Source of the DNA: Candidatus Bathyarchaeota archaeon
GTDB taxonomy: Archaea; Thermoproteota; Bathyarchaeia; TCS64
Length of the DNA: 55,996 nt
Assembly (NCBI GenBank): GCA_018396695.1
Contig: JAGTQU010000010.1
Location: forward strand, 1-55,996
Direction: 5' to 3'
Shown: in pieces, positions 1 through 55,996 of the stretch
Layout of the letters: every line of letters starts with the position of its first letter
Position numbering within the stretch: position 1 is the stretch's first letter
Translations under genes and position numbers: made by a program
Notes under the pieces: model-generated
What the model saw: only the letters and a program-made list of their open reading frames with translations
Database searches by the model: none
Told to the model about the DNA's origin: nothing

Positions 1-3
1 TAA

Positions 4-792
4 TCAAAATTGTTTTCTAAACGCTTTCAAAACGATGACTGCGGCGAATATAGACACCCCTGTTAGCACTACTAAGGGTCCTGGAGGGAGGTTTAGATAG
101 TCAGATAGGAGTATCCCCCCAGATGCGCTAAAGACTCCGAAGACTGAACTCATTAGGGAGTAGTGGGATAGGTTCTGGCTTATAGTCCTTGCAGCAGCCG
201 CGGGAACGATGACTAGAAAACCGACAAGCAGTGTCCCGGTAATCTTTATGCCTATCGCTACAATAGTCGAAACTAGTAGGAGGAACAGTAGGTTCGTCCT
301 TGCCACGTTTATCCCGCTCGAAATGGCTATTTCTTCAGAGATCAGGCTTAGAACGATCCTCCGATATATCCTTCTAGTGAGCATGATGGAGACTGCTGAA
401 ATCAGAACTGTGATAAGAACATCGATATGAGTGACCTTGGAGATATCTCCGAAGAGGGCTTCTAGGAGTTCAGGCTCTGGGGTTATTAGTATGCCTACAG
501 CCAGAGCCAGAGTGAATACTGCACCTATAAGGGTTTCAAAGCCGAGCCTAGTAACCCTCCCTAAGTGCCATATAACTATCGCTGAAAGGTATAGGGTAAT
601 GAAGGCTCCTATAAAAGGGTTGAAGTTAAAGATCAGCCCAAGAGCCAATCCGGGTAGCGCAACATGAGATAAGGCGTCGCCTATTAGAGCCATCTTCTCT
701 AGAACCATGAGCGACCCTAGATAGCCTGAGGCTAAACCCGCTGAAGCGGCTATTACGATGCTAAGGATCAGGATTTCAGTCATTATTTCCAC
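4..792 (-). CDS. Metal ABC transporter permease (ZnuB/MntB type)
   Basis: This 262-residue protein is almost entirely hydrophobic, with about seven or eight membrane segments. It has the small-residue-rich pattern of the ABC-3 permease family, which moves Zn2+, Mn2+ or Fe2+ across the cytoplasmic membrane. The early stretch GLASGYLGSLMVLEKMALIGDA and the later GTLLVGFLVIVPAA segment are typical of that family. It is the second gene of a minus-strand pair: its start overlaps the end of the ATPase gene by 17 bp, so the two are probably translationally coupled. No solute-binding protein gene is visible; it could lie beyond the left edge. The metal cannot be told from the sequence. Confidence 0.88.
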   Translation of the reverse strand: MEIMTEILILSIVIAASAGLASGYLGSLMVLEKMALIGDALSHVALPGLALGLIFNFNPFIGAFITLYLSAIVIWHLGRVTRLGFETLIGAVFTLALAVGILITPEPELLEALFGDISKVTHIDVLITVLISAVSIMLTRRIYRRIVLSLISEEIAISSGINVARTNLLFLLLVSTIVAIGIKITGTLLVGFLVIVPAAAARTISQNLSHYSLMSSVFGVFSASGGILLSDYLNLPPGPLVVLTGVSIFAAVIVLKAFRKQF

Positions 793-1471
793 CTGTTCTC
801 AGAGCATGTAAACAGACGGGTTCACCGAAAATTATCTTCTGTACATCCAAGTCTGCTATGTTCTCTGATCTTCCGAAGAAGGTCATACACTTATTCAGTG
901 CCAGCATATAGTCTGAATATTCTTTGATGATGTGCGCCTCATGAGAGATGAGGAGGATTGTTATCTCCCTTTTCTGTTTCAGCTCTTTTAGCATCTTGTA
1001 TATAGCTTCCTCACTATCTATGTCTACTCCCGTTGTAGGCTCGTCGAAGAGCAGGACATCAGGCTCGTTAACGATTGCCCAGGCGATTAGAACCCTTTGA
1101 AGCTGCCCTCCTGAAAGCACGCTGAGGCTTCTATCCAGAATATCGTCAGGGTTGAGTCCTACAAGGGTCAGCGAGTTTTCTATATTCGAGGAAGATTTGA
1201 AGGAGAGGAACTCTCTAACGGATAGTGGGACATCCCTCACTGAGAGCTTTTGAGGCACGTATCCGATCCTCACGTTTCTAAACCATCTAATTTTGCCAGT
1301 ATAAGGAACCATGTTGAGGAGGGTTCTGAATAATACAGTCTTTCCTGCGCCATTAGGACCAACGATGGCTAGCGTCTTCCCCTTTTCGAGATTGAAGCTG
1401 ATATTGTCTAAGATTACTTGGTTCTGAAGCTTTACGCTTAAACCAGACACCTGCAGTAAGAGGTTTTCCAT
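776..1471 (-). CDS. Metal ABC transporter ATP-binding protein (ZnuC type)
   Basis: A 231-residue ABC ATPase that should energise the neighbouring ABC-3 permease. The Walker A motif GPNGAGKT lies near residue 38, the signature LSGGQ near residue 119, the Walker B and following residues LLFDEPT near 140, and the switch histidine is in LLISHE. Length and motif spacing are normal for the ZnuC/MntA group. It is the first gene of the pair on the minus strand and overlaps the permease. Substrate identity (Zn, Mn or Fe) is inference from the permease family. Confidence 0.9.
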   Translation of the reverse strand: MENLLLQVSGLSVKLQNQVILDNISFNLEKGKTLAIVGPNGAGKTVLFRTLLNMVPYTGKIRWFRNVRIGYVPQKLSVRDVPLSVREFLSFKSSSNIENSLTLVGLNPDDILDRSLSVLSGGQLQRVLIAWAIVNEPDVLLFDEPTTGVDIDSEEAIYKMLKELKQKREITILLISHEAHIIKEYSDYMLALNKCMTFFGRSENIADLDVQKIIFGEPVCLHALRTGGNND

Positions 1472-1557
1472 GTTTTAATCATGTTAATGAGTTTACCGAG
1501 TCTTAAAGAGTTTAAGTTTTTAACCAGGAAAATGTTCATTTCTGAGTTCGCTAAGAC

Positions 1558-2517
1558 TCATCCGACTTCTAAAATTGGAGAATCCTTTACTTCTAGCTTG
1601 AAACCTCCTATTGTCTCTAGGGAATAATGATATGTTCCGGACTCTGTAGGCGTGAAAGGTAAGATGTATATTACCCTCGATCCAGCGGCTATTCCAACTG
1701 TTTTCGATATGTATGCAATTGGTTCATCTATGCTAGACAGATAAATTTTCGCGGTAACATTCTCCCACATAGAATGGATCCTAGTAGGATTCTTTAAACT
1801 CATGGAGATGTAAAGATTTTCCCCTTTATTCGCTTTACTAATTCTGGTGCCATTTAGGTTACTCCAACTTGACGAGATTAACTCCGCGTGTGGTGGTTTA
1901 GTCAGGGGGTAGCGAGTCGTGGAGAAGGGGAGCCAGAAACTGAAGAAGTATATGTGTGAAAGAACCCGACCCTTAAGCGTAACCTTTACCTCTCCTCCGT
2001 ACTTTCTAGAGGCTTCGTCCACGCTATTCAGAAACTTTTCACGATCCTCAAGCTTGAAAAATAATGTTCGATTTAAGAGAGAAAAGAAGCTTATCTTCTC
2101 TCGCTCGAATTTGAAAATGGATTTCTTTATGAGGCTATCTTCAACCCATAATTCAACTTCCATATCTGAGGCCTCGGGCTGCCGAACCGTTATAGCATTT
2201 AATGTTAAGCTTATGAGCCAGCGTCTTACATAATCAGGGATTTCAGTTTTCTCTCTTTCAACGCTTTCGAAGGAGGGTATTGAGAACACCAAGCCTGTAT
2301 TGAGATTCAGATCGCTTCCATTAGAAGCCTTCTTGATGAACAACGCAAAGTCTTCTTCAGCCACCTCTAAGAACACTGATAAGCGCGAAGTCTCAACGTA
2401 TTCATTGTATAGGCTTCCTAGCTCCCTACCGGCGAGCACTGCGGAGAAGAGTAATATGATCTCGACTAGGATCACTATATCCTCTTTTGAACGCTCGTTG
2501 AACTCGTATTCAGCCAT
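1558..2517 (-). CDS. Membrane-anchored protein of unknown function
   Basis: I do not recognise the family of this 319-residue protein. A short acidic N-terminus is followed by one hydrophobic segment (about residues 14-31, DIVILVEIILLFSAVLAG), which suggests an anchor with the rest outside the cell. The middle is charged and mixed alpha/beta. The last 110 residues (from about HAELISSSW) are beta-rich with alternating hydrophobics and a TPTESGTYHYSL stretch, like an Ig-like extracellular domain. It sits on the same strand just upstream of the metal ABC genes, about 85 bp away, so a link to that transporter is possible but unproven. Confidence 0.6.
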   Translation of the reverse strand: MAEYEFNERSKEDIVILVEIILLFSAVLAGRELGSLYNEYVETSRLSVFLEVAEEDFALFIKKASNGSDLNLNTGLVFSIPSFESVEREKTEIPDYVRRWLISLTLNAITVRQPEASDMEVELWVEDSLIKKSIFKFEREKISFFSLLNRTLFFKLEDREKFLNSVDEASRKYGGEVKVTLKGRVLSHIYFFSFWLPFSTTRYPLTKPPHAELISSSWSNLNGTRISKANKGENLYISMSLKNPTRIHSMWENVTAKIYLSSIDEPIAYISKTVGIAAGSRVIYILPFTPTESGTYHYSLETIGGFKLEVKDSPILEVG

Positions 2518-2669
2518 GACTGAATTTCAAACTAAGATAGGCAAGCGTAAAATATTATGATTTCCTATTTTGACAACTATGCGATCCTATCCTACTCTAG
2601 CAAAACACAGCTGATGCTCAGCTAAACTTTATCTTTTCAAAGTGGTTATTCTAACTTGGTTGATTCTCA

Positions 2670-3947
2670 TTGAGCTTTAGGAAGATAATATCTGAAGCCG
2701 AAAAGGCTGAAAGAGAGGTTGCCGAACTTTGCTCAAGCCTGGTCCAGTTTAACTCGGCACACCCTGAAGGGAGAACCGTCGAGTGCGTTAACTTCATCAA
2801 AAAATATCTTGATGAAAACGGGATCGAGTCGGAGATTCATGCCAAAACCGCTGAGAAGCCAAACATAGTCGCCAAGATCCCTGGAGAATCTAAACATAGG
2901 ATCCTCTGGGTCGGTCATCTCGACGTGGTTCCTGAGGGGAAGCCTGAATTCTGGAAGTACCCCCCATACAGCGGGAAGATCACTGAGGATGGATGCATAC
3001 ATGGCCGCGGTTCAAGTGATATGAAGGGTGCTTGCGCAGCCGCGATGGTCTCCGCCCGAATCTTAAGCGATCTGAAGAAGCCGAAACCCAACCCTGTGGA
3101 ATTCTGGTTCACAGCGGATGAGGAGATAGGTGGAGGAGACGGTGCTCTCTGGCTATCTCAGACAGGTAGATTCAAAGGAGAAGTCTGCGTCATCGGCGAC
3201 GGAAACGGGGGTGGAAGATCCTATCCTAGCATTGATCTGGGATGTAAGGGTGGGGCTAGAACGACTTTGATAGCCAAAGGGAAGACAGCCCATGGAAGCA
3301 CACCTTTCCTAGGAGAAAACGCCATAGAAAGGCTTATCAAAGCCATACCTGTAGTTGAGAACATCTCTAATTATAGACTTGAGTTACCTGAAGAATTAGA
3401 TAAAGCCATAGAAGAATCCGTCAGGTTCCTCATCAAAACCCAGGATATGACTCCGGAGCAGAAGAGAGCTGCGAAGCGCGCCTTCCACTATCCTACAGTA
3501 TCATGCACCTTGATAAACGGGGGGGTAAAGATCAATGTAGTACCCGACTATGCGGAGGCTCAGTTCGACATCAGGCTAACTCCAGGATGCAAACCGATGA
3601 AGGTAAAAGAGGAGATCGAGAAGCTCGTGAGAGAAGCTGGGATTCCTGGTGTTGAAGTCTCTGTGAACGCGGGGAAGACTGCAGGATATTATGAGTCCCC
3701 GACATCAACGTTCGCATTACAGTTGGCTTCTACAATCCAGAAGGTTACTAGGAAGAAACCGACGTTCAAGATTCTGACAGGAGGCACCGACGCGATAAGT
3801 ATTAAGAAATATACAGGCATCCCATGCTTAGGATATGGAACCTCATTGACTGCTCAAGCCCATCAGCCTAATGAGTATGTGACCGTCGAGAACCTTGTCC
3901 TCGGAGTTAAAGTCTACTCAATTTTCCCTCTCATCTATAAACCATAA
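2670..3947 (+). CDS. M20-family metallopeptidase/deacylase (ArgE/DapE-like)
   Basis: A 425-residue zinc-dependent hydrolase of the M20 family, which cleaves amide bonds of N-acyl amino acids or small peptides in the cytoplasm. Visible motifs are the metal-binding WVGHLDVVPEG (near residue 90), the bridging Asp in GRGSSDMKG, the catalytic and ligand acidic pair in TADEEIGG, and a later His in TAQAHQPNE. The lid domain lies between them. The start is TTG at the given position, with no better upstream codon. The exact substrate (acetylornithine, succinyl-diaminopimelate, acyl-lysine or dipeptide) cannot be decided from the sequence, and it has no biosynthetic neighbours. Confidence 0.85.
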   Translation: MSFRKIISEAEKAEREVAELCSSLVQFNSAHPEGRTVECVNFIKKYLDENGIESEIHAKTAEKPNIVAKIPGESKHRILWVGHLDVVPEGKPEFWKYPPYSGKITEDGCIHGRGSSDMKGACAAAMVSARILSDLKKPKPNPVEFWFTADEEIGGGDGALWLSQTGRFKGEVCVIGDGNGGGRSYPSIDLGCKGGARTTLIAKGKTAHGSTPFLGENAIERLIKAIPVVENISNYRLELPEELDKAIEESVRFLIKTQDMTPEQKRAAKRAFHYPTVSCTLINGGVKINVVPDYAEAQFDIRLTPGCKPMKVKEEIEKLVREAGIPGVEVSVNAGKTAGYYESPTSTFALQLASTIQKVTRKKPTFKILTGGTDAISIKKYTGIPCLGYGTSLTAQAHQPNEYVTVENLVLGVKVYSIFPLIYKP

Positions 3948-4034
3948 GTAAATTCTCGAAGAACCGTCCAGCCACGAAAAGGGTTGATTTATAGACCCGC
4001 TTAGTTTAATTGCCGCCCTCATCCACGATAACAT

Positions 4035-4041
4035 AGGTGAT
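4035..4041 (+). promoter_or_regulatory. Strong Shine-Dalgarno AGGTGAT ahead of the copper ATPase
   Basis: AGGTGAT matches the anti-SD complement well. It lies five bases before an in-frame ACG codon at 4047 but 29 bases before the first canonical ATG at 4071. Its place supports translation starting upstream of that ATG. Confidence 0.5.
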
Positions 4042-4070
4042 TTGTCACGCCTAGAGACCCTGTCTGCGGG

Positions 4071-6173
4071 ATGTATGTCGACCCAGAAAGCGGATTAACA
4101 GCAGTAGTTGGAGGCAAAACATACTATTTCTGTAGTGAAGAGTGCCGTAGAACCTTCTTAGCCCCAGAAGAGGAGCTTAAAAGGATGAAGAGAAGAGTAT
4201 CGATAGCCCTCTCCAGCGTATTGATCCTAGCGATCCTCAGAGCTGGCGCCTTCCTCGCCTTAGCAGCAGGAGCAACGCTGATAACTTGGGCTCCAATCCC
4301 TCAACTCCCTTTCTTAACCTGGGGGTGGTGGCTCTTCCTTCTTACGACACCTGTCCAAGTCATAGGGGGTTGGACGTTCTACGTTGGCGCATACCATTCC
4401 ATTAGGCGTGGAAGGGCGAACATGGATGTTTTGATCTCTGTCGGAACCTTGACCGCCTACATCTACAGTGTTTTCGTTCTAATCTTCCCGAGGGCTCTCC
4501 CTGTTGAAGAGAAGGATGTCTATTTTGAAGTATCAGCCGTCATAATCGCCTTCGTCCTCCTAGGCAAGTACATGGAAGACTTCATAAAGAAACGCAGCTC
4601 AGCCGCCGTCCGGAAACTTTTGGATCTAGCTCCAACGATGGCGAGGGTGATTAGGGAAGGGGTTGAGGTTGAGATACCTGCCGAAGAAGTGGAAGAGGGG
4701 GAGATAATCGTGGTTCGGCCTGGGGAAAAGATACCTGCAGACGGCATCATAATCGAGGGGGGCTCCTCGATAGACGAGTCTATGATAACAGGGGAGAGCC
4801 TGCCTGTGGATAAGCGTCCAGGAGACGCTGTCATAGGAGCGACTATAAACAAGGTTGGACTCTTCAAGTTCAGAGCCACTCAGGTTGGGACAGAAACCGT
4901 CCTGTCGCAGATTGCGAAGATGGTTGAAGAGGCTCAATCCTCAACAGCTTCGATACAGAGGCTGGCGGACAGGGTTGCAGCCTACTTTGTCCCAGGGATA
5001 ATTCTAACGGCACTCTTAACCTTCGCTGCTTGGAGTTTACTTGGGAACTTCACTACGGGTCTGCTCTCCTTCATAGCCGTCATGATAGTAGCTTGCCCAT
5101 GTGCAATCGGGATAGCAACCCCTGCGGCGCTCATGGTCGGCGTAGGGAAAGGCGCAGAGAACGGTATTCTGATTCGAAACGGCGAGGTTCTTGAGAAAGC
5201 TCAGAAGCTCACGACAGTGGTCTTCGATAAGACAGGAACCCTGACTAAGGGGAAGCCTGAGGTCACAGATATCCTTCCGCTGCAAGATGATGATTCAGCC
5301 TCCTCCGAAGCGGAGTTGCTCAAGTTAGCAGCCTCAGCTGAAGAAGGTTCAGAGCATCCTCTAGGAAAAACCATCGTCAAAGCAGCGAAGGATAGAGGGA
5401 TCGATATTCACACCCCCTCGGATTTCCAGGCGGTTCCTGGTCATGGCATCAAAGCATCGCTAAACGGTGTCGAGATCCTTGTCGGCAACCGTAGACTGAT
5501 GGAGAAGAACGGAGTTGATTTAAAAGATTATGAAGCAAAGATCCAGGATTTTGAAAAGGAGGGAAAAACCACCCTCCTAGTTGCTAAGAAGGATAGGCTC
5601 CTTGGAATAATCGCGGTGGCAGATACTTTAAAGGAGTCAGCCGCCCCCGCGGTTAAGAGTCTCCAAGACATGGGGATTGAGATTGTGATGCTGACGGGAG
5701 ACAATGAAAGGACAGCTAGATTCATAGCGTCCCAGCTGGGCATAAGAAACGTGATCGCAGAAGTGCTCCCTGAAGGAAAGATCGAGGTTATAAAAAGGCT
5801 TCAGGGAGAGGGTAAAGTCGTCGCTATGGTTGGCGACGGGATAAACGACGCCCCAGCCCTGGCTCAATCAGACATCGGGATAGCTATTGGAAGCGGGACA
5901 GACATCGCTAAGGAGACGGGCGGAATCGTATTAGTCAAGGATGACGTGCGGGACGTCTCAGTCTCCATAGACTTGAGTAAGACGACGATGAGAAAGATTA
6001 AGCAGAACCTATTCCTATCCCTAGTCTACAATACTGCCTTAATCCCTGTTGCAGCCTTCGGACTACTGAGCCCTATTCTAGCAGCTGCCGCCATGTCGAT
6101 GAGCTCCGTGTCTGTGGTGGGAAACTCGGCCCTCCTTAGAAGATATAGACCAAGAATATCTTACGAAAACTAA
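4071..6173 (+). CDS. copA: Cu+-exporting P1B-type ATPase with N-terminal YHS domain
   Basis: A 700-residue heavy-metal P-type ATPase that pumps Cu+ (or Ag+) out of the cell. It has the transmembrane metal motif CPC (in VACPCAIGI), the phosphorylation site DKTGT, the TGES actuator loop and the GDGIND hinge. The final helices carry YN and MSSVSVV, the combination seen in the Cu+ (P1B-1) subgroup. Instead of an HMA domain the N-terminus is a YHS metal-binding domain (CSEEC near residue 25). In-frame codons before the ATG read DPVCG, the conserved start of YHS domains, bounded by TGA at 4038. The true start is therefore probably upstream, although no ATG, GTG or TTG is available there. It is followed by an HMA-thioredoxin protein. 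Confidence 0.92.
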
Positions 6174-6235
6174 TCTAGTGGAACTAAAACTGAACTACAG
6201 GAAATAGTTAAGATGCTCCGTCAAGATTATTGTAG

Positions 6236-6844
6236 ATGTCTGGATGGTTAAACATTTTGGAAGAGAATAGACGGATAGTTGTAAAAAGGATACCAATATC
6301 GAGGATGGATTGCCCTACTTGCATACCCTTCCTTGAAAAGGAGGTAGAGAAGATTAAAGGCGTGAAAGAAGCGAAGGGAAGCTACATGACCCGAACCCTT
6401 AGGGTCTCATATGATCCAAAGGTTGTTAACATCGAAGAGATTGAAAAAGCTATAGAAGGCGCGGGATACAGGGTTGCTTATAAGAAGTATCCTGACATTA
6501 TGTCAAAGATGAGGGGGTTTCTAAAGAAAACCGGCACAGGCTCAGTAAGGACCCTTGACGACGGATCATTCGATGAGACGATTAAGACATCGAAACGTGT
6601 CGCAGTAGTCTTCTCGTCCGAGACCTGTCCAACCTGTAGAGCCTTAAGAGGCGTATATGATAAAGCCGCTGAAAGACTTAAGGATGTCAAGATTTACGAG
6701 ATGGATGTAGCTTCAACAAAAATCTGGCATCGATATGACATCCTTTCAATCCCCACAATATTAGTATTCGAGAACGGGGAAGTTGTGAAGAGGATAATAC
6801 CTTCGATGAGTGAAGAAGAGTTGATTAAAATCCTGGTGGATTAG
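6236..6844 (+). CDS. HMA-thioredoxin fusion protein
   Basis: A 202-residue two-domain protein. Residues about 16-82 form a heavy-metal-associated domain with the metal-binding pair in MDCPTC (C26, C29) and the usual VKEAKGS and VNIEEIEKAI elements. Residues about 105-202 form a thioredoxin fold with a CPTC active site (C131, C134) and a cis-proline in SIPT (P173). There is no signal peptide, so it is probably cytosolic. It lies 62 bp after the copper ATPase on the same strand. It could be a copper chaperone with its own redox partner, or a metal-thiol reductase. The domain calls are firm; the joint function is inference. Confidence 0.8.
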   Translation: MSGWLNILEENRRIVVKRIPISRMDCPTCIPFLEKEVEKIKGVKEAKGSYMTRTLRVSYDPKVVNIEEIEKAIEGAGYRVAYKKYPDIMSKMRGFLKKTGTGSVRTLDDGSFDETIKTSKRVAVVFSSETCPTCRALRGVYDKAAERLKDVKIYEMDVASTKIWHRYDILSIPTILVFENGEVVKRIIPSMSEEELIKILVD

Positions 6845-6850
6845 GTTCCT

Positions 6851-6868
6851 GAAAAGAAAAATTTAAAC
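6851..6868 (+). promoter_or_regulatory. Likely BRE/TATA promoter of topoisomerase IB
   Basis: A purine-rich GAAAAGAAAA element runs directly into an AT-rich ATTTAAAC box. The TATA centre is about 21 bases before the ATG at 6884 and no Shine-Dalgarno is visible. This fits an archaeal promoter giving a leaderless or almost leaderless transcript. Confidence 0.4.
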
Positions 6869-6883
6869 TGAACAGCTCAAGTT

Positions 6884-8680
6884 ATGGTCTATCCAAGGCT
6901 GAAACGCATGGAGTATCTCCAACATAACGGCGTACTAGTGCCTCCGAGATACAAACCTGTAGGCTTGACGATAACAGTTAGAGGGGGGAATATAAATCTC
7001 TCCCCTGAGGCTGAAGAGATGGCTGTAGCCTGGGCGAAGAAGATTGGAACACCATATGTTGAAGATAAAGTCTTCGCTGAGAACTTCCATAAGGATTTCT
7101 CGAAAAAACTAGGCGTCCAAGTTAACCCTGGAGACGTAGACTATTCTGAAGTAATCCGTTTCGTGGAGGAGCAGAAAGCTGCTAAAAACAGACTCTCTAG
7201 AGAGGAGAAGAAGCGTCAAGCAGCAGAAAGGAAAACCCTCAGGGAGCAGAGTAAGGAACGTTACGGATACGCTATCGTTGACGGGGTAAAAGTTGAGCTT
7301 GGAAACTACACGGTGGAACCCAACTCAATCTTCATGGGACGAGGCAACCATCCGAAGAGAGGGAGCTGGAAGGAGGGGCCTGTAGAGGAGGACATAGAGC
7401 TAAACCTCTCCCCCGATGCACTTATACCACCTGGAAGATGGAAGGGGGTAGTCTGGGATCCAGATTCGATGTGGATAGCCCGTTGGAGGGATAAGCTTAG
7501 TGGGAAGATGAAATACGTGTGGTTTTCTGACTCCTCTTTTCTTAAACAGCGGAAGGAGATTGAGAAGTTTGAGAAGGCGAGAGAACTAAGCGAGAAAATC
7601 TCCAAAGTCCAGAGGCATATCCTAGATAACCTTGACTCGGAGGATCTGAAGAGGAGGAAGACGGCCACTGTCTGTTTCCTCATAGATAAACTGAAGATCA
7701 GGGTTGGAGATGAGAAGGACCCAGACGAGGCTGACACTGTTGGAGCCTCCACACTGAGACCTGAACACGTATGTTTCAACGGAGACGGAACCGTTACCTT
7801 CGACTTTCTAGGCAAAGACTCGGTAAGGCATACCATGAGAGTTAAGCTGCCTCCTAAAGTCTTGAAGAATCTAAGAGAGTTCAAATCTATCGCGAAATTC
7901 TCCCTATTCGAGGGTATTGACTCGAACCGTGTGAGCGAATTCCTAGATGAGGTTGTGGAAGGCCTCTCAGCCAAAGTTTTTAGAACATACTATGCTTCCC
8001 AAGCCGTCGAGAAGAATCTTAAGGATTCGAACGTGAAACCCTCGGACCCTGATTATGTTAAGAAGCACGCCTCGGTCTTAGCTAACCTTGAAGCGGCAAG
8101 GGTGTGTAACCATAAGAAGACTATTCCGAAGAATTGGGAATCCTCCCTAGAAAAAAAGAAGTCTAGGCTGAAATCATTGAAAGAGAAGGCTGGAGAGAGA
8201 CAGAGAAGGTATGATGCAAGGATCAAAGATCTTGAAGAAAAATACGTTGATAGGATGAGTAAGGTTAGATCTCTTGTTGATGACCTCAACTCTAAGCTTA
8301 AAGCGGTTAAGGAGTCGTCTGTCAGTTCAAGAACCGTAGAGAAACATATAGCCTCTTTGAAGAAGTCGATCAGAGATAAGGAGCGAATGTTGAAATCTTT
8401 GAAATCGAGGCATCTAGACCAGGTCAAAAAGATCAAGGAGCAGAAGGAGAAGAGTAGGCTGAAAGATGCTCAAGCTATTGAAAGTCTTGAACTACAGATC
8501 GAGGCCCAGAAAAAGACTAAGGATTACAACCTAGGCACCTCTCTGAAGAGTTACATCGACCCGAGGATATACCACAATTGGGGTAAGGCGGTAAACTATG
8601 ACTGGAGAAAGTATTACCCCTCAACCCTCCAGAAGAAGTTCAGCTGGATAGAACTGGAACAAGACGAAATCACTGAATAA
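6884..8680 (+). CDS. top1B: Eukaryotic-type DNA topoisomerase IB
   Basis: A 598-residue type IB topoisomerase that relaxes supercoils through a 3'-phosphotyrosine nick. All catalytic positions of the eukaryotic family can be matched: Arg in IRVGDEK, Lys in FLGKDS, Arg in VFRTYYAS, His in CNHKK, and the nucleophile Tyr in SYIDPR (about residue 557). The order is core N-terminal cap (YLQHNGV onward), catalytic core, a long charged coiled-coil linker (about residues 425-540) and the C-terminal tyrosine domain. The long eukaryotic N-terminal tail is absent. It appears monocistronic. Among Archaea this enzyme is known from Thaumarchaeota and relatives, so it is a useful lineage marker. Confidence 0.97.
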   Translation: MVYPRLKRMEYLQHNGVLVPPRYKPVGLTITVRGGNINLSPEAEEMAVAWAKKIGTPYVEDKVFAENFHKDFSKKLGVQVNPGDVDYSEVIRFVEEQKAAKNRLSREEKKRQAAERKTLREQSKERYGYAIVDGVKVELGNYTVEPNSIFMGRGNHPKRGSWKEGPVEEDIELNLSPDALIPPGRWKGVVWDPDSMWIARWRDKLSGKMKYVWFSDSSFLKQRKEIEKFEKARELSEKISKVQRHILDNLDSEDLKRRKTATVCFLIDKLKIRVGDEKDPDEADTVGASTLRPEHVCFNGDGTVTFDFLGKDSVRHTMRVKLPPKVLKNLREFKSIAKFSLFEGIDSNRVSEFLDEVVEGLSAKVFRTYYASQAVEKNLKDSNVKPSDPDYVKKHASVLANLEAARVCNHKKTIPKNWESSLEKKKSRLKSLKEKAGERQRRYDARIKDLEEKYVDRMSKVRSLVDDLNSKLKAVKESSVSSRTVEKHIASLKKSIRDKERMLKSLKSRHLDQVKKIKEQKEKSRLKDAQAIESLELQIEAQKKTKDYNLGTSLKSYIDPRIYHNWGKAVNYDWRKYYPSTLQKKFSWIELEQDEITE

Positions 8681-8691
8681 TAAGATTTAAC

Positions 8692-9303
8692 TTATTTAGT
8701 TGGCTCCATGCTCTCCACGATTTTTACTATATCATCTGTTGTAATTGGAGGCGCCCCGCTAAACAGGTAGTTAAGCCTGCCAATGTTCACTTCTATTAGT
8801 TTAGCATAGGGCCCGTAAAGCTTCTGATACTCTTCATGAAAAACGGGAGCCTTTTCGTTGATATATGCATCCCATCCTCGAATCTTGGTGACTACCCCTT
8901 CCCCGGTCTCCGATTTATTAAACGATAACCCTTCCATCGTTGAAACCTCTATCGTTAACTCAGCTGTATCTATTTTATCTCTACCTTCTCTGCTATAACA
9001 AAAAATAGCTAGACTCCCAACCTCTCCGTCTCTAATAACCACCCAAACTGCTACCGGTTTAAGACCGTTAGGTAGCCAAGTCGGAAGATATATATCCAAT
9101 CCACGACTACTCCAAGCTTTAATTACAACTTCAAAAGAAGTCTTATTGGCGAAGCGATCGAAAGGTAAAGGTCCGTATCTAGGAGGAGAAAGGTTTGAAT
9201 TTGTATCGTCTAATTTAACTAGAGTATTAAATAGCGATAATGCTATGATGACGCTAATAATTGATAGAATTATATAAATTGTATACCGTTCACTGGTTTT
9301 CAT
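8692..9303 (-). CDS. Membrane-anchored protein with DUF4367-like domain
   Basis: A 203-residue protein with one N-terminal membrane segment (about residues 8-27, rich in Ile, Leu and Ser) and a soluble outer part. From about residue 65 the pattern LPTWLPNGLKPVAVWV, a short beta-hairpin region, and a terminal TTDDIVKIVESM helix resembles the DUF4367 fold of anchored bacterial proteins; this match is by eye. The start ATG overlaps the stop of the upstream gene (ATGA at 9300-9303), so the two form a coupled operon. Function unknown. The stretch is more AT-rich than the topoisomerase gene beside it. Confidence 0.55.
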   Translation of the reverse strand: MKTSERYTIYIILSIISVIIALSLFNTLVKLDDTNSNLSPPRYGPLPFDRFANKTSFEVVIKAWSSRGLDIYLPTWLPNGLKPVAVWVVIRDGEVGSLAIFCYSREGRDKIDTAELTIEVSTMEGLSFNKSETGEGVVTKIRGWDAYINEKAPVFHEEYQKLYGPYAKLIEVNIGRLNYLFSGAPPITTDDIVKIVESMEPTK

Positions 9304-9943
9304 CCCCCTCCACCTCCCCCATATGCTTCAAACTCGTAATGGCTTTTTTCAATCAGATAATATGGAGGATTGTCAACATTCGGAACATGCCTATACCAGA
9401 GTATCCAATCATTATTTTGTCGGTACGAAAGATAAGAAAAACGGGTCCCATCTATCTTAACTTCAGACGAGCTAGTTTCAGTATATGCTTGATAGTCCCG
9501 AGCGGAATTAGTATATGAAAAAGTCTTTGTAAATACACCACTAACACCTGCTCTCCAAGATGAACTTGGTAATTCTATGTAATAATGTTTTGTTGATCCG
9601 ACGGTTGGTCCTCCCCAATCCTTTTGTAGACCGCCTCCGCCACTTACCCTCCATTCTACATAATATTTGCGCTGAAAATTGTCCACAAAATCCTTGCTAT
9701 AACCTATTTGAATAAAATAATTATATCTATAGCTAAATATTACTGTAGTCCATTGAGTATAGAAATTATTTCCGGTAATCAAATTATTTATGGTATAAAT
9801 ATCTGCCGAAACCCCATTTGGAGGAGGCCACCCCATCGTATCGTAGAAACTATAACCAGTATAAAGGGCACCGAGAACTATAGTAGTCGGTCCAATAAAA
9901 ATCGTTACAAAAAAAGAAGAGGGCTTTTATCGTTTATTGCCAT
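9300..9943 (-). pseudogene. Secreted beta-rich protein of unknown function, frame broken near the N-terminus
   Basis: From 9836 the frame encodes 178 residues rich in Tyr, Trp, Ser and Gly. It looks like an extracellular beta-structured protein and ends in a run of Gly. The reading frame extends further upstream with a hydrophobic stretch but has no usable start codon. A second frame opens at ATG 9943 (MAINDKSPLLF) and meets this frame at a run of seven A (9909-9915; seven T on the coding strand). One extra base there gives a continuous 214-residue protein with a clean N-terminal membrane segment. The break may be a sequencing error, a programmed -1 slip on T TTT TTT, or a real mutation. It is translationally coupled to the gene after it. 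Confidence 0.55.
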
Positions 9944-10187
9944 ATCACTGTAAAATTAAACTTGGATTATTTAAAATTTATTCTAAACCATTAACTTATA
10001 GTTATTTCTGAAACACATTTTGTAATGGATTTTTCTATTGTCTTACCTATAGAAAAAGTCAGGTCTAAATCCTTTAAACAGTCAATATTATGTTAGAAAG
10101 TCGAAACAATAGAACATAATTTTGTTTTAAAGATGCAAACATATTATAATTTAATATCGAGAAGCGCCTGATCAATATTGATAAGTT

Positions 10188-10985
10188 ATGAAAAACCTTG
10201 TCAAGCGAAAACTTAAGGCTGGCAAGCCGAGCATAGGGACATGGATAACGATAGGTCACCCAGACATCTCAATGTACTTAGCTGACCTAGGTTTCGACTG
10301 GCTGGTATGCGACATGGAGCACTCTCCGTATGGTCCAGAGACATACCACTTCATGGTTCAGAGCATGCTATACAACAGGCATAGTTGCATGCCTATGGCA
10401 AGGATCCCTTGGAACGATCTCATCTGGATTAAGAAAGTTCTGGACGCTGGGGCTACCGGGATAGTAATTCCGAGGATTGACGACGACCGGATGGTTAAGG
10501 AAGCCGTCAAATTGATGAAGTATCCTCCTTTAGGTGAGCGAGGAGCTGGACCAAGATTAGCTGCCTTCAGGGATCCTGAGTATTTCCAGACGGCTAACGA
10601 GGAGATCCTCCTAGTTGTCATGATAGAAACCAAGGCAGGTCTGGAGAATATCGACGGGATATTCTCGGTGGATGGTATTGACGCTTGTTTCGTCGGACCC
10701 TCAGACTTATCCCTCGATATGGGGATCCATAGACAGTACGCACACCCAGATTTCATAGCCGCCCTAGATAGAGTCATAGATGCTGGGAGAGACTATGGAG
10801 TAGCCCCAGGGATGCACTGTTTCACAACCCCAGGACCCACAAACATAAATGAAGCCATCGATAGAGGATTCAAATTCTGCGCAGTTGATACTGACGTGAC
10901 CTTTCTAAGAAACTCAGCTTCCTCCGCCTTGAAAGGGATTAAAGGATGGAAGCATGAAGACCTAATGGAGCTGGAAGAGGTCTAA
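10188..10985 (+). CDS. HpcH/HpaI-family aldolase (2-keto-3-deoxy acid aldolase type)
   Basis: A 265-residue class II aldolase of the HpcH/HpaI family, which cleaves or forms 2-keto-3-deoxy acids with a divalent metal. Visible features are DWLVCDMEHSPYG near residue 40, the GATGIVIPRI strand near 88, the ligand Glu in MIETKAG (about residue 149) and the Asp in FVGPSDLSLDMG (about 178). Length is normal. It is preceded by about 240 bp of AT-rich DNA without a gene, so it probably has its own promoter. The substrate is not evident; a sugar-acid catabolic role is plausible. Confidence 0.85.
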   Translation: MKNLVKRKLKAGKPSIGTWITIGHPDISMYLADLGFDWLVCDMEHSPYGPETYHFMVQSMLYNRHSCMPMARIPWNDLIWIKKVLDAGATGIVIPRIDDDRMVKEAVKLMKYPPLGERGAGPRLAAFRDPEYFQTANEEILLVVMIETKAGLENIDGIFSVDGIDACFVGPSDLSLDMGIHRQYAHPDFIAALDRVIDAGRDYGVAPGMHCFTTPGPTNINEAIDRGFKFCAVDTDVTFLRNSASSALKGIKGWKHEDLMELEEV

Positions 10986-11112
10986 ATCCTCTATTTATAT
11001 TGGGAAACAGATCTGTGAAGCATCTTGAACATATTTTTCATCTCGCGCTATTCACGGGATTTAAAGACTGTTTAGCCGAATCAGTTTAATCCTGTTAGAG
11101 GGTTTGGATTAG

Positions 11113-11670
11113 ATGAGAAATTCGATGGCATCTATCCTAGAGAAGATGAGAAGGATCCTAGGACAGGGGGAGAGCCCCGAAGCCGTAGCTGCCGTAGCAA
11201 TAATTTTACACTCTAATGGTGAAGAGTTTTCGCTTCTACTAGTCAAGAGGGCGACCAGCGTTTCAGATCCATGGTCAGGGGATATGGCGCTCCCAGGAGG
11301 AAAAAAACATTCAAGCGATGAGAGGCTTAAGGATACTGTTCTGAGGGAGACTAGGGAAGAGACAGGGATCGACTTGAAAAAATGCTTCTTCCTTGGCACG
11401 ATGCGCGATGTTGAATCCAACATAAAGAAAAGGATGCTAGTACAACCCTTTGTTTTTCTATGCGAGTCTCAGCCAGAGGTGGTACTCAACGAGGAGCTGT
11501 GCTCCTTCTTCTGGATTCCAATAAATGATCTCGAGAAATCCAGATGCCAAGCAAAAATTCGAGAATTAGAGGTGCCAGCATTAAAAGTTAGGGGCGAAGT
11601 TATCTGGGGATTAACGTATAGGATGATTGAAAATCTCCTCGGAATAATCAAAGAACTAGATAGAACCTAA
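11113..11670 (+). CDS. NUDIX hydrolase, CoA pyrophosphatase-like
   Basis: A 185-residue NUDIX enzyme that hydrolyses a nucleoside diphosphate linked to another group. The box is clear: ALPGGK followed by the RETREETG core, with the Glu residues for Mg2+ binding in place. The upstream phrase SDPWSGDMALPGG resembles the CoA-diphosphatase (NudL) subgroup, which is the best guess for substrate. The spacing from the Gly pair to the first Glu is one residue longer than the classical box. It is single and convergent with the aldolase-family gene to its right. Confidence 0.8.
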   Translation: MRNSMASILEKMRRILGQGESPEAVAAVAIILHSNGEEFSLLLVKRATSVSDPWSGDMALPGGKKHSSDERLKDTVLRETREETGIDLKKCFFLGTMRDVESNIKKRMLVQPFVFLCESQPEVVLNEELCSFFWIPINDLEKSRCQAKIRELEVPALKVRGEVIWGLTYRMIENLLGIIKELDRT

Positions 11671-11682
11671 TCTGCTAGTTTG

Positions 11683-11695
11683 AAAAAAAGTTTTT
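11683..11695. terminator. Bidirectional A/T-tract terminator between convergent genes
   Basis: A run of seven A, one G and five T lies between the stops of two convergent genes. It gives a U-rich tract on both transcripts, as expected for archaeal intrinsic termination. Confidence 0.35.
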
Positions 11696-11698
11696 AAC

Positions 11699-12592
11699 TC
11701 ATTTTCTGATCAGCTTCGCTTCGACCAAAGCCTTATGAATCTCTTTCTTTGCTTGCTCATTTAATGGTACCAAGGGGCTACGCGCTATCCCGACTTTCCT
11801 CCCTAGCTGGCTTACCGCTTCCTTAGCCGCTGAAGGCATCACGCCTCTGTCAACAGCTCTCCAGACGGGTAGAAGCTTATGATGGATGTCGACTCCCTTC
11901 TTCAAGTCTCCCTTCTTCGCAGCCTCCCATAATTCAACGCATAGCTCAGGTGCGATTGTGCAGATCGCAGCTATAGCTCCTTTAGCACCTATAATGAAGG
12001 AGGGAAGCAGCATATCGTCTATTGCTGTCATTATCGATATTTTGTCTCCAACTCTTCTAATCATATCCGCTAAGCCATGAATGTCCCCGCCGCTCTGCTT
12101 TATCCCCATAAGATGCCCGGTTTCAACAAGCTTTGCTGCTAGATCGGCTGAAACAGTATTCCAAGGTATTACATTGTAAATTACTATCGGTAAGCCTACG
12201 TTTTCACCTATCTTTCTATAATAGTCTATCATGCCTTCGGTCGTTGGATGAAAGATGTAGTGGAAAGGAGTTACCATCAACGCATCGGCGCCATTCTCCT
12301 TAGCAGCCAACCCGTGTTTAATCGCCATCCTAGTGGAATCCGTTATAACGCCTGTGATGACTGGAAGCTTATAGCCAACCTCCCCCTTCACTATCGATGT
12401 AACTAGCCCCACTTCTTCAGAAGTCATAGCGTAGCCTTCTCCCGTGCTGCCGCAGACCGTTAAGCCCTGTACACCGGCTTTTAACATATATCTCGTCTCA
12501 CTCTTTAGAGCATCCTCATCTATCTCCTCGTCAAGAGTGAAAGGAGTAAGCATAGGGGGCATTATTCCTTCAAGTTTGAACAAGTACGTCAT
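11699..12592 (-). CDS. DapA/NanA-family class I aldolase
   Basis: A 297-residue (beta/alpha)8 enzyme of the dihydrodipicolinate synthase family. The pyruvate-binding CGSTGEG motif is near residue 47, the catalytic Tyr is in VIYNVIP (about residue 140), and the Schiff-base Lys is in MGIKQSGGD (about 166). Members make 4-hydroxy-tetrahydrodipicolinate or cleave 2-keto-3-deoxy sugar acids, and motifs alone do not separate these. There are no lysine genes nearby. Another keto-acid aldolase lies 1.6 kb to the left, which slightly favours sugar-acid metabolism. It is divergent from cysS. Confidence 0.85.
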   Translation of the reverse strand: MTYLFKLEGIMPPMLTPFTLDEEIDEDALKSETRYMLKAGVQGLTVCGSTGEGYAMTSEEVGLVTSIVKGEVGYKLPVITGVITDSTRMAIKHGLAAKENGADALMVTPFHYIFHPTTEGMIDYYRKIGENVGLPIVIYNVIPWNTVSADLAAKLVETGHLMGIKQSGGDIHGLADMIRRVGDKISIMTAIDDMLLPSFIIGAKGAIAAICTIAPELCVELWEAAKKGDLKKGVDIHHKLLPVWRAVDRGVMPSAAKEAVSQLGRKVGIARSPLVPLNEQAKKEIHKALVEAKLIRK

Positions 12593-12789
12593 CGTAATAC
12601 ATATTGTCTAGATCGATTTGAATTTTTAGATCATCATTCAGAGGTAAACTTATATTGACGCCTTTTTTTGATTACATAATTAGAGAAAGTTTGGAAGACT
12701 GAGACAATTGTGTTGAAGATCCTAAGCTTGAGCCGGTCACAAGCTTTGCACGTTACACCATTTCATTTAACTTTGGAGAGGATTCTAAA

Positions 12790-14238
12790 TTGAAAGAATC
12801 CAAAAATCTTAGGTTCTATGATACTTTGACGCGTAGAAAGCGCGGGTTTAAACCTTTAAAAGACGGAAAGGTTGGAATGTATGTATGCGGACCGACTGTA
12901 TACAGTGATCCCCATATAGGAAACTTTCGCAGCTTCATCGTTGGAGACCTAATCCGCAGGTGGCTGGAGTACAGAAAATATGAAGTATTCTACGTTATGA
13001 ATATCACCGATATAGACGATAAGACGATACGGGATTCAGGCAGAGAAGGGGTTTCTCTCAGAGAGTTTACTGATCGTTACACTAGATCTTTCCTGAAGGG
13101 GATAGATCTACTCAATATTAAGAGGGCTACGGTATATCCTAAGGCGACTGAGAATATTCTTGAGATGATAGAGTTTATCCAAGAATTGATAGAAAAGGGT
13201 TTAGCATATGAAGCCAGCGACGGGGTATACTTTGACATAGACAAGTTTCCAGGCTATGGGAAGCTCAGCAGGATTGAACTCTCAGCTGTGAAGCCGACCG
13301 AAAGGGTTTCTTCAGACGAGTATGGAAAAGAGAGCCCAAACGACTTCGCCTTGTGGAAGGCCGCATCAGACGAGGAACTTGAGAGAGGGATTTTTTACGA
13401 TTCTCCATGGGGTAAAGGGAGACCAGGGTGGCATATAGAGTGCAGCGTCATGTCTAAGAAGTATCTAGGAGATACTATAGACATTCATGCTGGCGGGGAG
13501 GATCTCATCTTCCCGCACCATGAAAATGAAATCGCACAGTCTGAGGGGTTAACGGGTAAAACCTTTGTCCGATTTTGGATGCACATTGGATATTTGATGA
13601 TTAATGGGAGGAAGATGAGTAAAAGCCTCGGAAACTATATTTCTTTTGACGAGGTTTTATCCAAGTATACTCCAAACGAGTTCCGCTACTTCTATCTTTC
13701 GACGCATTATAGAAAGCAGATAGACTATACTGAAGAGGCTATGGCGAATGCTAAAAACGCATCTAAGAAATTGAGTAACACGATAGACCTGGCAGAAGAA
13801 GCCTTCAAATCTGGCTTGGAGCGACTTGAATACGGAAAACGTGAAGAAGAGTTCTTGAATGGAATACTGGGATTGAAAAGCGACTTTGAAGATGCCATGG
13901 ATGATGATCTGGATACTCCTAGGGCTTTGAATACTCTTCATCAGATGTCTAAGCTAATAAACGAATACCTTTCTAAGCCAGTCAATAAGGGAGTCCTCTC
14001 TGAAGCGTATGAAATATATAGGAGCCTACTGGGCGCCCTAGGTTTATTTGAGAAGAGAACATCCTTTGAAGGAGGTCTATTTGAGGAGCTCATCAAAGTA
14101 ATTATTGAGACTAGAGAAAAGTTGAGATCAGAGAAGAATTATGCACTATCAGATAAGATTAGGGAATTGCTCTCCAAGATTGGAGTTATTTTAAGCGACA
14201 AACCCGACGGAACTAGCTGGACAATTGAAAGAAGATGA
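12790..14238 (+). CDS. cysS: Cysteinyl-tRNA synthetase
   Basis: A 482-residue class I synthetase that charges tRNA-Cys. The HIGH-like motif is in VYSDPHIGN (near residue 38), preceded by the zinc ligand Cys in MYVCGPTVY. Further zinc ligands are in HIECSVMS and HHENEIAQ, and the signature GRKMSKSLGN is near residue 277. The C-terminal helical and DALR-like region is complete. The start is TTG, preceded by a good GGAGAGGA ribosome site. The stop overlaps the next start (ATGA), so it is coupled to the endonuclease V gene. Confidence 0.96.
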   Translation: MKESKNLRFYDTLTRRKRGFKPLKDGKVGMYVCGPTVYSDPHIGNFRSFIVGDLIRRWLEYRKYEVFYVMNITDIDDKTIRDSGREGVSLREFTDRYTRSFLKGIDLLNIKRATVYPKATENILEMIEFIQELIEKGLAYEASDGVYFDIDKFPGYGKLSRIELSAVKPTERVSSDEYGKESPNDFALWKAASDEELERGIFYDSPWGKGRPGWHIECSVMSKKYLGDTIDIHAGGEDLIFPHHENEIAQSEGLTGKTFVRFWMHIGYLMINGRKMSKSLGNYISFDEVLSKYTPNEFRYFYLSTHYRKQIDYTEEAMANAKNASKKLSNTIDLAEEAFKSGLERLEYGKREEEFLNGILGLKSDFEDAMDDDLDTPRALNTLHQMSKLINEYLSKPVNKGVLSEAYEIYRSLLGALGLFEKRTSFEGGLFEELIKVIIETREKLRSEKNYALSDKIRELLSKIGVILSDKPDGTSWTIERR

Positions 14239-15089
14239 ATTTCAAAGGCTTCGATTTTTACAACGCTTTACGTGATATTCTTAACCAGATACCTGAAGGT
14301 GAAAAGGCATCTATAAGAGATTTGGCTCTATCTTTAGGAGATATTAAAGCCGTCCCCACAATTCGAACAGCCTTAGACAAAGAAGAGTTCAGCGGATTTA
14401 AAGAGAAGATACTGGAGACAAGAAAGGCTAGGGGATTGTTCAGAGGTTTCGTGACAGACTATCCGCTAAAGAAACTCGCCATGCTTCAAAAAGAGATGGC
14501 GACCAGAGTCCAGCAAATTGATCTTTACCGTTCAACCGAATTTATAGCTGGAGTCGATGTATCATATGAGGGTGAATTTGCGTATGCGGCTGCAGTAGTC
14601 CTCAACAGCCAACTTGAGATTGTTGATCAAGCAGTTTCGAAGACGAGGGTTAATTTTCCTTACATCCCTGCCTATCTCGCTTTCAGAGAGGCTGAGCCTA
14701 TAAAATCAGTCGTGAGGCTTTTACAACATTTCGACATTCTAATTATAAATGGGCATGGAGTCGCCCACCCTGGGGGTTTTGGTTTAGCATGCCATGTAGG
14801 AGTTGAGCTTGATAAGCCAACCATAGGAGTAGCTAAGAGCCTTTTGACAGGGAAAGCGAAGACGGTTTCTGGGGATAAGTCGGTTATCGAACATGCGGGA
14901 AAAGTTATTGGATCCGTAATCAGTAGACCGGGATTTAAACCGTTATATGTTTCTGTAGGTAACAAAATATCACTTGAATCTGCGTTGAGCATAGTTAAGA
15001 ATACACTGTTAGACGCATATTTACCTGAACCGTTGAGGATACCTCATCTTTTAGCGACTTCTCTTAAAAGAAGAGATAAGCGCCTTTAG
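14235..15089 (+). CDS. nfi: Endonuclease V with N-terminal MGMT-like helical domain and altered active site
   Basis: A 284-residue protein. Residues about 85-280 match endonuclease V, which nicks DNA or RNA near deaminated bases: GVDVSYE (D108), PYIPAYLAFREAEP (E152), then INGHGVAHPGG and IGVAKSLL. The third metal ligand, normally Asp in VDGHG, is Asn172 here, a one-base GAT to AAT change. The Arg of HPR is Gly. Residues 1-75 (ALRDILNQIPEGEKASIRDL and onward) resemble the DNA-binding helical domain of O6-alkylguanine transferases, without its active Cys. Activity may be weakened or changed. Coupled to cysS by ATGA. Confidence 0.85.
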   Translation: MNFKGFDFYNALRDILNQIPEGEKASIRDLALSLGDIKAVPTIRTALDKEEFSGFKEKILETRKARGLFRGFVTDYPLKKLAMLQKEMATRVQQIDLYRSTEFIAGVDVSYEGEFAYAAAVVLNSQLEIVDQAVSKTRVNFPYIPAYLAFREAEPIKSVVRLLQHFDILIINGHGVAHPGGFGLACHVGVELDKPTIGVAKSLLTGKAKTVSGDKSVIEHAGKVIGSVISRPGFKPLYVSVGNKISLESALSIVKNTLLDAYLPEPLRIPHLLATSLKRRDKRL

Positions 15090-15090
15090 C

Positions 15091-16986
15091 CTATTTGATT
15101 TTGCTGAGCCTTATAGAGTTCAGTATCACGGCTAAGCTAACCCCCATATCGCCTATAGCTACAGCCTCCCAGAGTCTCGCAAGACCGAAGAAGGTCAGGA
15201 TGGCGAATAAGACCTTCACAAGTATAGATACTGATATGTTCTCCTTGATCCTTTGCATCGTGGTTCTGCTCATTTTAACTAGATATGGAAGGCGCCCCAA
15301 GTTATCCTCCATCAAAGCTACATCAGCAGTCTCCAAAGCTACGCTGCTGCCGATAACACCCATCGCTACCCCTACATCCGCCGACGCAAGAGCGGGAGCA
15401 TCATTTACTCCGTCCCCAACCATCACAATCGGCCCATAGGTTTCCCTCAATCTTTTAACGACTTCAACCTTCTCTTCGGGCAGGAGATTAGCCTTAAACT
15501 CATCAATGCCAAGCTTCTCAGCTATCGCTTGCGCAGTCTTTTCATTATCTCCTGTTAACATGACGATCCTTATCCCACGCTCCTTCAGTTTTGAGATAGT
15601 TTCCTTCGACATGGCTCTAGGCTTATCCATGACAGCTATAACTCCAAGCAGACAATTCTCTCCAGACACTAGGACGACCGTTTTACCCTCAGATTCAAGC
15701 TTTTCTACAATATTCTTTGTGAATGGTATGCCAGACTCTTCGAAAAACCTGATGTTTCCTATGCAGCATATTTTATCTTCAATGCATCCTTCCACACCTT
15801 TCCCCGCATAGGCTTTAAAATCTCTAATCTCTGAAGTGTTAATGCCTCTGATCCTTGCTTCTTCTCTTATGGCTCTAGAGATAGGGTGATCAATCTTGGA
15901 TTCTAGTGAAGCCGCTATTCTAAGCACTTCCGACTCTGGGAGCCCGCTTGTCACGACGTCTGTTACTTCTGGTTCTCCTTGGGTTAATGTTCCAGTCTTA
16001 TCGAAAACGAACACTTTTGACAGGTTAATCTTCTCAATATATGCACCACCCTTTACAAGGACGCCGTTCCTCCCTGCGCTCGTTATCGCTGAAACCATCG
16101 CTATAGGCGTAGAAATTGCTAGAGCACAGGGACAAGCTATTACGAGCAAGACAAGCGACCTGTAAACCCAGACGTTGGGGGGTTGCATGAAGAAGATTGA
16201 AGGCACCAAAGCTAGGAAGAATGACAATACCAAAACAGCAGGGGTGTAAAATTTAGAGAACCGTTCAATAAACGTTTCAGTAGCAGATCGACTATGCTCA
16301 GCCTCTTCTACAAGCTTAAGGATTCTCGATATCATAGACTCTTCAGCCATCTTCGTTATTCTTACAGCTAGAAAACCATCGATGTTGAAGCTTCCAGAAT
16401 AGACCTCGTCGCCTATCAGCTTGGTTACGGGGATAGATTCCCCTGTTATAGGTGCCTGATCTACGCTTGAAGCACCTTCAACGACTACTCCATCCAGAGG
16501 GGCACGATCTCCAGGCTTCAAAACATAGATCTCGCCTGGCATGACGTCCTCGACAGGTATCTTAACTTCGCTTCCGTTACGCCGAATGGTCGCGACTTCA
16601 GGTTTAAGCTCTATCAAGGCTTCTATGGCGCTTCTAGCCCGATCCGCAGCATAGTCCTCCAGCCTTTCCGCAACATTGAATAATAATAGAACCGCTGCGC
16701 CCTCGACTGCTTCGCCTATTATGAAAGCCCCTGTCGAGGCGACTGTAACGAGGAGATTAATATTGATGTTCTTCCGAAGAGCGTTCTTCAAACCAGATAC
16801 AGCTATTCTAAACCCTGAAACCCCCGCTGAAGTCAAGAAGATTGTCTTTGAAGCTAAGTTTAATCCTAAATACGATGAAGCTAATCCTATACTGAATAAT
16901 ACTGAAGCGCCTATTAATTCTATCAGCCACGATCTTGTATGTTCTTCTCGATGCACCAAGGTTTCAAAGAGAATCCTCCAACACAT
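15091..16986 (-). CDS. zntA: Zn2+/Cd2+/Pb2+-type P1B ATPase
   Basis: A 631-residue heavy-metal efflux ATPase. It has CPC in VIACPCALAIS, DKTGT, TGES and MVGDGVNDAP. Its last helices carry a Lys (SILVKVLF) and the D-x-G motif in IGDMGVSLAVILN, the combination assigned to the Zn/Cd/Pb subgroup (P1B-2). There is no N-terminal HMA domain; the protein starts with a short hydrophilic leader and the first membrane pair. It is divergent from a NikR-type regulator across an 80-bp AT-rich gap holding a perfect inverted repeat, which suggests metal-dependent control. Confidence 0.9.
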   Translation of the reverse strand: MCWRILFETLVHREEHTRSWLIELIGASVLFSIGLASSYLGLNLASKTIFLTSAGVSGFRIAVSGLKNALRKNININLLVTVASTGAFIIGEAVEGAAVLLLFNVAERLEDYAADRARSAIEALIELKPEVATIRRNGSEVKIPVEDVMPGEIYVLKPGDRAPLDGVVVEGASSVDQAPITGESIPVTKLIGDEVYSGSFNIDGFLAVRITKMAEESMISRILKLVEEAEHSRSATETFIERFSKFYTPAVLVLSFFLALVPSIFFMQPPNVWVYRSLVLLVIACPCALAISTPIAMVSAITSAGRNGVLVKGGAYIEKINLSKVFVFDKTGTLTQGEPEVTDVVTSGLPESEVLRIAASLESKIDHPISRAIREEARIRGINTSEIRDFKAYAGKGVEGCIEDKICCIGNIRFFEESGIPFTKNIVEKLESEGKTVVLVSGENCLLGVIAVMDKPRAMSKETISKLKERGIRIVMLTGDNEKTAQAIAEKLGIDEFKANLLPEEKVEVVKRLRETYGPIVMVGDGVNDAPALASADVGVAMGVIGSSVALETADVALMEDNLGRLPYLVKMSRTTMQRIKENISVSILVKVLFAILTFFGLARLWEAVAIGDMGVSLAVILNSIRLSKIK

Positions 16987-17033
16987 TTAATAATTTAATG
17001 CTATAAAATTAATAAAAAATAATAATCTTTAAT

Positions 17034-17057
17034 ATTAATAATCTAGAAATTATTAAT
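17034..17057. promoter_or_regulatory. Perfect 9-bp inverted repeat, candidate NikR operator
   Basis: ATTAATAAT, six bases (CTAGAA), then ATTATTAAT: a perfect dyad in the 80-bp gap between the P-type ATPase and nikR. Its place between divergent genes, one encoding a dimeric ribbon-helix-helix regulator, suggests an operator for both. The AT-rich context makes chance dyads more likely, so this is tentative. Confidence 0.45.
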
Positions 17058-17066
17058 TGAACCTGT

Positions 17067-17495
17067 TTGACCGTGGTAAGCATCTCTCTCACACTTGACC
17101 TTCTAGAGCAGATAGATGATCTTGTTAAAAAGGGAGGTTATTCAAGTCGATCGGAACTTTTACGTCTCGCTGTAAGAGAGTCTCTCTCCCAATTCATGTT
17201 ACAGAAGATTAAAACGGGGTGGGTTATAGCCACTGTAACCGCGATATACCCTAAGGAGTTGAAAGAGATAAACACTCGTTTAATGGATATTAGACATGAG
17301 TTTGATGAACATATCCATGGAAACATGCATCTCCACATAAGTCAAGATTTTTGCTTGGAGATTTACATTGTTGAAGGGGAAAATCTGAAAGTCCTGAACT
17401 TTGTCACTAAGATAAGAGCAATCAGAGGGATTCGAGAAGTAAGATACCTGATGACCCCTATTGAAACCCAACATAAAAAGAATAAACAGTTTTAG
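17067..17495 (+). CDS. nikR: NikR-family metal-responsive regulator
   Basis: A 142-residue protein with an N-terminal ribbon-helix-helix (VVSISLTLDLLEQIDDLV, then SSRSELLRLAVRESL) and a C-terminal ACT-like metal domain. All four high-affinity Ni ligands of E. coli NikR can be aligned: His in DIRHEF, the two His in MHLHI, and Cys in DFCLE, with the 76/87/89/95 spacing kept exactly. The start is TTG 17067, or GTG 17073. It is divergent from a Zn/Cd-type ATPase and followed six bases later by a metallo-beta-lactamase gene, its likely operon partner. Nickel sensing follows from the family; the controlled gene is inferred. Confidence 0.88.
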   Translation: MTVVSISLTLDLLEQIDDLVKKGGYSSRSELLRLAVRESLSQFMLQKIKTGWVIATVTAIYPKELKEINTRLMDIRHEFDEHIHGNMHLHISQDFCLEIYIVEGENLKVLNFVTKIRAIRGIREVRYLMTPIETQHKKNKQF

Positions 17496-17500
17496 GAGAG

Positions 17501-18460
17501 ATGCATTTGAAGCAATTTGGAGATATATGCCAATTTAAGATTCCTTTAATCCGAAACCCGTTAAAATATACTCTCACATATTTTATTAAAAGTCAAAACA
17601 CGCTTATAGATCTAGGTGGAGAAAGCGAAGAGGCTAAAGACGCTTTAAAAAGACAGCTTTTAGCTGCTGACTCAAGCCTTTCTAAGATAGAAAAAGTTGT
17701 TTTAACCCATTTACATCGAGACCATTCAGGTTTAACTAATTATCTAAAAGAGAATTCAAACGCCACAATATACACTCATTATGTTAGTAGAAATTATTCC
17801 ATAGAAAATAACGACTTGAAGGAATTAATCCTTAAAGAGTTTTACATGTTTGGAGAAAACAGCATTATTTTTCCTAAGATTATCCTACATCAGATTCAAA
17901 ACAAGTCTTCTAGTAGATCAGAAGCATATGTTAGTTTAAACGACAACGATTATTTAGATAGCGATAAAAGGTTCCAAGTCATATGGACGCCTGGTCACGC
18001 ACCTGAGCATATTTGTATATACGATAACCAGCTGAAAATATTGTTTTCAGGCGATCATGTACTACCTAGAATCACTCCCCATATAAGCCTACACATTAAC
18101 GAAAAAACGAACCCGTTAAAAGATTACATAGAATCGCTTGAGAAAATAAAGAAACTTGATATCAAGCTTGTTCTTCCAGCCCACGAATCTGAGTTTAAGG
18201 ATCTTGAAAAGAGAGTGGAGGGAATAGAAAAACATCATTTATCAAGACTTGAAGAGATTAAAGACACAGTTAGAAAAGGTGAGAAAACCGTACATCAGAT
18301 ATCTTCAGAACTCTCATGGAAAAGCAGTCCATGGGGCTTCATGCCTTTTTGGATAAAGCACATGGCAGCTTGCGAGACTTACGCGCATCTGATCTACCTG
18401 AGAAATCGAGGAGATATATATGAATCCATTAAAAATGGGAGACTATACTATAAAATCTAG
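17501..18460 (+). CDS. Metallo-beta-lactamase-fold hydrolase
   Basis: A 319-residue MBL-fold protein with the binuclear metal motif H-L-H-R-D-H (residues 70-75), a later GHAPEHICI loop and the Asp in FSGDHVLP. The C-terminal 90 residues are helical and end in a winged-helix-like part seen in some MBL proteins (glyoxalase II or LACTB2-like group). ATG start with GGAGAG just upstream. Six bases after nikR, so probably co-transcribed. Substrate unknown; thioester or lactone hydrolysis is typical. Confidence 0.8.
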   Translation: MHLKQFGDICQFKIPLIRNPLKYTLTYFIKSQNTLIDLGGESEEAKDALKRQLLAADSSLSKIEKVVLTHLHRDHSGLTNYLKENSNATIYTHYVSRNYSIENNDLKELILKEFYMFGENSIIFPKIILHQIQNKSSSRSEAYVSLNDNDYLDSDKRFQVIWTPGHAPEHICIYDNQLKILFSGDHVLPRITPHISLHINEKTNPLKDYIESLEKIKKLDIKLVLPAHESEFKDLEKRVEGIEKHHLSRLEEIKDTVRKGEKTVHQISSELSWKSSPWGFMPFWIKHMAACETYAHLIYLRNRGDIYESIKNGRLYYKI

Positions 18461-18465
18461 TCTTT

Positions 18466-19122
18466 TCATCTCCAAACTTTTACTCCATTCTCCAAGAGAT
18501 AATCTGCTGTTAAATCCGCAATGTCTGGTGCTCTGAAGGGCATGTTTAATTCTTTAACATGTATGATAATCTCTCTAAAGGTTATCTCGTTTCTCCTATT
18601 TTCAGTCAGATACTTATCGAGAATAGTCTGGGCAACTTCTTCTGCAATCCTGAATTTTGGGCTAAGCTTCTTGAAGTGAAGTTTAAAAGCCTTAGATACT
18701 TCATTGCCTGATGCGCCTTTCAAGGCCCAGACTATAGGCCTCGGTCCTCCTTTTGAATATTTAATCTTTGATATTTTCACTGCAGGAGAAATCATATCAA
18801 GAGCTCTTAGAATTTTTAAGGTTCTATAAACTGTAGCTTCAGGCATTCTCAACTCAGTTTGAAGAATCCATGCTGTTGCAGCCCCATGTAAACAAAAATA
18901 GGCAAAAACTTCGGCCGTTGAGGGGGATGAAAATATTTTTTCATTCAGTGATAATAATTTCTGCATTATTTTTAAGGTTTCTTGGAAGTTATTTTTTTCA
19001 CATGATAATAATAACTTACGGTAAAAATCAATATAGTTTTTAACATCGTTCTCATTTTCTGGGAATAATTCTTTATCTGAATGCTTATTAATAGCTAGCT
19101 TTGAGGAGTATTCATTAATCAA
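18466..19122 (-). CDS. Winged-helix transcriptional regulator
   Basis: A 218-residue protein with a helical N-terminal half and a winged-helix segment near residues 75-125: ILQTELRMPEATVYRTLKIL is a clear recognition-helix pattern, followed by a Gly-Gly-Pro turn and WALKG. The C-terminal third is helical with a possible second DNA-binding region. It resembles TrmB/ArsR-like archaeal regulators without being clearly any one. It is convergent with the MBL gene and divergent from the RHH gene at 19.2 kb. Target unknown. Confidence 0.6.
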   Translation of the reverse strand: MINEYSSKLAINKHSDKELFPENENDVKNYIDFYRKLLLSCEKNNFQETLKIMQKLLSLNEKIFSSPSTAEVFAYFCLHGAATAWILQTELRMPEATVYRTLKILRALDMISPAVKISKIKYSKGGPRPIVWALKGASGNEVSKAFKLHFKKLSPKFRIAEEVAQTILDKYLTENRRNEITFREIIIHVKELNMPFRAPDIADLTADYLLENGVKVWR

Positions 19123-19185
19123 TCTTTATCACCAGAATGATAATTAGACATAGTAACCTGTCGATAAGCTTATAAGATTACTCGT

Positions 19186-19211
19186 TAACATGTAAACTTG
19201 TAAACATGTTA
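19186..19211. promoter_or_regulatory. Perfect 8-bp inverted repeat, candidate autoregulatory operator
   Basis: TAACATGT, ten bases, then ACATGTTA. A TATA-like CTTATAAG lies near 19169-19176, placing the expected transcription start inside the dyad. The dyad ends eight bases before the proposed GTG start of a ribbon-helix-helix protein. Repression of its own gene by that dimer is the simple reading. Confidence 0.5.
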
Positions 19212-19218
19212 GCAAGTG

Positions 19219-19654
19219 GTGGACGATAACGTCAAAAAAGAACGTTGCGATAAGGGGTCTCGATTTCGAGATTTACAAAGAAATCTTTAGCATAGCGAAA
19301 AGTGAAGGAAAGCGTGTTTCAGATGTTGTGAATCAGGCGCTCCAAAATTTTATAAAAAATCCTAATAGTGAGAATAATAAAAATGGTTTTAATAGTTTCA
19401 GTGATAAATTTATTTTAAGAAATAATGGTGAAATATCCTTATCTAAAAACGATATAATTAGTCTAAAGAAAGAAGTTGGTTCATTTATAATTGAAAATAA
19501 CGGCCACATAGTATTTGAAAAGGATGTAGATAACGAAACTTTAAACTATATAGATGGTATAATCATACGTGATGGCCAAGTTGAAGTTCCAAAATCCATG
19601 TACTACCAATTTCTTATAAAATCTGAGATTCATGGAAAACTCCAAAAATATTAG
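19219..19654 (+). pseudogene. Ribbon-helix-helix regulator, apparent frameshift at the N-terminus
   Basis: The frame ending at 19654 is open from about 19196. Upstream of its first canonical start (GTG 19328) it encodes a clear RHH domain: NVAIRGLDFEIYKEIFSIAK, then RVSDVVNQALQNF. No ATG, GTG or TTG lies in this frame before that domain. GTG 19219 opens the neighbouring frame (MDDNVKK) and joins it if one A is dropped from the run of six at 19234-19239, giving 144 residues. Starting at 19328 would delete nearly all of the DNA-binding domain. The C-terminal 80 residues are mixed beta/alpha (FILRNNGEISLS, GHIVFEKDVD) and unrecognised. A DUF99 gene follows. Confidence 0.6.
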
Positions 19655-19670
19655 TTTAATGTGAATTTTG

Positions 19671-20231
19671 ATGGTTTCTAAATCAGTGATCGGCGTCGAG
19701 GATGGTTCGTTTAAAAGTTTTGATGGAAAAAATGGCTTTACCCTACTTTGCTGTGTTTTAATGGATAATTATAAAATATTGAAAGTATTCTTTTCTAGAA
19801 TACAAGTCGATGGGATAGATGCAACCTCCAAACTCTTGAAAATGATTACCGACGTTGAATACTCGGCGATCATTTTAGGAGGCGTAACCTTCGCAGGTTT
19901 TAACATAATTGACCCTAGAAAAATTTTCGATGAAAAGCAATTGCCAGTAGTAATCTACTCTAACCGAAAACCTAACAGTGAAAAAATTCTAAATGCATTG
20001 AAAAAACATTTCAAAGATTGGGATAAAAGATGGAGCATCCTCCAAAGTCTCGGGAACATATACGAATTTGAAGTTAAACCAGGATACTCCCCAATATATT
20101 TCGAAATTATAGGGGAGACTCCAGAATACGCTAAGAGTATTCTCAAAAACTACACCATCATATCTAGAGTCCCAGAACCAATCAGAATTGCTAAAATTAT
20201 AGCAAGAGGTGTCAGCCTCAAAGATTCATGA
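19671..20231 (+). CDS. DUF99 / UPF0215 protein (endonuclease V homolog)
   Basis: A 186-residue member of the archaeal DUF99 family, related in fold to endonuclease V. Family landmarks are IGVEDGSFKSF at the N-terminus, VDGIDATSKLL, GGVTFAGFNIID and LPVVIYSNRKP. The Asp of the DG motif found in true endonuclease V is Gly here (ILGGVTF). TTG 19668 is an alternative start. It follows the RHH gene by 16 bp and overlaps the 3' end of the convergent PolD small subunit gene by 14 bp. Its biochemical role is not established. Confidence 0.85.
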   Translation: MVSKSVIGVEDGSFKSFDGKNGFTLLCCVLMDNYKILKVFFSRIQVDGIDATSKLLKMITDVEYSAIILGGVTFAGFNIIDPRKIFDEKQLPVVIYSNRKPNSEKILNALKKHFKDWDKRWSILQSLGNIYEFEVKPGYSPIYFEIIGETPEYAKSILKNYTIISRVPEPIRIAKIIARGVSLKDS

Positions 20232-21705
20232 GATCTATATTGTAGAGCAGATTATTATTCAGGTCATAGATAGAGACTATACCAGGAGTTGGTTTAAGGC
20301 CTATCCTCTTCTGGTAAGATGTCTGATTCTGCCAAGGAGCGGCTGAAAGAATGGTGACTCCCTTATATCTCCTTGAATCAAAAACATGAATATGGCCCGT
20401 GACAAGAACATCCGGTATTGAAGATATGACCATCCTATCCTCTTTTTCAGGAGCTAAAGGCGTTGAGGCTCCGTAGATTGGTGCTAAATGCCTACTTTTG
20501 AGGAGTAGTTCAGCCCCTTTCGCAGGGTTCTTAAAGTTCTGTCCAGGAGTCTGAGATAAGACATCGTCTAAGCTTTTACCATGGTAAAGTAAAACTTCGA
20601 CTCCGTTTAAACTAAACCGGCTAGGGTTTCCCAGCATGAGAATCCTTTCATCAAGGTATAGTGACTCAGCATATTCCTTAAGTATAGGTGGCTGTGGTAG
20701 GGCTCTTCTCACAGCGTCATGGTTGCCAGGAGTAACAATGATTTCAAGATAATCCGGAAGATTTGCGAATAATGAGGCAGTCTTTTCATACTGTTTGTAG
20801 ACGTCTGTTATTTCTAATTCCTTTTGCTGTTCTGGATAAACCCCAATCCCGTCTACCACATCTCCATTTATGGCTACATACTTCACTCGGCTTGAGAGCT
20901 TTCTCAGACTAATTGGTCCAATCTCTCCCTTGATCAACTTCACAAATTTTTCAAAGAGTTTATCTGTGAAGAGTAGGCTCCCCACATGTAGATCCGATAA
21001 GAAGACTGAGCAGAATGGGATCTCAGACTGTTTCGCCGTTTTAATCGGAGTATCTGGTAGAATAATATCGTTTAAAATAAATAGATCTTTACTAACCTTG
21101 GTTATTGCTGCACAGACAACTTGATCCTGTAGAATTATCTGGCAATTTTTCACTATTTCCTGGTCCGAGACAAGAATTGTAATCGCATTAGTTAAATCTT
21201 CAAGTTCAAGGATCAGGTTTGCACCTGTCAGTGTTTTCCTTGTTACCATTCCGATAATCTTTAATTGAGCTTTAACAGGCGCTTCTAATGCTTGATTAAT
21301 CGAGGTCGCGTCCTTTACATCGATTCTTTCGCGGAGCAATCGTTCAATCTTTTTAAATCTGTCTCGAAAATAGTCTACAAACCCCTCGACACTGCTTTTA
21401 GGTTCGGTTTCTCCCTCCTCAAGGATTTTTACATCCGCTTCATACTCGCTTGCAATGGCTTTCCGTTGGATTTTCGGGGAAAGAGTTTCACCAGTCCTCT
21501 TCTTTTCTTCATATGTTTTCTGCATAAGCTCATAGTTAACAATGAACTGGGATCCTGATGAGAGTTTTAACTTGGAGATTACGCTATCAACAACTTCTTC
21601 GGCATCTTTCAAATTTAATTTTCTAAGATACTCTAAGCCATCATTGCTTAAAACATAGCCCGCATCGATTATTCTCTTAACAAGGTGTCTTAGTTCTTCG
21701 GCCAT
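20218..21705 (-). CDS. polB: DNA polymerase D small subunit DP1 (exonuclease)
   Basis: About 495 residues. The C-terminal calcineurin-like phosphoesterase domain carries all the metal motifs needed for 3'-5' proofreading: FLSDLHVGS, NGDVVDG, TPGNHDA, YHGKSLDD and TGHIHVF. Before it lies an OB-fold region (about residues 140-230), and at the N-terminus a helical domain that binds partners. The start MAEELRHLV at 21705 is chosen over a longer frame starting at 21786, because the latter would overlap the cupin gene by 58 bp and adds a Lys/Arg-rich leader. It partners the large subunit encoded at 27.8 kb; the two genes are not adjacent. Confidence 0.92.
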   Translation of the reverse strand: MAEELRHLVKRIIDAGYVLSNDGLEYLRKLNLKDAEEVVDSVISKLKLSSGSQFIVNYELMQKTYEEKKRTGETLSPKIQRKAIASEYEADVKILEEGETEPKSSVEGFVDYFRDRFKKIERLLRERIDVKDATSINQALEAPVKAQLKIIGMVTRKTLTGANLILELEDLTNAITILVSDQEIVKNCQIILQDQVVCAAITKVSKDLFILNDIILPDTPIKTAKQSEIPFCSVFLSDLHVGSLLFTDKLFEKFVKLIKGEIGPISLRKLSSRVKYVAINGDVVDGIGVYPEQQKELEITDVYKQYEKTASLFANLPDYLEIIVTPGNHDAVRRALPQPPILKEYAESLYLDERILMLGNPSRFSLNGVEVLLYHGKSLDDVLSQTPGQNFKNPAKGAELLLKSRHLAPIYGASTPLAPEKEDRMVISSIPDVLVTGHIHVFDSRRYKGVTILSAAPWQNQTSYQKRIGLKPTPGIVSIYDLNNNLLYNIDLMNL

Positions 21706-21728
21706 GAGGTTTACCGTTTCAAGAAGCC

Positions 21729-22082
21729 TTATACGACCTTTCTTCTTTTTGCCATTTCGAGATAATCTTCTCTTGGTGGGCTCCACGCCTCGGTTAAGAC
21801 TACAGGTTTATCGCCTAGGGCAATAAAACTATGTGGCTCGTTACTCGGGATAACCCAGGAGATTCCTGGCTTAACTTGAGTTTCTCCGCCTGATGTGAGC
21901 TCTCCCTCCCCTTCTAGGCAAGTTCCAATCTGCTCACTATTATGTTTATGTTCAGGCATTTTTGCACCTGGCTGAGCTATTATTTTGATGAGAGTCATGG
22001 TTTTCCCGTTTCCAATAATGAACATCTCAAAGCCTTTAATAGGCTGAAGGGTTGGCGCCTCTTCCAGTCTCATCGACTTCAT
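21729..22082 (-). CDS. Small cupin-domain protein
   Basis: A 117-residue single cupin. Motif 1 is visible as MPEHKHNSEQIGTCLEGEGE (two His and a Glu as metal ligands) and motif 2 as WVIPSNEPHSFIAL. Such small cupins bind a metal and act as sensors, isomerases or dioxygenases; nothing shows which. It ends 23 bp before the proposed PolD small subunit start on the same strand, so the two may share a transcript. Confidence 0.8.
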   Translation of the reverse strand: MKSMRLEEAPTLQPIKGFEMFIIGNGKTMTLIKIIAQPGAKMPEHKHNSEQIGTCLEGEGELTSGGETQVKPGISWVIPSNEPHSFIALGDKPVVLTEAWSPPREDYLEMAKRRKVV

Positions 22083-22134
22083 TAAGAATTCCCGTTAAAT
22101 AGTGTCTATTTCCCAATATAAAATTACAGGTTAA

Positions 22135-22809
22135 TTATAAACTCGTTTTATTTTTTAAAATTTGAATAGTCTCCTTAATCTCCTTCCTTATATGATATTT
22201 GTAGGGCATTGTGTTAGTGCTGCGATCTATGAATCCTTTATCGTAAAGCTTCTTCAAGAGGCGTGCAGTATGCTCTCTCGTTTTATTAATCCTTCTCCTA
22301 ATCTCTGGGACTGAGGCCTCTCCTTTATCATCTATTATTTCAAGGACTTCTATCTCTGTATCTGTGAGTTGATCCAAAACAACACTGCTCTGAATCGGGA
22401 TGGGGGTCTCAATCTTCCTGAGAGGGGGAGTATAGGCTGTTTTCTTAGACAGGGTTTGGAGCTCATTTTTAAGCGTTGTAATCGCTTTCTCATTCTCATC
22501 AACCTTTCTTGAAATGTTCTTGATCTCATCGACGGTTCTTTCAACGCTTTCTTTAGTCTCTTTACTCAGTTTATAGGCTTCCTCAGAAGATAAATCTGCC
22601 TTAACTAATTTCCTCTCCAAACTATTGAACGACTTCTCAATTTTTGAGAGTTGTCTATTAAAAACGCTAACGATACTATCAACAATATTCTTTGCCCCTT
22701 CATACTCTTCCTGAGCTCTTTTTATCTTCAGATAATAGATGATGGAAGCAGTGGAAGTAATGATAAGTAGGATTAAAGTAGTTATATTGACTTCCAAGGC
22801 TATCATCAA
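22135..22809 (-). CDS. Membrane-anchored coiled-coil winged-helix regulator
   Basis: A 224-residue protein in three parts: one membrane helix (about residues 7-26, ITTLILLIITSTASIIYYL), a long heptad-like coiled coil (about 30-125, rich in Lys, Glu and Ser), and a C-terminal winged helix (about 145-205, LTDTEIEVLEIIDD, then RRRINKTREHTARLLKKLY). The last part resembles MarR/TrmB-type DNA-binding domains. This architecture suggests DNA binding tethered to the membrane. Its signal and targets are unknown. Divergent from hypF. Confidence 0.7.
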   Translation of the reverse strand: MMIALEVNITTLILLIITSTASIIYYLKIKRAQEEYEGAKNIVDSIVSVFNRQLSKIEKSFNSLERKLVKADLSSEEAYKLSKETKESVERTVDEIKNISRKVDENEKAITTLKNELQTLSKKTAYTPPLRKIETPIPIQSSVVLDQLTDTEIEVLEIIDDKGEASVPEIRRRINKTREHTARLLKKLYDKGFIDRSTNTMPYKYHIRKEIKETIQILKNKTSL

Positions 22810-22948
22810 TCTTATCTTGTTCTAGTAAAAGTTGAATCTATTTAATATATAGCTTTTTTCAAAATCTACAAAAATATAGATACATTGGACTTTTTTTAAA
22901 CGAAAACTTATCATTTAAAAATTAGAATTACTTAGCCTACAGATACGT

Positions 22949-25273
22949 TTGGCAGAGAAAAAGATTGAGGCAAAGATCACCGTAAACGGTCGTGTTCAAG
23001 GGGTAGGCTACCGTCCATTCGTGTACAAGGAGGCTGTTAAAAAAGGGTTAAAAGGATATGTGATTAATCTCGGGGATGCAGGCGTAGAGATCGTAGTAGA
23101 AGGTTTTGAAAGCAAGATAACATCATTTATAGAAATCTTGAAAAAAGAGTCTCCAGTAGTTTCCGAAGTTAAGAATGTGAAAATAGTCTTCAAACCTTTT
23201 AAAGACCGGTTCAAAGAGTTTACAATTGAGAAAAGCAGGAATAAAGACACAGTGGCATCTGGAATTTTTCCTCCAGATATTGGAATCTGTGAAGAATGTG
23301 CTAAGGATATGGAGAGGGAGGGGAGCAGGTGGTTCAATTACGCTTTCACAGCTTGCGCATCATGCGGTCCACGCTTTACGGGGATCTATCAACTTCCTTA
23401 CGATAGGGAACGTAGCCATATGAAGGATTTCCCCCTGTGTGAACACTGTAAGAGAGAGTATAGGGATCCTATGGATAGGAGGTTCGATGCCCAAGGGATC
23501 ACTTGCTCAATCTGTGGACCGCAGATGTCTCTGTATGATGCACAGGGTGTAAAGACTCAAACAGATGATGTTTTCTCAGCTGCCGCAAATCTACTGAATT
23601 TAGGATACATCGTCGCGATTAAAGGGATCGGAGGCATTCATCTTGCTACTTTAGCTGACGATGATGAAGTTATAAGAAAACTGAGAACAAGGAAGAAGAG
23701 ACCAAGTCAGCCCTTTGCCTTAATGTCACCTAACCTTGAGGAAGTAAGAAAATTTGCTTATTTGAATAGGTTAGAAGAAAAAATCCTGACGAGCTGGCGA
23801 AGACCAATAGTTCTTCTGAGAAAAAAGAGAAGCAGCCTCATTTCCGATCTGATAGCCCCAGGTCTTGATAAGATTGGCGTAATGCTGCCTTACTCAGGGA
23901 TACATTTAGCCTTGTTTAAGAGGATTAAAACATCCGCCCTTATAATGACGAGTGCGAATCCCCCAGGTCTTCCGATGATAATAAGAAACGATTATGCTTT
24001 TAAATATCTTCACGGAGTTGCCGATTATTTTTTATTGCATAATAGAGTAATCGTGAATAGATGTGACGATTCTGTTTTAAATATTATATTAAATAAACCC
24101 TCATTCCTTAGAAGAAGCAGAGGGTTTGTTCCAGATCCAATCGATATTCCTATAAAAAAGGGCTCTGCTCTAGCCTTAGGCGCGGAACTACGGAACTCCG
24201 CTGCAGTTGCAGCTAATGGCAGATGCTATCTAACACAGTATTTAGGGGACATCACTACCCTCGAATCAAGGGAATTTGAAACAGAGGCGATAAACTATCT
24301 AAAAAACCTTCTGAACATCACATGTAACCCTGATGTGATTGGGTGTGACCTCCATCCAGGTTACATGACATCACAATTAGCTGAAGAAATATCACAGGAA
24401 ACTGGCGTAAAATTAATTAAATCACAGCACCACCACGCCCATATCTCATCTGTTTCATGTGAAAATATGCTTGGATTAGATGAAGAGGTTATTGGTATAG
24501 CTTTAGATGGGGCTGGATATGGTTCAGATGGAGCTATTTGGGGCGGAGAAGTCATAAAATCGAGTTATAAATTCTTCAAGAGAGTCGGTCATCTTGAGTA
24601 TTTGCCTATGCCTGGAGGAGATTTATGTGCATATTATCCTTCGAGAATGCTAGTTTCAGCATTGACAAATATTCTAGACGACGATGAAATACGTGATATC
24701 ACAGGAAATCACGTTAAATTGAATCTTCCTTATGGAGAAAAAGAGCTTGAAGTAATTTTAAAACAAGCAAGGAAAACAGAAACCATAAAAACTTCTAGTG
24801 CTGGAAGGTTTCTAGACTCTATTGCAGCATTAACCGAAATATGTTATAAGAGGACTTACGAAGGAGAACCAGCAATTCTATTAGAAGCGCTGGCTAAAAA
24901 GAGTAGTAAAGAGGAATTATCCTTTGAGGTCGAAATTGAAAAAATTAATGGATTATATGTTTTAAAATCAAGCAAATTCTTACATGATCTCATAAAAATG
25001 AAAAATAATACGAAAAATCAGGTTTTAGCATATTATGGGCAAAAATATCTTGTTAATGGTTTTGCTGAAATCGCTTCTACAATAGCTTTCGAAGAAGGTA
25101 TAGACAAAATATGCCTATCTGGTGGTGTATTTGCAAACGAGTACATCTTGAAAGAACTTTGGAGATTGCTTTCAGCGAGAGGCTTCAAAGTTTTATTCAA
25201 TACAATGGTACCACCCGGAGACGGAGGAACTGCTTTAGGTCAAGCGATCATATCATTAGCTAATGTGATTTAA
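22949..25273 (+). CDS. hypF: [NiFe]-hydrogenase maturation carbamoyltransferase HypF
   Basis: A 774-residue protein that uses carbamoyl phosphate and ATP to make the cyanide ligand of [NiFe]-hydrogenase. Domain order is complete: acylphosphatase-like (GRVQGVGYRPF, residues 12-90), paired zinc fingers (CEECAKDM, CASCGPRF, CEHCKREY, CSICGP), a YrdC-like domain (about 200-380, IKGIGGIHL), and a Kae1-like domain with HHHAH. Start is TTG. No other hyp or hydrogenase gene is in the window. Adjacent bases hold a 12-bp palindrome after the stop. Confidence 0.96.
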   Translation: MAEKKIEAKITVNGRVQGVGYRPFVYKEAVKKGLKGYVINLGDAGVEIVVEGFESKITSFIEILKKESPVVSEVKNVKIVFKPFKDRFKEFTIEKSRNKDTVASGIFPPDIGICEECAKDMEREGSRWFNYAFTACASCGPRFTGIYQLPYDRERSHMKDFPLCEHCKREYRDPMDRRFDAQGITCSICGPQMSLYDAQGVKTQTDDVFSAAANLLNLGYIVAIKGIGGIHLATLADDDEVIRKLRTRKKRPSQPFALMSPNLEEVRKFAYLNRLEEKILTSWRRPIVLLRKKRSSLISDLIAPGLDKIGVMLPYSGIHLALFKRIKTSALIMTSANPPGLPMIIRNDYAFKYLHGVADYFLLHNRVIVNRCDDSVLNIILNKPSFLRRSRGFVPDPIDIPIKKGSALALGAELRNSAAVAANGRCYLTQYLGDITTLESREFETEAINYLKNLLNITCNPDVIGCDLHPGYMTSQLAEEISQETGVKLIKSQHHHAHISSVSCENMLGLDEEVIGIALDGAGYGSDGAIWGGEVIKSSYKFFKRVGHLEYLPMPGGDLCAYYPSRMLVSALTNILDDDEIRDITGNHVKLNLPYGEKELEVILKQARKTETIKTSSAGRFLDSIAALTEICYKRTYEGEPAILLEALAKKSSKEELSFEVEIEKINGLYVLKSSKFLHDLIKMKNNTKNQVLAYYGQKYLVNGFAEIASTIAFEEGIDKICLSGGVFANEYILKELWRLLSARGFKVLFNTMVPPGDGGTALGQAIISLANVI

Positions 25274-25280
25274 TGTGATA

Positions 25281-25742
25281 TCACAGTTTTTTAAGAGACT
25301 TAGGCTCAGATAATCTCTTAATACCTTCTAAAAGCTCATTTTCAAGATTGAATATAATTTTATCTTTGTCTTTAGAATCCGAAGAATTTATGATTTCAAC
25401 ATATTTTTTAAGCTGCTCGGAGATAATTAGATAATCATCTAGGGGAACCTTTTCAAAGAATCCAATATAATAAAGCAAAAGTATTGTAAAAACTGCGGAA
25501 ATAATGTTCTTTCGAGCCTGTTGTAAAGTACGGCGAAAAGAGCCGCGACTTATTTTTTTGAGCCTAAAATTCTTTTTATTATCATAACTAAAATCCATAA
25601 AAACCGTATTTTCAATAATAGTATCAATTAAAATCGTTTCGAACTGTATCCTGGTTAGATTGCAATATTTGAGCAAGATGTTCGCTATAGGGTCGTGTAA
25701 TATGCTTTGGAGCATTTTTATGTTGTTATTTATCTCTCCCAA
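25281..25742 (-). CDS. Conserved-looking alpha-helical protein of unknown function
   Basis: A 153-residue protein I do not recognise. It is predicted helical: an N-terminal segment with HDPIANILLKYCNLTR, a basic middle (RLKKISRGSFRRTLQQARKN), one hydrophobic helix (IISAVFTILLLYYIGFF) and an acidic C-terminal part. The basic helix-rich pattern before the hydrophobic helix could be a helix-turn-helix, since RGSFRRTLQQARKN looks like a recognition helix. Convergent with hypF, seven bases apart. About 200 bp of AT-rich DNA separates it from nadE. Confidence 0.55.
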   Translation of the reverse strand: MGEINNNIKMLQSILHDPIANILLKYCNLTRIQFETILIDTIIENTVFMDFSYDNKKNFRLKKISRGSFRRTLQQARKNIISAVFTILLLYYIGFFEKVPLDDYLIISEQLKKYVEIINSSDSKDKDKIIFNLENELLEGIKRLSEPKSLKKL

Positions 25743-25948
25743 TTGTAGATAACTCCTATGCCGTTTTTATAACAATTGTATACAAAAATGTATACGTAGG
25801 TTAAAAGCATATTCAGGGTCTTAACGCATAAATAAAAAATTAATATTACAAAATTTATAAAATTTAAACACGATTAACAAATAAAATTATATCAGATATG
25901 AAATATTTTTTCAAAATTTAAGTATTTGCACGAATTAATATGGACTGA

Positions 25949-26740
25949 ATGTTAAGTCCAGAAATATTATCAATAGATTGTGAAAAGGTAAGTTCTAAGA
26001 TAGTGCGGTTTATCAGGAAAAAAATAGATGCTTCAGGTCTCAAAGGTGGGGTCATATCTGCTAGCGGCGGATTGGACTCTTCAACATTATTAGTATTAAC
26101 TGTTAAGGCCCTTGGAAAAGATAGAGTTAAAGCGGTAACGATGCCTGAACGTGATGTCACACCTAAAACAGATATCACCGATGTGATGCAATTATCACAG
26201 ATGATAGGGGTTACATGTGACTTAATAGATATCACGCCCATGATAAATCTAGCGGCTTCGATTCATCCCGCTTTCTCTTTAGATAATGTATCTCTGGGCA
26301 ATATTAAAGCAAGAATCAGAATGATGATCGCATACAGCTATGCTAATATTTATAAGATGATGGTTATAGGAAGTTCTAACAAAACGGAATTATTAACTGG
26401 ATACTTTACGAAGTACGGTGACGGAGCTGCGGATATGTTGCCATTAGCCGATTTATATAAAACGCAAGTTAGGCTTCTTGCATCTTATCTCAGATTATCG
26501 CCAAATATTTTAAATAAGACACCTTCCGCCCGACTCTGGTCAGGTCAAACGACTGAAGAGGAATTGGGTTTACCTTTTGAAAAGATTGATCTAATTCTTA
26601 CAGGATTAAAACGTAAAATGAGCATTGAAGAGATATCTAGCGATCTAAACTTGCCTGAATCAAAGGTTTTTTCGATTTTAGAAAGAGTTAAAAGAAATGA
26701 ACATAAGAGGCGTCTCCCATTAATCTTAAGACTTAGTTAA
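25949..26740 (+). CDS. nadE: NH3-dependent NAD+ synthetase
   Basis: A 263-residue enzyme that amidates nicotinic acid adenine dinucleotide to NAD+. The ATP-pyrophosphatase loop SGGLDSS is near residue 38, followed by family motifs VIGSSNKTELLTGYFTKYGD, PLADLYKTQV and PSARLWSGQTTEEELG. There is no glutaminase domain, so ammonia is the direct donor. It is first in a run of same-strand genes (Elf1, GGGP synthase, PolD large subunit) with short gaps. Confidence 0.94.
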   Translation: MLSPEILSIDCEKVSSKIVRFIRKKIDASGLKGGVISASGGLDSSTLLVLTVKALGKDRVKAVTMPERDVTPKTDITDVMQLSQMIGVTCDLIDITPMINLAASIHPAFSLDNVSLGNIKARIRMMIAYSYANIYKMMVIGSSNKTELLTGYFTKYGDGAADMLPLADLYKTQVRLLASYLRLSPNILNKTPSARLWSGQTTEEELGLPFEKIDLILTGLKRKMSIEEISSDLNLPESKVFSILERVKRNEHKRRLPLILRLS

Positions 26741-26774
26741 GTCTATTCTTGATGCATTTGAGGATGTTGATGGA

Positions 26775-27008
26775 ATGGGACGCCGAAGGAAAAAGGTAGA
26801 GAAGATCATTAAAAAGACTCTACCAGAATTTTATTTATGTCCTAAGTGTGGCAAAAACACTATGAAAGCAACCCTGAATAGGAAAGAAGGCAAAGCTTCA
26901 GTAGTATGCGGGAATTGTGGGTTGAAAAGCATCCTAAAAATTACGAATCAGATGGAAGAAATTGACGCCTATAATAGATTCATAGACTCATACTATACAG
27001 GAGGGTAA
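26775..27008 (+). CDS. Elf1-type transcription elongation factor, zinc ribbon
   Basis: A 77-residue protein with a basic N-terminus (GRRRKKVEKIIKK) and one zinc ribbon: CPKC and CGNC spaced by about 20 residues. This is the Elf1 family shared by eukaryotes and many archaea, which travels with RNA polymerase. The C-terminal IDAYNRFIDSYY matches the family's ending. It lies 34 bp after nadE and 15 bp before GGGP synthase. Confidence 0.88.
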   Translation: MGRRRKKVEKIIKKTLPEFYLCPKCGKNTMKATLNRKEGKASVVCGNCGLKSILKITNQMEEIDAYNRFIDSYYTGG

Positions 27009-27023
27009 GGAGAGAGTAACCAG

Positions 27024-27785
27024 TTGGATGAATCTGTAAAAAAATATATTCATGATAAAATAAAACGCGACGGTACCTTACATATGACTCTGCTTGACCC
27101 TGAAAAAACAGGGCCAGAAAAAAGCTGCAGAATAGCAATCGAAGCAGAAAAGGGCGGAAGCTCTGCAATAATGGTTGGTGGGTCTACACTTGCATCTAAT
27201 CAGATTCTTGACGAAGTTGTTAAAACCATCAAGAAGTCGGTTAATATCCCTGTCATATTATTCCCAAATAACATATCTGGGATAAGCCCTTACGCAGATG
27301 CTATATGGTTCATGTCTCTCCTGAATTCATCAAACACTTATTATCTTATAGATGTTCAAGCATTGACGGCTAAGATCATTAAAAAATATGGTTTAGAGGC
27401 GTTGTCAATGGGTTATATAATAGTGGGAGAAGGCGGAGCTGCAGGATTCATAGGTCAAGCCCGTCATATATCCTATGAGCATCCTGAACTTGTTTTAGGA
27501 TATAGTCTAGCAGCTGAGATTCTCGGTATGCAATTTATATACATAGAAGCAGGTTCCGGGGCGAGTATACCCGTTCCATTAGAAATGGTAAAGATGGTTA
27601 AAAGCCATATCAGTATTCCTTTAATAGTAGGCGGCGGGATAAGGGACGACGACACTGCTTTCAAAATAGCTGAAGCCGGGGCCGATATAATTGTTACAGG
27701 CACAATAATCGAGGAGACTGACTTAATTCAGAGTAAAATAGGGAGTATAGTCGAAAAAATCAAGTTAGCTAAAGTAAAGCATTAG
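27024..27785 (+). CDS. Geranylgeranylglyceryl phosphate synthase
   Basis: A 253-residue TIM-barrel prenyltransferase that makes the first ether bond of archaeal lipids, joining geranylgeranyl diphosphate to sn-glycerol 1-phosphate. Motifs are MTLLDPEKTGPE (near residue 20), AIMVGGST, ILFPNNISGISPYADA, IYIEAGSGA, VGGGIRD and the final phosphate loop DIIVTGTIIEE. Start is TTG, with GGAGAG upstream. Tightly spaced (13 bp) before the PolD large subunit. Confidence 0.94.
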   Translation: MDESVKKYIHDKIKRDGTLHMTLLDPEKTGPEKSCRIAIEAEKGGSSAIMVGGSTLASNQILDEVVKTIKKSVNIPVILFPNNISGISPYADAIWFMSLLNSSNTYYLIDVQALTAKIIKKYGLEALSMGYIIVGEGGAAGFIGQARHISYEHPELVLGYSLAAEILGMQFIYIEAGSGASIPVPLEMVKMVKSHISIPLIVGGGIRDDDTAFKIAEAGADIIVTGTIIEETDLIQSKIGSIVEKIKLAKVKH

Positions 27786-27798
27786 AAACGGAATATCT

Positions 27799-30700
27799 AT
27801 GCTTTCTTATCTCAACGCATCTTTAGACTATCAAAAATATTTTGAAGACTTAAAGAGCAAACTAAATATTCTATACGAGATAGCTGAAAAAGCTAAGAGT
27901 AAAGGAATAGACCCAAAAACTACAGTCGAACCAAAAATCACTCTTGATATAGCTGAAAGGGTTGAGCAGCTAGTAGGTCCACAGGGTATAGGAGAAAGGA
28001 TAAGACAGCTTGAACACTTAGATCGACGTGAAGTCGCCTTTAAAATAGCTGAAGAGATTGTAGGGGGCAGTTTCGGCAGATTCGAGTTAGAAAAAGCGGC
28101 GGATCAAGCTATACGTACGGCTTTAGCCATTTTAACCGAAGGAGTAACCATTGCTCCGATAGAAGGCATACCAAAGATTAAGGTCAAGGAGAATTCAGAC
28201 AAAAGTAAATACTTATCAGTGTATTTCGCAGGGCCTATAAGACCTGCTGGAGGAACGGCTCAAGCTTTAACGCTAGTAGTAGCTGACTTTGTTCGTCAAA
28301 GGCTTGGGCTAGATCGATTCAAACCCTCTGAGGATGTGGTGAAGAGGTTTGTAGAGGAGGTCAGAATCTATGAGCGCCAAGTACGGAGATTTCAATACCA
28401 TGTTACAGACTCGGATCTAGAGTTCGCGATTAGAAACCTCCCAGTCGAGGCTACTGGTGTTGGCACAGAAAAAATAGAAGTATCAAGCTTCCGAAATGTA
28501 CAAGGTATCGAAACCAATAGAGTTAGAGGCGGAGCCCTAATCGTAATAGTTGATGGCGTGATTGGACGTGCGAGGAAGCTTCTAGGTATCTGCCAAGAAT
28601 GCCGTCTCGAAGGCTGGGACTGGCTTGAAAAGATAGAGAAACTGAACTCAGAGTCTGACAGCACAGTAGGCTTCATGGAGGAGATCATCGTAGGTAGGCC
28701 AGTATTCTCATTTCCGAAAAGGGTAGGGGGTTTCAGGCTAAGATATGGTAGAGCTAGAACTACGGGTCTTGCTGCAGTAGGGGTTCACCCTGCTTCGATG
28801 GTTATACTGAATAAGTTTCTGGCTACGGGTGTTCAGCTTAGGACAGAGTTTCCGGGGAAATCGGCTGTGATTACTCCTGTTGATTCCATTGAGCCTCCAG
28901 TAGTTAGACTAAGGAATGGCACAGTAGTTAGAGTCGATTCTGTAGAGCATGCTGAAAGACTTCAAAAAATGGTTGATCGTATACTCTATTTAGGAGATAT
29001 TCTAATCAATGCAGGAGACTTCATTCAAAATAATAAGCATCTCCTTCCCTCAGGGTATGATGAAAACCAGTGGATTCTGGATCTCAGGGAAGCCGTTGAG
29101 AAAACGGGCTTAAAGGCTTTCAGCGAGAGTGTTAGGCTTTCGCAGGAGAAGATAAGAACATTTCTTGAAGATCTAACTTGCCATCCAGATCCAAGAGAGG
29201 CTTTGGCAATAAGTTTGAAAGGCGTTCCGATTCATCCAAAGTATAACTATCACTGGTCTCAAATCAACAAGGATGAGTTACTCAGCCTAAGGAATAATCT
29301 AATGCGAAATTGGCCGGCTTCTGAGCCTTATATAGTTAAATTAGATGGTAAAGATAAGGAACTCCTTGAAAATTTATTAATTCCGCATCGAGTTACCGAG
29401 GAAGGTATAGTCTTCGAAGAGGCAGGGGTGATTCTCGAAAAGCTTCTTGGCCTAACCAATCATAACGCTTCTATAGAAGGAGAAACGCCTTTAGAGATGC
29501 TTGAGAAGATCTCAGGGATCATTGTTAGAGACAAGGCCCCAACATTCGTTGGGGCTAGAATGGGGAGGCCAGAGAAATCTAAGGTTAGGATGCTCTCCCC
29601 ATATGTTCATGGATTGTTCCCCATAGAAAACGCTGGAGGGCCTCAAAGAGATATAATTAAAGCGATAGAAGGAAACGTTTACGTTGAAATCCACGATAGA
29701 TCCTGTCCCAAATGCGGTAGACGAGCGTTCACTGCTATATGTCCAGAATGCGGAGTAGAAGCCAAAACATACTTCACTTGCCCACGTTGCGGTAGAAAAA
29801 TCGAAGAGGACTTCTGTCAAAACTGCAAAGTCAAGGCATTACCATACAGAAACATAAAGCTTAACGTGCATGAAATTTTAAACGAAGCTCAAAACAAAAT
29901 TGGTGACAAATTACCTGAAAAAATCAAATGCGTTAAGAGACTGATGAACGCAAAAAGAATGCCTGAGCCCCTAATTAAGGGACTACTTAGAGCACGCTAC
30001 GACCTCTCAGTCTTTAAGGATGGAACTATCAGATTTGATATAACCGATGCTCCTTTAACTCATTTTAAACCCTCTGAAATCGGGGTTCAAATTGACAAAT
30101 TAAAGAGTCTAGGCTACTCAAAAGATATAAATGGTGCCCCTCTAGAGTCGCCAGACCAGATTCTAGAGCTAAAGATCCAAGACGTTATTCTGCCGGAGGG
30201 GTGTGGGGACTATCTAGTCAAGATTTCAAAATTCATAGACGACTTGTTATTAAAGTTTTACGGATTACCTTCATATTATGGAATTGATAATAGACTCGGG
30301 TTAGTAGGGCACTTGGTTATGGGTCTAGCCCCTCATACATCTGCAGCCGTTGTAGGTAGGATCATCGGTTACACTAAAAACAGGGTTTGCTACGCCCATC
30401 CATTATGGCATGCGGCGAAGAGACGTAACTGTGATGGGGATGAGGATGCTATTCTGCTAGGTTTAGATCCCTTGCTTAATTTTTCAGAGGATTATCTTCC
30501 TGAACAGATTGGAGGAATGATGGACGCACCCCTCTTTATTATCTCAGTTGTCAACCCGAAAGAGGTTGATAAAGAGGCGCATAACTTGGACGTTTCACAG
30601 CATTATTCTAAAAAATTCTATGATCTGAGTACGAGATCAGCTAGCCCAAGCGAGTATTCACCGCTCATGGATACTATTGGAAGAAGGCTTGGAAGCGAAT

Positions 30701-31206
30701 CCCAGTTTGAAGGATACAAGTATACTGTGAATTGTTCGGACATAAACCTAGGATCGCACCAAGGGGCTTACACTTCTTTAAAAACGATGCTAGAGAAGCT
30801 TGAATCTCAACTAGAACTGTCAGAGCGATTAAGACCGGTGGATGTCAAAGTAGTAGCACTTAAGGTTCTCAACAGCCACTTCATGAAAGACATCGTTGGA
30901 AACCTAACCGCCTTCACTAACCAAGGTTTCAGATGCATTAAATGTAATCAAAGGTATCGTAGACCTCCTCTCAAAGGACATTGCTTAAGGTGCGGAGGGT
31001 CAATAGCACTGACAGTTCATAAGGGAGGGATTGAAAAATATCTAGAGCCCGCTTTAAAGCTTGTTAAAAAATATGATCTAGGTGACTATTATGACCAGAG
31101 ACTTCAGCTCATAAAAAGCGAGATCGCCTCTCTCTTTAAAAAAGTTGAGGCTAAAGAGCCGCCTCAAAAAAGAAGAGTCGATCTTACCGATTTTATTCGA
31201 GGATAG
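27799..31206 (+). CDS. polC: DNA polymerase D large subunit DP2 (catalytic)
   Basis: A 1135-residue subunit carrying the polymerase active site of PolD, the replicative enzyme of most archaea outside Crenarchaeota. The catalytic acidic motif NCDGDEDAILLG is near residue 876. A four-ribbon zinc region is near 636-680 (CPKCGRR, CPECG, CPRCG, CQNC), and a second is near 1045-1065 (CIKCNQRY, CLRCGG). The N-terminal GPIRPAGGTAQAL motif is also typical. No intein interrupts it, unlike many euryarchaeal homologs. It follows GGGP synthase by 13 bp. Confidence 0.97.
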   Translation: MLSYLNASLDYQKYFEDLKSKLNILYEIAEKAKSKGIDPKTTVEPKITLDIAERVEQLVGPQGIGERIRQLEHLDRREVAFKIAEEIVGGSFGRFELEKAADQAIRTALAILTEGVTIAPIEGIPKIKVKENSDKSKYLSVYFAGPIRPAGGTAQALTLVVADFVRQRLGLDRFKPSEDVVKRFVEEVRIYERQVRRFQYHVTDSDLEFAIRNLPVEATGVGTEKIEVSSFRNVQGIETNRVRGGALIVIVDGVIGRARKLLGICQECRLEGWDWLEKIEKLNSESDSTVGFMEEIIVGRPVFSFPKRVGGFRLRYGRARTTGLAAVGVHPASMVILNKFLATGVQLRTEFPGKSAVITPVDSIEPPVVRLRNGTVVRVDSVEHAERLQKMVDRILYLGDILINAGDFIQNNKHLLPSGYDENQWILDLREAVEKTGLKAFSESVRLSQEKIRTFLEDLTCHPDPREALAISLKGVPIHPKYNYHWSQINKDELLSLRNNLMRNWPASEPYIVKLDGKDKELLENLLIPHRVTEEGIVFEEAGVILEKLLGLTNHNASIEGETPLEMLEKISGIIVRDKAPTFVGARMGRPEKSKVRMLSPYVHGLFPIENAGGPQRDIIKAIEGNVYVEIHDRSCPKCGRRAFTAICPECGVEAKTYFTCPRCGRKIEEDFCQNCKVKALPYRNIKLNVHEILNEAQNKIGDKLPEKIKCVKRLMNAKRMPEPLIKGLLRARYDLSVFKDGTIRFDITDAPLTHFKPSEIGVQIDKLKSLGYSKDINGAPLESPDQILELKIQDVILPEGCGDYLVKISKFIDDLLLKFYGLPSYYGIDNRLGLVGHLVMGLAPHTSAAVVGRIIGYTKNRVCYAHPLWHAAKRRNCDGDEDAILLGLDPLLNFSEDYLPEQIGGMMDAPLFIISVVNPKEVDKEAHNLDVSQHYSKKFYDLSTRSASPSEYSPLMDTIGRRLGSESQFEGYKYTVNCSDINLGSHQGAYTSLKTMLEKLESQLELSERLRPVDVKVVALKVLNSHFMKDIVGNLTAFTNQGFRCIKCNQRYRRPPLKGHCLRCGGSIALTVHKGGIEKYLEPALKLVKKYDLGDYYDQRLQLIKSEIASLFKKVEAKEPPQKRRVDLTDFIRG

Positions 31207-31275
31207 AAGATCATAACTCTTATATTGGTTGCATAGGAGTTTAGATATACACAAACATTAGAGAGTAAAATCGAA

Positions 31276-31731
31276 ATGGCTATTCACGAAAATGAAAAGG
31301 CTGAGTTAAAGAAGATAGGTGAACTCAATTCTTATTCAAGAGGAGTCAACACCTTAGTTAAGGTCGTCTCAATGACTGAGACTAGAGAAGTAACTTCCCG
31401 TATGGACCAATCGACGCACCGAGTTGCAGATGCGCTCGTCGGCGACGATACAGGGAGCATATATCTCACCCTCTGGGATGATGCCATAGATCAGGTTAAA
31501 GAGCAACAGTTTTTGAATATTAAAAACGCTTATGTTACTCTTTTCCGGGGATCCATGCGTCTGAACCTAGGCAGGTATGGGAGCCTAGAAGAGGTTGATA
31601 CAGGACCATTCGAAGAGGTAAACTTGGATAACAATCTTTCAAGCCGTTCCTATGAACAAGCTTCAAGCTTCGGTGCTGGGGCTAGAGGAAGAGAGAGAAG
31701 GTTTGAGGGTAGAGGGCGTAGAAGATATTAA
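31276..31731 (+). CDS. Short RPA-like ssDNA-binding protein (single OB fold)
   Basis: A 151-residue protein with one OB fold (about residues 15-105: VNTLVKVVSMTETREV, then VGDDTGSIYLTLWDD) and a C-terminal tail rich in Arg, Gly, Ser and Ala ending in RGRRRY. This is the short archaeal SSB type. It lies 70 bp after the PolD large subunit and probably serves the same replication machinery. A separate four-OB RPA is encoded at 35.7 kb. Confidence 0.85.
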   Translation: MAIHENEKAELKKIGELNSYSRGVNTLVKVVSMTETREVTSRMDQSTHRVADALVGDDTGSIYLTLWDDAIDQVKEQQFLNIKNAYVTLFRGSMRLNLGRYGSLEEVDTGPFEEVNLDNNLSSRSYEQASSFGAGARGRERRFEGRGRRRY

Positions 31732-31868
31732 ATTGGAACCCGCTAGACTCTGACCGAATAAAGAACTAAATTTTTTCTAAATTCATAGAATAAGCCCTGG
31801 AGTAGATATCAGGTCTCTACAAAAAGATTTTTCAATAGCTTTTAAGATGTTAGTGCGAGAATAAGAGC

Positions 31869-32048
31869 ATGAGCCGAAAGAGAAGAGACAGTGCAGCTAC
31901 AATGCCTGCATCCAGCGCAGGCTTAATGAGATTCTTTCAAGATGAAGCCCAAGGCATAAAAATAAGTCCTGAGATAGTGGTCGCTGCATCTATAATCCTA
32001 ATGTTGGCGGTGATACTTGCCCACACCTTTTACCCTATATCCGTATAG
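31869..32048 (+). CDS. secG: Preprotein translocase subunit SecG (Sec61-beta)
   Basis: A 59-residue small gene. It begins MSRKRRDSAATMPAS, followed by AGLMRFFQDE and IKISPEIV, then one hydrophobic helix (about residues 36-52). Basic N-terminus, ATMPASSAGL motif and a tail-anchored single helix are diagnostic of archaeal Sec61-beta, an accessory part of the SecYE protein channel. It is separated from the SSB gene by about 137 bp. Confidence 0.9.
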   Translation: MSRKRRDSAATMPASSAGLMRFFQDEAQGIKISPEIVVAASIILMLAVILAHTFYPISV

Positions 32049-32128
32049 GCAAAATCGATGGTTTTCAAAACCCAAGGTTCACATATCTTTTGTCAACATG
32101 CTTATAGCCATATTATGGAGGACTCTTC

Positions 32129-33937
32129 TTGTGGTCCAGTAGGGAGGCTACTAACAAGATAATTGGATACTATTCCTATCTTTTCTCTTACCCCTCTTTA
32201 ACAACGATGCTCATCATCATCCTTATTCTACCTTCAATCACGTGTATTGTAGCTTTCAATACCGCATTTGGATATGAATACTCTATTAATGGATTAACAT
32301 TTGGGTCTTTAGGGATCAGTCTACCTATCTTGCTAATCCTTTTAGCTTCCCTCCTCGTTGTTAATGGGGATGATTTCTTGAACAAGAGAAGGTTGACAAT
32401 ACTCTCATACTCAAGTTGTATCCTCCTTTCCTTCTTTATTCTAATCTTCTCGATAGCTGCAAGGCTCACAGGGTTCAGTGGCCTCTTAGAAAGTGGTTTC
32501 ATCTTCGCAGTATCCTTATGGTCTTCCCTAAGATATCTAGTAATATCCGTTTTCTCTAGGAGGTCGATTTTTTCAACCCTGTTCTTAATTCATTCTGAGC
32601 CTCTCCTTATAATCGCATCTTCCAATTTTCTGCTCCCCTTCTCAAACTTGGTTCTTATTGCCAAAGGCTTGCTTGCATTGATAGTTTCAAGCCTTGGAGC
32701 CGTAGCAATAATACAATCTCTGGAACAGTGGAATGATAGTCAGATGGAAGTGAAACTTCTAAATCTCTTTAGAGGCTTTATCCTCGCTTGGGCTGAAAAT
32801 AAAAGTGAGCTACTTGAAAAACAGATCACGCTCATGGGAGAAGAGAGGGATCTAGCAGTCGATCTTCTCATCTTCAACGATGAGAGAGGCAGTGCTAAAG
32901 CGGGTTTAATTGTACCCTATATCCATCCTGGTCCTTTCAGAAATGTCGGAAGTAGCTCGATGCCACATACTTTATCGAAGCGCTTAAAAGATAAGCTTGG
33001 GTGTGTGGTTCTTGTCCCTCATGGTGTTTCAACACATGAGCTTGATCTAACAAATAGCAAGGATCTGGAAAAAATCATCCAGGCTGTTTCATCTAACCTT
33101 GGTTCCGGGCTTCAGGTTGAAACAGCGTCTGACATTGTCTGGGTTCGTAAGAATAAGGCTCAGGCTTCATGCCAAGTTTTCAGAGATCTCGCTTTAATCA
33201 CTCTAACGTTATCTCCTAAAAGCTACGATGATCTCCCAGAGGAGTTAGGGGAGCAGATAAAAAATGCCGTAGAAGCAATGAACATGAGGGTAGTCGTAAT
33301 CGACTCGCATAACAGTATAGACCTCAACGATGAGATAACAAGTAGAGACATTGAGGATCTCTATGAAGCAGCGATTGAAGCGATTATGAAAGCAAAGGAT
33401 TTGCCTCAGTCAAAGTTTTCCGTTGGGGTCCATAGAATAATCCCTGCCGAATGGAATCTGAAGGATGGGATGGGTCCAGAGGGCATCTCAGCTCTCACGA
33501 TAAAAGCTGAGAAAGGAAGAACATTCACCTATGTCATCCTAGACGGAAACAACATGATTAGGGGTTTAAGGGAAGATATGATAAAAGAATTAAAGTCAAA
33601 ATTTCCAGTAGATCTAGAGATCCTGACTTCGGACACCCATCTAGTTAACGCCATTGGAGTGACTACGCGCGGCTATTATCCGCTAGGCGAGAAAACAGAT
33701 GGGGAAAAAATTACAGAATATGTAACGCAAGTCATAGAAGCATCATTATCTAGTCTTATCGAAAGCAAAATTACCTTCCATCGAACCATTATACCAGGAT
33801 TGACAGTTCTCGGCAGAAGAGGCCTCCACTTGATAAGTGAAGTCTTAAAATCGGCTTTCAACCTCTTTATTAAGGCCTCGATAATATCCTTAGGGATTTC
33901 AATGGGGATAGTAGCTATAATAGTCTTCGTCCTTTAA
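32129..33937 (+). CDS. DUF2070 family membrane protein
   Basis: A 602-residue archaeal protein. The first 200 residues hold about six membrane helices, the long middle is soluble, and one helix closes the C-terminus (ASIISLGISMGIVAIIVFVL). The soluble part carries the conserved VPYIHPGPFRNVGSS and VLVPHGVSTHELDL motifs of DUF2070, which look like a metal or phosphate site (His, Asp and Gly rich). Start is TTG with a GGAGGA site upstream. Function is not known for the family. It lies between secG and alba. Confidence 0.85.
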   Translation: MWSSREATNKIIGYYSYLFSYPSLTTMLIIILILPSITCIVAFNTAFGYEYSINGLTFGSLGISLPILLILLASLLVVNGDDFLNKRRLTILSYSSCILLSFFILIFSIAARLTGFSGLLESGFIFAVSLWSSLRYLVISVFSRRSIFSTLFLIHSEPLLIIASSNFLLPFSNLVLIAKGLLALIVSSLGAVAIIQSLEQWNDSQMEVKLLNLFRGFILAWAENKSELLEKQITLMGEERDLAVDLLIFNDERGSAKAGLIVPYIHPGPFRNVGSSSMPHTLSKRLKDKLGCVVLVPHGVSTHELDLTNSKDLEKIIQAVSSNLGSGLQVETASDIVWVRKNKAQASCQVFRDLALITLTLSPKSYDDLPEELGEQIKNAVEAMNMRVVVIDSHNSIDLNDEITSRDIEDLYEAAIEAIMKAKDLPQSKFSVGVHRIIPAEWNLKDGMGPEGISALTIKAEKGRTFTYVILDGNNMIRGLREDMIKELKSKFPVDLEILTSDTHLVNAIGVTTRGYYPLGEKTDGEKITEYVTQVIEASLSSLIESKITFHRTIIPGLTVLGRRGLHLISEVLKSAFNLFIKASIISLGISMGIVAIIVFVL

Positions 33938-33975
33938 GATTAAAAAGGGGTTTAATCGTATGTATTTAATACGCT

Positions 33976-33982
33976 AGGAGGA
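33976..33982 (+). promoter_or_regulatory. Strong Shine-Dalgarno AGGAGGA of alba
   Basis: AGGAGGA lies six to seven bases before the alba ATG. It is one of the best ribosome sites in the window and fits an abundant chromatin protein. Confidence 0.6.
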
Positions 33983-33988
33983 AGAAGC

Positions 33989-34270
33989 ATGATGGATATT
34001 GAACACAACATTGTTGCAATCGGTTACAAACCAGCTATGAACTATGTTACGGCTTGTATAACCTTATTCAACTCCGGGGCCTCGGAAGTCGTAATTAGGG
34101 CTAGAGGGAGGCATATCTGTAAAGCCGTTGACATCGTCGAGCTTCTGAGGAGGGTTTTTCTTAAAGACCTCGTCATCAAAAACATATCTCTTGGGACAGA
34201 TACCCACAAAGACTCCAGAGGAAAGGAGACGAACACTTCGATAATTAAGATACTTCTAGCTAAAAGATAA
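33989..34270 (+). CDS. albA: Alba DNA/RNA-binding protein
   Basis: A 93-residue chromatin protein. The family motif is IGYKPAMNYVTA, containing the Lys that is acetylated in Sulfolobus Alba, followed by VIRARGRHICKAVDIVELL and a C-terminal SIIKILLAKR strand. Translation should be strong: GGAGG lies seven bases before the ATG. Confidence 0.95.
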   Translation: MMDIEHNIVAIGYKPAMNYVTACITLFNSGASEVVIRARGRHICKAVDIVELLRRVFLKDLVIKNISLGTDTHKDSRGKETNTSIIKILLAKR

Positions 34271-34329
34271 ATCCTCGCACAAACCTTTAAAGATTTTACG
34301 ACAACTCATTGGATTAAGGTGAGGTTAGG

Positions 34330-35661
34330 TTGGATTATCCGAAGATAATAGTTACGCCGCCGGGGCCTAAAGCACAAAAAATTGTTGAGCGAGATAAAAA
34401 TGTAATCTCCCCCTCTTTTGGAAGGGCTTACCCGCTTGTGATAGATCATGGCGAAGGATGTATAGTAACCGATGTTGATGGAAACAAGTTCATCGACCTG
34501 AACTCTGGTCTCGCCTGCCTTAATGTTGGTCATCAGCATCCCAAAGTCTTGTCTAGCATTAAAGCCCAGGTCGACAAGTTCCTCCACTACTCTTATACAG
34601 ACTTCTATTATGAGAGCGTGGTCGAATTGAGCGAGATCCTGGAAAGCATAGTACCCGGGAGCTTCAAAAAGAAGTTCTTCTTCGGAAATAGCGGCACAGA
34701 ATCTATAGAAGCCGCGATTAAACTTGCAAGATGGCATACACGGAGGCAGGGGGTTATAGCTTTCATCGGTTCTTTCCACGGAAGGACGATGGGCGCATTA
34801 AGTTTAACAGCGAGCAAGCCGTCCCAGAGGAGATATTTCTCACCGCTAATCCCTGGAGTTGAGCATGTTCCTTATCCTTACTGTTACAGATGCCCCTTCA
34901 ATTTGGAGCATCCTAACTGTGATTACGCATGCGTCGATTACATCGATGACTATCTATTCAAAAAATATCTTCCACCGGAAGATGTAGCTTTAGTCATGGT
35001 GGAGCCGATTCAAGGAGAAGGTGGCTATATACCTGCTCCTAAAGATTATTTTAAAAGGTTGAGAAAATTGATTGATCCATACGGAATTCTGCTTGGAGTA
35101 GACGAAGTTCAATCGGGGATAGGAAGAACTGGAAAATGGTTCGCTATCGAACACTACGGTGTAGCCCCTGATATTCTCTGCATGGCTAAGGCGATAGCAT
35201 CAGGACTGCCGTTAGGGGTAACCTCGTCTAAATCGGATATAATGGATTGGACTGCGGGGAGCCATGCAAGCACCTTCGGAGGCAACCCGGTCAGTTGCGC
35301 GGCAGCAAAGGCTGTAATATCAATCATAATGGAGGAGAATTTGCTTAAGAATTCCGAGACGCAAGGTGGATACTTGCTCAAGCGCCTCAACGAGATGAAA
35401 GAGGAGTATAGTCTAATAGGAGATGTCAGAGGGTTCGGACTCATGATAGGAGTTGAACTTGTCAAGGATAAAACCTCTAAGGAGCCTGCTCCGAAAGAGG
35501 TCGAGGATCTGATGATGAGGTGCTTCAGAAAGGGACTTGCAATAGTGAATTGTGGATTATCAACCTTGAGATGGATGCCTCCATTAATCATAAGCAGTGA
35601 ATTGGTTGAAAAGTCCTTAGAGATCTTCGAAGATTGTTTGAAAGAGGTAAAAGCCGCCTAA
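34330..35661 (+). CDS. Class III aminotransferase (PLP enzyme)
   Basis: A 443-residue PLP-dependent aminotransferase of the acetylornithine/4-aminobutyrate class. Visible are the cofactor-phosphate NSGTESIEAAIKLAR (near residue 117), the HGRTMGAL loop, the Asp in LGVDEVQSGIGRTG and the Schiff-base Lys in LCMAKAIASGLP (near residue 287). A short Cys-rich insert (YPYCYRCPFNLEHPNCDYAC, near 180) is noteworthy and may be structural. Start is TTG. Donor substrate unknown; a 4-aminobutyrate or similar amine is most common. It ends four bases into the convergent RPA gene. Confidence 0.88.
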   Translation: MDYPKIIVTPPGPKAQKIVERDKNVISPSFGRAYPLVIDHGEGCIVTDVDGNKFIDLNSGLACLNVGHQHPKVLSSIKAQVDKFLHYSYTDFYYESVVELSEILESIVPGSFKKKFFFGNSGTESIEAAIKLARWHTRRQGVIAFIGSFHGRTMGALSLTASKPSQRRYFSPLIPGVEHVPYPYCYRCPFNLEHPNCDYACVDYIDDYLFKKYLPPEDVALVMVEPIQGEGGYIPAPKDYFKRLRKLIDPYGILLGVDEVQSGIGRTGKWFAIEHYGVAPDILCMAKAIASGLPLGVTSSKSDIMDWTAGSHASTFGGNPVSCAAAKAVISIIMEENLLKNSETQGGYLLKRLNEMKEEYSLIGDVRGFGLMIGVELVKDKTSKEPAPKEVEDLMMRCFRKGLAIVNCGLSTLRWMPPLIISSELVEKSLEIFEDCLKEVKAA

Positions 35662-37166
35662 TTATCGGCTCTACCCTCTACCTTAATTCGACTGAACATA
35701 CTCGACGAAACTTGGATTAGACCATCGAAAGGTGGCTTTACAACACATCCATCTATATACACTATCGTTCCCAAAGGTAACTCTTCAACTTCTTCTACAA
35801 GATCGCGCCACACCGACACTAGGGCTTCTCCAGTACCGTCGTTGATCCTAAATGAAGCGACTTTCGTCAAGCCTCTCGGAGTGTTGACTTCTTTGACTTG
35901 TGGTAGCTCCACAATCTTTCCGCGGATAGTGATATTCGTTTCCCCCTCTCTAAGCTCGTTGATATTCCTTATTTTTTCATCCAAATCAAATTCTTCTATG
36001 TGAACCCCTTCAGGGTTTACTGTCATCCTGCCGTTTCTGCCTAGATTAAGAGAGGCCTCGCCTAAGCTTGCCCTAGCGTATCCATGCTCAACGAAGAGGT
36101 AGTCTCCTTCCCTTAGAAGTTTGCTGTTTTCAGTTTCCTCGTCCCAAAGGTTGAGCCTTATCAATCCAGTTTCATCTTTAAGCATGAGCGAAACCACTTT
36201 CCCTCTGCTTCCATCACTCTTATTGAACTCTTTTAACTCTCCAATTCGATACACACGTGCCAGAACACTAACATCACTCATACCTGATTTAACATCCGCA
36301 ATCTTCATCAAGGGGGTAAAAGGTTTTGAAGGAGTCACATTCACCTCGAGAACCTCTAAAACAGTTGAAGATGATATATGAACCTCGGGTTGAGCGTTTT
36401 GCTTTATCTTTGCGATACCTCCTATTATCTTCAGCCTCGTCCCAACTTCAACATCGAGTTCATTCACTTTCTCACCCCAAACTACCAGGCTTATCCTACC
36501 TCCCCCCTCCTCCAAAGTCAGTCTAGCAACTTTCCCCTCACTCCCGTCACCCCTCGTAAAGACTGACGGAGGATATTTTTCTGTGACAACCCCCACCAGA
36601 TTAACAACACCGGGTCCATGAACCTCCCTAGGGGTTTTAAAGAAACTATGTAACGGGGGGAAATCTTGACCCAGACTATCGAGAGGCTCTTGGTAGATCT
36701 CCCCTCTTGAGCTAACATTGAGTTCAATGCTCCCTCTTCTCTCTCTAGTATAACCGTGTAAAATTCTAACGATTTTCCCTGGCTCGATCCTGCCAGCGAC
36801 GATCTGATCTGCTTTTTCATCCCAGAGCAGAACATCCACTGTGCCTGTTGAGTCGCCTAAAAGCATCCTAACCAGCTTGCCCTCTCTACCATCGATTCGA
36901 GTAAACTTTTTTGCAGGGAAAATATGGATTACACGACCCGTCAAAGATACGTTGTTTAATCCTGATGTAAGCCCGCCAATCTTCAGTTTAGCCTCTATTC
37001 TTTCTCCCGCAAAGATTCCTAGATTCGATGCGACGAGATGGGCTGCAGCATCGTCTGTAAGGAGTCCAGATGCCTTCCCTTTCTCCTCTTCGATAAGCCT
37101 TTCAATGGCTTCTCTTGTAAGTTGTGGCTTCAGAGCTAAGATTCGCTTAATTATCTCCTCGCTCAA
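35658..37166 (-). CDS. Replication protein A, four OB folds
   Basis: A 502-residue ssDNA-binding protein. A helical N-terminal part (about 1-50) is followed by four OB folds with matching signatures ending in tryptophan: GDSTGTVDVLLWDEK (near 110), GGRISLVVWGEK (near 225), DETGLIRLNLWDEE (near 340) and DGTGEALVSVWRDL (near 450). No zinc finger is seen. This is the large archaeal RPA for replication and repair. It is the last gene of a minus-strand group with a micro-membrane protein and a SWIM-finger protein. Confidence 0.88.
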   Translation of the reverse strand: MSEEIIKRILALKPQLTREAIERLIEEEKGKASGLLTDDAAAHLVASNLGIFAGERIEAKLKIGGLTSGLNNVSLTGRVIHIFPAKKFTRIDGREGKLVRMLLGDSTGTVDVLLWDEKADQIVAGRIEPGKIVRILHGYTRERRGSIELNVSSRGEIYQEPLDSLGQDFPPLHSFFKTPREVHGPGVVNLVGVVTEKYPPSVFTRGDGSEGKVARLTLEEGGGRISLVVWGEKVNELDVEVGTRLKIIGGIAKIKQNAQPEVHISSSTVLEVLEVNVTPSKPFTPLMKIADVKSGMSDVSVLARVYRIGELKEFNKSDGSRGKVVSLMLKDETGLIRLNLWDEETENSKLLREGDYLFVEHGYARASLGEASLNLGRNGRMTVNPEGVHIEEFDLDEKIRNINELREGETNITIRGKIVELPQVKEVNTPRGLTKVASFRINDGTGEALVSVWRDLVEEVEELPLGTIVYIDGCVVKPPFDGLIQVSSSMFSRIKVEGRADN

Positions 37167-37211
37167 GTTGACGACCTCACTATGCTGTCATGAGAGATAG
37201 GACGTGTAAGG

Positions 37212-37328
37212 TTATCGTTCTAGCTTCTCTCGTACTGTGTAGATGTAGAGGAAGGTCAAGGATAAGGTTAAGGTTGTCAGGATTAATGTCACGTCCGAGA
37301 CTATATCGAATAGACCGTTTATCTCCAA
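37212..37328 (-). CDS. Possible 38-residue membrane micro-protein
   Basis: A short frame with a TTG start, a GAGGGG-like ribosome site and a clear hydrophobic helix (DVTLILTTLTLSLTFLYIYTV) closed by charged RE-KLER. It fits neatly between the SWIM protein and RPA on the same strand. Only length, pattern and place support it; conservation would decide. Confidence 0.35.
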   Translation of the reverse strand: MEINGLFDIVSDVTLILTTLTLSLTFLYIYTVREKLER

Positions 37329-37374
37329 GCTCTACCCCTCTATAAACTTTGAACAAGATACTCAAAAAGCTTTA

Positions 37375-37800
37375 TTAGTTCAGTGGATCGCTCCTCTGAG
37401 CATATCCCCTCCACTCAGCCATCAAAGCGTCAAAGAATTCATCTTCTTCCGAGATCTCCTCATAAAAGTTTAAAGCCTCAGCGAGTCGTTGCGCGACTAA
37501 ATGGTAGCATAAGCCGCCCCCTTCGTTTATTATTCTGAAGTAGAAGTCATCGCAGCCGCAATACCGTGCATATGGGAGAAGCTGATACTCTGCATCTCTG
37601 CCGACAGCTATCCATGCTGTTCTACCTGATGGTTTGAAAGTGTAGTGCTTGATTCTTTTTTCAGAGACGAGTCTCCAGGCTTTCTCGAATCTCGCTCCAA
37701 AAGTTGATTTAAGGAGATCCCACATATCTCTTCTAAGCGACCCTTCGGATCTAGCTTCATTACAGATTCGCTCAAGGATTGTTAACTCTTCAACTGGCAT
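37375..37800 (-). CDS. SWIM zinc-finger protein
   Basis: A 141-residue protein with the SWIM pattern C-x-C ... C-x-H at C81, C83, C98 and H100, in YCGCDDF and GGGLCYHLVAQRL. The region before it (YTFKPSGRTAWIAVG) is the beta strand expected for this fold. SWIM fingers occur in DNA-repair and transposase-linked proteins and often act with helicases or recombinases. Divergent from a metallophosphoesterase and upstream of RPA, so a repair role is plausible inference. Confidence 0.75.
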   Translation of the reverse strand: MPVEELTILERICNEARSEGSLRRDMWDLLKSTFGARFEKAWRLVSEKRIKHYTFKPSGRTAWIAVGRDAEYQLLPYARYCGCDDFYFRIINEGGGLCYHLVAQRLAEALNFYEEISEEDEFFDALMAEWRGYAQRSDPLN

Positions 37801-37908
37801 TTAAACATCCTTCTCAGCGTCTCAAGATACTCTTCTATTTACTTAATCAACTCTAAAGATGTTTTGTTTAATAAAGGGAGTTCACGAATAGACTATTGTG
37901 AGCATCTA

Positions 37909-38742
37909 ATGATCAGGCTCCTCCCACCATGGCCAGCCTTGCTTGTCGAAGGTGAAGAGCGGGTTCTCTTGGCTTCAGATTTTCACCTCGGGTTAGAATA
38001 TGAACTAGCCAAGATGGGTGTTAGTATACCGTACCAGACTGAGCGGATCATTGATGAGCTTTTAACGGTGGTGAGAGAGAATAAGCCTGATAGAGTAATT
38101 CTCTTAGGGGATATTAAGCACGGGGTTCCAATAACTTCATTCCAGGAGCGCCGTGAAATACCAAGGTTCTTTGAAGCCCTTAAAAAAGAGGTAGAGAACG
38201 TAGACGTGGTTAGAGGAAACCATGATGCGAATATTCAGCAGATTATCCCTGAAAATATTAATTTACATTCTTCCAGCGGATTTTTGCTTGGGGATAAACA
38301 TAAACTGGCAGCTATTCACGGTCATGCCTGGCCTAATCCAAGGGTTTTATCTGCGGATCTGATCGTGATGGGTCACAATCATCCAACGGTGCTCTTGAAG
38401 ACTCCACTGGGAGTAAGGATATCACAGCGTGTCTGGGTTAAAGGTTTATGTAAAGGATCCGATTTAGCTAAGGCTATCCTGAAACAGAAGGGGTTAGATG
38501 CTAATGAGGATCCTTCAGAGAATTTTGAAAAGCTCTTTGGTTTGAAACTGGTTAATCCTCAGATAGTTCTAATGCCTTCATTTAATGATCTTCTTGGAGG
38601 CATGCCTATAAACTCCGAGTTTCCTAAAAATCTCCTCAGCCCAATGCTATCTTCAGGGGCTGTCAAAATCGACGACTTTGAAGTCTATCTCCTCGATGGA
38701 ACCTTTCTGGGAAAAGTGAACTTCCTACGCTCCTTAGTATAA
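37909..38742 (+). CDS. Archaeal calcineurin-like phosphoesterase
   Basis: About 277 residues from ATG 37909 (MIRLLPPWPALLVEG), the usual start of this family; a TTG at 37864 would add 15 poorly fitting residues. Phosphoesterase motifs are complete: LASDFHLGLE, ILLGDIKHG, VRGNHDAN, AIHGHAWP and VMGHNHPT. Archaeal members of this group are often encoded beside large helicases (Lhr type) and are thought to act in nucleic acid repair; no helicase is present here. Divergent from the SWIM gene. Confidence 0.82.
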   Translation: MIRLLPPWPALLVEGEERVLLASDFHLGLEYELAKMGVSIPYQTERIIDELLTVVRENKPDRVILLGDIKHGVPITSFQERREIPRFFEALKKEVENVDVVRGNHDANIQQIIPENINLHSSSGFLLGDKHKLAAIHGHAWPNPRVLSADLIVMGHNHPTVLLKTPLGVRISQRVWVKGLCKGSDLAKAILKQKGLDANEDPSENFEKLFGLKLVNPQIVLMPSFNDLLGGMPINSEFPKNLLSPMLSSGAVKIDDFEVYLLDGTFLGKVNFLRSLV

Positions 38743-38784
38743 TTAAAATAGGGCAGGATAAGATACATCATAAGGGGGGTAAAA

Positions 38785-39237
38785 ATGCCTTATTGTAGAT
38801 TCTGTGGGGATGAGCTGAGCCCTGATGCAAAATTTTGTACAAAATGTGGTGGAGCCGCCGAAGCTTCTATAACTAGCACGCCACAGGCTATTCATGAAAC
38901 ATTTGACCGTCAGTTTCCCATCGTAACTACACCTAACGTTCCAGGGTTTAAGATAACAAAGGTTATAGGCATCGTGACAGGTCTAACTCCAAGAACCCGC
39001 GGAATTTTTGGAAAGTTCATCGGTGGTTTACAATCCTTAGTCGGAGGAGAGGTTACCGCATTCACCTCGGAGATAGAAAAGGCTAGAATCGAGGCTATAG
39101 AGCGTATGAAATCGCAAGCGAAATCCCTAGGGGCGAATGCAATCGTAGGCGTAGACATCGAGACCTCTGATCTACTCCAGACATTGATAGTCATATCGGC
39201 TACAGGGACTGCCGTGGTAATAGAACCCGAAGGCTAA
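38785..39237 (+). CDS. Zinc ribbon plus YbjQ/UPF0145 domain protein
   Basis: A 150-residue protein with an N-terminal zinc ribbon (CRFCGDE and CTKCGG, residues 4-23) and a C-terminal UPF0145/YbjQ domain (from about residue 50: PGFKITKVIGIVTGLTPR, then SLGANAIVGVDIETSD). YbjQ domains assemble into pentamers; a heavy-metal role has been proposed. The ribbon fusion is common in archaea. It is followed by a run of eight T. Confidence 0.85.
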   Translation: MPYCRFCGDELSPDAKFCTKCGGAAEASITSTPQAIHETFDRQFPIVTTPNVPGFKITKVIGIVTGLTPRTRGIFGKFIGGLQSLVGGEVTAFTSEIEKARIEAIERMKSQAKSLGANAIVGVDIETSDLLQTLIVISATGTAVVIEPEG

Positions 39238-39257
39238 TCCAAAAGGTTACAATATAG

Positions 39258-39265
39258 TTTTTTTT
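39258..39265 (+). terminator. T8 tract terminator
   Basis: Eight consecutive T on the coding strand, about 20 bases after the stop of the zinc ribbon gene, just before convergent minus-strand genes. A typical archaeal intrinsic termination signal. Confidence 0.4.
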
Positions 39266-39332
39266 ACTGAAACCAGATTAAAAGATATTCCTTAAGGGGT
39301 TAGCCTAAGATTAAACCACTTCAGATTATTCT

Positions 39333-40292
39333 TCAAAAAGTTGAGTAAAAATTTGACGAGGACGCTTCTCTTAAAACCTCATAGCACATATGGCATCTGC
39401 TTACGTATCCCCTAGAGGCATTATCACTAAGAAGTTTCAGCAGCCCTTCAGGGCCTTCATCTGAAAGGATTCGGAAAAGTTTTCTTCTGCTTGCTTCTTC
39501 TAATGCGTCTTTCAGCTTCATGTTTAGAATATTCCCCAACCTCATTATGTCTAGCAGACCAGCTACGGAGCAGCATGGCAAAACTTCTCCTGAGGGAGTT
39601 ACTGCAACATCTCTTAAGACGCTTTTGCATGGCCCACCTGTAGGCTCTGATCCTACTAAGAGCTCGGATTCAGGTATGTCTGCTCCTCTTCCCACGGGTA
39701 GAAAACAGGTTTCGATGGCGATTGCAGAGTAGGATTTTAATCCTTTTTGCTGACGCGTTAATATTTCATCCCTGCCTAAAAGATCAGTAATCTTTTCCAA
39801 TCTTAGCTTGTTTGTTCTAGCTGAGGCGCTCATTATAACAATCTTTAGTCCCAAGGCTTTACTCGCTTGGTAACAGTTTTTCACCCTTGTGAACGGGATA
39901 TGCTCCTGATGGAAATCGTCAACGCTGATGTTAATAACGTCCAAGCCTGACTTAACTAGGCGTTTTAAAATATTTTCCGCACCTTCCTCTGATTCTGCCC
40001 AGAAACAGTTTGTCACGCATTCTGTTTTTAATCCTTTACTAGAAGCGTATTCGATGAGAGTCTTCATCATCCCGTATAATAAGAATGGCTCACCCCCCGT
40101 GAAGCTTATCCATTCAACTGTTGGTATCTCGATAGCCTGATCTATGCAACTATATGCCTCATCTAACTTCATATTAGACGTCTTCTCAGGGCTACAGTTG
40201 AACCAGCAGTGGCGGCATGCTATGTTACACTGCTCGGTGAGCAGGAGTCCAACTCTGAAAGTATCAGGGATCAAAGCAGGTCTCGCAATCAC
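39333..40292 (-). CDS. Radical SAM protein, SPASM-like C-terminus
   Basis: A 319-residue radical SAM enzyme. The [4Fe-4S] motif C-x3-C-x2-C is C22, C26 and C29 (TEQCNIACRHCW), followed by the SAM-binding ISFTGGEPFLL. The C-terminal half has extra Cys clusters (GPCKSVLRD, LPCCSVAG, CHMC), typical of an auxiliary-cluster SPASM or twitch domain. Start is GTG. It follows the M28 peptidase on the same strand by about 30 bp. Such proteins often modify peptides, but no small precursor peptide is evident nearby. Confidence 0.85.
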   Translation of the reverse strand: MIARPALIPDTFRVGLLLTEQCNIACRHCWFNCSPEKTSNMKLDEAYSCIDQAIEIPTVEWISFTGGEPFLLYGMMKTLIEYASSKGLKTECVTNCFWAESEEGAENILKRLVKSGLDVINISVDDFHQEHIPFTRVKNCYQASKALGLKIVIMSASARTNKLRLEKITDLLGRDEILTRQQKGLKSYSAIAIETCFLPVGRGADIPESELLVGSEPTGGPCKSVLRDVAVTPSGEVLPCCSVAGLLDIMRLGNILNMKLKDALEEASRRKLFRILSDEGPEGLLKLLSDNASRGYVSRCHMCYEVLREASSSNFYSTF

Positions 40293-40320
40293 ACATTATT
40301 CAGGTTTAAAGTGTCCGGAC

Positions 40321-42138
40321 CTAACGGGAGGCTCTAAGCCTATCCAGGGTGTCTTTTATCAATTGATTGGCTAGATGGAATCCGTCTTCTACGAAGTTTC
40401 TCTGCCTCATCAGTTTTGTCTGTAGGAATTTGAATTCATCAGAGTGCGGTAGAGGCATTTCCGCGAGTTTCAGGATCCCATGGATCCTTGGGAAAGGAGT
40501 AGCACCGAAAGTCTCCATCGACATCTGCTCAGTCTTTTCAGCATCCGAATGGGCGACTTGGTTTACATGTCTTGAAACCCACATGATGCACCTGTTAAGT
40601 TCAGAGATAACCTGTTCTGGAGCCCTCTCTTCTACGACTCTACTTATATGATTGTTCAACTCTTCAGCTAGTACTTTGAACTCAACTGCTCTTTCGATAA
40701 CTGGGTTAATGTTGAAATATGAACTAATTTTACCAGCTTTGTCTTGGAGATCTTTGAGAATTTTCACCATCTCTTCAGCATATGGAACGAAGTTGTAGGG
40801 TAATACTGGGCAATTGGCAACTCTGAAAATATAATTTAAGTTGACTTTGACATCCATGGCAAGGATGTTCACATCACCATGGTCAAGAGTTTCGAATGGT
40901 GTATGCCACCACCAGCCTCCGCCAGAGTAGTTGACGAAGGGGTCGTAAAGCTCCTTAGGCCTCGCTGATACGACGCTAGCATGAGGAATTCCAGTCCCCC
41001 AGAAACTGTGGTCTCCAGCCCTAGTAGGCCATCTGAAGCTTTCTACAGTGATCCCAGTTGCTTCTCTTATGCTTAGCGCTGCTAACTCTGAGACTTCTCC
41101 GATAGGAGCCGCTCGATAGGTAGTTGCACCCTCGGTTCCAGGCGAATCTACGTTCAGGAACCCGACGCAATTGTATCGTATGTCATGCCAGTAAGCATCG
41201 TTATACCATGTGGATCCAGCGTATCGTCCGACTTCATGGCCTGTCCAGAAAGCGAAACGTATGCTTCTACGCAGCTTCTCCTTGTGCTTGTTTAGTATCC
41301 TCGCCAGCTCCATCATCGCCACATCCCCTGACGCGTTGTCTACGCTTCCAGGTGAGAAGGGAGGAGTATCCACATGACCGTTGACTAGTAGGAATTTTTC
41401 AGGTTCCCTAGATCCTTTGATCTCGGCTACGAGTAGTGGAAGCTTTTTCCAGCTTGTTTCAACAATAGAGGTTAGATGAACTCTCATATCGCCTTTCTTT
41501 ACAATATTTTTCAGCTTTTCTCCATCCTTATTCGAAACGTGGACTATTGCTGGTATACGCTGGATGATGTTTATATTATCTGATGTAGGGTTTCCTGAGA
41601 CGGAGAAGTCTGCCCGTTGATGCATAACCGTGGGCATGAATCTGTCCTGCTCTATGACTATAAGCCCCTTCACTCCCATTTCTTGGAGCTTGAGGAGTAA
41701 TGCGCCTTGAAGCCCCATCCAGTCGCTTGAAGTCTCCTGATCAGCTAGGACTATCTTCCCCTCGCACTCGGTTTTCCCTATGTGCTCTGGATCGATATAG
41801 ATAACTTCTCCGTCGATCCCCTCAGGCGTTGTGGTTCCAACTTGACGGTAAGGCGTACACTGCACCTCGAACCTTTCAGGGGCTAGGACTAAAAGTCTAG
41901 CATATCTAGGCTCGCTGATATAGGCATCGTAGCGGAGGATTTCAGGCTTTAACCCATAGATTTCAAGCTTATCTCTAATATATTGGATGACTTTCTCTTC
42001 CTGCGGGCTCCCGGAAGGGCTTGGAGTGAACTCCATCAGCTTTTTCCAGTTTTCCAACAATTCTTCCTTTGAGATCTCTTTTTCAAGTCCTTTAAGCAAC
42101 TCTTTATCAGCTTCGGAAAGCCAGATCATAACACTCAA
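40321..42138 (-). CDS. M28-family aminopeptidase-like protein
   Basis: A 605-residue zinc peptidase-like protein. Metal motifs are VNGHVDTP, the bridging Asp in GSVDNASGDVA, WTGHEVGRY (Glu replaced around the usual EE pair, compare GHE) and a later Asp in RAGDHSFWG. A PA-like inserted domain (about residues 110-230) and a helical C-terminal tail of about 120 residues complete it. No signal peptide, so intracellular. It precedes the radical SAM gene on the same strand. Substrate unknown. Confidence 0.8.
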   Translation of the reverse strand: MSVMIWLSEADKELLKGLEKEISKEELLENWKKLMEFTPSPSGSPQEEKVIQYIRDKLEIYGLKPEILRYDAYISEPRYARLLVLAPERFEVQCTPYRQVGTTTPEGIDGEVIYIDPEHIGKTECEGKIVLADQETSSDWMGLQGALLLKLQEMGVKGLIVIEQDRFMPTVMHQRADFSVSGNPTSDNINIIQRIPAIVHVSNKDGEKLKNIVKKGDMRVHLTSIVETSWKKLPLLVAEIKGSREPEKFLLVNGHVDTPPFSPGSVDNASGDVAMMELARILNKHKEKLRRSIRFAFWTGHEVGRYAGSTWYNDAYWHDIRYNCVGFLNVDSPGTEGATTYRAAPIGEVSELAALSIREATGITVESFRWPTRAGDHSFWGTGIPHASVVSARPKELYDPFVNYSGGGWWWHTPFETLDHGDVNILAMDVKVNLNYIFRVANCPVLPYNFVPYAEEMVKILKDLQDKAGKISSYFNINPVIERAVEFKVLAEELNNHISRVVEERAPEQVISELNRCIMWVSRHVNQVAHSDAEKTEQMSMETFGATPFPRIHGILKLAEMPLPHSDEFKFLQTKLMRQRNFVEDGFHLANQLIKDTLDRLRASR

Positions 42139-42253
42139 AATAAGATGATTGAATTACTCTATAATCCTTGCGATGATCGAAACCTAACCCTTATCTTTGC
42201 AAATTAGAATGAAATAAGTTTCATCTAAACGAGTTTACTTCAACTATTTTTGA

Positions 42254-42332
42254 TGGTGGGGCCGCCCGGATTTGAACCGGGGACCTCGCGGGCCCGAGCC
42301 GCGCATCTTAGACCAAGCTGGACCACGACCCC
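42254..42332 (-). tRNA. tRNA-Pro (anticodon CGG)
   Basis: The minus strand folds as a cloverleaf: acceptor GGGGTCG with CGGCCCC, anticodon stem CGCGG with CCGCG around loop CTCGGGC, giving anticodon CGG (proline codon CCG), and T stem CCCGG with CCGGG around TTCAAAT. The discriminator is A at 42257 and CCA follows directly, so the 3' end is encoded in the genome. The D stem is imperfect. No intron. Confidence 0.93.
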
Positions 42333-42373
42333 TTCGGAGTAGAGGGTTCTGATCTGCTTTAAAACGGTTCTGG

Positions 42374-43423
42374 CTAGGCTTCCTTGATCTCTCGTGTTAT
42401 AGTCATGTTCAGAACTGTTTCGGCGATATCGCTTCCATATTCCGCCGTTCTCAGGATGCTCTCGATGATCAGTCTCAGAGATGGTACGTCTTCTCGAGCT
42501 GCGTTTTTAATTATTTTTTGGACCACATTCTTCTCCATCCTCCGGATCTCCTCTGCATTCTCCATAACTTTGTCCGCGGCTGCATAATTCATTCCAAAGA
42601 GGTGGTCGATAGCATCTTCGAAAACTTTTAGAGCACGGTCGCTCAGAGATTTTAGCTCGTTTAAGATTTCTTCGCTTAGGTTTGATGGATTTAATTCGAG
42701 GCTGTTGTAGGCGATGTTTACCGCGTGATCAGCCATCCTCTCCACCGACTTTGTTATCAGTCGATATCCTAAGCACTCTCTTGATGAATTTAATCCAACC
42801 TCCTTGAGTACGCGGCTATCCGAGACAGCTGCTTTAAGAAGCCTTATTATATATAGGCTGAACCTGTCAACCTCGTCATCCATGGAGATTACCTCCTTCG
42901 CAAGTTGAGGGTTCTCTCCGCTCAGCGTGGAGATCGCGTCACGATGCATCGAAGACGCTATTATAGCCATCCTCCTCAGAGCGTCATTTATCGAAAGTTC
43001 AGCGTGGCTTAGAAGAACTTGCATCACCAATTCGCTTGGAAGATCAGACAGGATCTCTGTTCCAACTAGCTTGCTCCTGGCGAACTCCTTAACTGTGTAG
43101 CGCTGCGCTGAGTCAATACGCTTTTCAGGGTTTTTCAAATGGATGATGTTATACCCCACTAGGTAGGATGAGACAACCCTTCTGACGAGGCTTTCAGGAG
43201 ATATCTCATCGGAAACAGTGATGACTGCCCTCTTCAGTTTCGCATCCCTCTTGGACGCATTTGGATGTATAATCAATGACATGTCATCCTTCTCGCTGAT
43301 GCTGACGATGCTGCCTCGCTTAAGCCCTGTTTTTTCTACCCAGTTCTTCGGTAGAGAGACTATGTAAGTTGAACCGCCAGTCAATTGTATTCTTCTCATT
43401 TCCTCCTTAGGTGACTCACTCAT
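42374..43423 (-). CDS. AbrB-PhoU phosphate regulator
   Basis: A 349-residue archaeal PhoU-like protein with an N-terminal SpoVT/AbrB swapped-hairpin DNA-binding domain (RIQLTGGSTYIVSLPKNWV, residues 11-50). Two PhoU helical repeats follow (about 120-340, with ERMADHAVNIAYN and TAEYGSDIAETVL metal-binding signatures). It is divergent from pstS and probably senses phosphate status and controls the pst operon. A second, plain PhoU is encoded at the end of that operon. Confidence 0.88.
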   Translation of the reverse strand: MSESPKEEMRRIQLTGGSTYIVSLPKNWVEKTGLKRGSIVSISEKDDMSLIIHPNASKRDAKLKRAVITVSDEISPESLVRRVVSSYLVGYNIIHLKNPEKRIDSAQRYTVKEFARSKLVGTEILSDLPSELVMQVLLSHAELSINDALRRMAIIASSMHRDAISTLSGENPQLAKEVISMDDEVDRFSLYIIRLLKAAVSDSRVLKEVGLNSSRECLGYRLITKSVERMADHAVNIAYNSLELNPSNLSEEILNELKSLSDRALKVFEDAIDHLFGMNYAAADKVMENAEEIRRMEKNVVQKIIKNAAREDVPSLRLIIESILRTAEYGSDIAETVLNMTITREIKEA

Positions 43424-43512
43424 CTGGATCCATCATGCAGAATTATATAGATCTATTTAAACTTTATTTATTTCTAATTCTCTATATATTTTTTAATAAT
43501 AATTTTATATTT

Positions 43513-43534
43513 ATATTTTATATAAGTAAAATAT
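43513..43534. promoter_or_regulatory. AT-rich inverted repeat over the pst promoter
   Basis: ATATTTTA, six bases, TAAAATAT: a perfect 8-bp dyad spanning a TATA-like TTTATATAAG, 36 bases before the pstS ATG, between divergent phosphate genes. A plausible operator for the AbrB-PhoU protein, though the region is almost pure A/T. Confidence 0.35.
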
Positions 43535-43569
43535 TTATTTTTGATGCCCTTTTATAGAATGAGTGCAAA

Positions 43570-44466
43570 ATGAGAACGAGTATAATGGCAGCAATCGTAA
43601 TCCTCATCGTAGCCGCTGGAGCAGGTTATTACTGGTACACAGCACAGACTCCGCAGACTGTACAAATACAGCAGAAAGGATCCGATACGCTACTTATTCT
43701 AGCCCAGCGATGGGCAGAAGAGTATATGAAAACCCATAGAAACGTTGAGATAGTGGTAAGTGGAGGAGGTTCAGGAACAGGGATATCCGCTCTCATCAAT
43801 AAGCAGATAGATATAGCTGATGCTTCGAGAGAGATTAAAAAGAGTGAAATCGATCAGGCGAAGGTGAATGGCGTTAACCCTGTAGAATGGAAGGTAGCCA
43901 TCGATGGAATCAGCATCATAATAAACAAGAACAATCCAATCAGAGAAATCACTCTTGATGAGCTTCGAAGAATATATAATGGCACAATAACGAAGTGGTC
44001 GCAAATAGGAGGCAAAGATGCACCGGTAATAGCTTACGGGAGGCAATCAACGTCAGGAACATACGTATATTTCGAGGAGGAAGTCCTAAAAAACGACAAG
44101 TATAGGAGCGACATGAATCAGCTTGCTGGAAACGCTGAGATCGTCCAAGCAGTGATAAACGACCCAAATGGGATAGGATATGTTGGAGTAGGTTATGCCG
44201 AAGGCCGTAAAAACGAGCTATCTATCCTGAGCGTGAAGAAGAATGCTGATTCGACTCCTTACCAGCCAACGATAAGCAACATACTCTCAAAAAACTATCC
44301 CATAAGCCGGTTCCTATACGTTTATACGAATGGAGTGCCTGAAGGAGCTGTCAAAGATTACATCAAGTTTATGCTAAGTTCAGAGGGTCAAAATATAGTA
44401 GAGCAAGTAGGATACATAAAAGTCCCGCAAGAAATCTTAACAGAACAGCTGAACAAACTTAAATGA
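43570..44466 (+). CDS. pstS: Phosphate-binding protein PstS
   Basis: A 298-residue ABC solute-binding protein. An N-terminal hydrophobic helix (residues 5-22) anchors it outside the membrane; no lipobox Cys is seen. Phosphate-binding signatures are QQKGSDTLL, SGGGSGTGISALI, ADASREIKKSE, YGRQSTSGTYVYF and IGYVGVGYA. First gene of the pst operon. The stop overlaps an ATG at 44463, a likely coupling point for pstC. Confidence 0.93.
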   Translation: MRTSIMAAIVILIVAAGAGYYWYTAQTPQTVQIQQKGSDTLLILAQRWAEEYMKTHRNVEIVVSGGGSGTGISALINKQIDIADASREIKKSEIDQAKVNGVNPVEWKVAIDGISIIINKNNPIREITLDELRRIYNGTITKWSQIGGKDAPVIAYGRQSTSGTYVYFEEEVLKNDKYRSDMNQLAGNAEIVQAVINDPNGIGYVGVGYAEGRKNELSILSVKKNADSTPYQPTISNILSKNYPISRFLYVYTNGVPEGAVKDYIKFMLSSEGQNIVEQVGYIKVPQEILTEQLNKLK

Positions 44467-44502
44467 ACGCTAGGAAAAATCCTGATCCAGAGGCTTTAGA
44501 AA

Positions 44503-45381
44503 ATGAAGAAAAGAGGAGAACGACCAATAAAGGGACTATTATTTTTCTTCGCATTCTTAGCTTTAATAATCTTATCCCTAATATTCATTTTTCTAGTGAG
44601 GGAAGCTCTTCCCATTTTTTGGGTCGTATCACCCTTCGATTTCCTGGCGGGTGTGGAGTGGGCGCCGGCATCTTTCACGGATCCTAGCTACGGTATTCTG
44701 CCCCTAATCTCAGGAACCCTTTTAGTGGTTTTAACGGCAACGCTTATCGCCGTTCCTATAGGTATAGCTTGCGCTATTTATCTCGCAGAGGTAGCTGACA
44801 GCAGGCTGAAGGAGCTTCTGAAGCCCTTATTGGAGATTCTCGCCGGGATCCCGTCCGTCGTCTACGGGTTCATCGCTCTTGTCTTCCTATCCGGAATCGT
44901 TCATAACGTCTTCAACACAACATACAGGCTTAACGCGTTGAATGGAGGATTGATCTTAGCTCTAATGATTCTTCCAACCATAATTACGATTTCAGAAGAT
45001 GCAATAGACTCTGTGCCCAGAGATTATAGAGAAGCGTCGCTTGCTATGGGCGCAACAAAATGGGAGACTATAAGAAGAATCACATTGCCGGCTTCGAAGT
45101 CAGGCATAACCGTCGGAGTTATGTTAGGCTTAGGACGCGCGGTTGGTGAAACGATGGCGGTTATGATGGCGACAGGTAACTCTCCAGTCATCACTTTTGA
45201 TATTCTCAGATCCATTCAAACTATGACTGCGACAATAGCCATCGAGATGGGAGAGGTAGTGTTAGGAAGCCCACACTACCACGCTCTTTTCGCAGTTGGT
45301 CTAATTTTATTCCTGATAACATTCGCGATTAACCTGGTCGCCGATGTAGCTGTAAATAGGCTGGGGGTGAAAAGGAGATGA
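44503..45381 (+). CDS. pstC: Phosphate ABC permease PstC
   Basis: A 292-residue permease with six membrane helices and the EAA-type loop (DYREASLAMGATKWETI) that contacts PstB. From ATG 44503 it is complete. An alternative N-terminus exists in the adjoining frame: ATG 44463 overlaps the pstS stop (ATGA) and encodes a hydrophilic leader (MNARKNPDPEAL). It would join this frame if one T were removed near 44541. The usual pst gene coupling favours the longer form, but the shorter form needs no correction. Its stop overlaps the pstA start (ATGA). Confidence 0.9.
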   Translation: MKKRGERPIKGLLFFFAFLALIILSLIFIFLVREALPIFWVVSPFDFLAGVEWAPASFTDPSYGILPLISGTLLVVLTATLIAVPIGIACAIYLAEVADSRLKELLKPLLEILAGIPSVVYGFIALVFLSGIVHNVFNTTYRLNALNGGLILALMILPTIITISEDAIDSVPRDYREASLAMGATKWETIRRITLPASKSGITVGVMLGLGRAVGETMAVMMATGNSPVITFDILRSIQTMTATIAIEMGEVVLGSPHYHALFAVGLILFLITFAINLVADVAVNRLGVKRR

Positions 45382-45464
45382 AAGGAAAAATATTGAAAGA
45401 AAAAATTTTCTTCAACACATTCAAAATTATGACTCTAATAATGGTTTCGATTGTAGTTGGATTA

Positions 45465-45711
45465 ATTGTATTCATAATAGGAAATAGTATTCCGGTTTTA
45501 AGCCTCGATTTTCTATTTAACCCTCCGCAAAACGGAATGATGGCGGGGGGAATCAGTTCTGCAATTGCAGGGACTCTCATCCTCATGATGCTAACCATAA
45601 TTTTCAGCCTTCCTTTGGGAGTAGGGGCTGCTATCTTCCTCTCGGAATATACTGATAAAGTGGATCCTAGGATCATAAGAATGATTAGGCTGGCTATAAA
45701 CAATCTTGCTG
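45465..45711 (+). repeat. First copy of 247-bp direct repeat inside pstA
   Basis: Identical base for base to 45722-45968. It covers membrane helices one and two of PstA. The ten bases separating the copies (45712-45721, TAAGGATCCC) match neither the sequence before copy one nor that after copy two. Confidence 0.95.
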
Positions 45712-45721
45712 TAAGGATCCC

Positions 45722-45968
45722 ATTGTATTCATAATAGGAAATAGTATTCCGGTTTTAAGCCTCGATTTTCTATTTAACCCTCCGCAAAACGGAATGATGG
45801 CGGGGGGAATCAGTTCTGCAATTGCAGGGACTCTCATCCTCATGATGCTAACCATAATTTTCAGCCTTCCTTTGGGAGTAGGGGCTGCTATCTTCCTCTC
45901 GGAATATACTGATAAAGTGGATCCTAGGATCATAAGAATGATTAGGCTGGCTATAAACAATCTTGCTG
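45722..45968 (+). repeat. Second copy of 247-bp direct repeat inside pstA
   Basis: Second identical copy, offset by 257 bp. The pstA frame continues correctly from this copy into the rest of the gene (GVPSIVYGLLG). Confidence 0.95.
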
Positions 45969-46488
45969 GGGTTCCCTCAATTGTCTATGGTCTTTTAGGT
46001 CTAGGCTTGTTTGTTCTATTCCTACAGCTAGGGTTCAGCGTGCTATCCGCGTCACTAACTCTCTCATTTTTAACCCTCCCTGTGATAATAGCGGCGTCTG
46101 AGGAGGCTTTAAGAAATGTTCCAATGGAATATAGAGAAGCGTCTCTGGCTTTAGGAGCATCCAAATGGGAGACGATTAAAAACGTCGTTTTACCCTCAGC
46201 CACGCCTGGGATCCTTACAGCATGTATACTCGGCTTGAGTCGGGCTGCAGGTGAGACGGCTCCTTTATTGATGACTGGTGCAGCGTACTACTTACCCCAG
46301 GTTACCGGCAACATTTTCAAACAGTTTATGGCTTTGAGTACTCATATCTTTTTCATGGCTACCCAGTCCCCGAATCCGGAAGCCACTCGTCCAATTCAGT
46401 TCGGGACAGTGACAGTTCTTCTCTTCATTGTATTGTCAATGAACATGTTTGCCATAATTCTTAGAAGCCGTTATAGGAGGAGATTTAA

Positions 46489-47286
46489 GTGATTGCGAAC
46501 GAACAGCAAACGATCCAGGAATTGGAGAGGGATATGGGTAAGATAGTCTTTTCACAGTTCAACTTATGGTATGGTATGAAACATGTTCTCAAAGACGTCT
46601 CCTTCCCTATTCCAAGCAATCTAGTAACTGCTATTATGGGCCCATCAGGATGTGGCAAAAGTACTCTGCTCAGGGCTATTGACCGGATGAATGATATTAT
46701 TCCAGATTGTAGGGTAAAGGGAGAGGTACACATCGACGGTAGAAACATATATTCTGAAGATGTTGATGTCTACGAGCTTAGGAAGAAGGTTGGCATGGTC
46801 TTCCAGAAGCCTAACCCTTTTCCTAAATCTATCTACGATAATGTAGCGTACGGTCCTAAGATACATAAACTCTATTCTAGTAGGGAATTAGAATTGGCTG
46901 TGGAGAGGAGTCTCCGTAAAGCAGCGCTCTGGGACGAGGTTAAAGATAGGCTTAGTGAAAGCGCGTTAAAACTATCTGGGGGGCAGCAGCAGAGGCTGTG
47001 CATTGCAAGGGCATTGGCGGTTGAGCCTGAGATATTATTGATGGATGAGCCTTGTAGTGCTTTGGATCCTATAGCGGCTTTGAAGATAGAGAACCTTATG
47101 CGAGAGCTCTCGAATAACTATACTGTCGTGCTTGTTACCCATAATCTGCAGCAGGCTGCGAGGGTATCCGATATGACTGCATTCATGTATATGGGTGAGA
47201 TAGTCGAGTATGGTCGAACAAAAGACTTGTTTGCGAACCCTCAGAAAGAGTTGACTGAGAAGTATATAACAGGTAAATTTGGGTGA
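46489..47286 (+). CDS. pstB: Phosphate ABC transporter ATPase PstB
   Basis: A 265-residue ABC ATPase with Walker A GPSGCGKS, the PstB-specific [20 protein letters not shown], signature LSGGQQQRL and Walker [13 protein letters not shown]. Start is GTG 46489 with GGAGGAGA eight bases upstream; ATG 46534 would also give a full ATPase domain. It overlaps the pstA stop. Confidence 0.95.
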
Positions 47287-47291
47287 TCTGG

Positions 47292-47930
47292 ATGAGTAGA
47301 CCTATCGATGTTGGCTTACAACAGATTAAAACTCTGCTTCTTAAGATGGAGAAGATTGCCTTGGACTCCTTAGATCTAGCTTTGAAGGGCTTCTTAAATC
47401 AGGAGGATGTTCATCCCCAGATAAGAGCTTGGTCGAATACTCTCCTTATCCTCTCAGAAGAGCTTGAGGATAAAGCGACGGAGGTTATGGCGCTCCACCA
47501 GCCGATGGCTGGGGACCTACGCGCATTGAAGGCTTACATTAAGATAGCATACGATGTTGAGAGATTCGGAAGATACGCGTTAGACATCTCTGAACTGAAT
47601 AAGTCTTTGGGATCATGGAATCCGATTACTGATAGTGAAGTAGCCGTAGAAGATATGGGGAGGAAGGTTCTGGAGGTTTTGTCAACGGCTTTAAAGCTTA
47701 CTGAAACGAACGATTCATCCCTTGTTTTCAAGCTCTCATCCCTAGAGAGTGAGGTAGACACTTTATATCTACAAAACCTTAAATCAATCTCAGAGTCTAA
47801 AGCCGGTGCTAAAACAATAATCGCTTACACCTTGGTGATACGGTATTTGGAGAGAGTATCGGACCATGCAGCCTACATAGCTGAATCCATAACGTATATC
47901 CTCACAGGTAAGAGAATGTATTTCAGATGA
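47292..47930 (+). CDS. phoU: Phosphate transport regulator PhoU
   Basis: A 212-residue protein of two three-helix PhoU repeats with the metal-cluster motifs YDVERFGRYALDI and RYLERVSDHAAYIAE. ATG 47292 is preceded by GGGTGATC at good spacing; a GTG at 47283 is the alternative. Last gene of the pst operon. It should damp Pst uptake when phosphate is plentiful. Confidence 0.92.
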   Translation: MSRPIDVGLQQIKTLLLKMEKIALDSLDLALKGFLNQEDVHPQIRAWSNTLLILSEELEDKATEVMALHQPMAGDLRALKAYIKIAYDVERFGRYALDISELNKSLGSWNPITDSEVAVEDMGRKVLEVLSTALKLTETNDSSLVFKLSSLESEVDTLYLQNLKSISESKAGAKTIIAYTLVIRYLERVSDHAAYIAESITYILTGKRMYFR

Positions 47931-47971
47931 GTTTATAAGAGATTAAAGATACGAATGGATCATTAACCAAA

Positions 47972-48433
47972 ATGTATGACATCTCTCGGTTGAGGAAGAA
48001 TTCGGAGAAGCTTGAAAGCTATCTGGCATCAATCCCAAGCGATAATCAGGTTTTCGCTAAAGCTAGGAAAGACTACCAGATAGAGGAAAAGATTATCGAA
48101 GGTTTAAAGAAGTATGCTAAAGATGCTTTCATCGTAGTATTCTCAGCGGAGTGGTGTCCAGACTGCGCTAACAATCTCCCAAGATTAGCAAAGATATCTA
48201 AAGAGGCGGGAATTGAGGCGAGAGTCTTCGGTCACCTGATCCGTGATCCCTTAAACCCTAAAGAGAGGTGGAGGATTCCGCCATCACCTCCAGAGGTCCG
48301 AGAGTTCAATGTGGTCAAGATACCCTTAATCCTGGTCTTTAGTAAGAAAGGGGAGAAGTTAGGCGAGATCGTTGAGAATCCTCCAGAAGGGATGAGCCTT
48401 GAGGAAGCTCTCCTAAAAATTCTAGAAGGATAG
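47972..48433 (+). CDS. Thioredoxin-like protein
   Basis: A 153-residue protein with a thioredoxin fold from about residue 45: FIVVFSAEWCPDCANNLP supplies the CPDC active site, and VVKIPLILVF holds the cis-proline. An insertion between the two (LIRDPLNPKERWRIPPS) lengthens the usual fold. Cytosolic. Starts 41 bp after phoU and may have its own promoter. Confidence 0.8.
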   Translation: MYDISRLRKNSEKLESYLASIPSDNQVFAKARKDYQIEEKIIEGLKKYAKDAFIVVFSAEWCPDCANNLPRLAKISKEAGIEARVFGHLIRDPLNPKERWRIPPSPPEVREFNVVKIPLILVFSKKGEKLGEIVENPPEGMSLEEALLKILEG

Positions 48434-48543
48434 CAGAGTATACTTTTTCATCCTAAAATCTTGTTACGTAAAAATTAGTTTATAACTTTTAAGTTGGAAT
48501 ATTAAAGGCAAGAGTTTTGTTTAGCTTAATATTTTAAGTAAAA

Positions 48544-48551
48544 TTTTATAA
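48544..48551 (+). promoter_or_regulatory. Likely TATA box of the ferritin-like gene
   Basis: TTTTATAA lies about 35 bases before the ATG at 48582 in a 148-bp gene-free stretch. Expected transcription start is about ten bases before the ATG, giving a short leader. Confidence 0.4.
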
Positions 48552-48581
48552 TGTTCTTAATCATTAATATTACTGATATCT

Positions 48582-49004
48582 ATGGTTTCGAAGGAACTTT
48601 TAGAGATGCTGAATAACGCTATCGCTAGGGAGCTTCAAGTTGCTATACAGTACATGTGGCAGCATGTTCAATGGAGCGGTATTAAAGGATTCACGGTGAG
48701 TGGTGAGCTTGAGAAGATCGCTATAACTGAGATGAAGCATGCTGAGAAGATAGCTGAGCGCTTATGGTATCTGGGGAATATTCCACCAACGACTAAACCT
48801 GCTCCGATTAATGTGGGAAAAACCCTTGAAGAAATGTTTGATAACGACATAAAGGCTGAGGAGCAAGCGATCGAGCTATACAAAGAGATCAATGAAATGG
48901 CTCTAAAAGAGGGAGATGTTACGACTGCTCATATCTTCAGAGATATACTTGAAGATGAAGAGGAGCACCACGACTTCTTCACAACTGTAAAGGAAGAGAT
49001 ATAG
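48582..49004 (+). CDS. Ferritin-like diiron protein (bacterioferritin/Dps-like)
   Basis: A 140-residue four-helix protein. Iron ligands are visible as Glu in ARELQVAIQY (helix A), E-x2-H in EMKHAEKI (helix B), Glu in KAEEQAIELY (helix C) and E-x2-H in EDEEEHHDF (helix D). Likely iron storage or detoxification, or a peroxide-consuming ferritin-like enzyme. Own promoter upstream and T7 tract downstream. Confidence 0.88.
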   Translation: MVSKELLEMLNNAIARELQVAIQYMWQHVQWSGIKGFTVSGELEKIAITEMKHAEKIAERLWYLGNIPPTTKPAPINVGKTLEEMFDNDIKAEEQAIELYKEINEMALKEGDVTTAHIFRDILEDEEEHHDFFTTVKEEI

Positions 49005-49022
49005 CCATTTAGAGGCTCAACA

Positions 49023-49029
49023 TTTTTTT
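49023..49029 (+). terminator. T7 tract terminator after the ferritin-like gene
   Basis: Seven T about 20 bases after the stop codon, in the 42-bp gap before a convergent gene. Confidence 0.4.
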
Positions 49030-49046
49030 CTATAGGCTCTCTATCG

Positions 49047-50429
49047 CTAATGTTCATGCCTGTGAAGGTTGGTAAAGGCAAACTGTAAGACTTCAGACAT
49101 ACATGGGTGAATATGCATCGAACGGACTATTGGAAAATATGTTCCGCCTTCACAATTCATCACAGTGATAGCTTCCTGGATGATCTCAGGCGCATACGGA
49201 CCAATAATATGGCATCCGAGTAGCTTCCGTGTATTCTCGTCGATTAGGACTTTGACGAAGCCGTCTTCAACAGCCATCGCTGCGCCTCTAGCAGTATCCT
49301 TATAATAGTACTCTCCAACTAGAAATTTATAACCTCTCTCCTTAGCCTTCTTCTCCGTTAAACCGACTGAAGCTATCTGAGGGTAACTGTACACCGCGTA
49401 AGGTATTTTATCGTAATCTACTTTCAGCATCTTTCTTCCAATGAAGTTGTTCCAGACGATCTCAGCCTCATAGTTAGCAACATGTTTGAACATGGCTTTC
49501 CCTATAACGTCTCCGAAAGACCATATCCTCTCCTTGCTAGTCCTAAAGTAGTCGTCGACTATTACGAAGCCCTTCTCATTGGTTTCGACGCCTGTCTTTT
49601 CTGGTCTGATAATATCGGAATTAGGCTTCCTTCCGGAAGCGATGAAGAGGGCTTCCGCAGAGAATGTTTTGACACTGCCGTTAATAGTGTCAATGGCTTT
49701 AATGTTTATTAGATTGTTTTTCCTCTCCACTTCGACGGCTTCTAACCCTGTCTCAACCTTCATGCTCCGCCTCATCAATTTCAACAATAGATCAGAAATC
49801 TCCGGTTCAGCATCCTTCACCAACTTTGGGCTTTTGCTGATAAGCGTGACCTCGGCTCCCATGGTGGAGAAAAAGTGGGCGAACTCTACGCCGACAAATC
49901 CGCCTCCAACTATCACCATACTTTTTGGAGGCTCCTCCATGTTCCAGATATTCTCGCTGGTTAGATATTCGATCTTATCTAACCCTTTAATTGGAGGGAT
50001 CAGCGTTCTAGCCCCTGAGACTATGAAAATGTTCTCGGCCTTAACGAGATCACCTGAAGAGACACTCAAAGTATAATCCGATACGAATTCCCCCCTCCCT
50101 CTGAAGAGCTTGAGATTAGGCGTGTTCTCAACACCTTCCTCGATTTGGTGGCGATCATTCTCAATCAACTCTCGCATCCGTCTCATGATGAACTTGAAGT
50201 CAATGGAGTCGATCCTGGCTTTTATACCAAGCTTTTCAGCTCCACGTATCATCTGGACGACATCCATAGGATAGATGATCATCTTCGACGGGATACATCC
50301 TCTGTTCAGGCATGTTCCTCCTAGAGGACCCATCTCAACGAGGGCTACAGTCATATCCTCCATGAGAGCGTTCTCAACGATATGCATCCCGGAGCCTGAG
50401 CCTATGACTAGAACATCAAAAGTCTCCAT
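49047..50429 (-). CDS. Pyridine nucleotide-disulfide oxidoreductase (dihydrolipoamide dehydrogenase/mercuric reductase class)
   Basis: A 460-residue class I flavoprotein disulfide reductase. FAD site GSGSGMHIVENAL, redox pair GGTCLNRGCIPSK (C-x4-C), NAD(P)H site VIVGGGFVGVEFA, second FAD motif IWSFGDVIG, and the C-terminal HIHPCMSEV with its catalytic His and Glu. It lacks the extra N-terminal HMA and C-terminal Cys pair of true mercuric reductases. Substrate could be lipoamide or a low-molecular-weight disulfide such as mycothiol-like thiols. No lipoyl enzyme complex genes nearby. Confidence 0.88.
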   Translation of the reverse strand: METFDVLVIGSGSGMHIVENALMEDMTVALVEMGPLGGTCLNRGCIPSKMIIYPMDVVQMIRGAEKLGIKARIDSIDFKFIMRRMRELIENDRHQIEEGVENTPNLKLFRGRGEFVSDYTLSVSSGDLVKAENIFIVSGARTLIPPIKGLDKIEYLTSENIWNMEEPPKSMVIVGGGFVGVEFAHFFSTMGAEVTLISKSPKLVKDAEPEISDLLLKLMRRSMKVETGLEAVEVERKNNLINIKAIDTINGSVKTFSAEALFIASGRKPNSDIIRPEKTGVETNEKGFVIVDDYFRTSKERIWSFGDVIGKAMFKHVANYEAEIVWNNFIGRKMLKVDYDKIPYAVYSYPQIASVGLTEKKAKERGYKFLVGEYYYKDTARGAAMAVEDGFVKVLIDENTRKLLGCHIIGPYAPEIIQEAITVMNCEGGTYFPIVRSMHIHPCMSEVLQFAFTNLHRHEH

Positions 50430-50799
50430 AATCTAATATTACAAGGTATATTCTTGTAAAATCTTTCTTAAATATGAGAATCTAATGAGACCATTAAAAT
50501 AAAAACTTTCTAAAATTGGATCCTGATTAATAACTTTTTGGCTATGGAGGATACTAAATATTATTACCAAAACTATAAAGGGATTACTTCGGCAATAGAC
50601 TAGTTAAAATACTACGAAACTAGTTTGATGAATAAAGAAGTTAAAATTTAATAGAGTAATTCGGGCACCGCTGAACCTTTCGCTATATCTGGTTAAAATA
50701 ATTATGTTAAGAAAGCCAGTATTTCATGCGAAGAGGATTTGGGGGAGGAGGGGCGAATAGGAATGTTATGGTTTAAAAGGTCTGATTAGTTTAGTGATT
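50430..50799. other. 370-bp gene-free stretch
   Basis: AT-rich upstream region of the flavoprotein gene (minus) and downstream region of the formyltransferase-like gene. I see no convincing ORF, dyad, or structured RNA; a weak GATGA/CTGA pair near 50629-50674 is not enough to call a C/D RNA. Confidence 0.5.
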
Positions 50800-52002
50800 T
50801 CAAAAGCCGTCCCTGTTATCGAATAGGAAATCCTCTAGTTCTTTAAGGTCCTTTTCAAGGTTTCTCCCCCAGGCGTGGATCCCGCTTCGGACTTTGTTGC
50901 CTACAACTATTGAACGCTGTTTCAAAACTATAGGGTCCCCTTCATCATTTTGAAACGTAACTGGGATGGGGTCTTCTGTTATCCCCCATGCGAGTATCAA
51001 CCCTGTAGGCTCAAGGGTGCAGAATACATAGTCGTCGACGAGCTTGAGCGCCTCCTGAATCATGTCCTCCTCTACTGGAAACGCTGGCTTCTCCACACCC
51101 TCCCCAATGGCCAGTAGTGCCCCCTCATCTAGCTTGTCGATTTGGTCGAAGCTATCCATGTATTCAACCTCGATGAGGGAACCTCGCACCAATCTATGCC
51201 CTGCAATCAGCATTCTTTTTATCGGAGCAGCCTGCCATCCAGTATACTTTCTTTGACAAGTTTCAGCGTCTACGTAAGTCAGATCCGCAGGATGAGTGTC
51301 ATTAGCGTGTGGAAGCTTTTCCTGATGTTTGAATATTGAACTACATAATTGAAAGCTGTATCCTCGAGCTGAGGCTATGTCGAGGGGGTGAGAGAAGGTT
51401 TCAGCAATCTTCTCACCCAGCTCCTTATGGAAAAACTCCTGTCGGATGCTAAAACGCCTTGACAACTCTTGGACATCTGGGCGGTTAGGGTCCTCTTTAG
51501 AGTAGAGATATCTAGTAGCTTGAATCGGCTTCGTCTCTTTACAGTCAACGTTCTCGTGATACCAGTCCGAGAAATCAAGCTCAACTAGAGGGAGGTTAAA
51601 CCTTCTGCTCGCCCTCGAAGCACCGCAACCGTGCGCTTCAGACCTGTTAGTAACAAGTCCTAGAAGAGTTGTAGGGGGATTAGGCGCATAGGATTCGACA
51701 AGCTTGTACTGGGCAGCTTGAAACTCGCCAGTAGTGAACCCTCCCGACCCGAATATAACACCTGTAATAGGTCGATCCTTCTTAACTGGAACTAAGGGTA
51801 AAACCCTAGTCCCCAATTCTCTGCTTAACTCCTCCCAAGCCTCTGAACATTTAGCCTGCAAGTCTAAAGCAGTCCATCGCTTCTCTTTCCAGATTTTCCT
51901 AGCTAGCTTGTGTAGGAGCTGGACACGCTCGTCGCTCCTGGCGCGAGCATTGGATAAGAATTTTTCATACTCTCCTCCAATTCTTTTCACGGAAGTTGTC
52001 AT
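50800..52002 (-). CDS. Formyltransferase-like (PurN-related fold) protein
   Basis: A 400-residue protein. From about residue 80 it resembles glycinamide ribonucleotide formyltransferase in order: GVIFGSGGFT (substrate loop), LLGLVTNRSEAHGCGASRAS, LPLVELDFSDW, a DIASARGYSFQL strand, and ANDTHPADL (compare N-x-H-P of the catalytic site). An N-terminal helical extension (80 residues) and a C-terminal beta domain are added. Real activity is unclear. The next gene upstream on this strand, a 4Fe-4S protein, is 22 bp away, suggesting a shared pathway. The match is by eye. Confidence 0.5.
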   Translation of the reverse strand: MTTSVKRIGGEYEKFLSNARARSDERVQLLHKLARKIWKEKRWTALDLQAKCSEAWEELSRELGTRVLPLVPVKKDRPITGVIFGSGGFTTGEFQAAQYKLVESYAPNPPTTLLGLVTNRSEAHGCGASRASRRFNLPLVELDFSDWYHENVDCKETKPIQATRYLYSKEDPNRPDVQELSRRFSIRQEFFHKELGEKIAETFSHPLDIASARGYSFQLCSSIFKHQEKLPHANDTHPADLTYVDAETCQRKYTGWQAAPIKRMLIAGHRLVRGSLIEVEYMDSFDQIDKLDEGALLAIGEGVEKPAFPVEEDMIQEALKLVDDYVFCTLEPTGLILAWGITEDPIPVTFQNDEGDPIVLKQRSIVVGNKVRSGIHAWGRNLEKDLKELEDFLFDNRDGF

Positions 52003-52024
52003 AAGTTCTCTACCTATAGTATTT

Positions 52025-52762
52025 TTATCCCCCTCTCAGCTCTCTACCATATGGGCAAGCCTTCTGACATTCCATACACATAAGATAGCTATTCTTAGTC
52101 AACGTAGGCGTATACTTGTCGTAAAATGTTTTGAGCCGAGGTTCTCCACGCTTGTTAGGATGGATCCCTAGCAAGCAGACGTTAGGGTCTAACCTGTAAG
52201 GCGCTAGGGCCCTCACTGGGCAGGCTTCTATGCAAAGGTTGCAATCTCCACATAGATCCCTGACGAAGGGTTCATCAGGAACCAGCTCTGCATCGGTAAT
52301 TATGCTACGGAGTCTGATCCATGGACCATACTTAGGGTTGATTATCAACGTGTTTTTTCCGAAGTTTCCAAGACCTCCTAGCTGAGCCATCCTCTTCTTT
52401 GATAAGAGCTCAGGCTCTACAACTCCTCTATACCCTTTCCTCTCTAGGTATCGGAGGACTCTTCGGGCGAAAAGCCGCCCTCTCCACTCTACAGGGTACT
52501 CGCTGCTACTCTCTTTTTTAAGTACGATCTCGAACACGTCATCCCAGACATGATATCCTAGAATGATTGCGGAACGGGCGTTTTCCAGATAGTCTGAAGT
52601 CTTCTTTGTAAATGCCTTATACTCCCAGAAGTCAACCCATATTCTTGGCTGAGCGTCTAGATCGGATGCAGACACGATCCCGGCTAGTTCAGCGCCTGAC
52701 GATAATGCCTTCTCCTTTATCTCCCTTGTTAAAAGCTCTGCTTTATAGTTTGATTCCATCAT
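52025..52762 (-). CDS. 4Fe-4S protein, epoxyqueuosine reductase (QueG)-like
   Basis: A 245-residue protein. The N-terminal 150 residues (GAELAGIVSASDLD, LGGLGNFGKNTLIINPKYG) match the QueG-like domain. The C-terminus holds two [4Fe-4S] motifs: CGDCNLCIEACP (near residue 180) and CMECQKACPYG near the end. True QueG uses cobalamin and a longer C-terminus, so this shorter form may be a reductase of another kind. First gene of a pair with the formyltransferase-like gene. Confidence 0.8.
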   Translation of the reverse strand: MMESNYKAELLTREIKEKALSSGAELAGIVSASDLDAQPRIWVDFWEYKAFTKKTSDYLENARSAIILGYHVWDDVFEIVLKKESSSEYPVEWRGRLFARRVLRYLERKGYRGVVEPELLSKKRMAQLGGLGNFGKNTLIINPKYGPWIRLRSIITDAELVPDEPFVRDLCGDCNLCIEACPVRALAPYRLDPNVCLLGIHPNKRGEPRLKTFYDKYTPTLTKNSYLMCMECQKACPYGRELRGG

Positions 52763-53071
52763 CTAAATGCATGAAACCTGTCTTATAAATTGGTTTTATT
52801 TAGCCATTTTAATTTCATTTGATTATGTAACGTATTAATTGAAACATCTATATTGCCTGGAGGTTAAAGCGATTTTTTCTAATAGTTGCTGACATTCGAA
52901 ATCAGTTGTCTATTTTAGATGATTTTCTATCATACTATGATGGAGGTCTGTTCGGATTTATGTTGAAATTTAAACGACGATCTCCTTTCTGCTAATCGCT
53001 TTGAATCTAGAAGCCAGAGAAAGTCTTCATCAGGAAGAGTTACTATCTTGGAAAGTGTCAACCTAGTTAGT
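52763..53071. other. 309-bp stretch without a firm gene
   Basis: Lies between moeA (to the right) and the Fe-S gene. A minus-strand frame of about 55 residues (from about 53094, overlapping the moeA end) is open and preceded by a purine-rich run, but that run is just the Glu-Glu-Gly-Glu codons of MoeA. I do not call it. Nothing else stands out. Confidence 0.45.
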
Positions 53072-54280
53072 CTACTCGAGGAGTGTAATTTCCACATCTT
53101 CCCCCTCTTCAATCGTATCGATGTTTATAGGCAGTATCATATATCCTTCTGCGTTTGTCATGCTTGTTATTGTCCCAGACTTCTTGAAGACCGGATAGGC
53201 TATCCCATTCTCGATTTTCACTGTTAAAAACTGTTCCCTTCCTGAAGATGCGACGATTCTTGCCCCAATTTTAGCCTTCACAGTCCTCGGTTCAGCCTCT
53301 GGAAGTCTAGCAATCTTTCGGAGAGCAGGTATCAAGAATATGTAAGCATTACTTAGGCAGGATGTCGGGTTACCTGGCATACAGAAAACGGGTTTTTCAT
53401 TAATGACGCCGAATAGCGTAGGTTTACCAGGTTTCACATGGACTCCGTGAAACTTTACTTCACCCATCTCTTCAACCAAATCGTATAAAAGATCCCTCGT
53501 TCCTACGGAGCTCCCCCCAGATATTACTATTACGTCGTTTTGCACAGCCCGGCGTAGAGCTTCTCTAAGAGCTTCAGGGTCGTCGGGAATAATACCTTCA
53601 TTTTTTGGGATACAACCGTTGGCAGACACTATCGCGGTTAACGTATAGGAGTTGATGTCGTACACCTCGCCAGGTTTAAGTTTACTTCCCAGCGACTTAA
53701 CCTCGGATCCTGTTGATATGATGGAGACAATGGGCTTAGCATAGACTTTGACTGAGCTGATCCCAAGAGCCACGATGGCTCCGATCTTTCCGGGAGAAAG
53801 ATGTTCCCCACTTCGAACAGCGATATCTCCTTTTTTAATATCTTCCCCTTTAAATGATACGTTGGCTCCAGGGTAGACTGGATGATAAGCCTCGACGTAG
53901 TCATCCACCTTCTTAGTATCCTCAACCATGATGACGGCGTCCGCGCCTCTCGGCATGGGGCTTCCAGTAGCAACCTGCACGCATTCTCCTGGACCAACCT
54001 CGCCTTCAAAACACTCTCCTGCGTGCTTGACTCCTACAAATTTAAGCTTTTTCGGAGAGAAGTTTGAGGCTCCGTAAGTATCTTGAGCCTTTACAGCGTA
54101 TCCGTCCATGGCAGACCTGTCGAATGGAGGAACATGGAAGGTTGCGATTACATCCTCCGCTATGATTCTTCCATACGAATCTTCGAGGAGAATACTCTCA
54201 ACCCGTTCAATTGGAGTGATGCTACTGCTGATTATATTCATGGCTTCCGCTCTCGGGATTAAACTTCTGAAGGGCTTCAT
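53072..54280 (-). CDS. moeA: Molybdopterin molybdenumtransferase MoeA
   Basis: A 402-residue enzyme that inserts molybdate (or tungstate) into molybdopterin. Conserved DRSAMDGYAVKA near residue 55, VATGSPMPRGADAVIMVEDT near 105, the nucleotide-site SGGSSVGTRDLL near 255, and KPGKPTLFG and MPGNPTSCL near 285-310. Domain IV is present at the C-terminus. Last gene of the molybdopterin operon, overlapping moaB by ATGA. Confidence 0.95.
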   Translation of the reverse strand: MKPFRSLIPRAEAMNIISSSITPIERVESILLEDSYGRIIAEDVIATFHVPPFDRSAMDGYAVKAQDTYGASNFSPKKLKFVGVKHAGECFEGEVGPGECVQVATGSPMPRGADAVIMVEDTKKVDDYVEAYHPVYPGANVSFKGEDIKKGDIAVRSGEHLSPGKIGAIVALGISSVKVYAKPIVSIISTGSEVKSLGSKLKPGEVYDINSYTLTAIVSANGCIPKNEGIIPDDPEALREALRRAVQNDVIVISGGSSVGTRDLLYDLVEEMGEVKFHGVHVKPGKPTLFGVINEKPVFCMPGNPTSCLSNAYIFLIPALRKIARLPEAEPRTVKAKIGARIVASSGREQFLTVKIENGIAYPVFKKSGTITSMTNAEGYMILPINIDTIEEGEDVEITLLE

Positions 54281-54774
54281 CTGTTAACCTCCCACAGCAT
54301 ATGTCCTAGAATTGGGAGTATAGCCTTTCTCAACCCTAGGCTTATAGCGTTCTTGGATCCTGGCAGGCAGAAGATCAGTTTCTTTGCAGCTACTCCCGCT
54401 GTTGCACGGCTTAGAATTGCAGCCTCACCTATCTGTTCATGGCTGAGCCTTCTAAAGAACTCTCCGAAGCCTTCGACGCGTTTCTCCATGAGAGAACAGG
54501 CTGCATCGACAGTTACATCCTTCTGGCTTACACCCGTGCCTCCACTCGTTATAATGACGTTTATTACCTTATCCGTTAGAAGGTTTCTTAAAGCCTCTTT
54601 AATCTGTTCAGCATCGTTTTTCAAGATCATGTAAGCTACTACTCTATGACCCGCCTCCTCCAGAATTTGTATGGCTATTTTTCCCGAATCATCGGTCTCT
54701 GGTATTCTAACGTCGCTGGTAACCAGCAGCGCTACTTTCGCCTTCTCCTCTTGGTCTCTCCTATGCTCCTCCAA
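54277..54774 (-). CDS. moaB: Molybdopterin adenylyltransferase MoaB/MogA
   Basis: A 165-residue protein that adenylates molybdopterin before metal insertion. Motifs: VTSDVRIPETDDSG near the N-terminus, IITSGGTGVSQKDVT near residue 75, and IFCLPGSKNAISLGL near 135. Start is TTG 54774. That start is one base after the restored moaC stop (TAG at 54776-54778), supporting the restored moaC frame. Confidence 0.93.
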   Translation of the reverse strand: MEEHRRDQEEKAKVALLVTSDVRIPETDDSGKIAIQILEEAGHRVVAYMILKNDAEQIKEALRNLLTDKVINVIITSGGTGVSQKDVTVDAACSLMEKRVEGFGEFFRRLSHEQIGEAAILSRATAGVAAKKLIFCLPGSKNAISLGLRKAILPILGHMLWEVNR

Positions 54775-54775
54775 T

Positions 54776-55234
54776 CTATATGCTCTCCTTCCTCTTTTCC
54801 ACCACTCTTATATTGGTTATCGAAGTCGTTGGGTATTGTCCCCCCCCCATCTTTTTCAAGATATTTAATCATGTCCCAGATGGTAGAAGCGCTGTGGAGA
54901 CTCCTACGAGCGCTTCCATCTCAACCCCTGTTTTGTAATCTGCCTCGACATGGCATCCGACCTCGATGGAACCGTCCCGAACGTCAAAATCAACCTTAAT
55001 CGATGTTATTGGAATCTGATGGCAGAGGGGGATGATCTCAGAAGTCTTCTTTACAGCCAAGATGGCGGCTATCTGAGCTACAGCTAAGGGATCTCCCTTA
55101 TCAATAATCCCCTCCCTAATCGCTCTAACCGTTTCTCTCTTTAGATCAATCCTTCCATAAGCGTCCGCTGTTCTGTGAGAGACTCCTTTCTTTGAGATGT
55201 CAACCATTTTCAAGGGCTCCTTGCGCCCGCTCAT
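54776..55234 (-). pseudogene. moaC: Cyclic pyranopterin monophosphate synthase MoaC, broken by two one-base shifts
   Basis: MoaC, with MoaA, makes cyclic pyranopterin monophosphate. From ATG 55234 (MSGRKEPLKMVD) the frame carries the family motifs LCHQIPITS and TGVEMEALVGVSTALL, then runs to an early stop at 54869. The missing C-terminus is present in other frames: TIWDMIKYLEKD after adding a base near 54882-54886, then GQYPTTSITNIRVVEK after dropping one base from a run of nine C (54840-54848). The repaired protein is about 152 residues, normal for MoaC, and its stop meets the moaB start. It is coupled to moaE by ATGA. Confidence 0.92.
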
Positions 55235-55644
55235 AGCTTCATCTCCTCCACCCAGAAATCCCCTTCCACAGTAATCTCCTTCTTCCATATGGGAACCCTC
55301 TTCTTAATATTCTCGATAACATACCTGCATGCTTGGAAGGCTTCGCTCCTATGCTTCGCTGCTACGGCGATCATCATGATCCTCTCAGAAGTCTTCAAAG
55401 TTCCGAATCTGTGAATGATCGCCACGTTTTCAACTCCGAATTGCTTGATCGCCTCATCCCTTATGGACTCAAGCTGCTTTAGAGCCATCTCACGGTAGAC
55501 TTCGATCTCGATCTTTTCGATCGCTCTTCCCTTAGACTCGTTCCTCACGATTCCGACAAAGGTTACAACCGCACCTGCACTAGGAGTCTGGAGACTTTTT
55601 ATTATCTCATCGACTGAGAAATCTTCTTGAGTAATCTCTATCAT
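55231..55644 (-). CDS. moaE: Molybdopterin synthase large subunit MoaE
   Basis: A 137-residue catalytic subunit that transfers sulfur from MoaD to the precursor. Motifs: GAVVTFVGIVRNESKG near residue 25, EVYREMALKQL, HRFGTLKTSERIMMIAVAAK, HRSEAFQACRYVIE, and the active Lys in VPIWKKE. Follows moaD by three bases. Confidence 0.94.
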   Translation of the reverse strand: MIEITQEDFSVDEIIKSLQTPSAGAVVTFVGIVRNESKGRAIEKIEIEVYREMALKQLESIRDEAIKQFGVENVAIIHRFGTLKTSERIMMIAVAAKHRSEAFQACRYVIENIKKRVPIWKKEITVEGDFWVEEMKL

Positions 55645-55647
55645 TTC

Positions 55648-55893
55648 TCAACCCCCGCTTACAGGTGGGAAAAGTGCTATTAGATCACCCTCGTTGAGCC
55701 TAGCATCGCCTTTGGCATACTCACTGTTAACAGCTACGATTATGCGTTCACCTTCCGCTTCTAAAGGTTTATGAAGCCTTTTAACAATCTCTAAAAGGTT
55801 TCCAACCGTCGAATCGTTTTCCAGACAGATCTCCTCATCGGATGTTCCTGCAAGTTCCTTATAATATGCGAAATAGATTACTCTTATCCTCAT
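55648..55893 (-). CDS. moaD: Molybdopterin synthase sulfur carrier MoaD
   Basis: An 81-residue ubiquitin-like protein. It ends in FPPVSGG, the Gly-Gly tail that becomes a thiocarboxylate. VIYFAYYKELAG and LNEGDLIALFPP are typical of the family. Strong GGAGGAG ribosome site just upstream. Confidence 0.93.
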   Translation of the reverse strand: MRIRVIYFAYYKELAGTSDEEICLENDSTVGNLLEIVKRLHKPLEAEGERIIVAVNSEYAKGDARLNEGDLIALFPPVSGG

Positions 55894-55996
55894 CTAACTC
55901 CTCCAATAGGGCTCCCTATTAGATACCGCTTCCCGAATGGCGTTTTCAAGATCTTCCTTTGAAGCTCCGCTTCGAATCAGGGAGACGGCTTCTATC
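55894..55996 (-). CDS. moaA: C-terminal end of a gene cut by the window, probably moaA
   Basis: The last 34 residues are visible, ending at TAG 55894-55896, which directly abuts the moaD ATG. SLIRSGASKEDLENAIREAV and NREPYWRS resemble the C-terminal tail of archaeal MoaA, and a moaA-moaD-moaE-moaC order would be natural. The radical SAM core is outside the window, so this is tentative. Confidence 0.5.
   Translation of the reverse strand, partial: IEAVSLIRSGASKEDLENAIREAVSNREPYWRS
55898..55904 (-). promoter_or_regulatory. Strong Shine-Dalgarno GGAGGAG of moaD
   Basis: GGAGGAG on the minus strand, within the end of the upstream gene and about six bases before the moaD ATG (to 55893). Confidence 0.6.

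Follow-up and report, generated by a model that had tools for sequence, protein, structure and literature searches.

In EndoV, D43 and D110 (numbering of the Tma enzyme) coordinate metal, while K139 and H214 lock the product phosphate (PMC4650699). The mutations D52A, Y91A and E100A abolish or nearly abolish the activity of human EndoV (PMC3741642) and D95A that of the T. brucei enzyme (PMC5561087); canonical EndoV therefore needs both its acids and its wedge. Two Protein Data Bank entries are titled as complexes of altered enzymes with substrate: 6ozf, Tma EndoV (D110N) complexed with inosine-containing DNA, and 6ozq, mouse EndoV (K155M) with inosine RNA. A 2021 review lists three biochemically characterised archaeal EndoVs, all of them euryarchaeal (PMC8438529), to which a fusion protein from Ferroplasma adds a further one. 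This fusion, the AGT-EndoV of Ferroplasma acidarmanus, is known alongside ATL-EndoV fusions of archaea (PMC10779285); ATLs, which lack the reactive Cys, are described as repair proteins that read damage (PMC3950489). The sister family of EndoV is Endo_dU (DUF99, PF01949), likewise RNase H-like, which cuts dU DNA despite an incomplete acid set and whose AfuEndo_dU mutant D10A still cuts (PMC11585767). In the portions of the open-licence PMC literature covered, we recognised no report of a natural Asn at the place of the third metal ligand.

The window, the whole stretch of 55,996 nucleotides analysed here, encodes a 284-residue protein, P0001, that is the single PF04493 match of its genome (Table 1). 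The DNA polymerase D large subunit also encoded in the window suggests that the host is an archaeon. This profile covers residues 87–271 (E 1.1e-53, 182.2 bits against a cut-off of 23.4), all 18 solved-structure sequences matching P0001 at E ≤0.1 are named endonuclease V, and an AlphaFold model built on a 51-sequence alignment (pLDDT 96.3, pTM 0.92) fits Tma EndoV 2w35 with a Z of 29.3 over 210 residues at 2.0 Å. Profile match and fold thus place P0001 in the EndoV family by descent. Its metal site departs from the canonical three acids (Tma D43, E89 and D110): as the earlier note had stated and alignment to Tma EndoV confirmed, Asp108 and Glu152 are kept and the third ligand is Asn172. The equivalent of K139 is present as Lys201, and wedge Tyr and lesion pocket are represented by Tyr143, Leu148, Gly173, Gly175, Gly183 and Leu204, with Ala146 at the position of Tma Gly83 as the exception. 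P0001 therefore shares with the D110N variant in 6ozf the fold, the wedge, most of the lesion pocket, the equivalents of D43, E89 and K139 and the residue change itself. It differs from Tma EndoV, apart from Ala146, in that its Asn is natural and common to its homologs in the order, in its fused N-terminal domain, and in that most of its Asn relatives have also lost the Lys. The likeness to Endo_dU is more distant, with a Z of 14.7 over 144 residues at 3.2 Å against 2qh9; P0001 lies outside PF01949 (17.5 bits against a cut-off of 32.7), and its wedge and pocket motifs are of the EndoV type.

Table 1. Features of the window that bear on P0001 (positions in the window; correspondence to Tma EndoV where noted)
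Feature	Position	Strand	Remark
cysS	12790..14238	+	upstream; 4-base overlap with start of EndoV-family gene
EndoV-family gene, Asn as third metal ligand, fused degenerate alkyltransferase DNA-binding domain	14235..15089	+	284 aa, P0001
PF01035-like helix-turn-helix of alkyltransferase/ATL type	14253..14390	+	residues 7–52; without Cys loop and wing
EndoV (RNase H-like) domain	14466..15074	+	residues 78–280
Asp108	14556..14558	+	Tma D43; kept
Tyr143	14661..14663	+	wedge PYIP; kept
Glu152	14688..14690	+	Tma E89; kept
Asn172	14748..14750	+	Tma D110; codon AAT
Gly180	14772–14774	+	HPG
Lys201	14835..14837	+	Tma K139; kept
Asn243	14961–14963	+	Tma H214
Endo_dU (DUF99)	19668..20231	+	second hit when the window's genome is searched with P0001
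DNA polymerase D large subunit	27799–31206		

Close relatives were checked for Asp at the third-ligand place. Homologs of P0001 occur in 15 of the 32 genomes of its order, P0001 included, and all 15 carry Asn172; the remaining 17 genomes, many of them incomplete, have no homolog. For a wider comparison we tabulated 183 EndoVs: 97 drawn from the 179 genomes of the class that hold an EndoV, 78 from the rest of the phylum and 8 from named loci. Four partial rows were dropped (L071, L092, L096 and L107), among them a 144-residue Asn fragment that aligns Gly at 108 (L096) and a row with Ile at 143 (L071). The resulting 179 full-length proteins have Asp (110), Asn (63), Glu (4) or Gly (2) at the third-ligand place, counts that give no frequency, as the sample is enriched in Asn by 21 rows obtained through the Asn pattern and 6 added for matching it. 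Of 65 group codes, namely 64 family codes and a pooled one for the 8 named loci, 26 include Asn, and the 93 full-length proteins of the class divide into 59 with Asp, 31 with Asn and 3 with Glu. PF04493 as such is present in 179 of 256 class genomes and in 293 of 398 sampled genomes of the phylum. The motif N[GA]HGx[AS]HP, searched for as a DNA pattern, matched 37 of these 398 genomes, 34 times within EndoV frames and 3 times outside, with no match for the reversed control. A peptide scan of genome contigs gave 8 relatives and is biased, because YVSVGNKI was among its query peptides.

On a thinned tree of 102 rows, computed with columns 172–174 and 201 excluded and with four long rows and near-copies left out, the Asn trait requires 11 changes, at least 8 of them on starred branches, and loss of the Lys requires 10; gains and losses are indistinguishable in these counts. 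A single Asn clade uniting the order with families f10, f14, f15, f16 and f26 is not rejected (AU p 0.139), which leaves the number of origins inside the class uncertain. In the phylum to which the genome of locus L010 belongs, the Asn pattern matched 1 of 115 genomes, and that match is no EndoV. The 30 best-scoring of its 96 EndoV-holding genomes (L264–L293) have Glu in 24, Asp in 3, His in 2, Gly in 1 and Asn in none, so the third-ligand place tolerates change. It is worth mentioning that family f34 combines Asn, Gly and Glu at this place with Lys in none of its members; two of them, L193 and L194, carry Gly or Glu there and have Arg in place of the catalytic Lys, while relatives under the same family code have Asn.

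The state of the Lys follows that of the third ligand. All 110 Asp proteins have it and 49 of the 63 Asn proteins have lost it (Fisher p 9e-31, kinship ignored), P0001 being one of 14 Asn proteins that retain it. When pooled, 113 of the 114 proteins with Asp or Glu have the Lys, the exception being L194 with Glu and Arg, compared to 15 of the 65 with Asn or Gly. In the 30 best-scoring genomes of the other phylum, all 24 Glu, the 3 Asp and the 1 Gly proteins have the Lys and the 2 His proteins lack it. Among eight independent pairs, 3–6 agree in Asn and Lys loss, none disagree and 2–5 show no difference; the phylogeny-aware sign test does not reach significance (median p 0.125, range 0.031–0.25). 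The Lys is nearly always retained beside an acid and often lost without one and, given the role of K139 in the chemistry, a chemistry-tied residue seems to be set free almost only where the acid is absent.

Other parts of the active site are retained. Asp108, Tyr143, Glu152 and His178 show no variation across the 179 full-length proteins. Most lesion-pocket residues named in PMC4650699 persist in the Asn proteins, with Gly175 in 62 of 63 (L088 has Arg for it), Gly183 in all 63 and Leu204 in 61. Of the class-set positions whose conservation in Asp proteins reaches 90 % or more, 172 has switched completely and 201 has turned variable; 111, 131, 166, 238 and 250 are also flagged as relaxed in one or both Asn clades. 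Close Asn pairs among the relatives of P0001 are under purifying selection: dN/dS is 0.13–0.33 across 13 Asn pairs, 0.20 for one Asp/Asn pair and 0.08–0.48 across six Asp pairs, three of which are unreliable at dS ≤0.06; P0001, without a near relative in this set, is in none of the pairs. Two further substitutions were dropped as catalytic hints. The earlier note was right that the Arg of HPR is Gly in P0001, and its use as a functional clue did not hold, since this place is Arg, Tyr, Phe, His, Leu, Ser, Asn or Thr in Asp proteins and Gly is private to P0001 among the 63 Asn proteins. Asn243 was discarded as a lost catalytic His because 27 of the 110 Asp proteins share this Asn and, in E. coli EndoV, the place of Tma H214 is taken by Asp (PMC4650699).

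The N-terminus had been proposed to resemble the DNA-binding part of an alkyltransferase, and this was borne out by the relatives more than by P0001 itself. On P0001 alone, PF01035 stays below its curated cut-off (residues 7–52, E 0.0082, 16.4 bits against 27; 19 bits as a fragment). Across 15 fused N-termini it matches 13 at E ≤0.1, the best at 4e-22, and none of the other families matches more than three of them. Within the order, 14 of 15 homologs carry the fused N-terminus, the exception being L024. A profile of the N-terminal domain finds ATL1 (E 1.4e-4) and Ada (1e-3) behind a designed protein (8.3e-5), for which no individual stretch passes by itself. The model of the domain (pLDDT 87.8) gives a best Foldseek E of 0.02, a weak value, but the top 40 hits consist of alkyltransferases, ATLs and tags derived from these. 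ATL1 is the nearest natural protein both by profile and by VIA-align, the latter with a Z of 6.5, a value that can mean only a common arrangement.

In common with AGT-EndoV and ATL-EndoV, P0001 joins an alkyltransferase-type domain to EndoV, a pairing that the 13 matched N-termini support. It has neither the active-site Cys of an AGT nor an ATL pocket in which the Cys is replaced, as the loop that would hold them is missing. The 13 fused proteins of families f1 and f3 in the alignment lack about 30 residues of Cys loop and wing and have Asn in their EndoV half, whereas fused L007 keeps both the Cys loop with its Cys and the Asp, and fused L028 has Leu for Cys together with Asn. ATL1 (3gva/3gx4) offers a parallel as an alkyltransferase-type domain in a protein without reactive Cys; P0001 retains only the first half of that domain. 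As aligned, the N-termini look like a decay series, and the fusion is a degenerate form of the AGT/ATL-EndoV fusions already known. The genome also holds a separate PF01035 gene on contig C87 (E 7.9e-33) and a weaker match on contig C71.

The position beside cysS, which the earlier note had called an unusual coupling, is shared by 9 of the 15 loci of the order, the window included; the 4-base overlap was seen in the window only. In L012 the C-terminal end of cysS lies about 1 kb upstream, in L016 and L017 a frame that is transporter-like by eye stands between the two genes, and in the DNA around the EndoV gene of L018, L022 and L028 no cysS was seen. Endo_dU lies 4.6 kb downstream of the EndoV gene in the window; L011, L013 and L021 have it no farther than about 1.3 kb away. 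In these three loci the arrangement found at 17501–20231 recurs near EndoV, namely a minus-strand regulator-like gene, a small gene (both judged by eye) and Endo_dU. The metallo-beta-lactamase-fold gene at 17501–18460 has look-alikes, again by eye, after EndoV in L012, L014 and L015. Farther away, the neighbouring permease frames at 45378–45734 and 45794–46492 share about 58 identical residues and look like a tandem duplication or an assembly fault. EndoQ was considered as a stand-in for EndoV and rejected: TIGR00375 matches, none of them above the cut-off and presumably EndoQ-like, occur in 187 of 256 class genomes and 4 of 32 genomes of the order, and the window's genome has none, so that no simple replacement is visible.

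Taken together, Asn as third metal ligand recurs among archaeal EndoV-family proteins, P0001 being one of them, and we give an even chance to the reading that it binds inosine with canonical cleavage lost or crippled. Most likely, the kept wedge and pocket would still flip and hold inosine or hypoxanthine in nucleic acid, one metal might be held on Asp108 and Glu152, and canonical two-metal cleavage would be absent or very poor. The N-terminal helix-turn-helix, the remnant of an alkyltransferase minus its active-site loop, probably adds nucleic-acid binding; a recruiting or protecting role may be envisaged. Crystallisation of Tma D110N with inosine DNA supports binding without the third acid and, judging from the title of 6ozf, this form was presumably picked as an inactive one. 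Several observations speak against this reading, namely the retained Lys201 of P0001, the non-significant pair test and the 17 genomes of the order without a homolog. Furthermore, a pure binder need not keep Asp108 and Glu152, and their invariance in all 63 full-length Asn proteins suggests that the site is probably still in use.

The strongest competing explanation takes up the last point and holds that P0001 is still a nuclease, in which a neutral Asn172 with Asp108 and Glu152 forms a changed metal site and the Lys is dispensable, perhaps with another metal or substrate preference. His178 is kept in the same 63 proteins, P0001 and 13 others retain the Lys, and the Glu-Lys combination prevails among the best-scoring EndoVs of the other phylum. 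The sister family offers a precedent as well, since Endo_dU cuts with incomplete acids (PMC11585767) and its third-ligand place varies too. Matched by motif rather than by structure alignment, Archaeoglobus Endo_dU 2qh9 has Pro there, and 32 class motifs including that of the window have Asn in 16, Asp in 9, Ser in 5, Tyr in 1 and Gly in 1, the Gly being found in the window's Endo_dU (a hit with stop codons in L021 was dropped and L131 gave no motif). This precedent, together with the D10A result, holds the inosine-binding reading at no better than even. Against an altered nuclease stand the loss of the Lys in Asn proteins only, when compared to Asp proteins, and the inosine complex of D110N. 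Of the functional options raised by the earlier note, the binding-only reader is therefore the better supported one and the enzyme with altered metal use is possible but doubtful.

That the gene has lost its activity and the protein is merely drifting is improbable. The patchy presence in the order and the mixed residues of f34, none with the Lys, would fit such decay, but dN/dS in the 13 Asn pairs of relatives, the four residues invariant throughout the full-length set, the open frames and the shared cysS adjacency do not. We consider it more improbable still that Asn172 serves as a switch, turning into Asp upon ageing or heat and thereby restoring the canonical site. Asn-Gly is the fastest-deamidating pair, P0001 has the other acids and the Lys that a restored site would require, and Gly adjoins the Asn in 14 of 14 Lys-keeping Asn proteins compared to 37 of 49 without Lys (Fisher p 0.053, kinship ignored). 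Gly is however the common residue at this place in any case (in 104 of the 110 Asp proteins), deamidation may be slow where the loop is ordered and the site folded, most Asn proteins lack the Lys, and no precedent was recognised in our literature search. A sequence error or private mutation, for which one base change would suffice and which the earlier note had kept as an option, is ruled out, as each of the 14 homologs in the order's other genomes carries Asn.

Returning to P0001 as an inosine binder, we tentatively extend this reading to the phylum, as a possibility that we rate below even: EndoV may have turned repeatedly from a cutter into a non-cutting inosine reader, the third acid apparently being lost first and then the Lys while the base-flipping parts were kept, and in this order the reader would have been joined to a stripped alkyltransferase DNA-binding head beside cysS. 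EndoV is regarded as a conserved catalytic family, and by Pfam match every Asn protein would be annotated as endonuclease V. Should these proteins prove unable to cut, DNA-repair annotation is in error for many archaea, and the proteins with Asp and Lys, with Asn and Lys, and with Asn but no Lys form a natural series for studying the passage from base-flipping nuclease to reader. Should they turn out to cut, there is a second chemical route within EndoV. Should the reader interpretation be true, these archaea would possess a dedicated inosine-binding factor for DNA or tRNA, of a kind for which we found no description.
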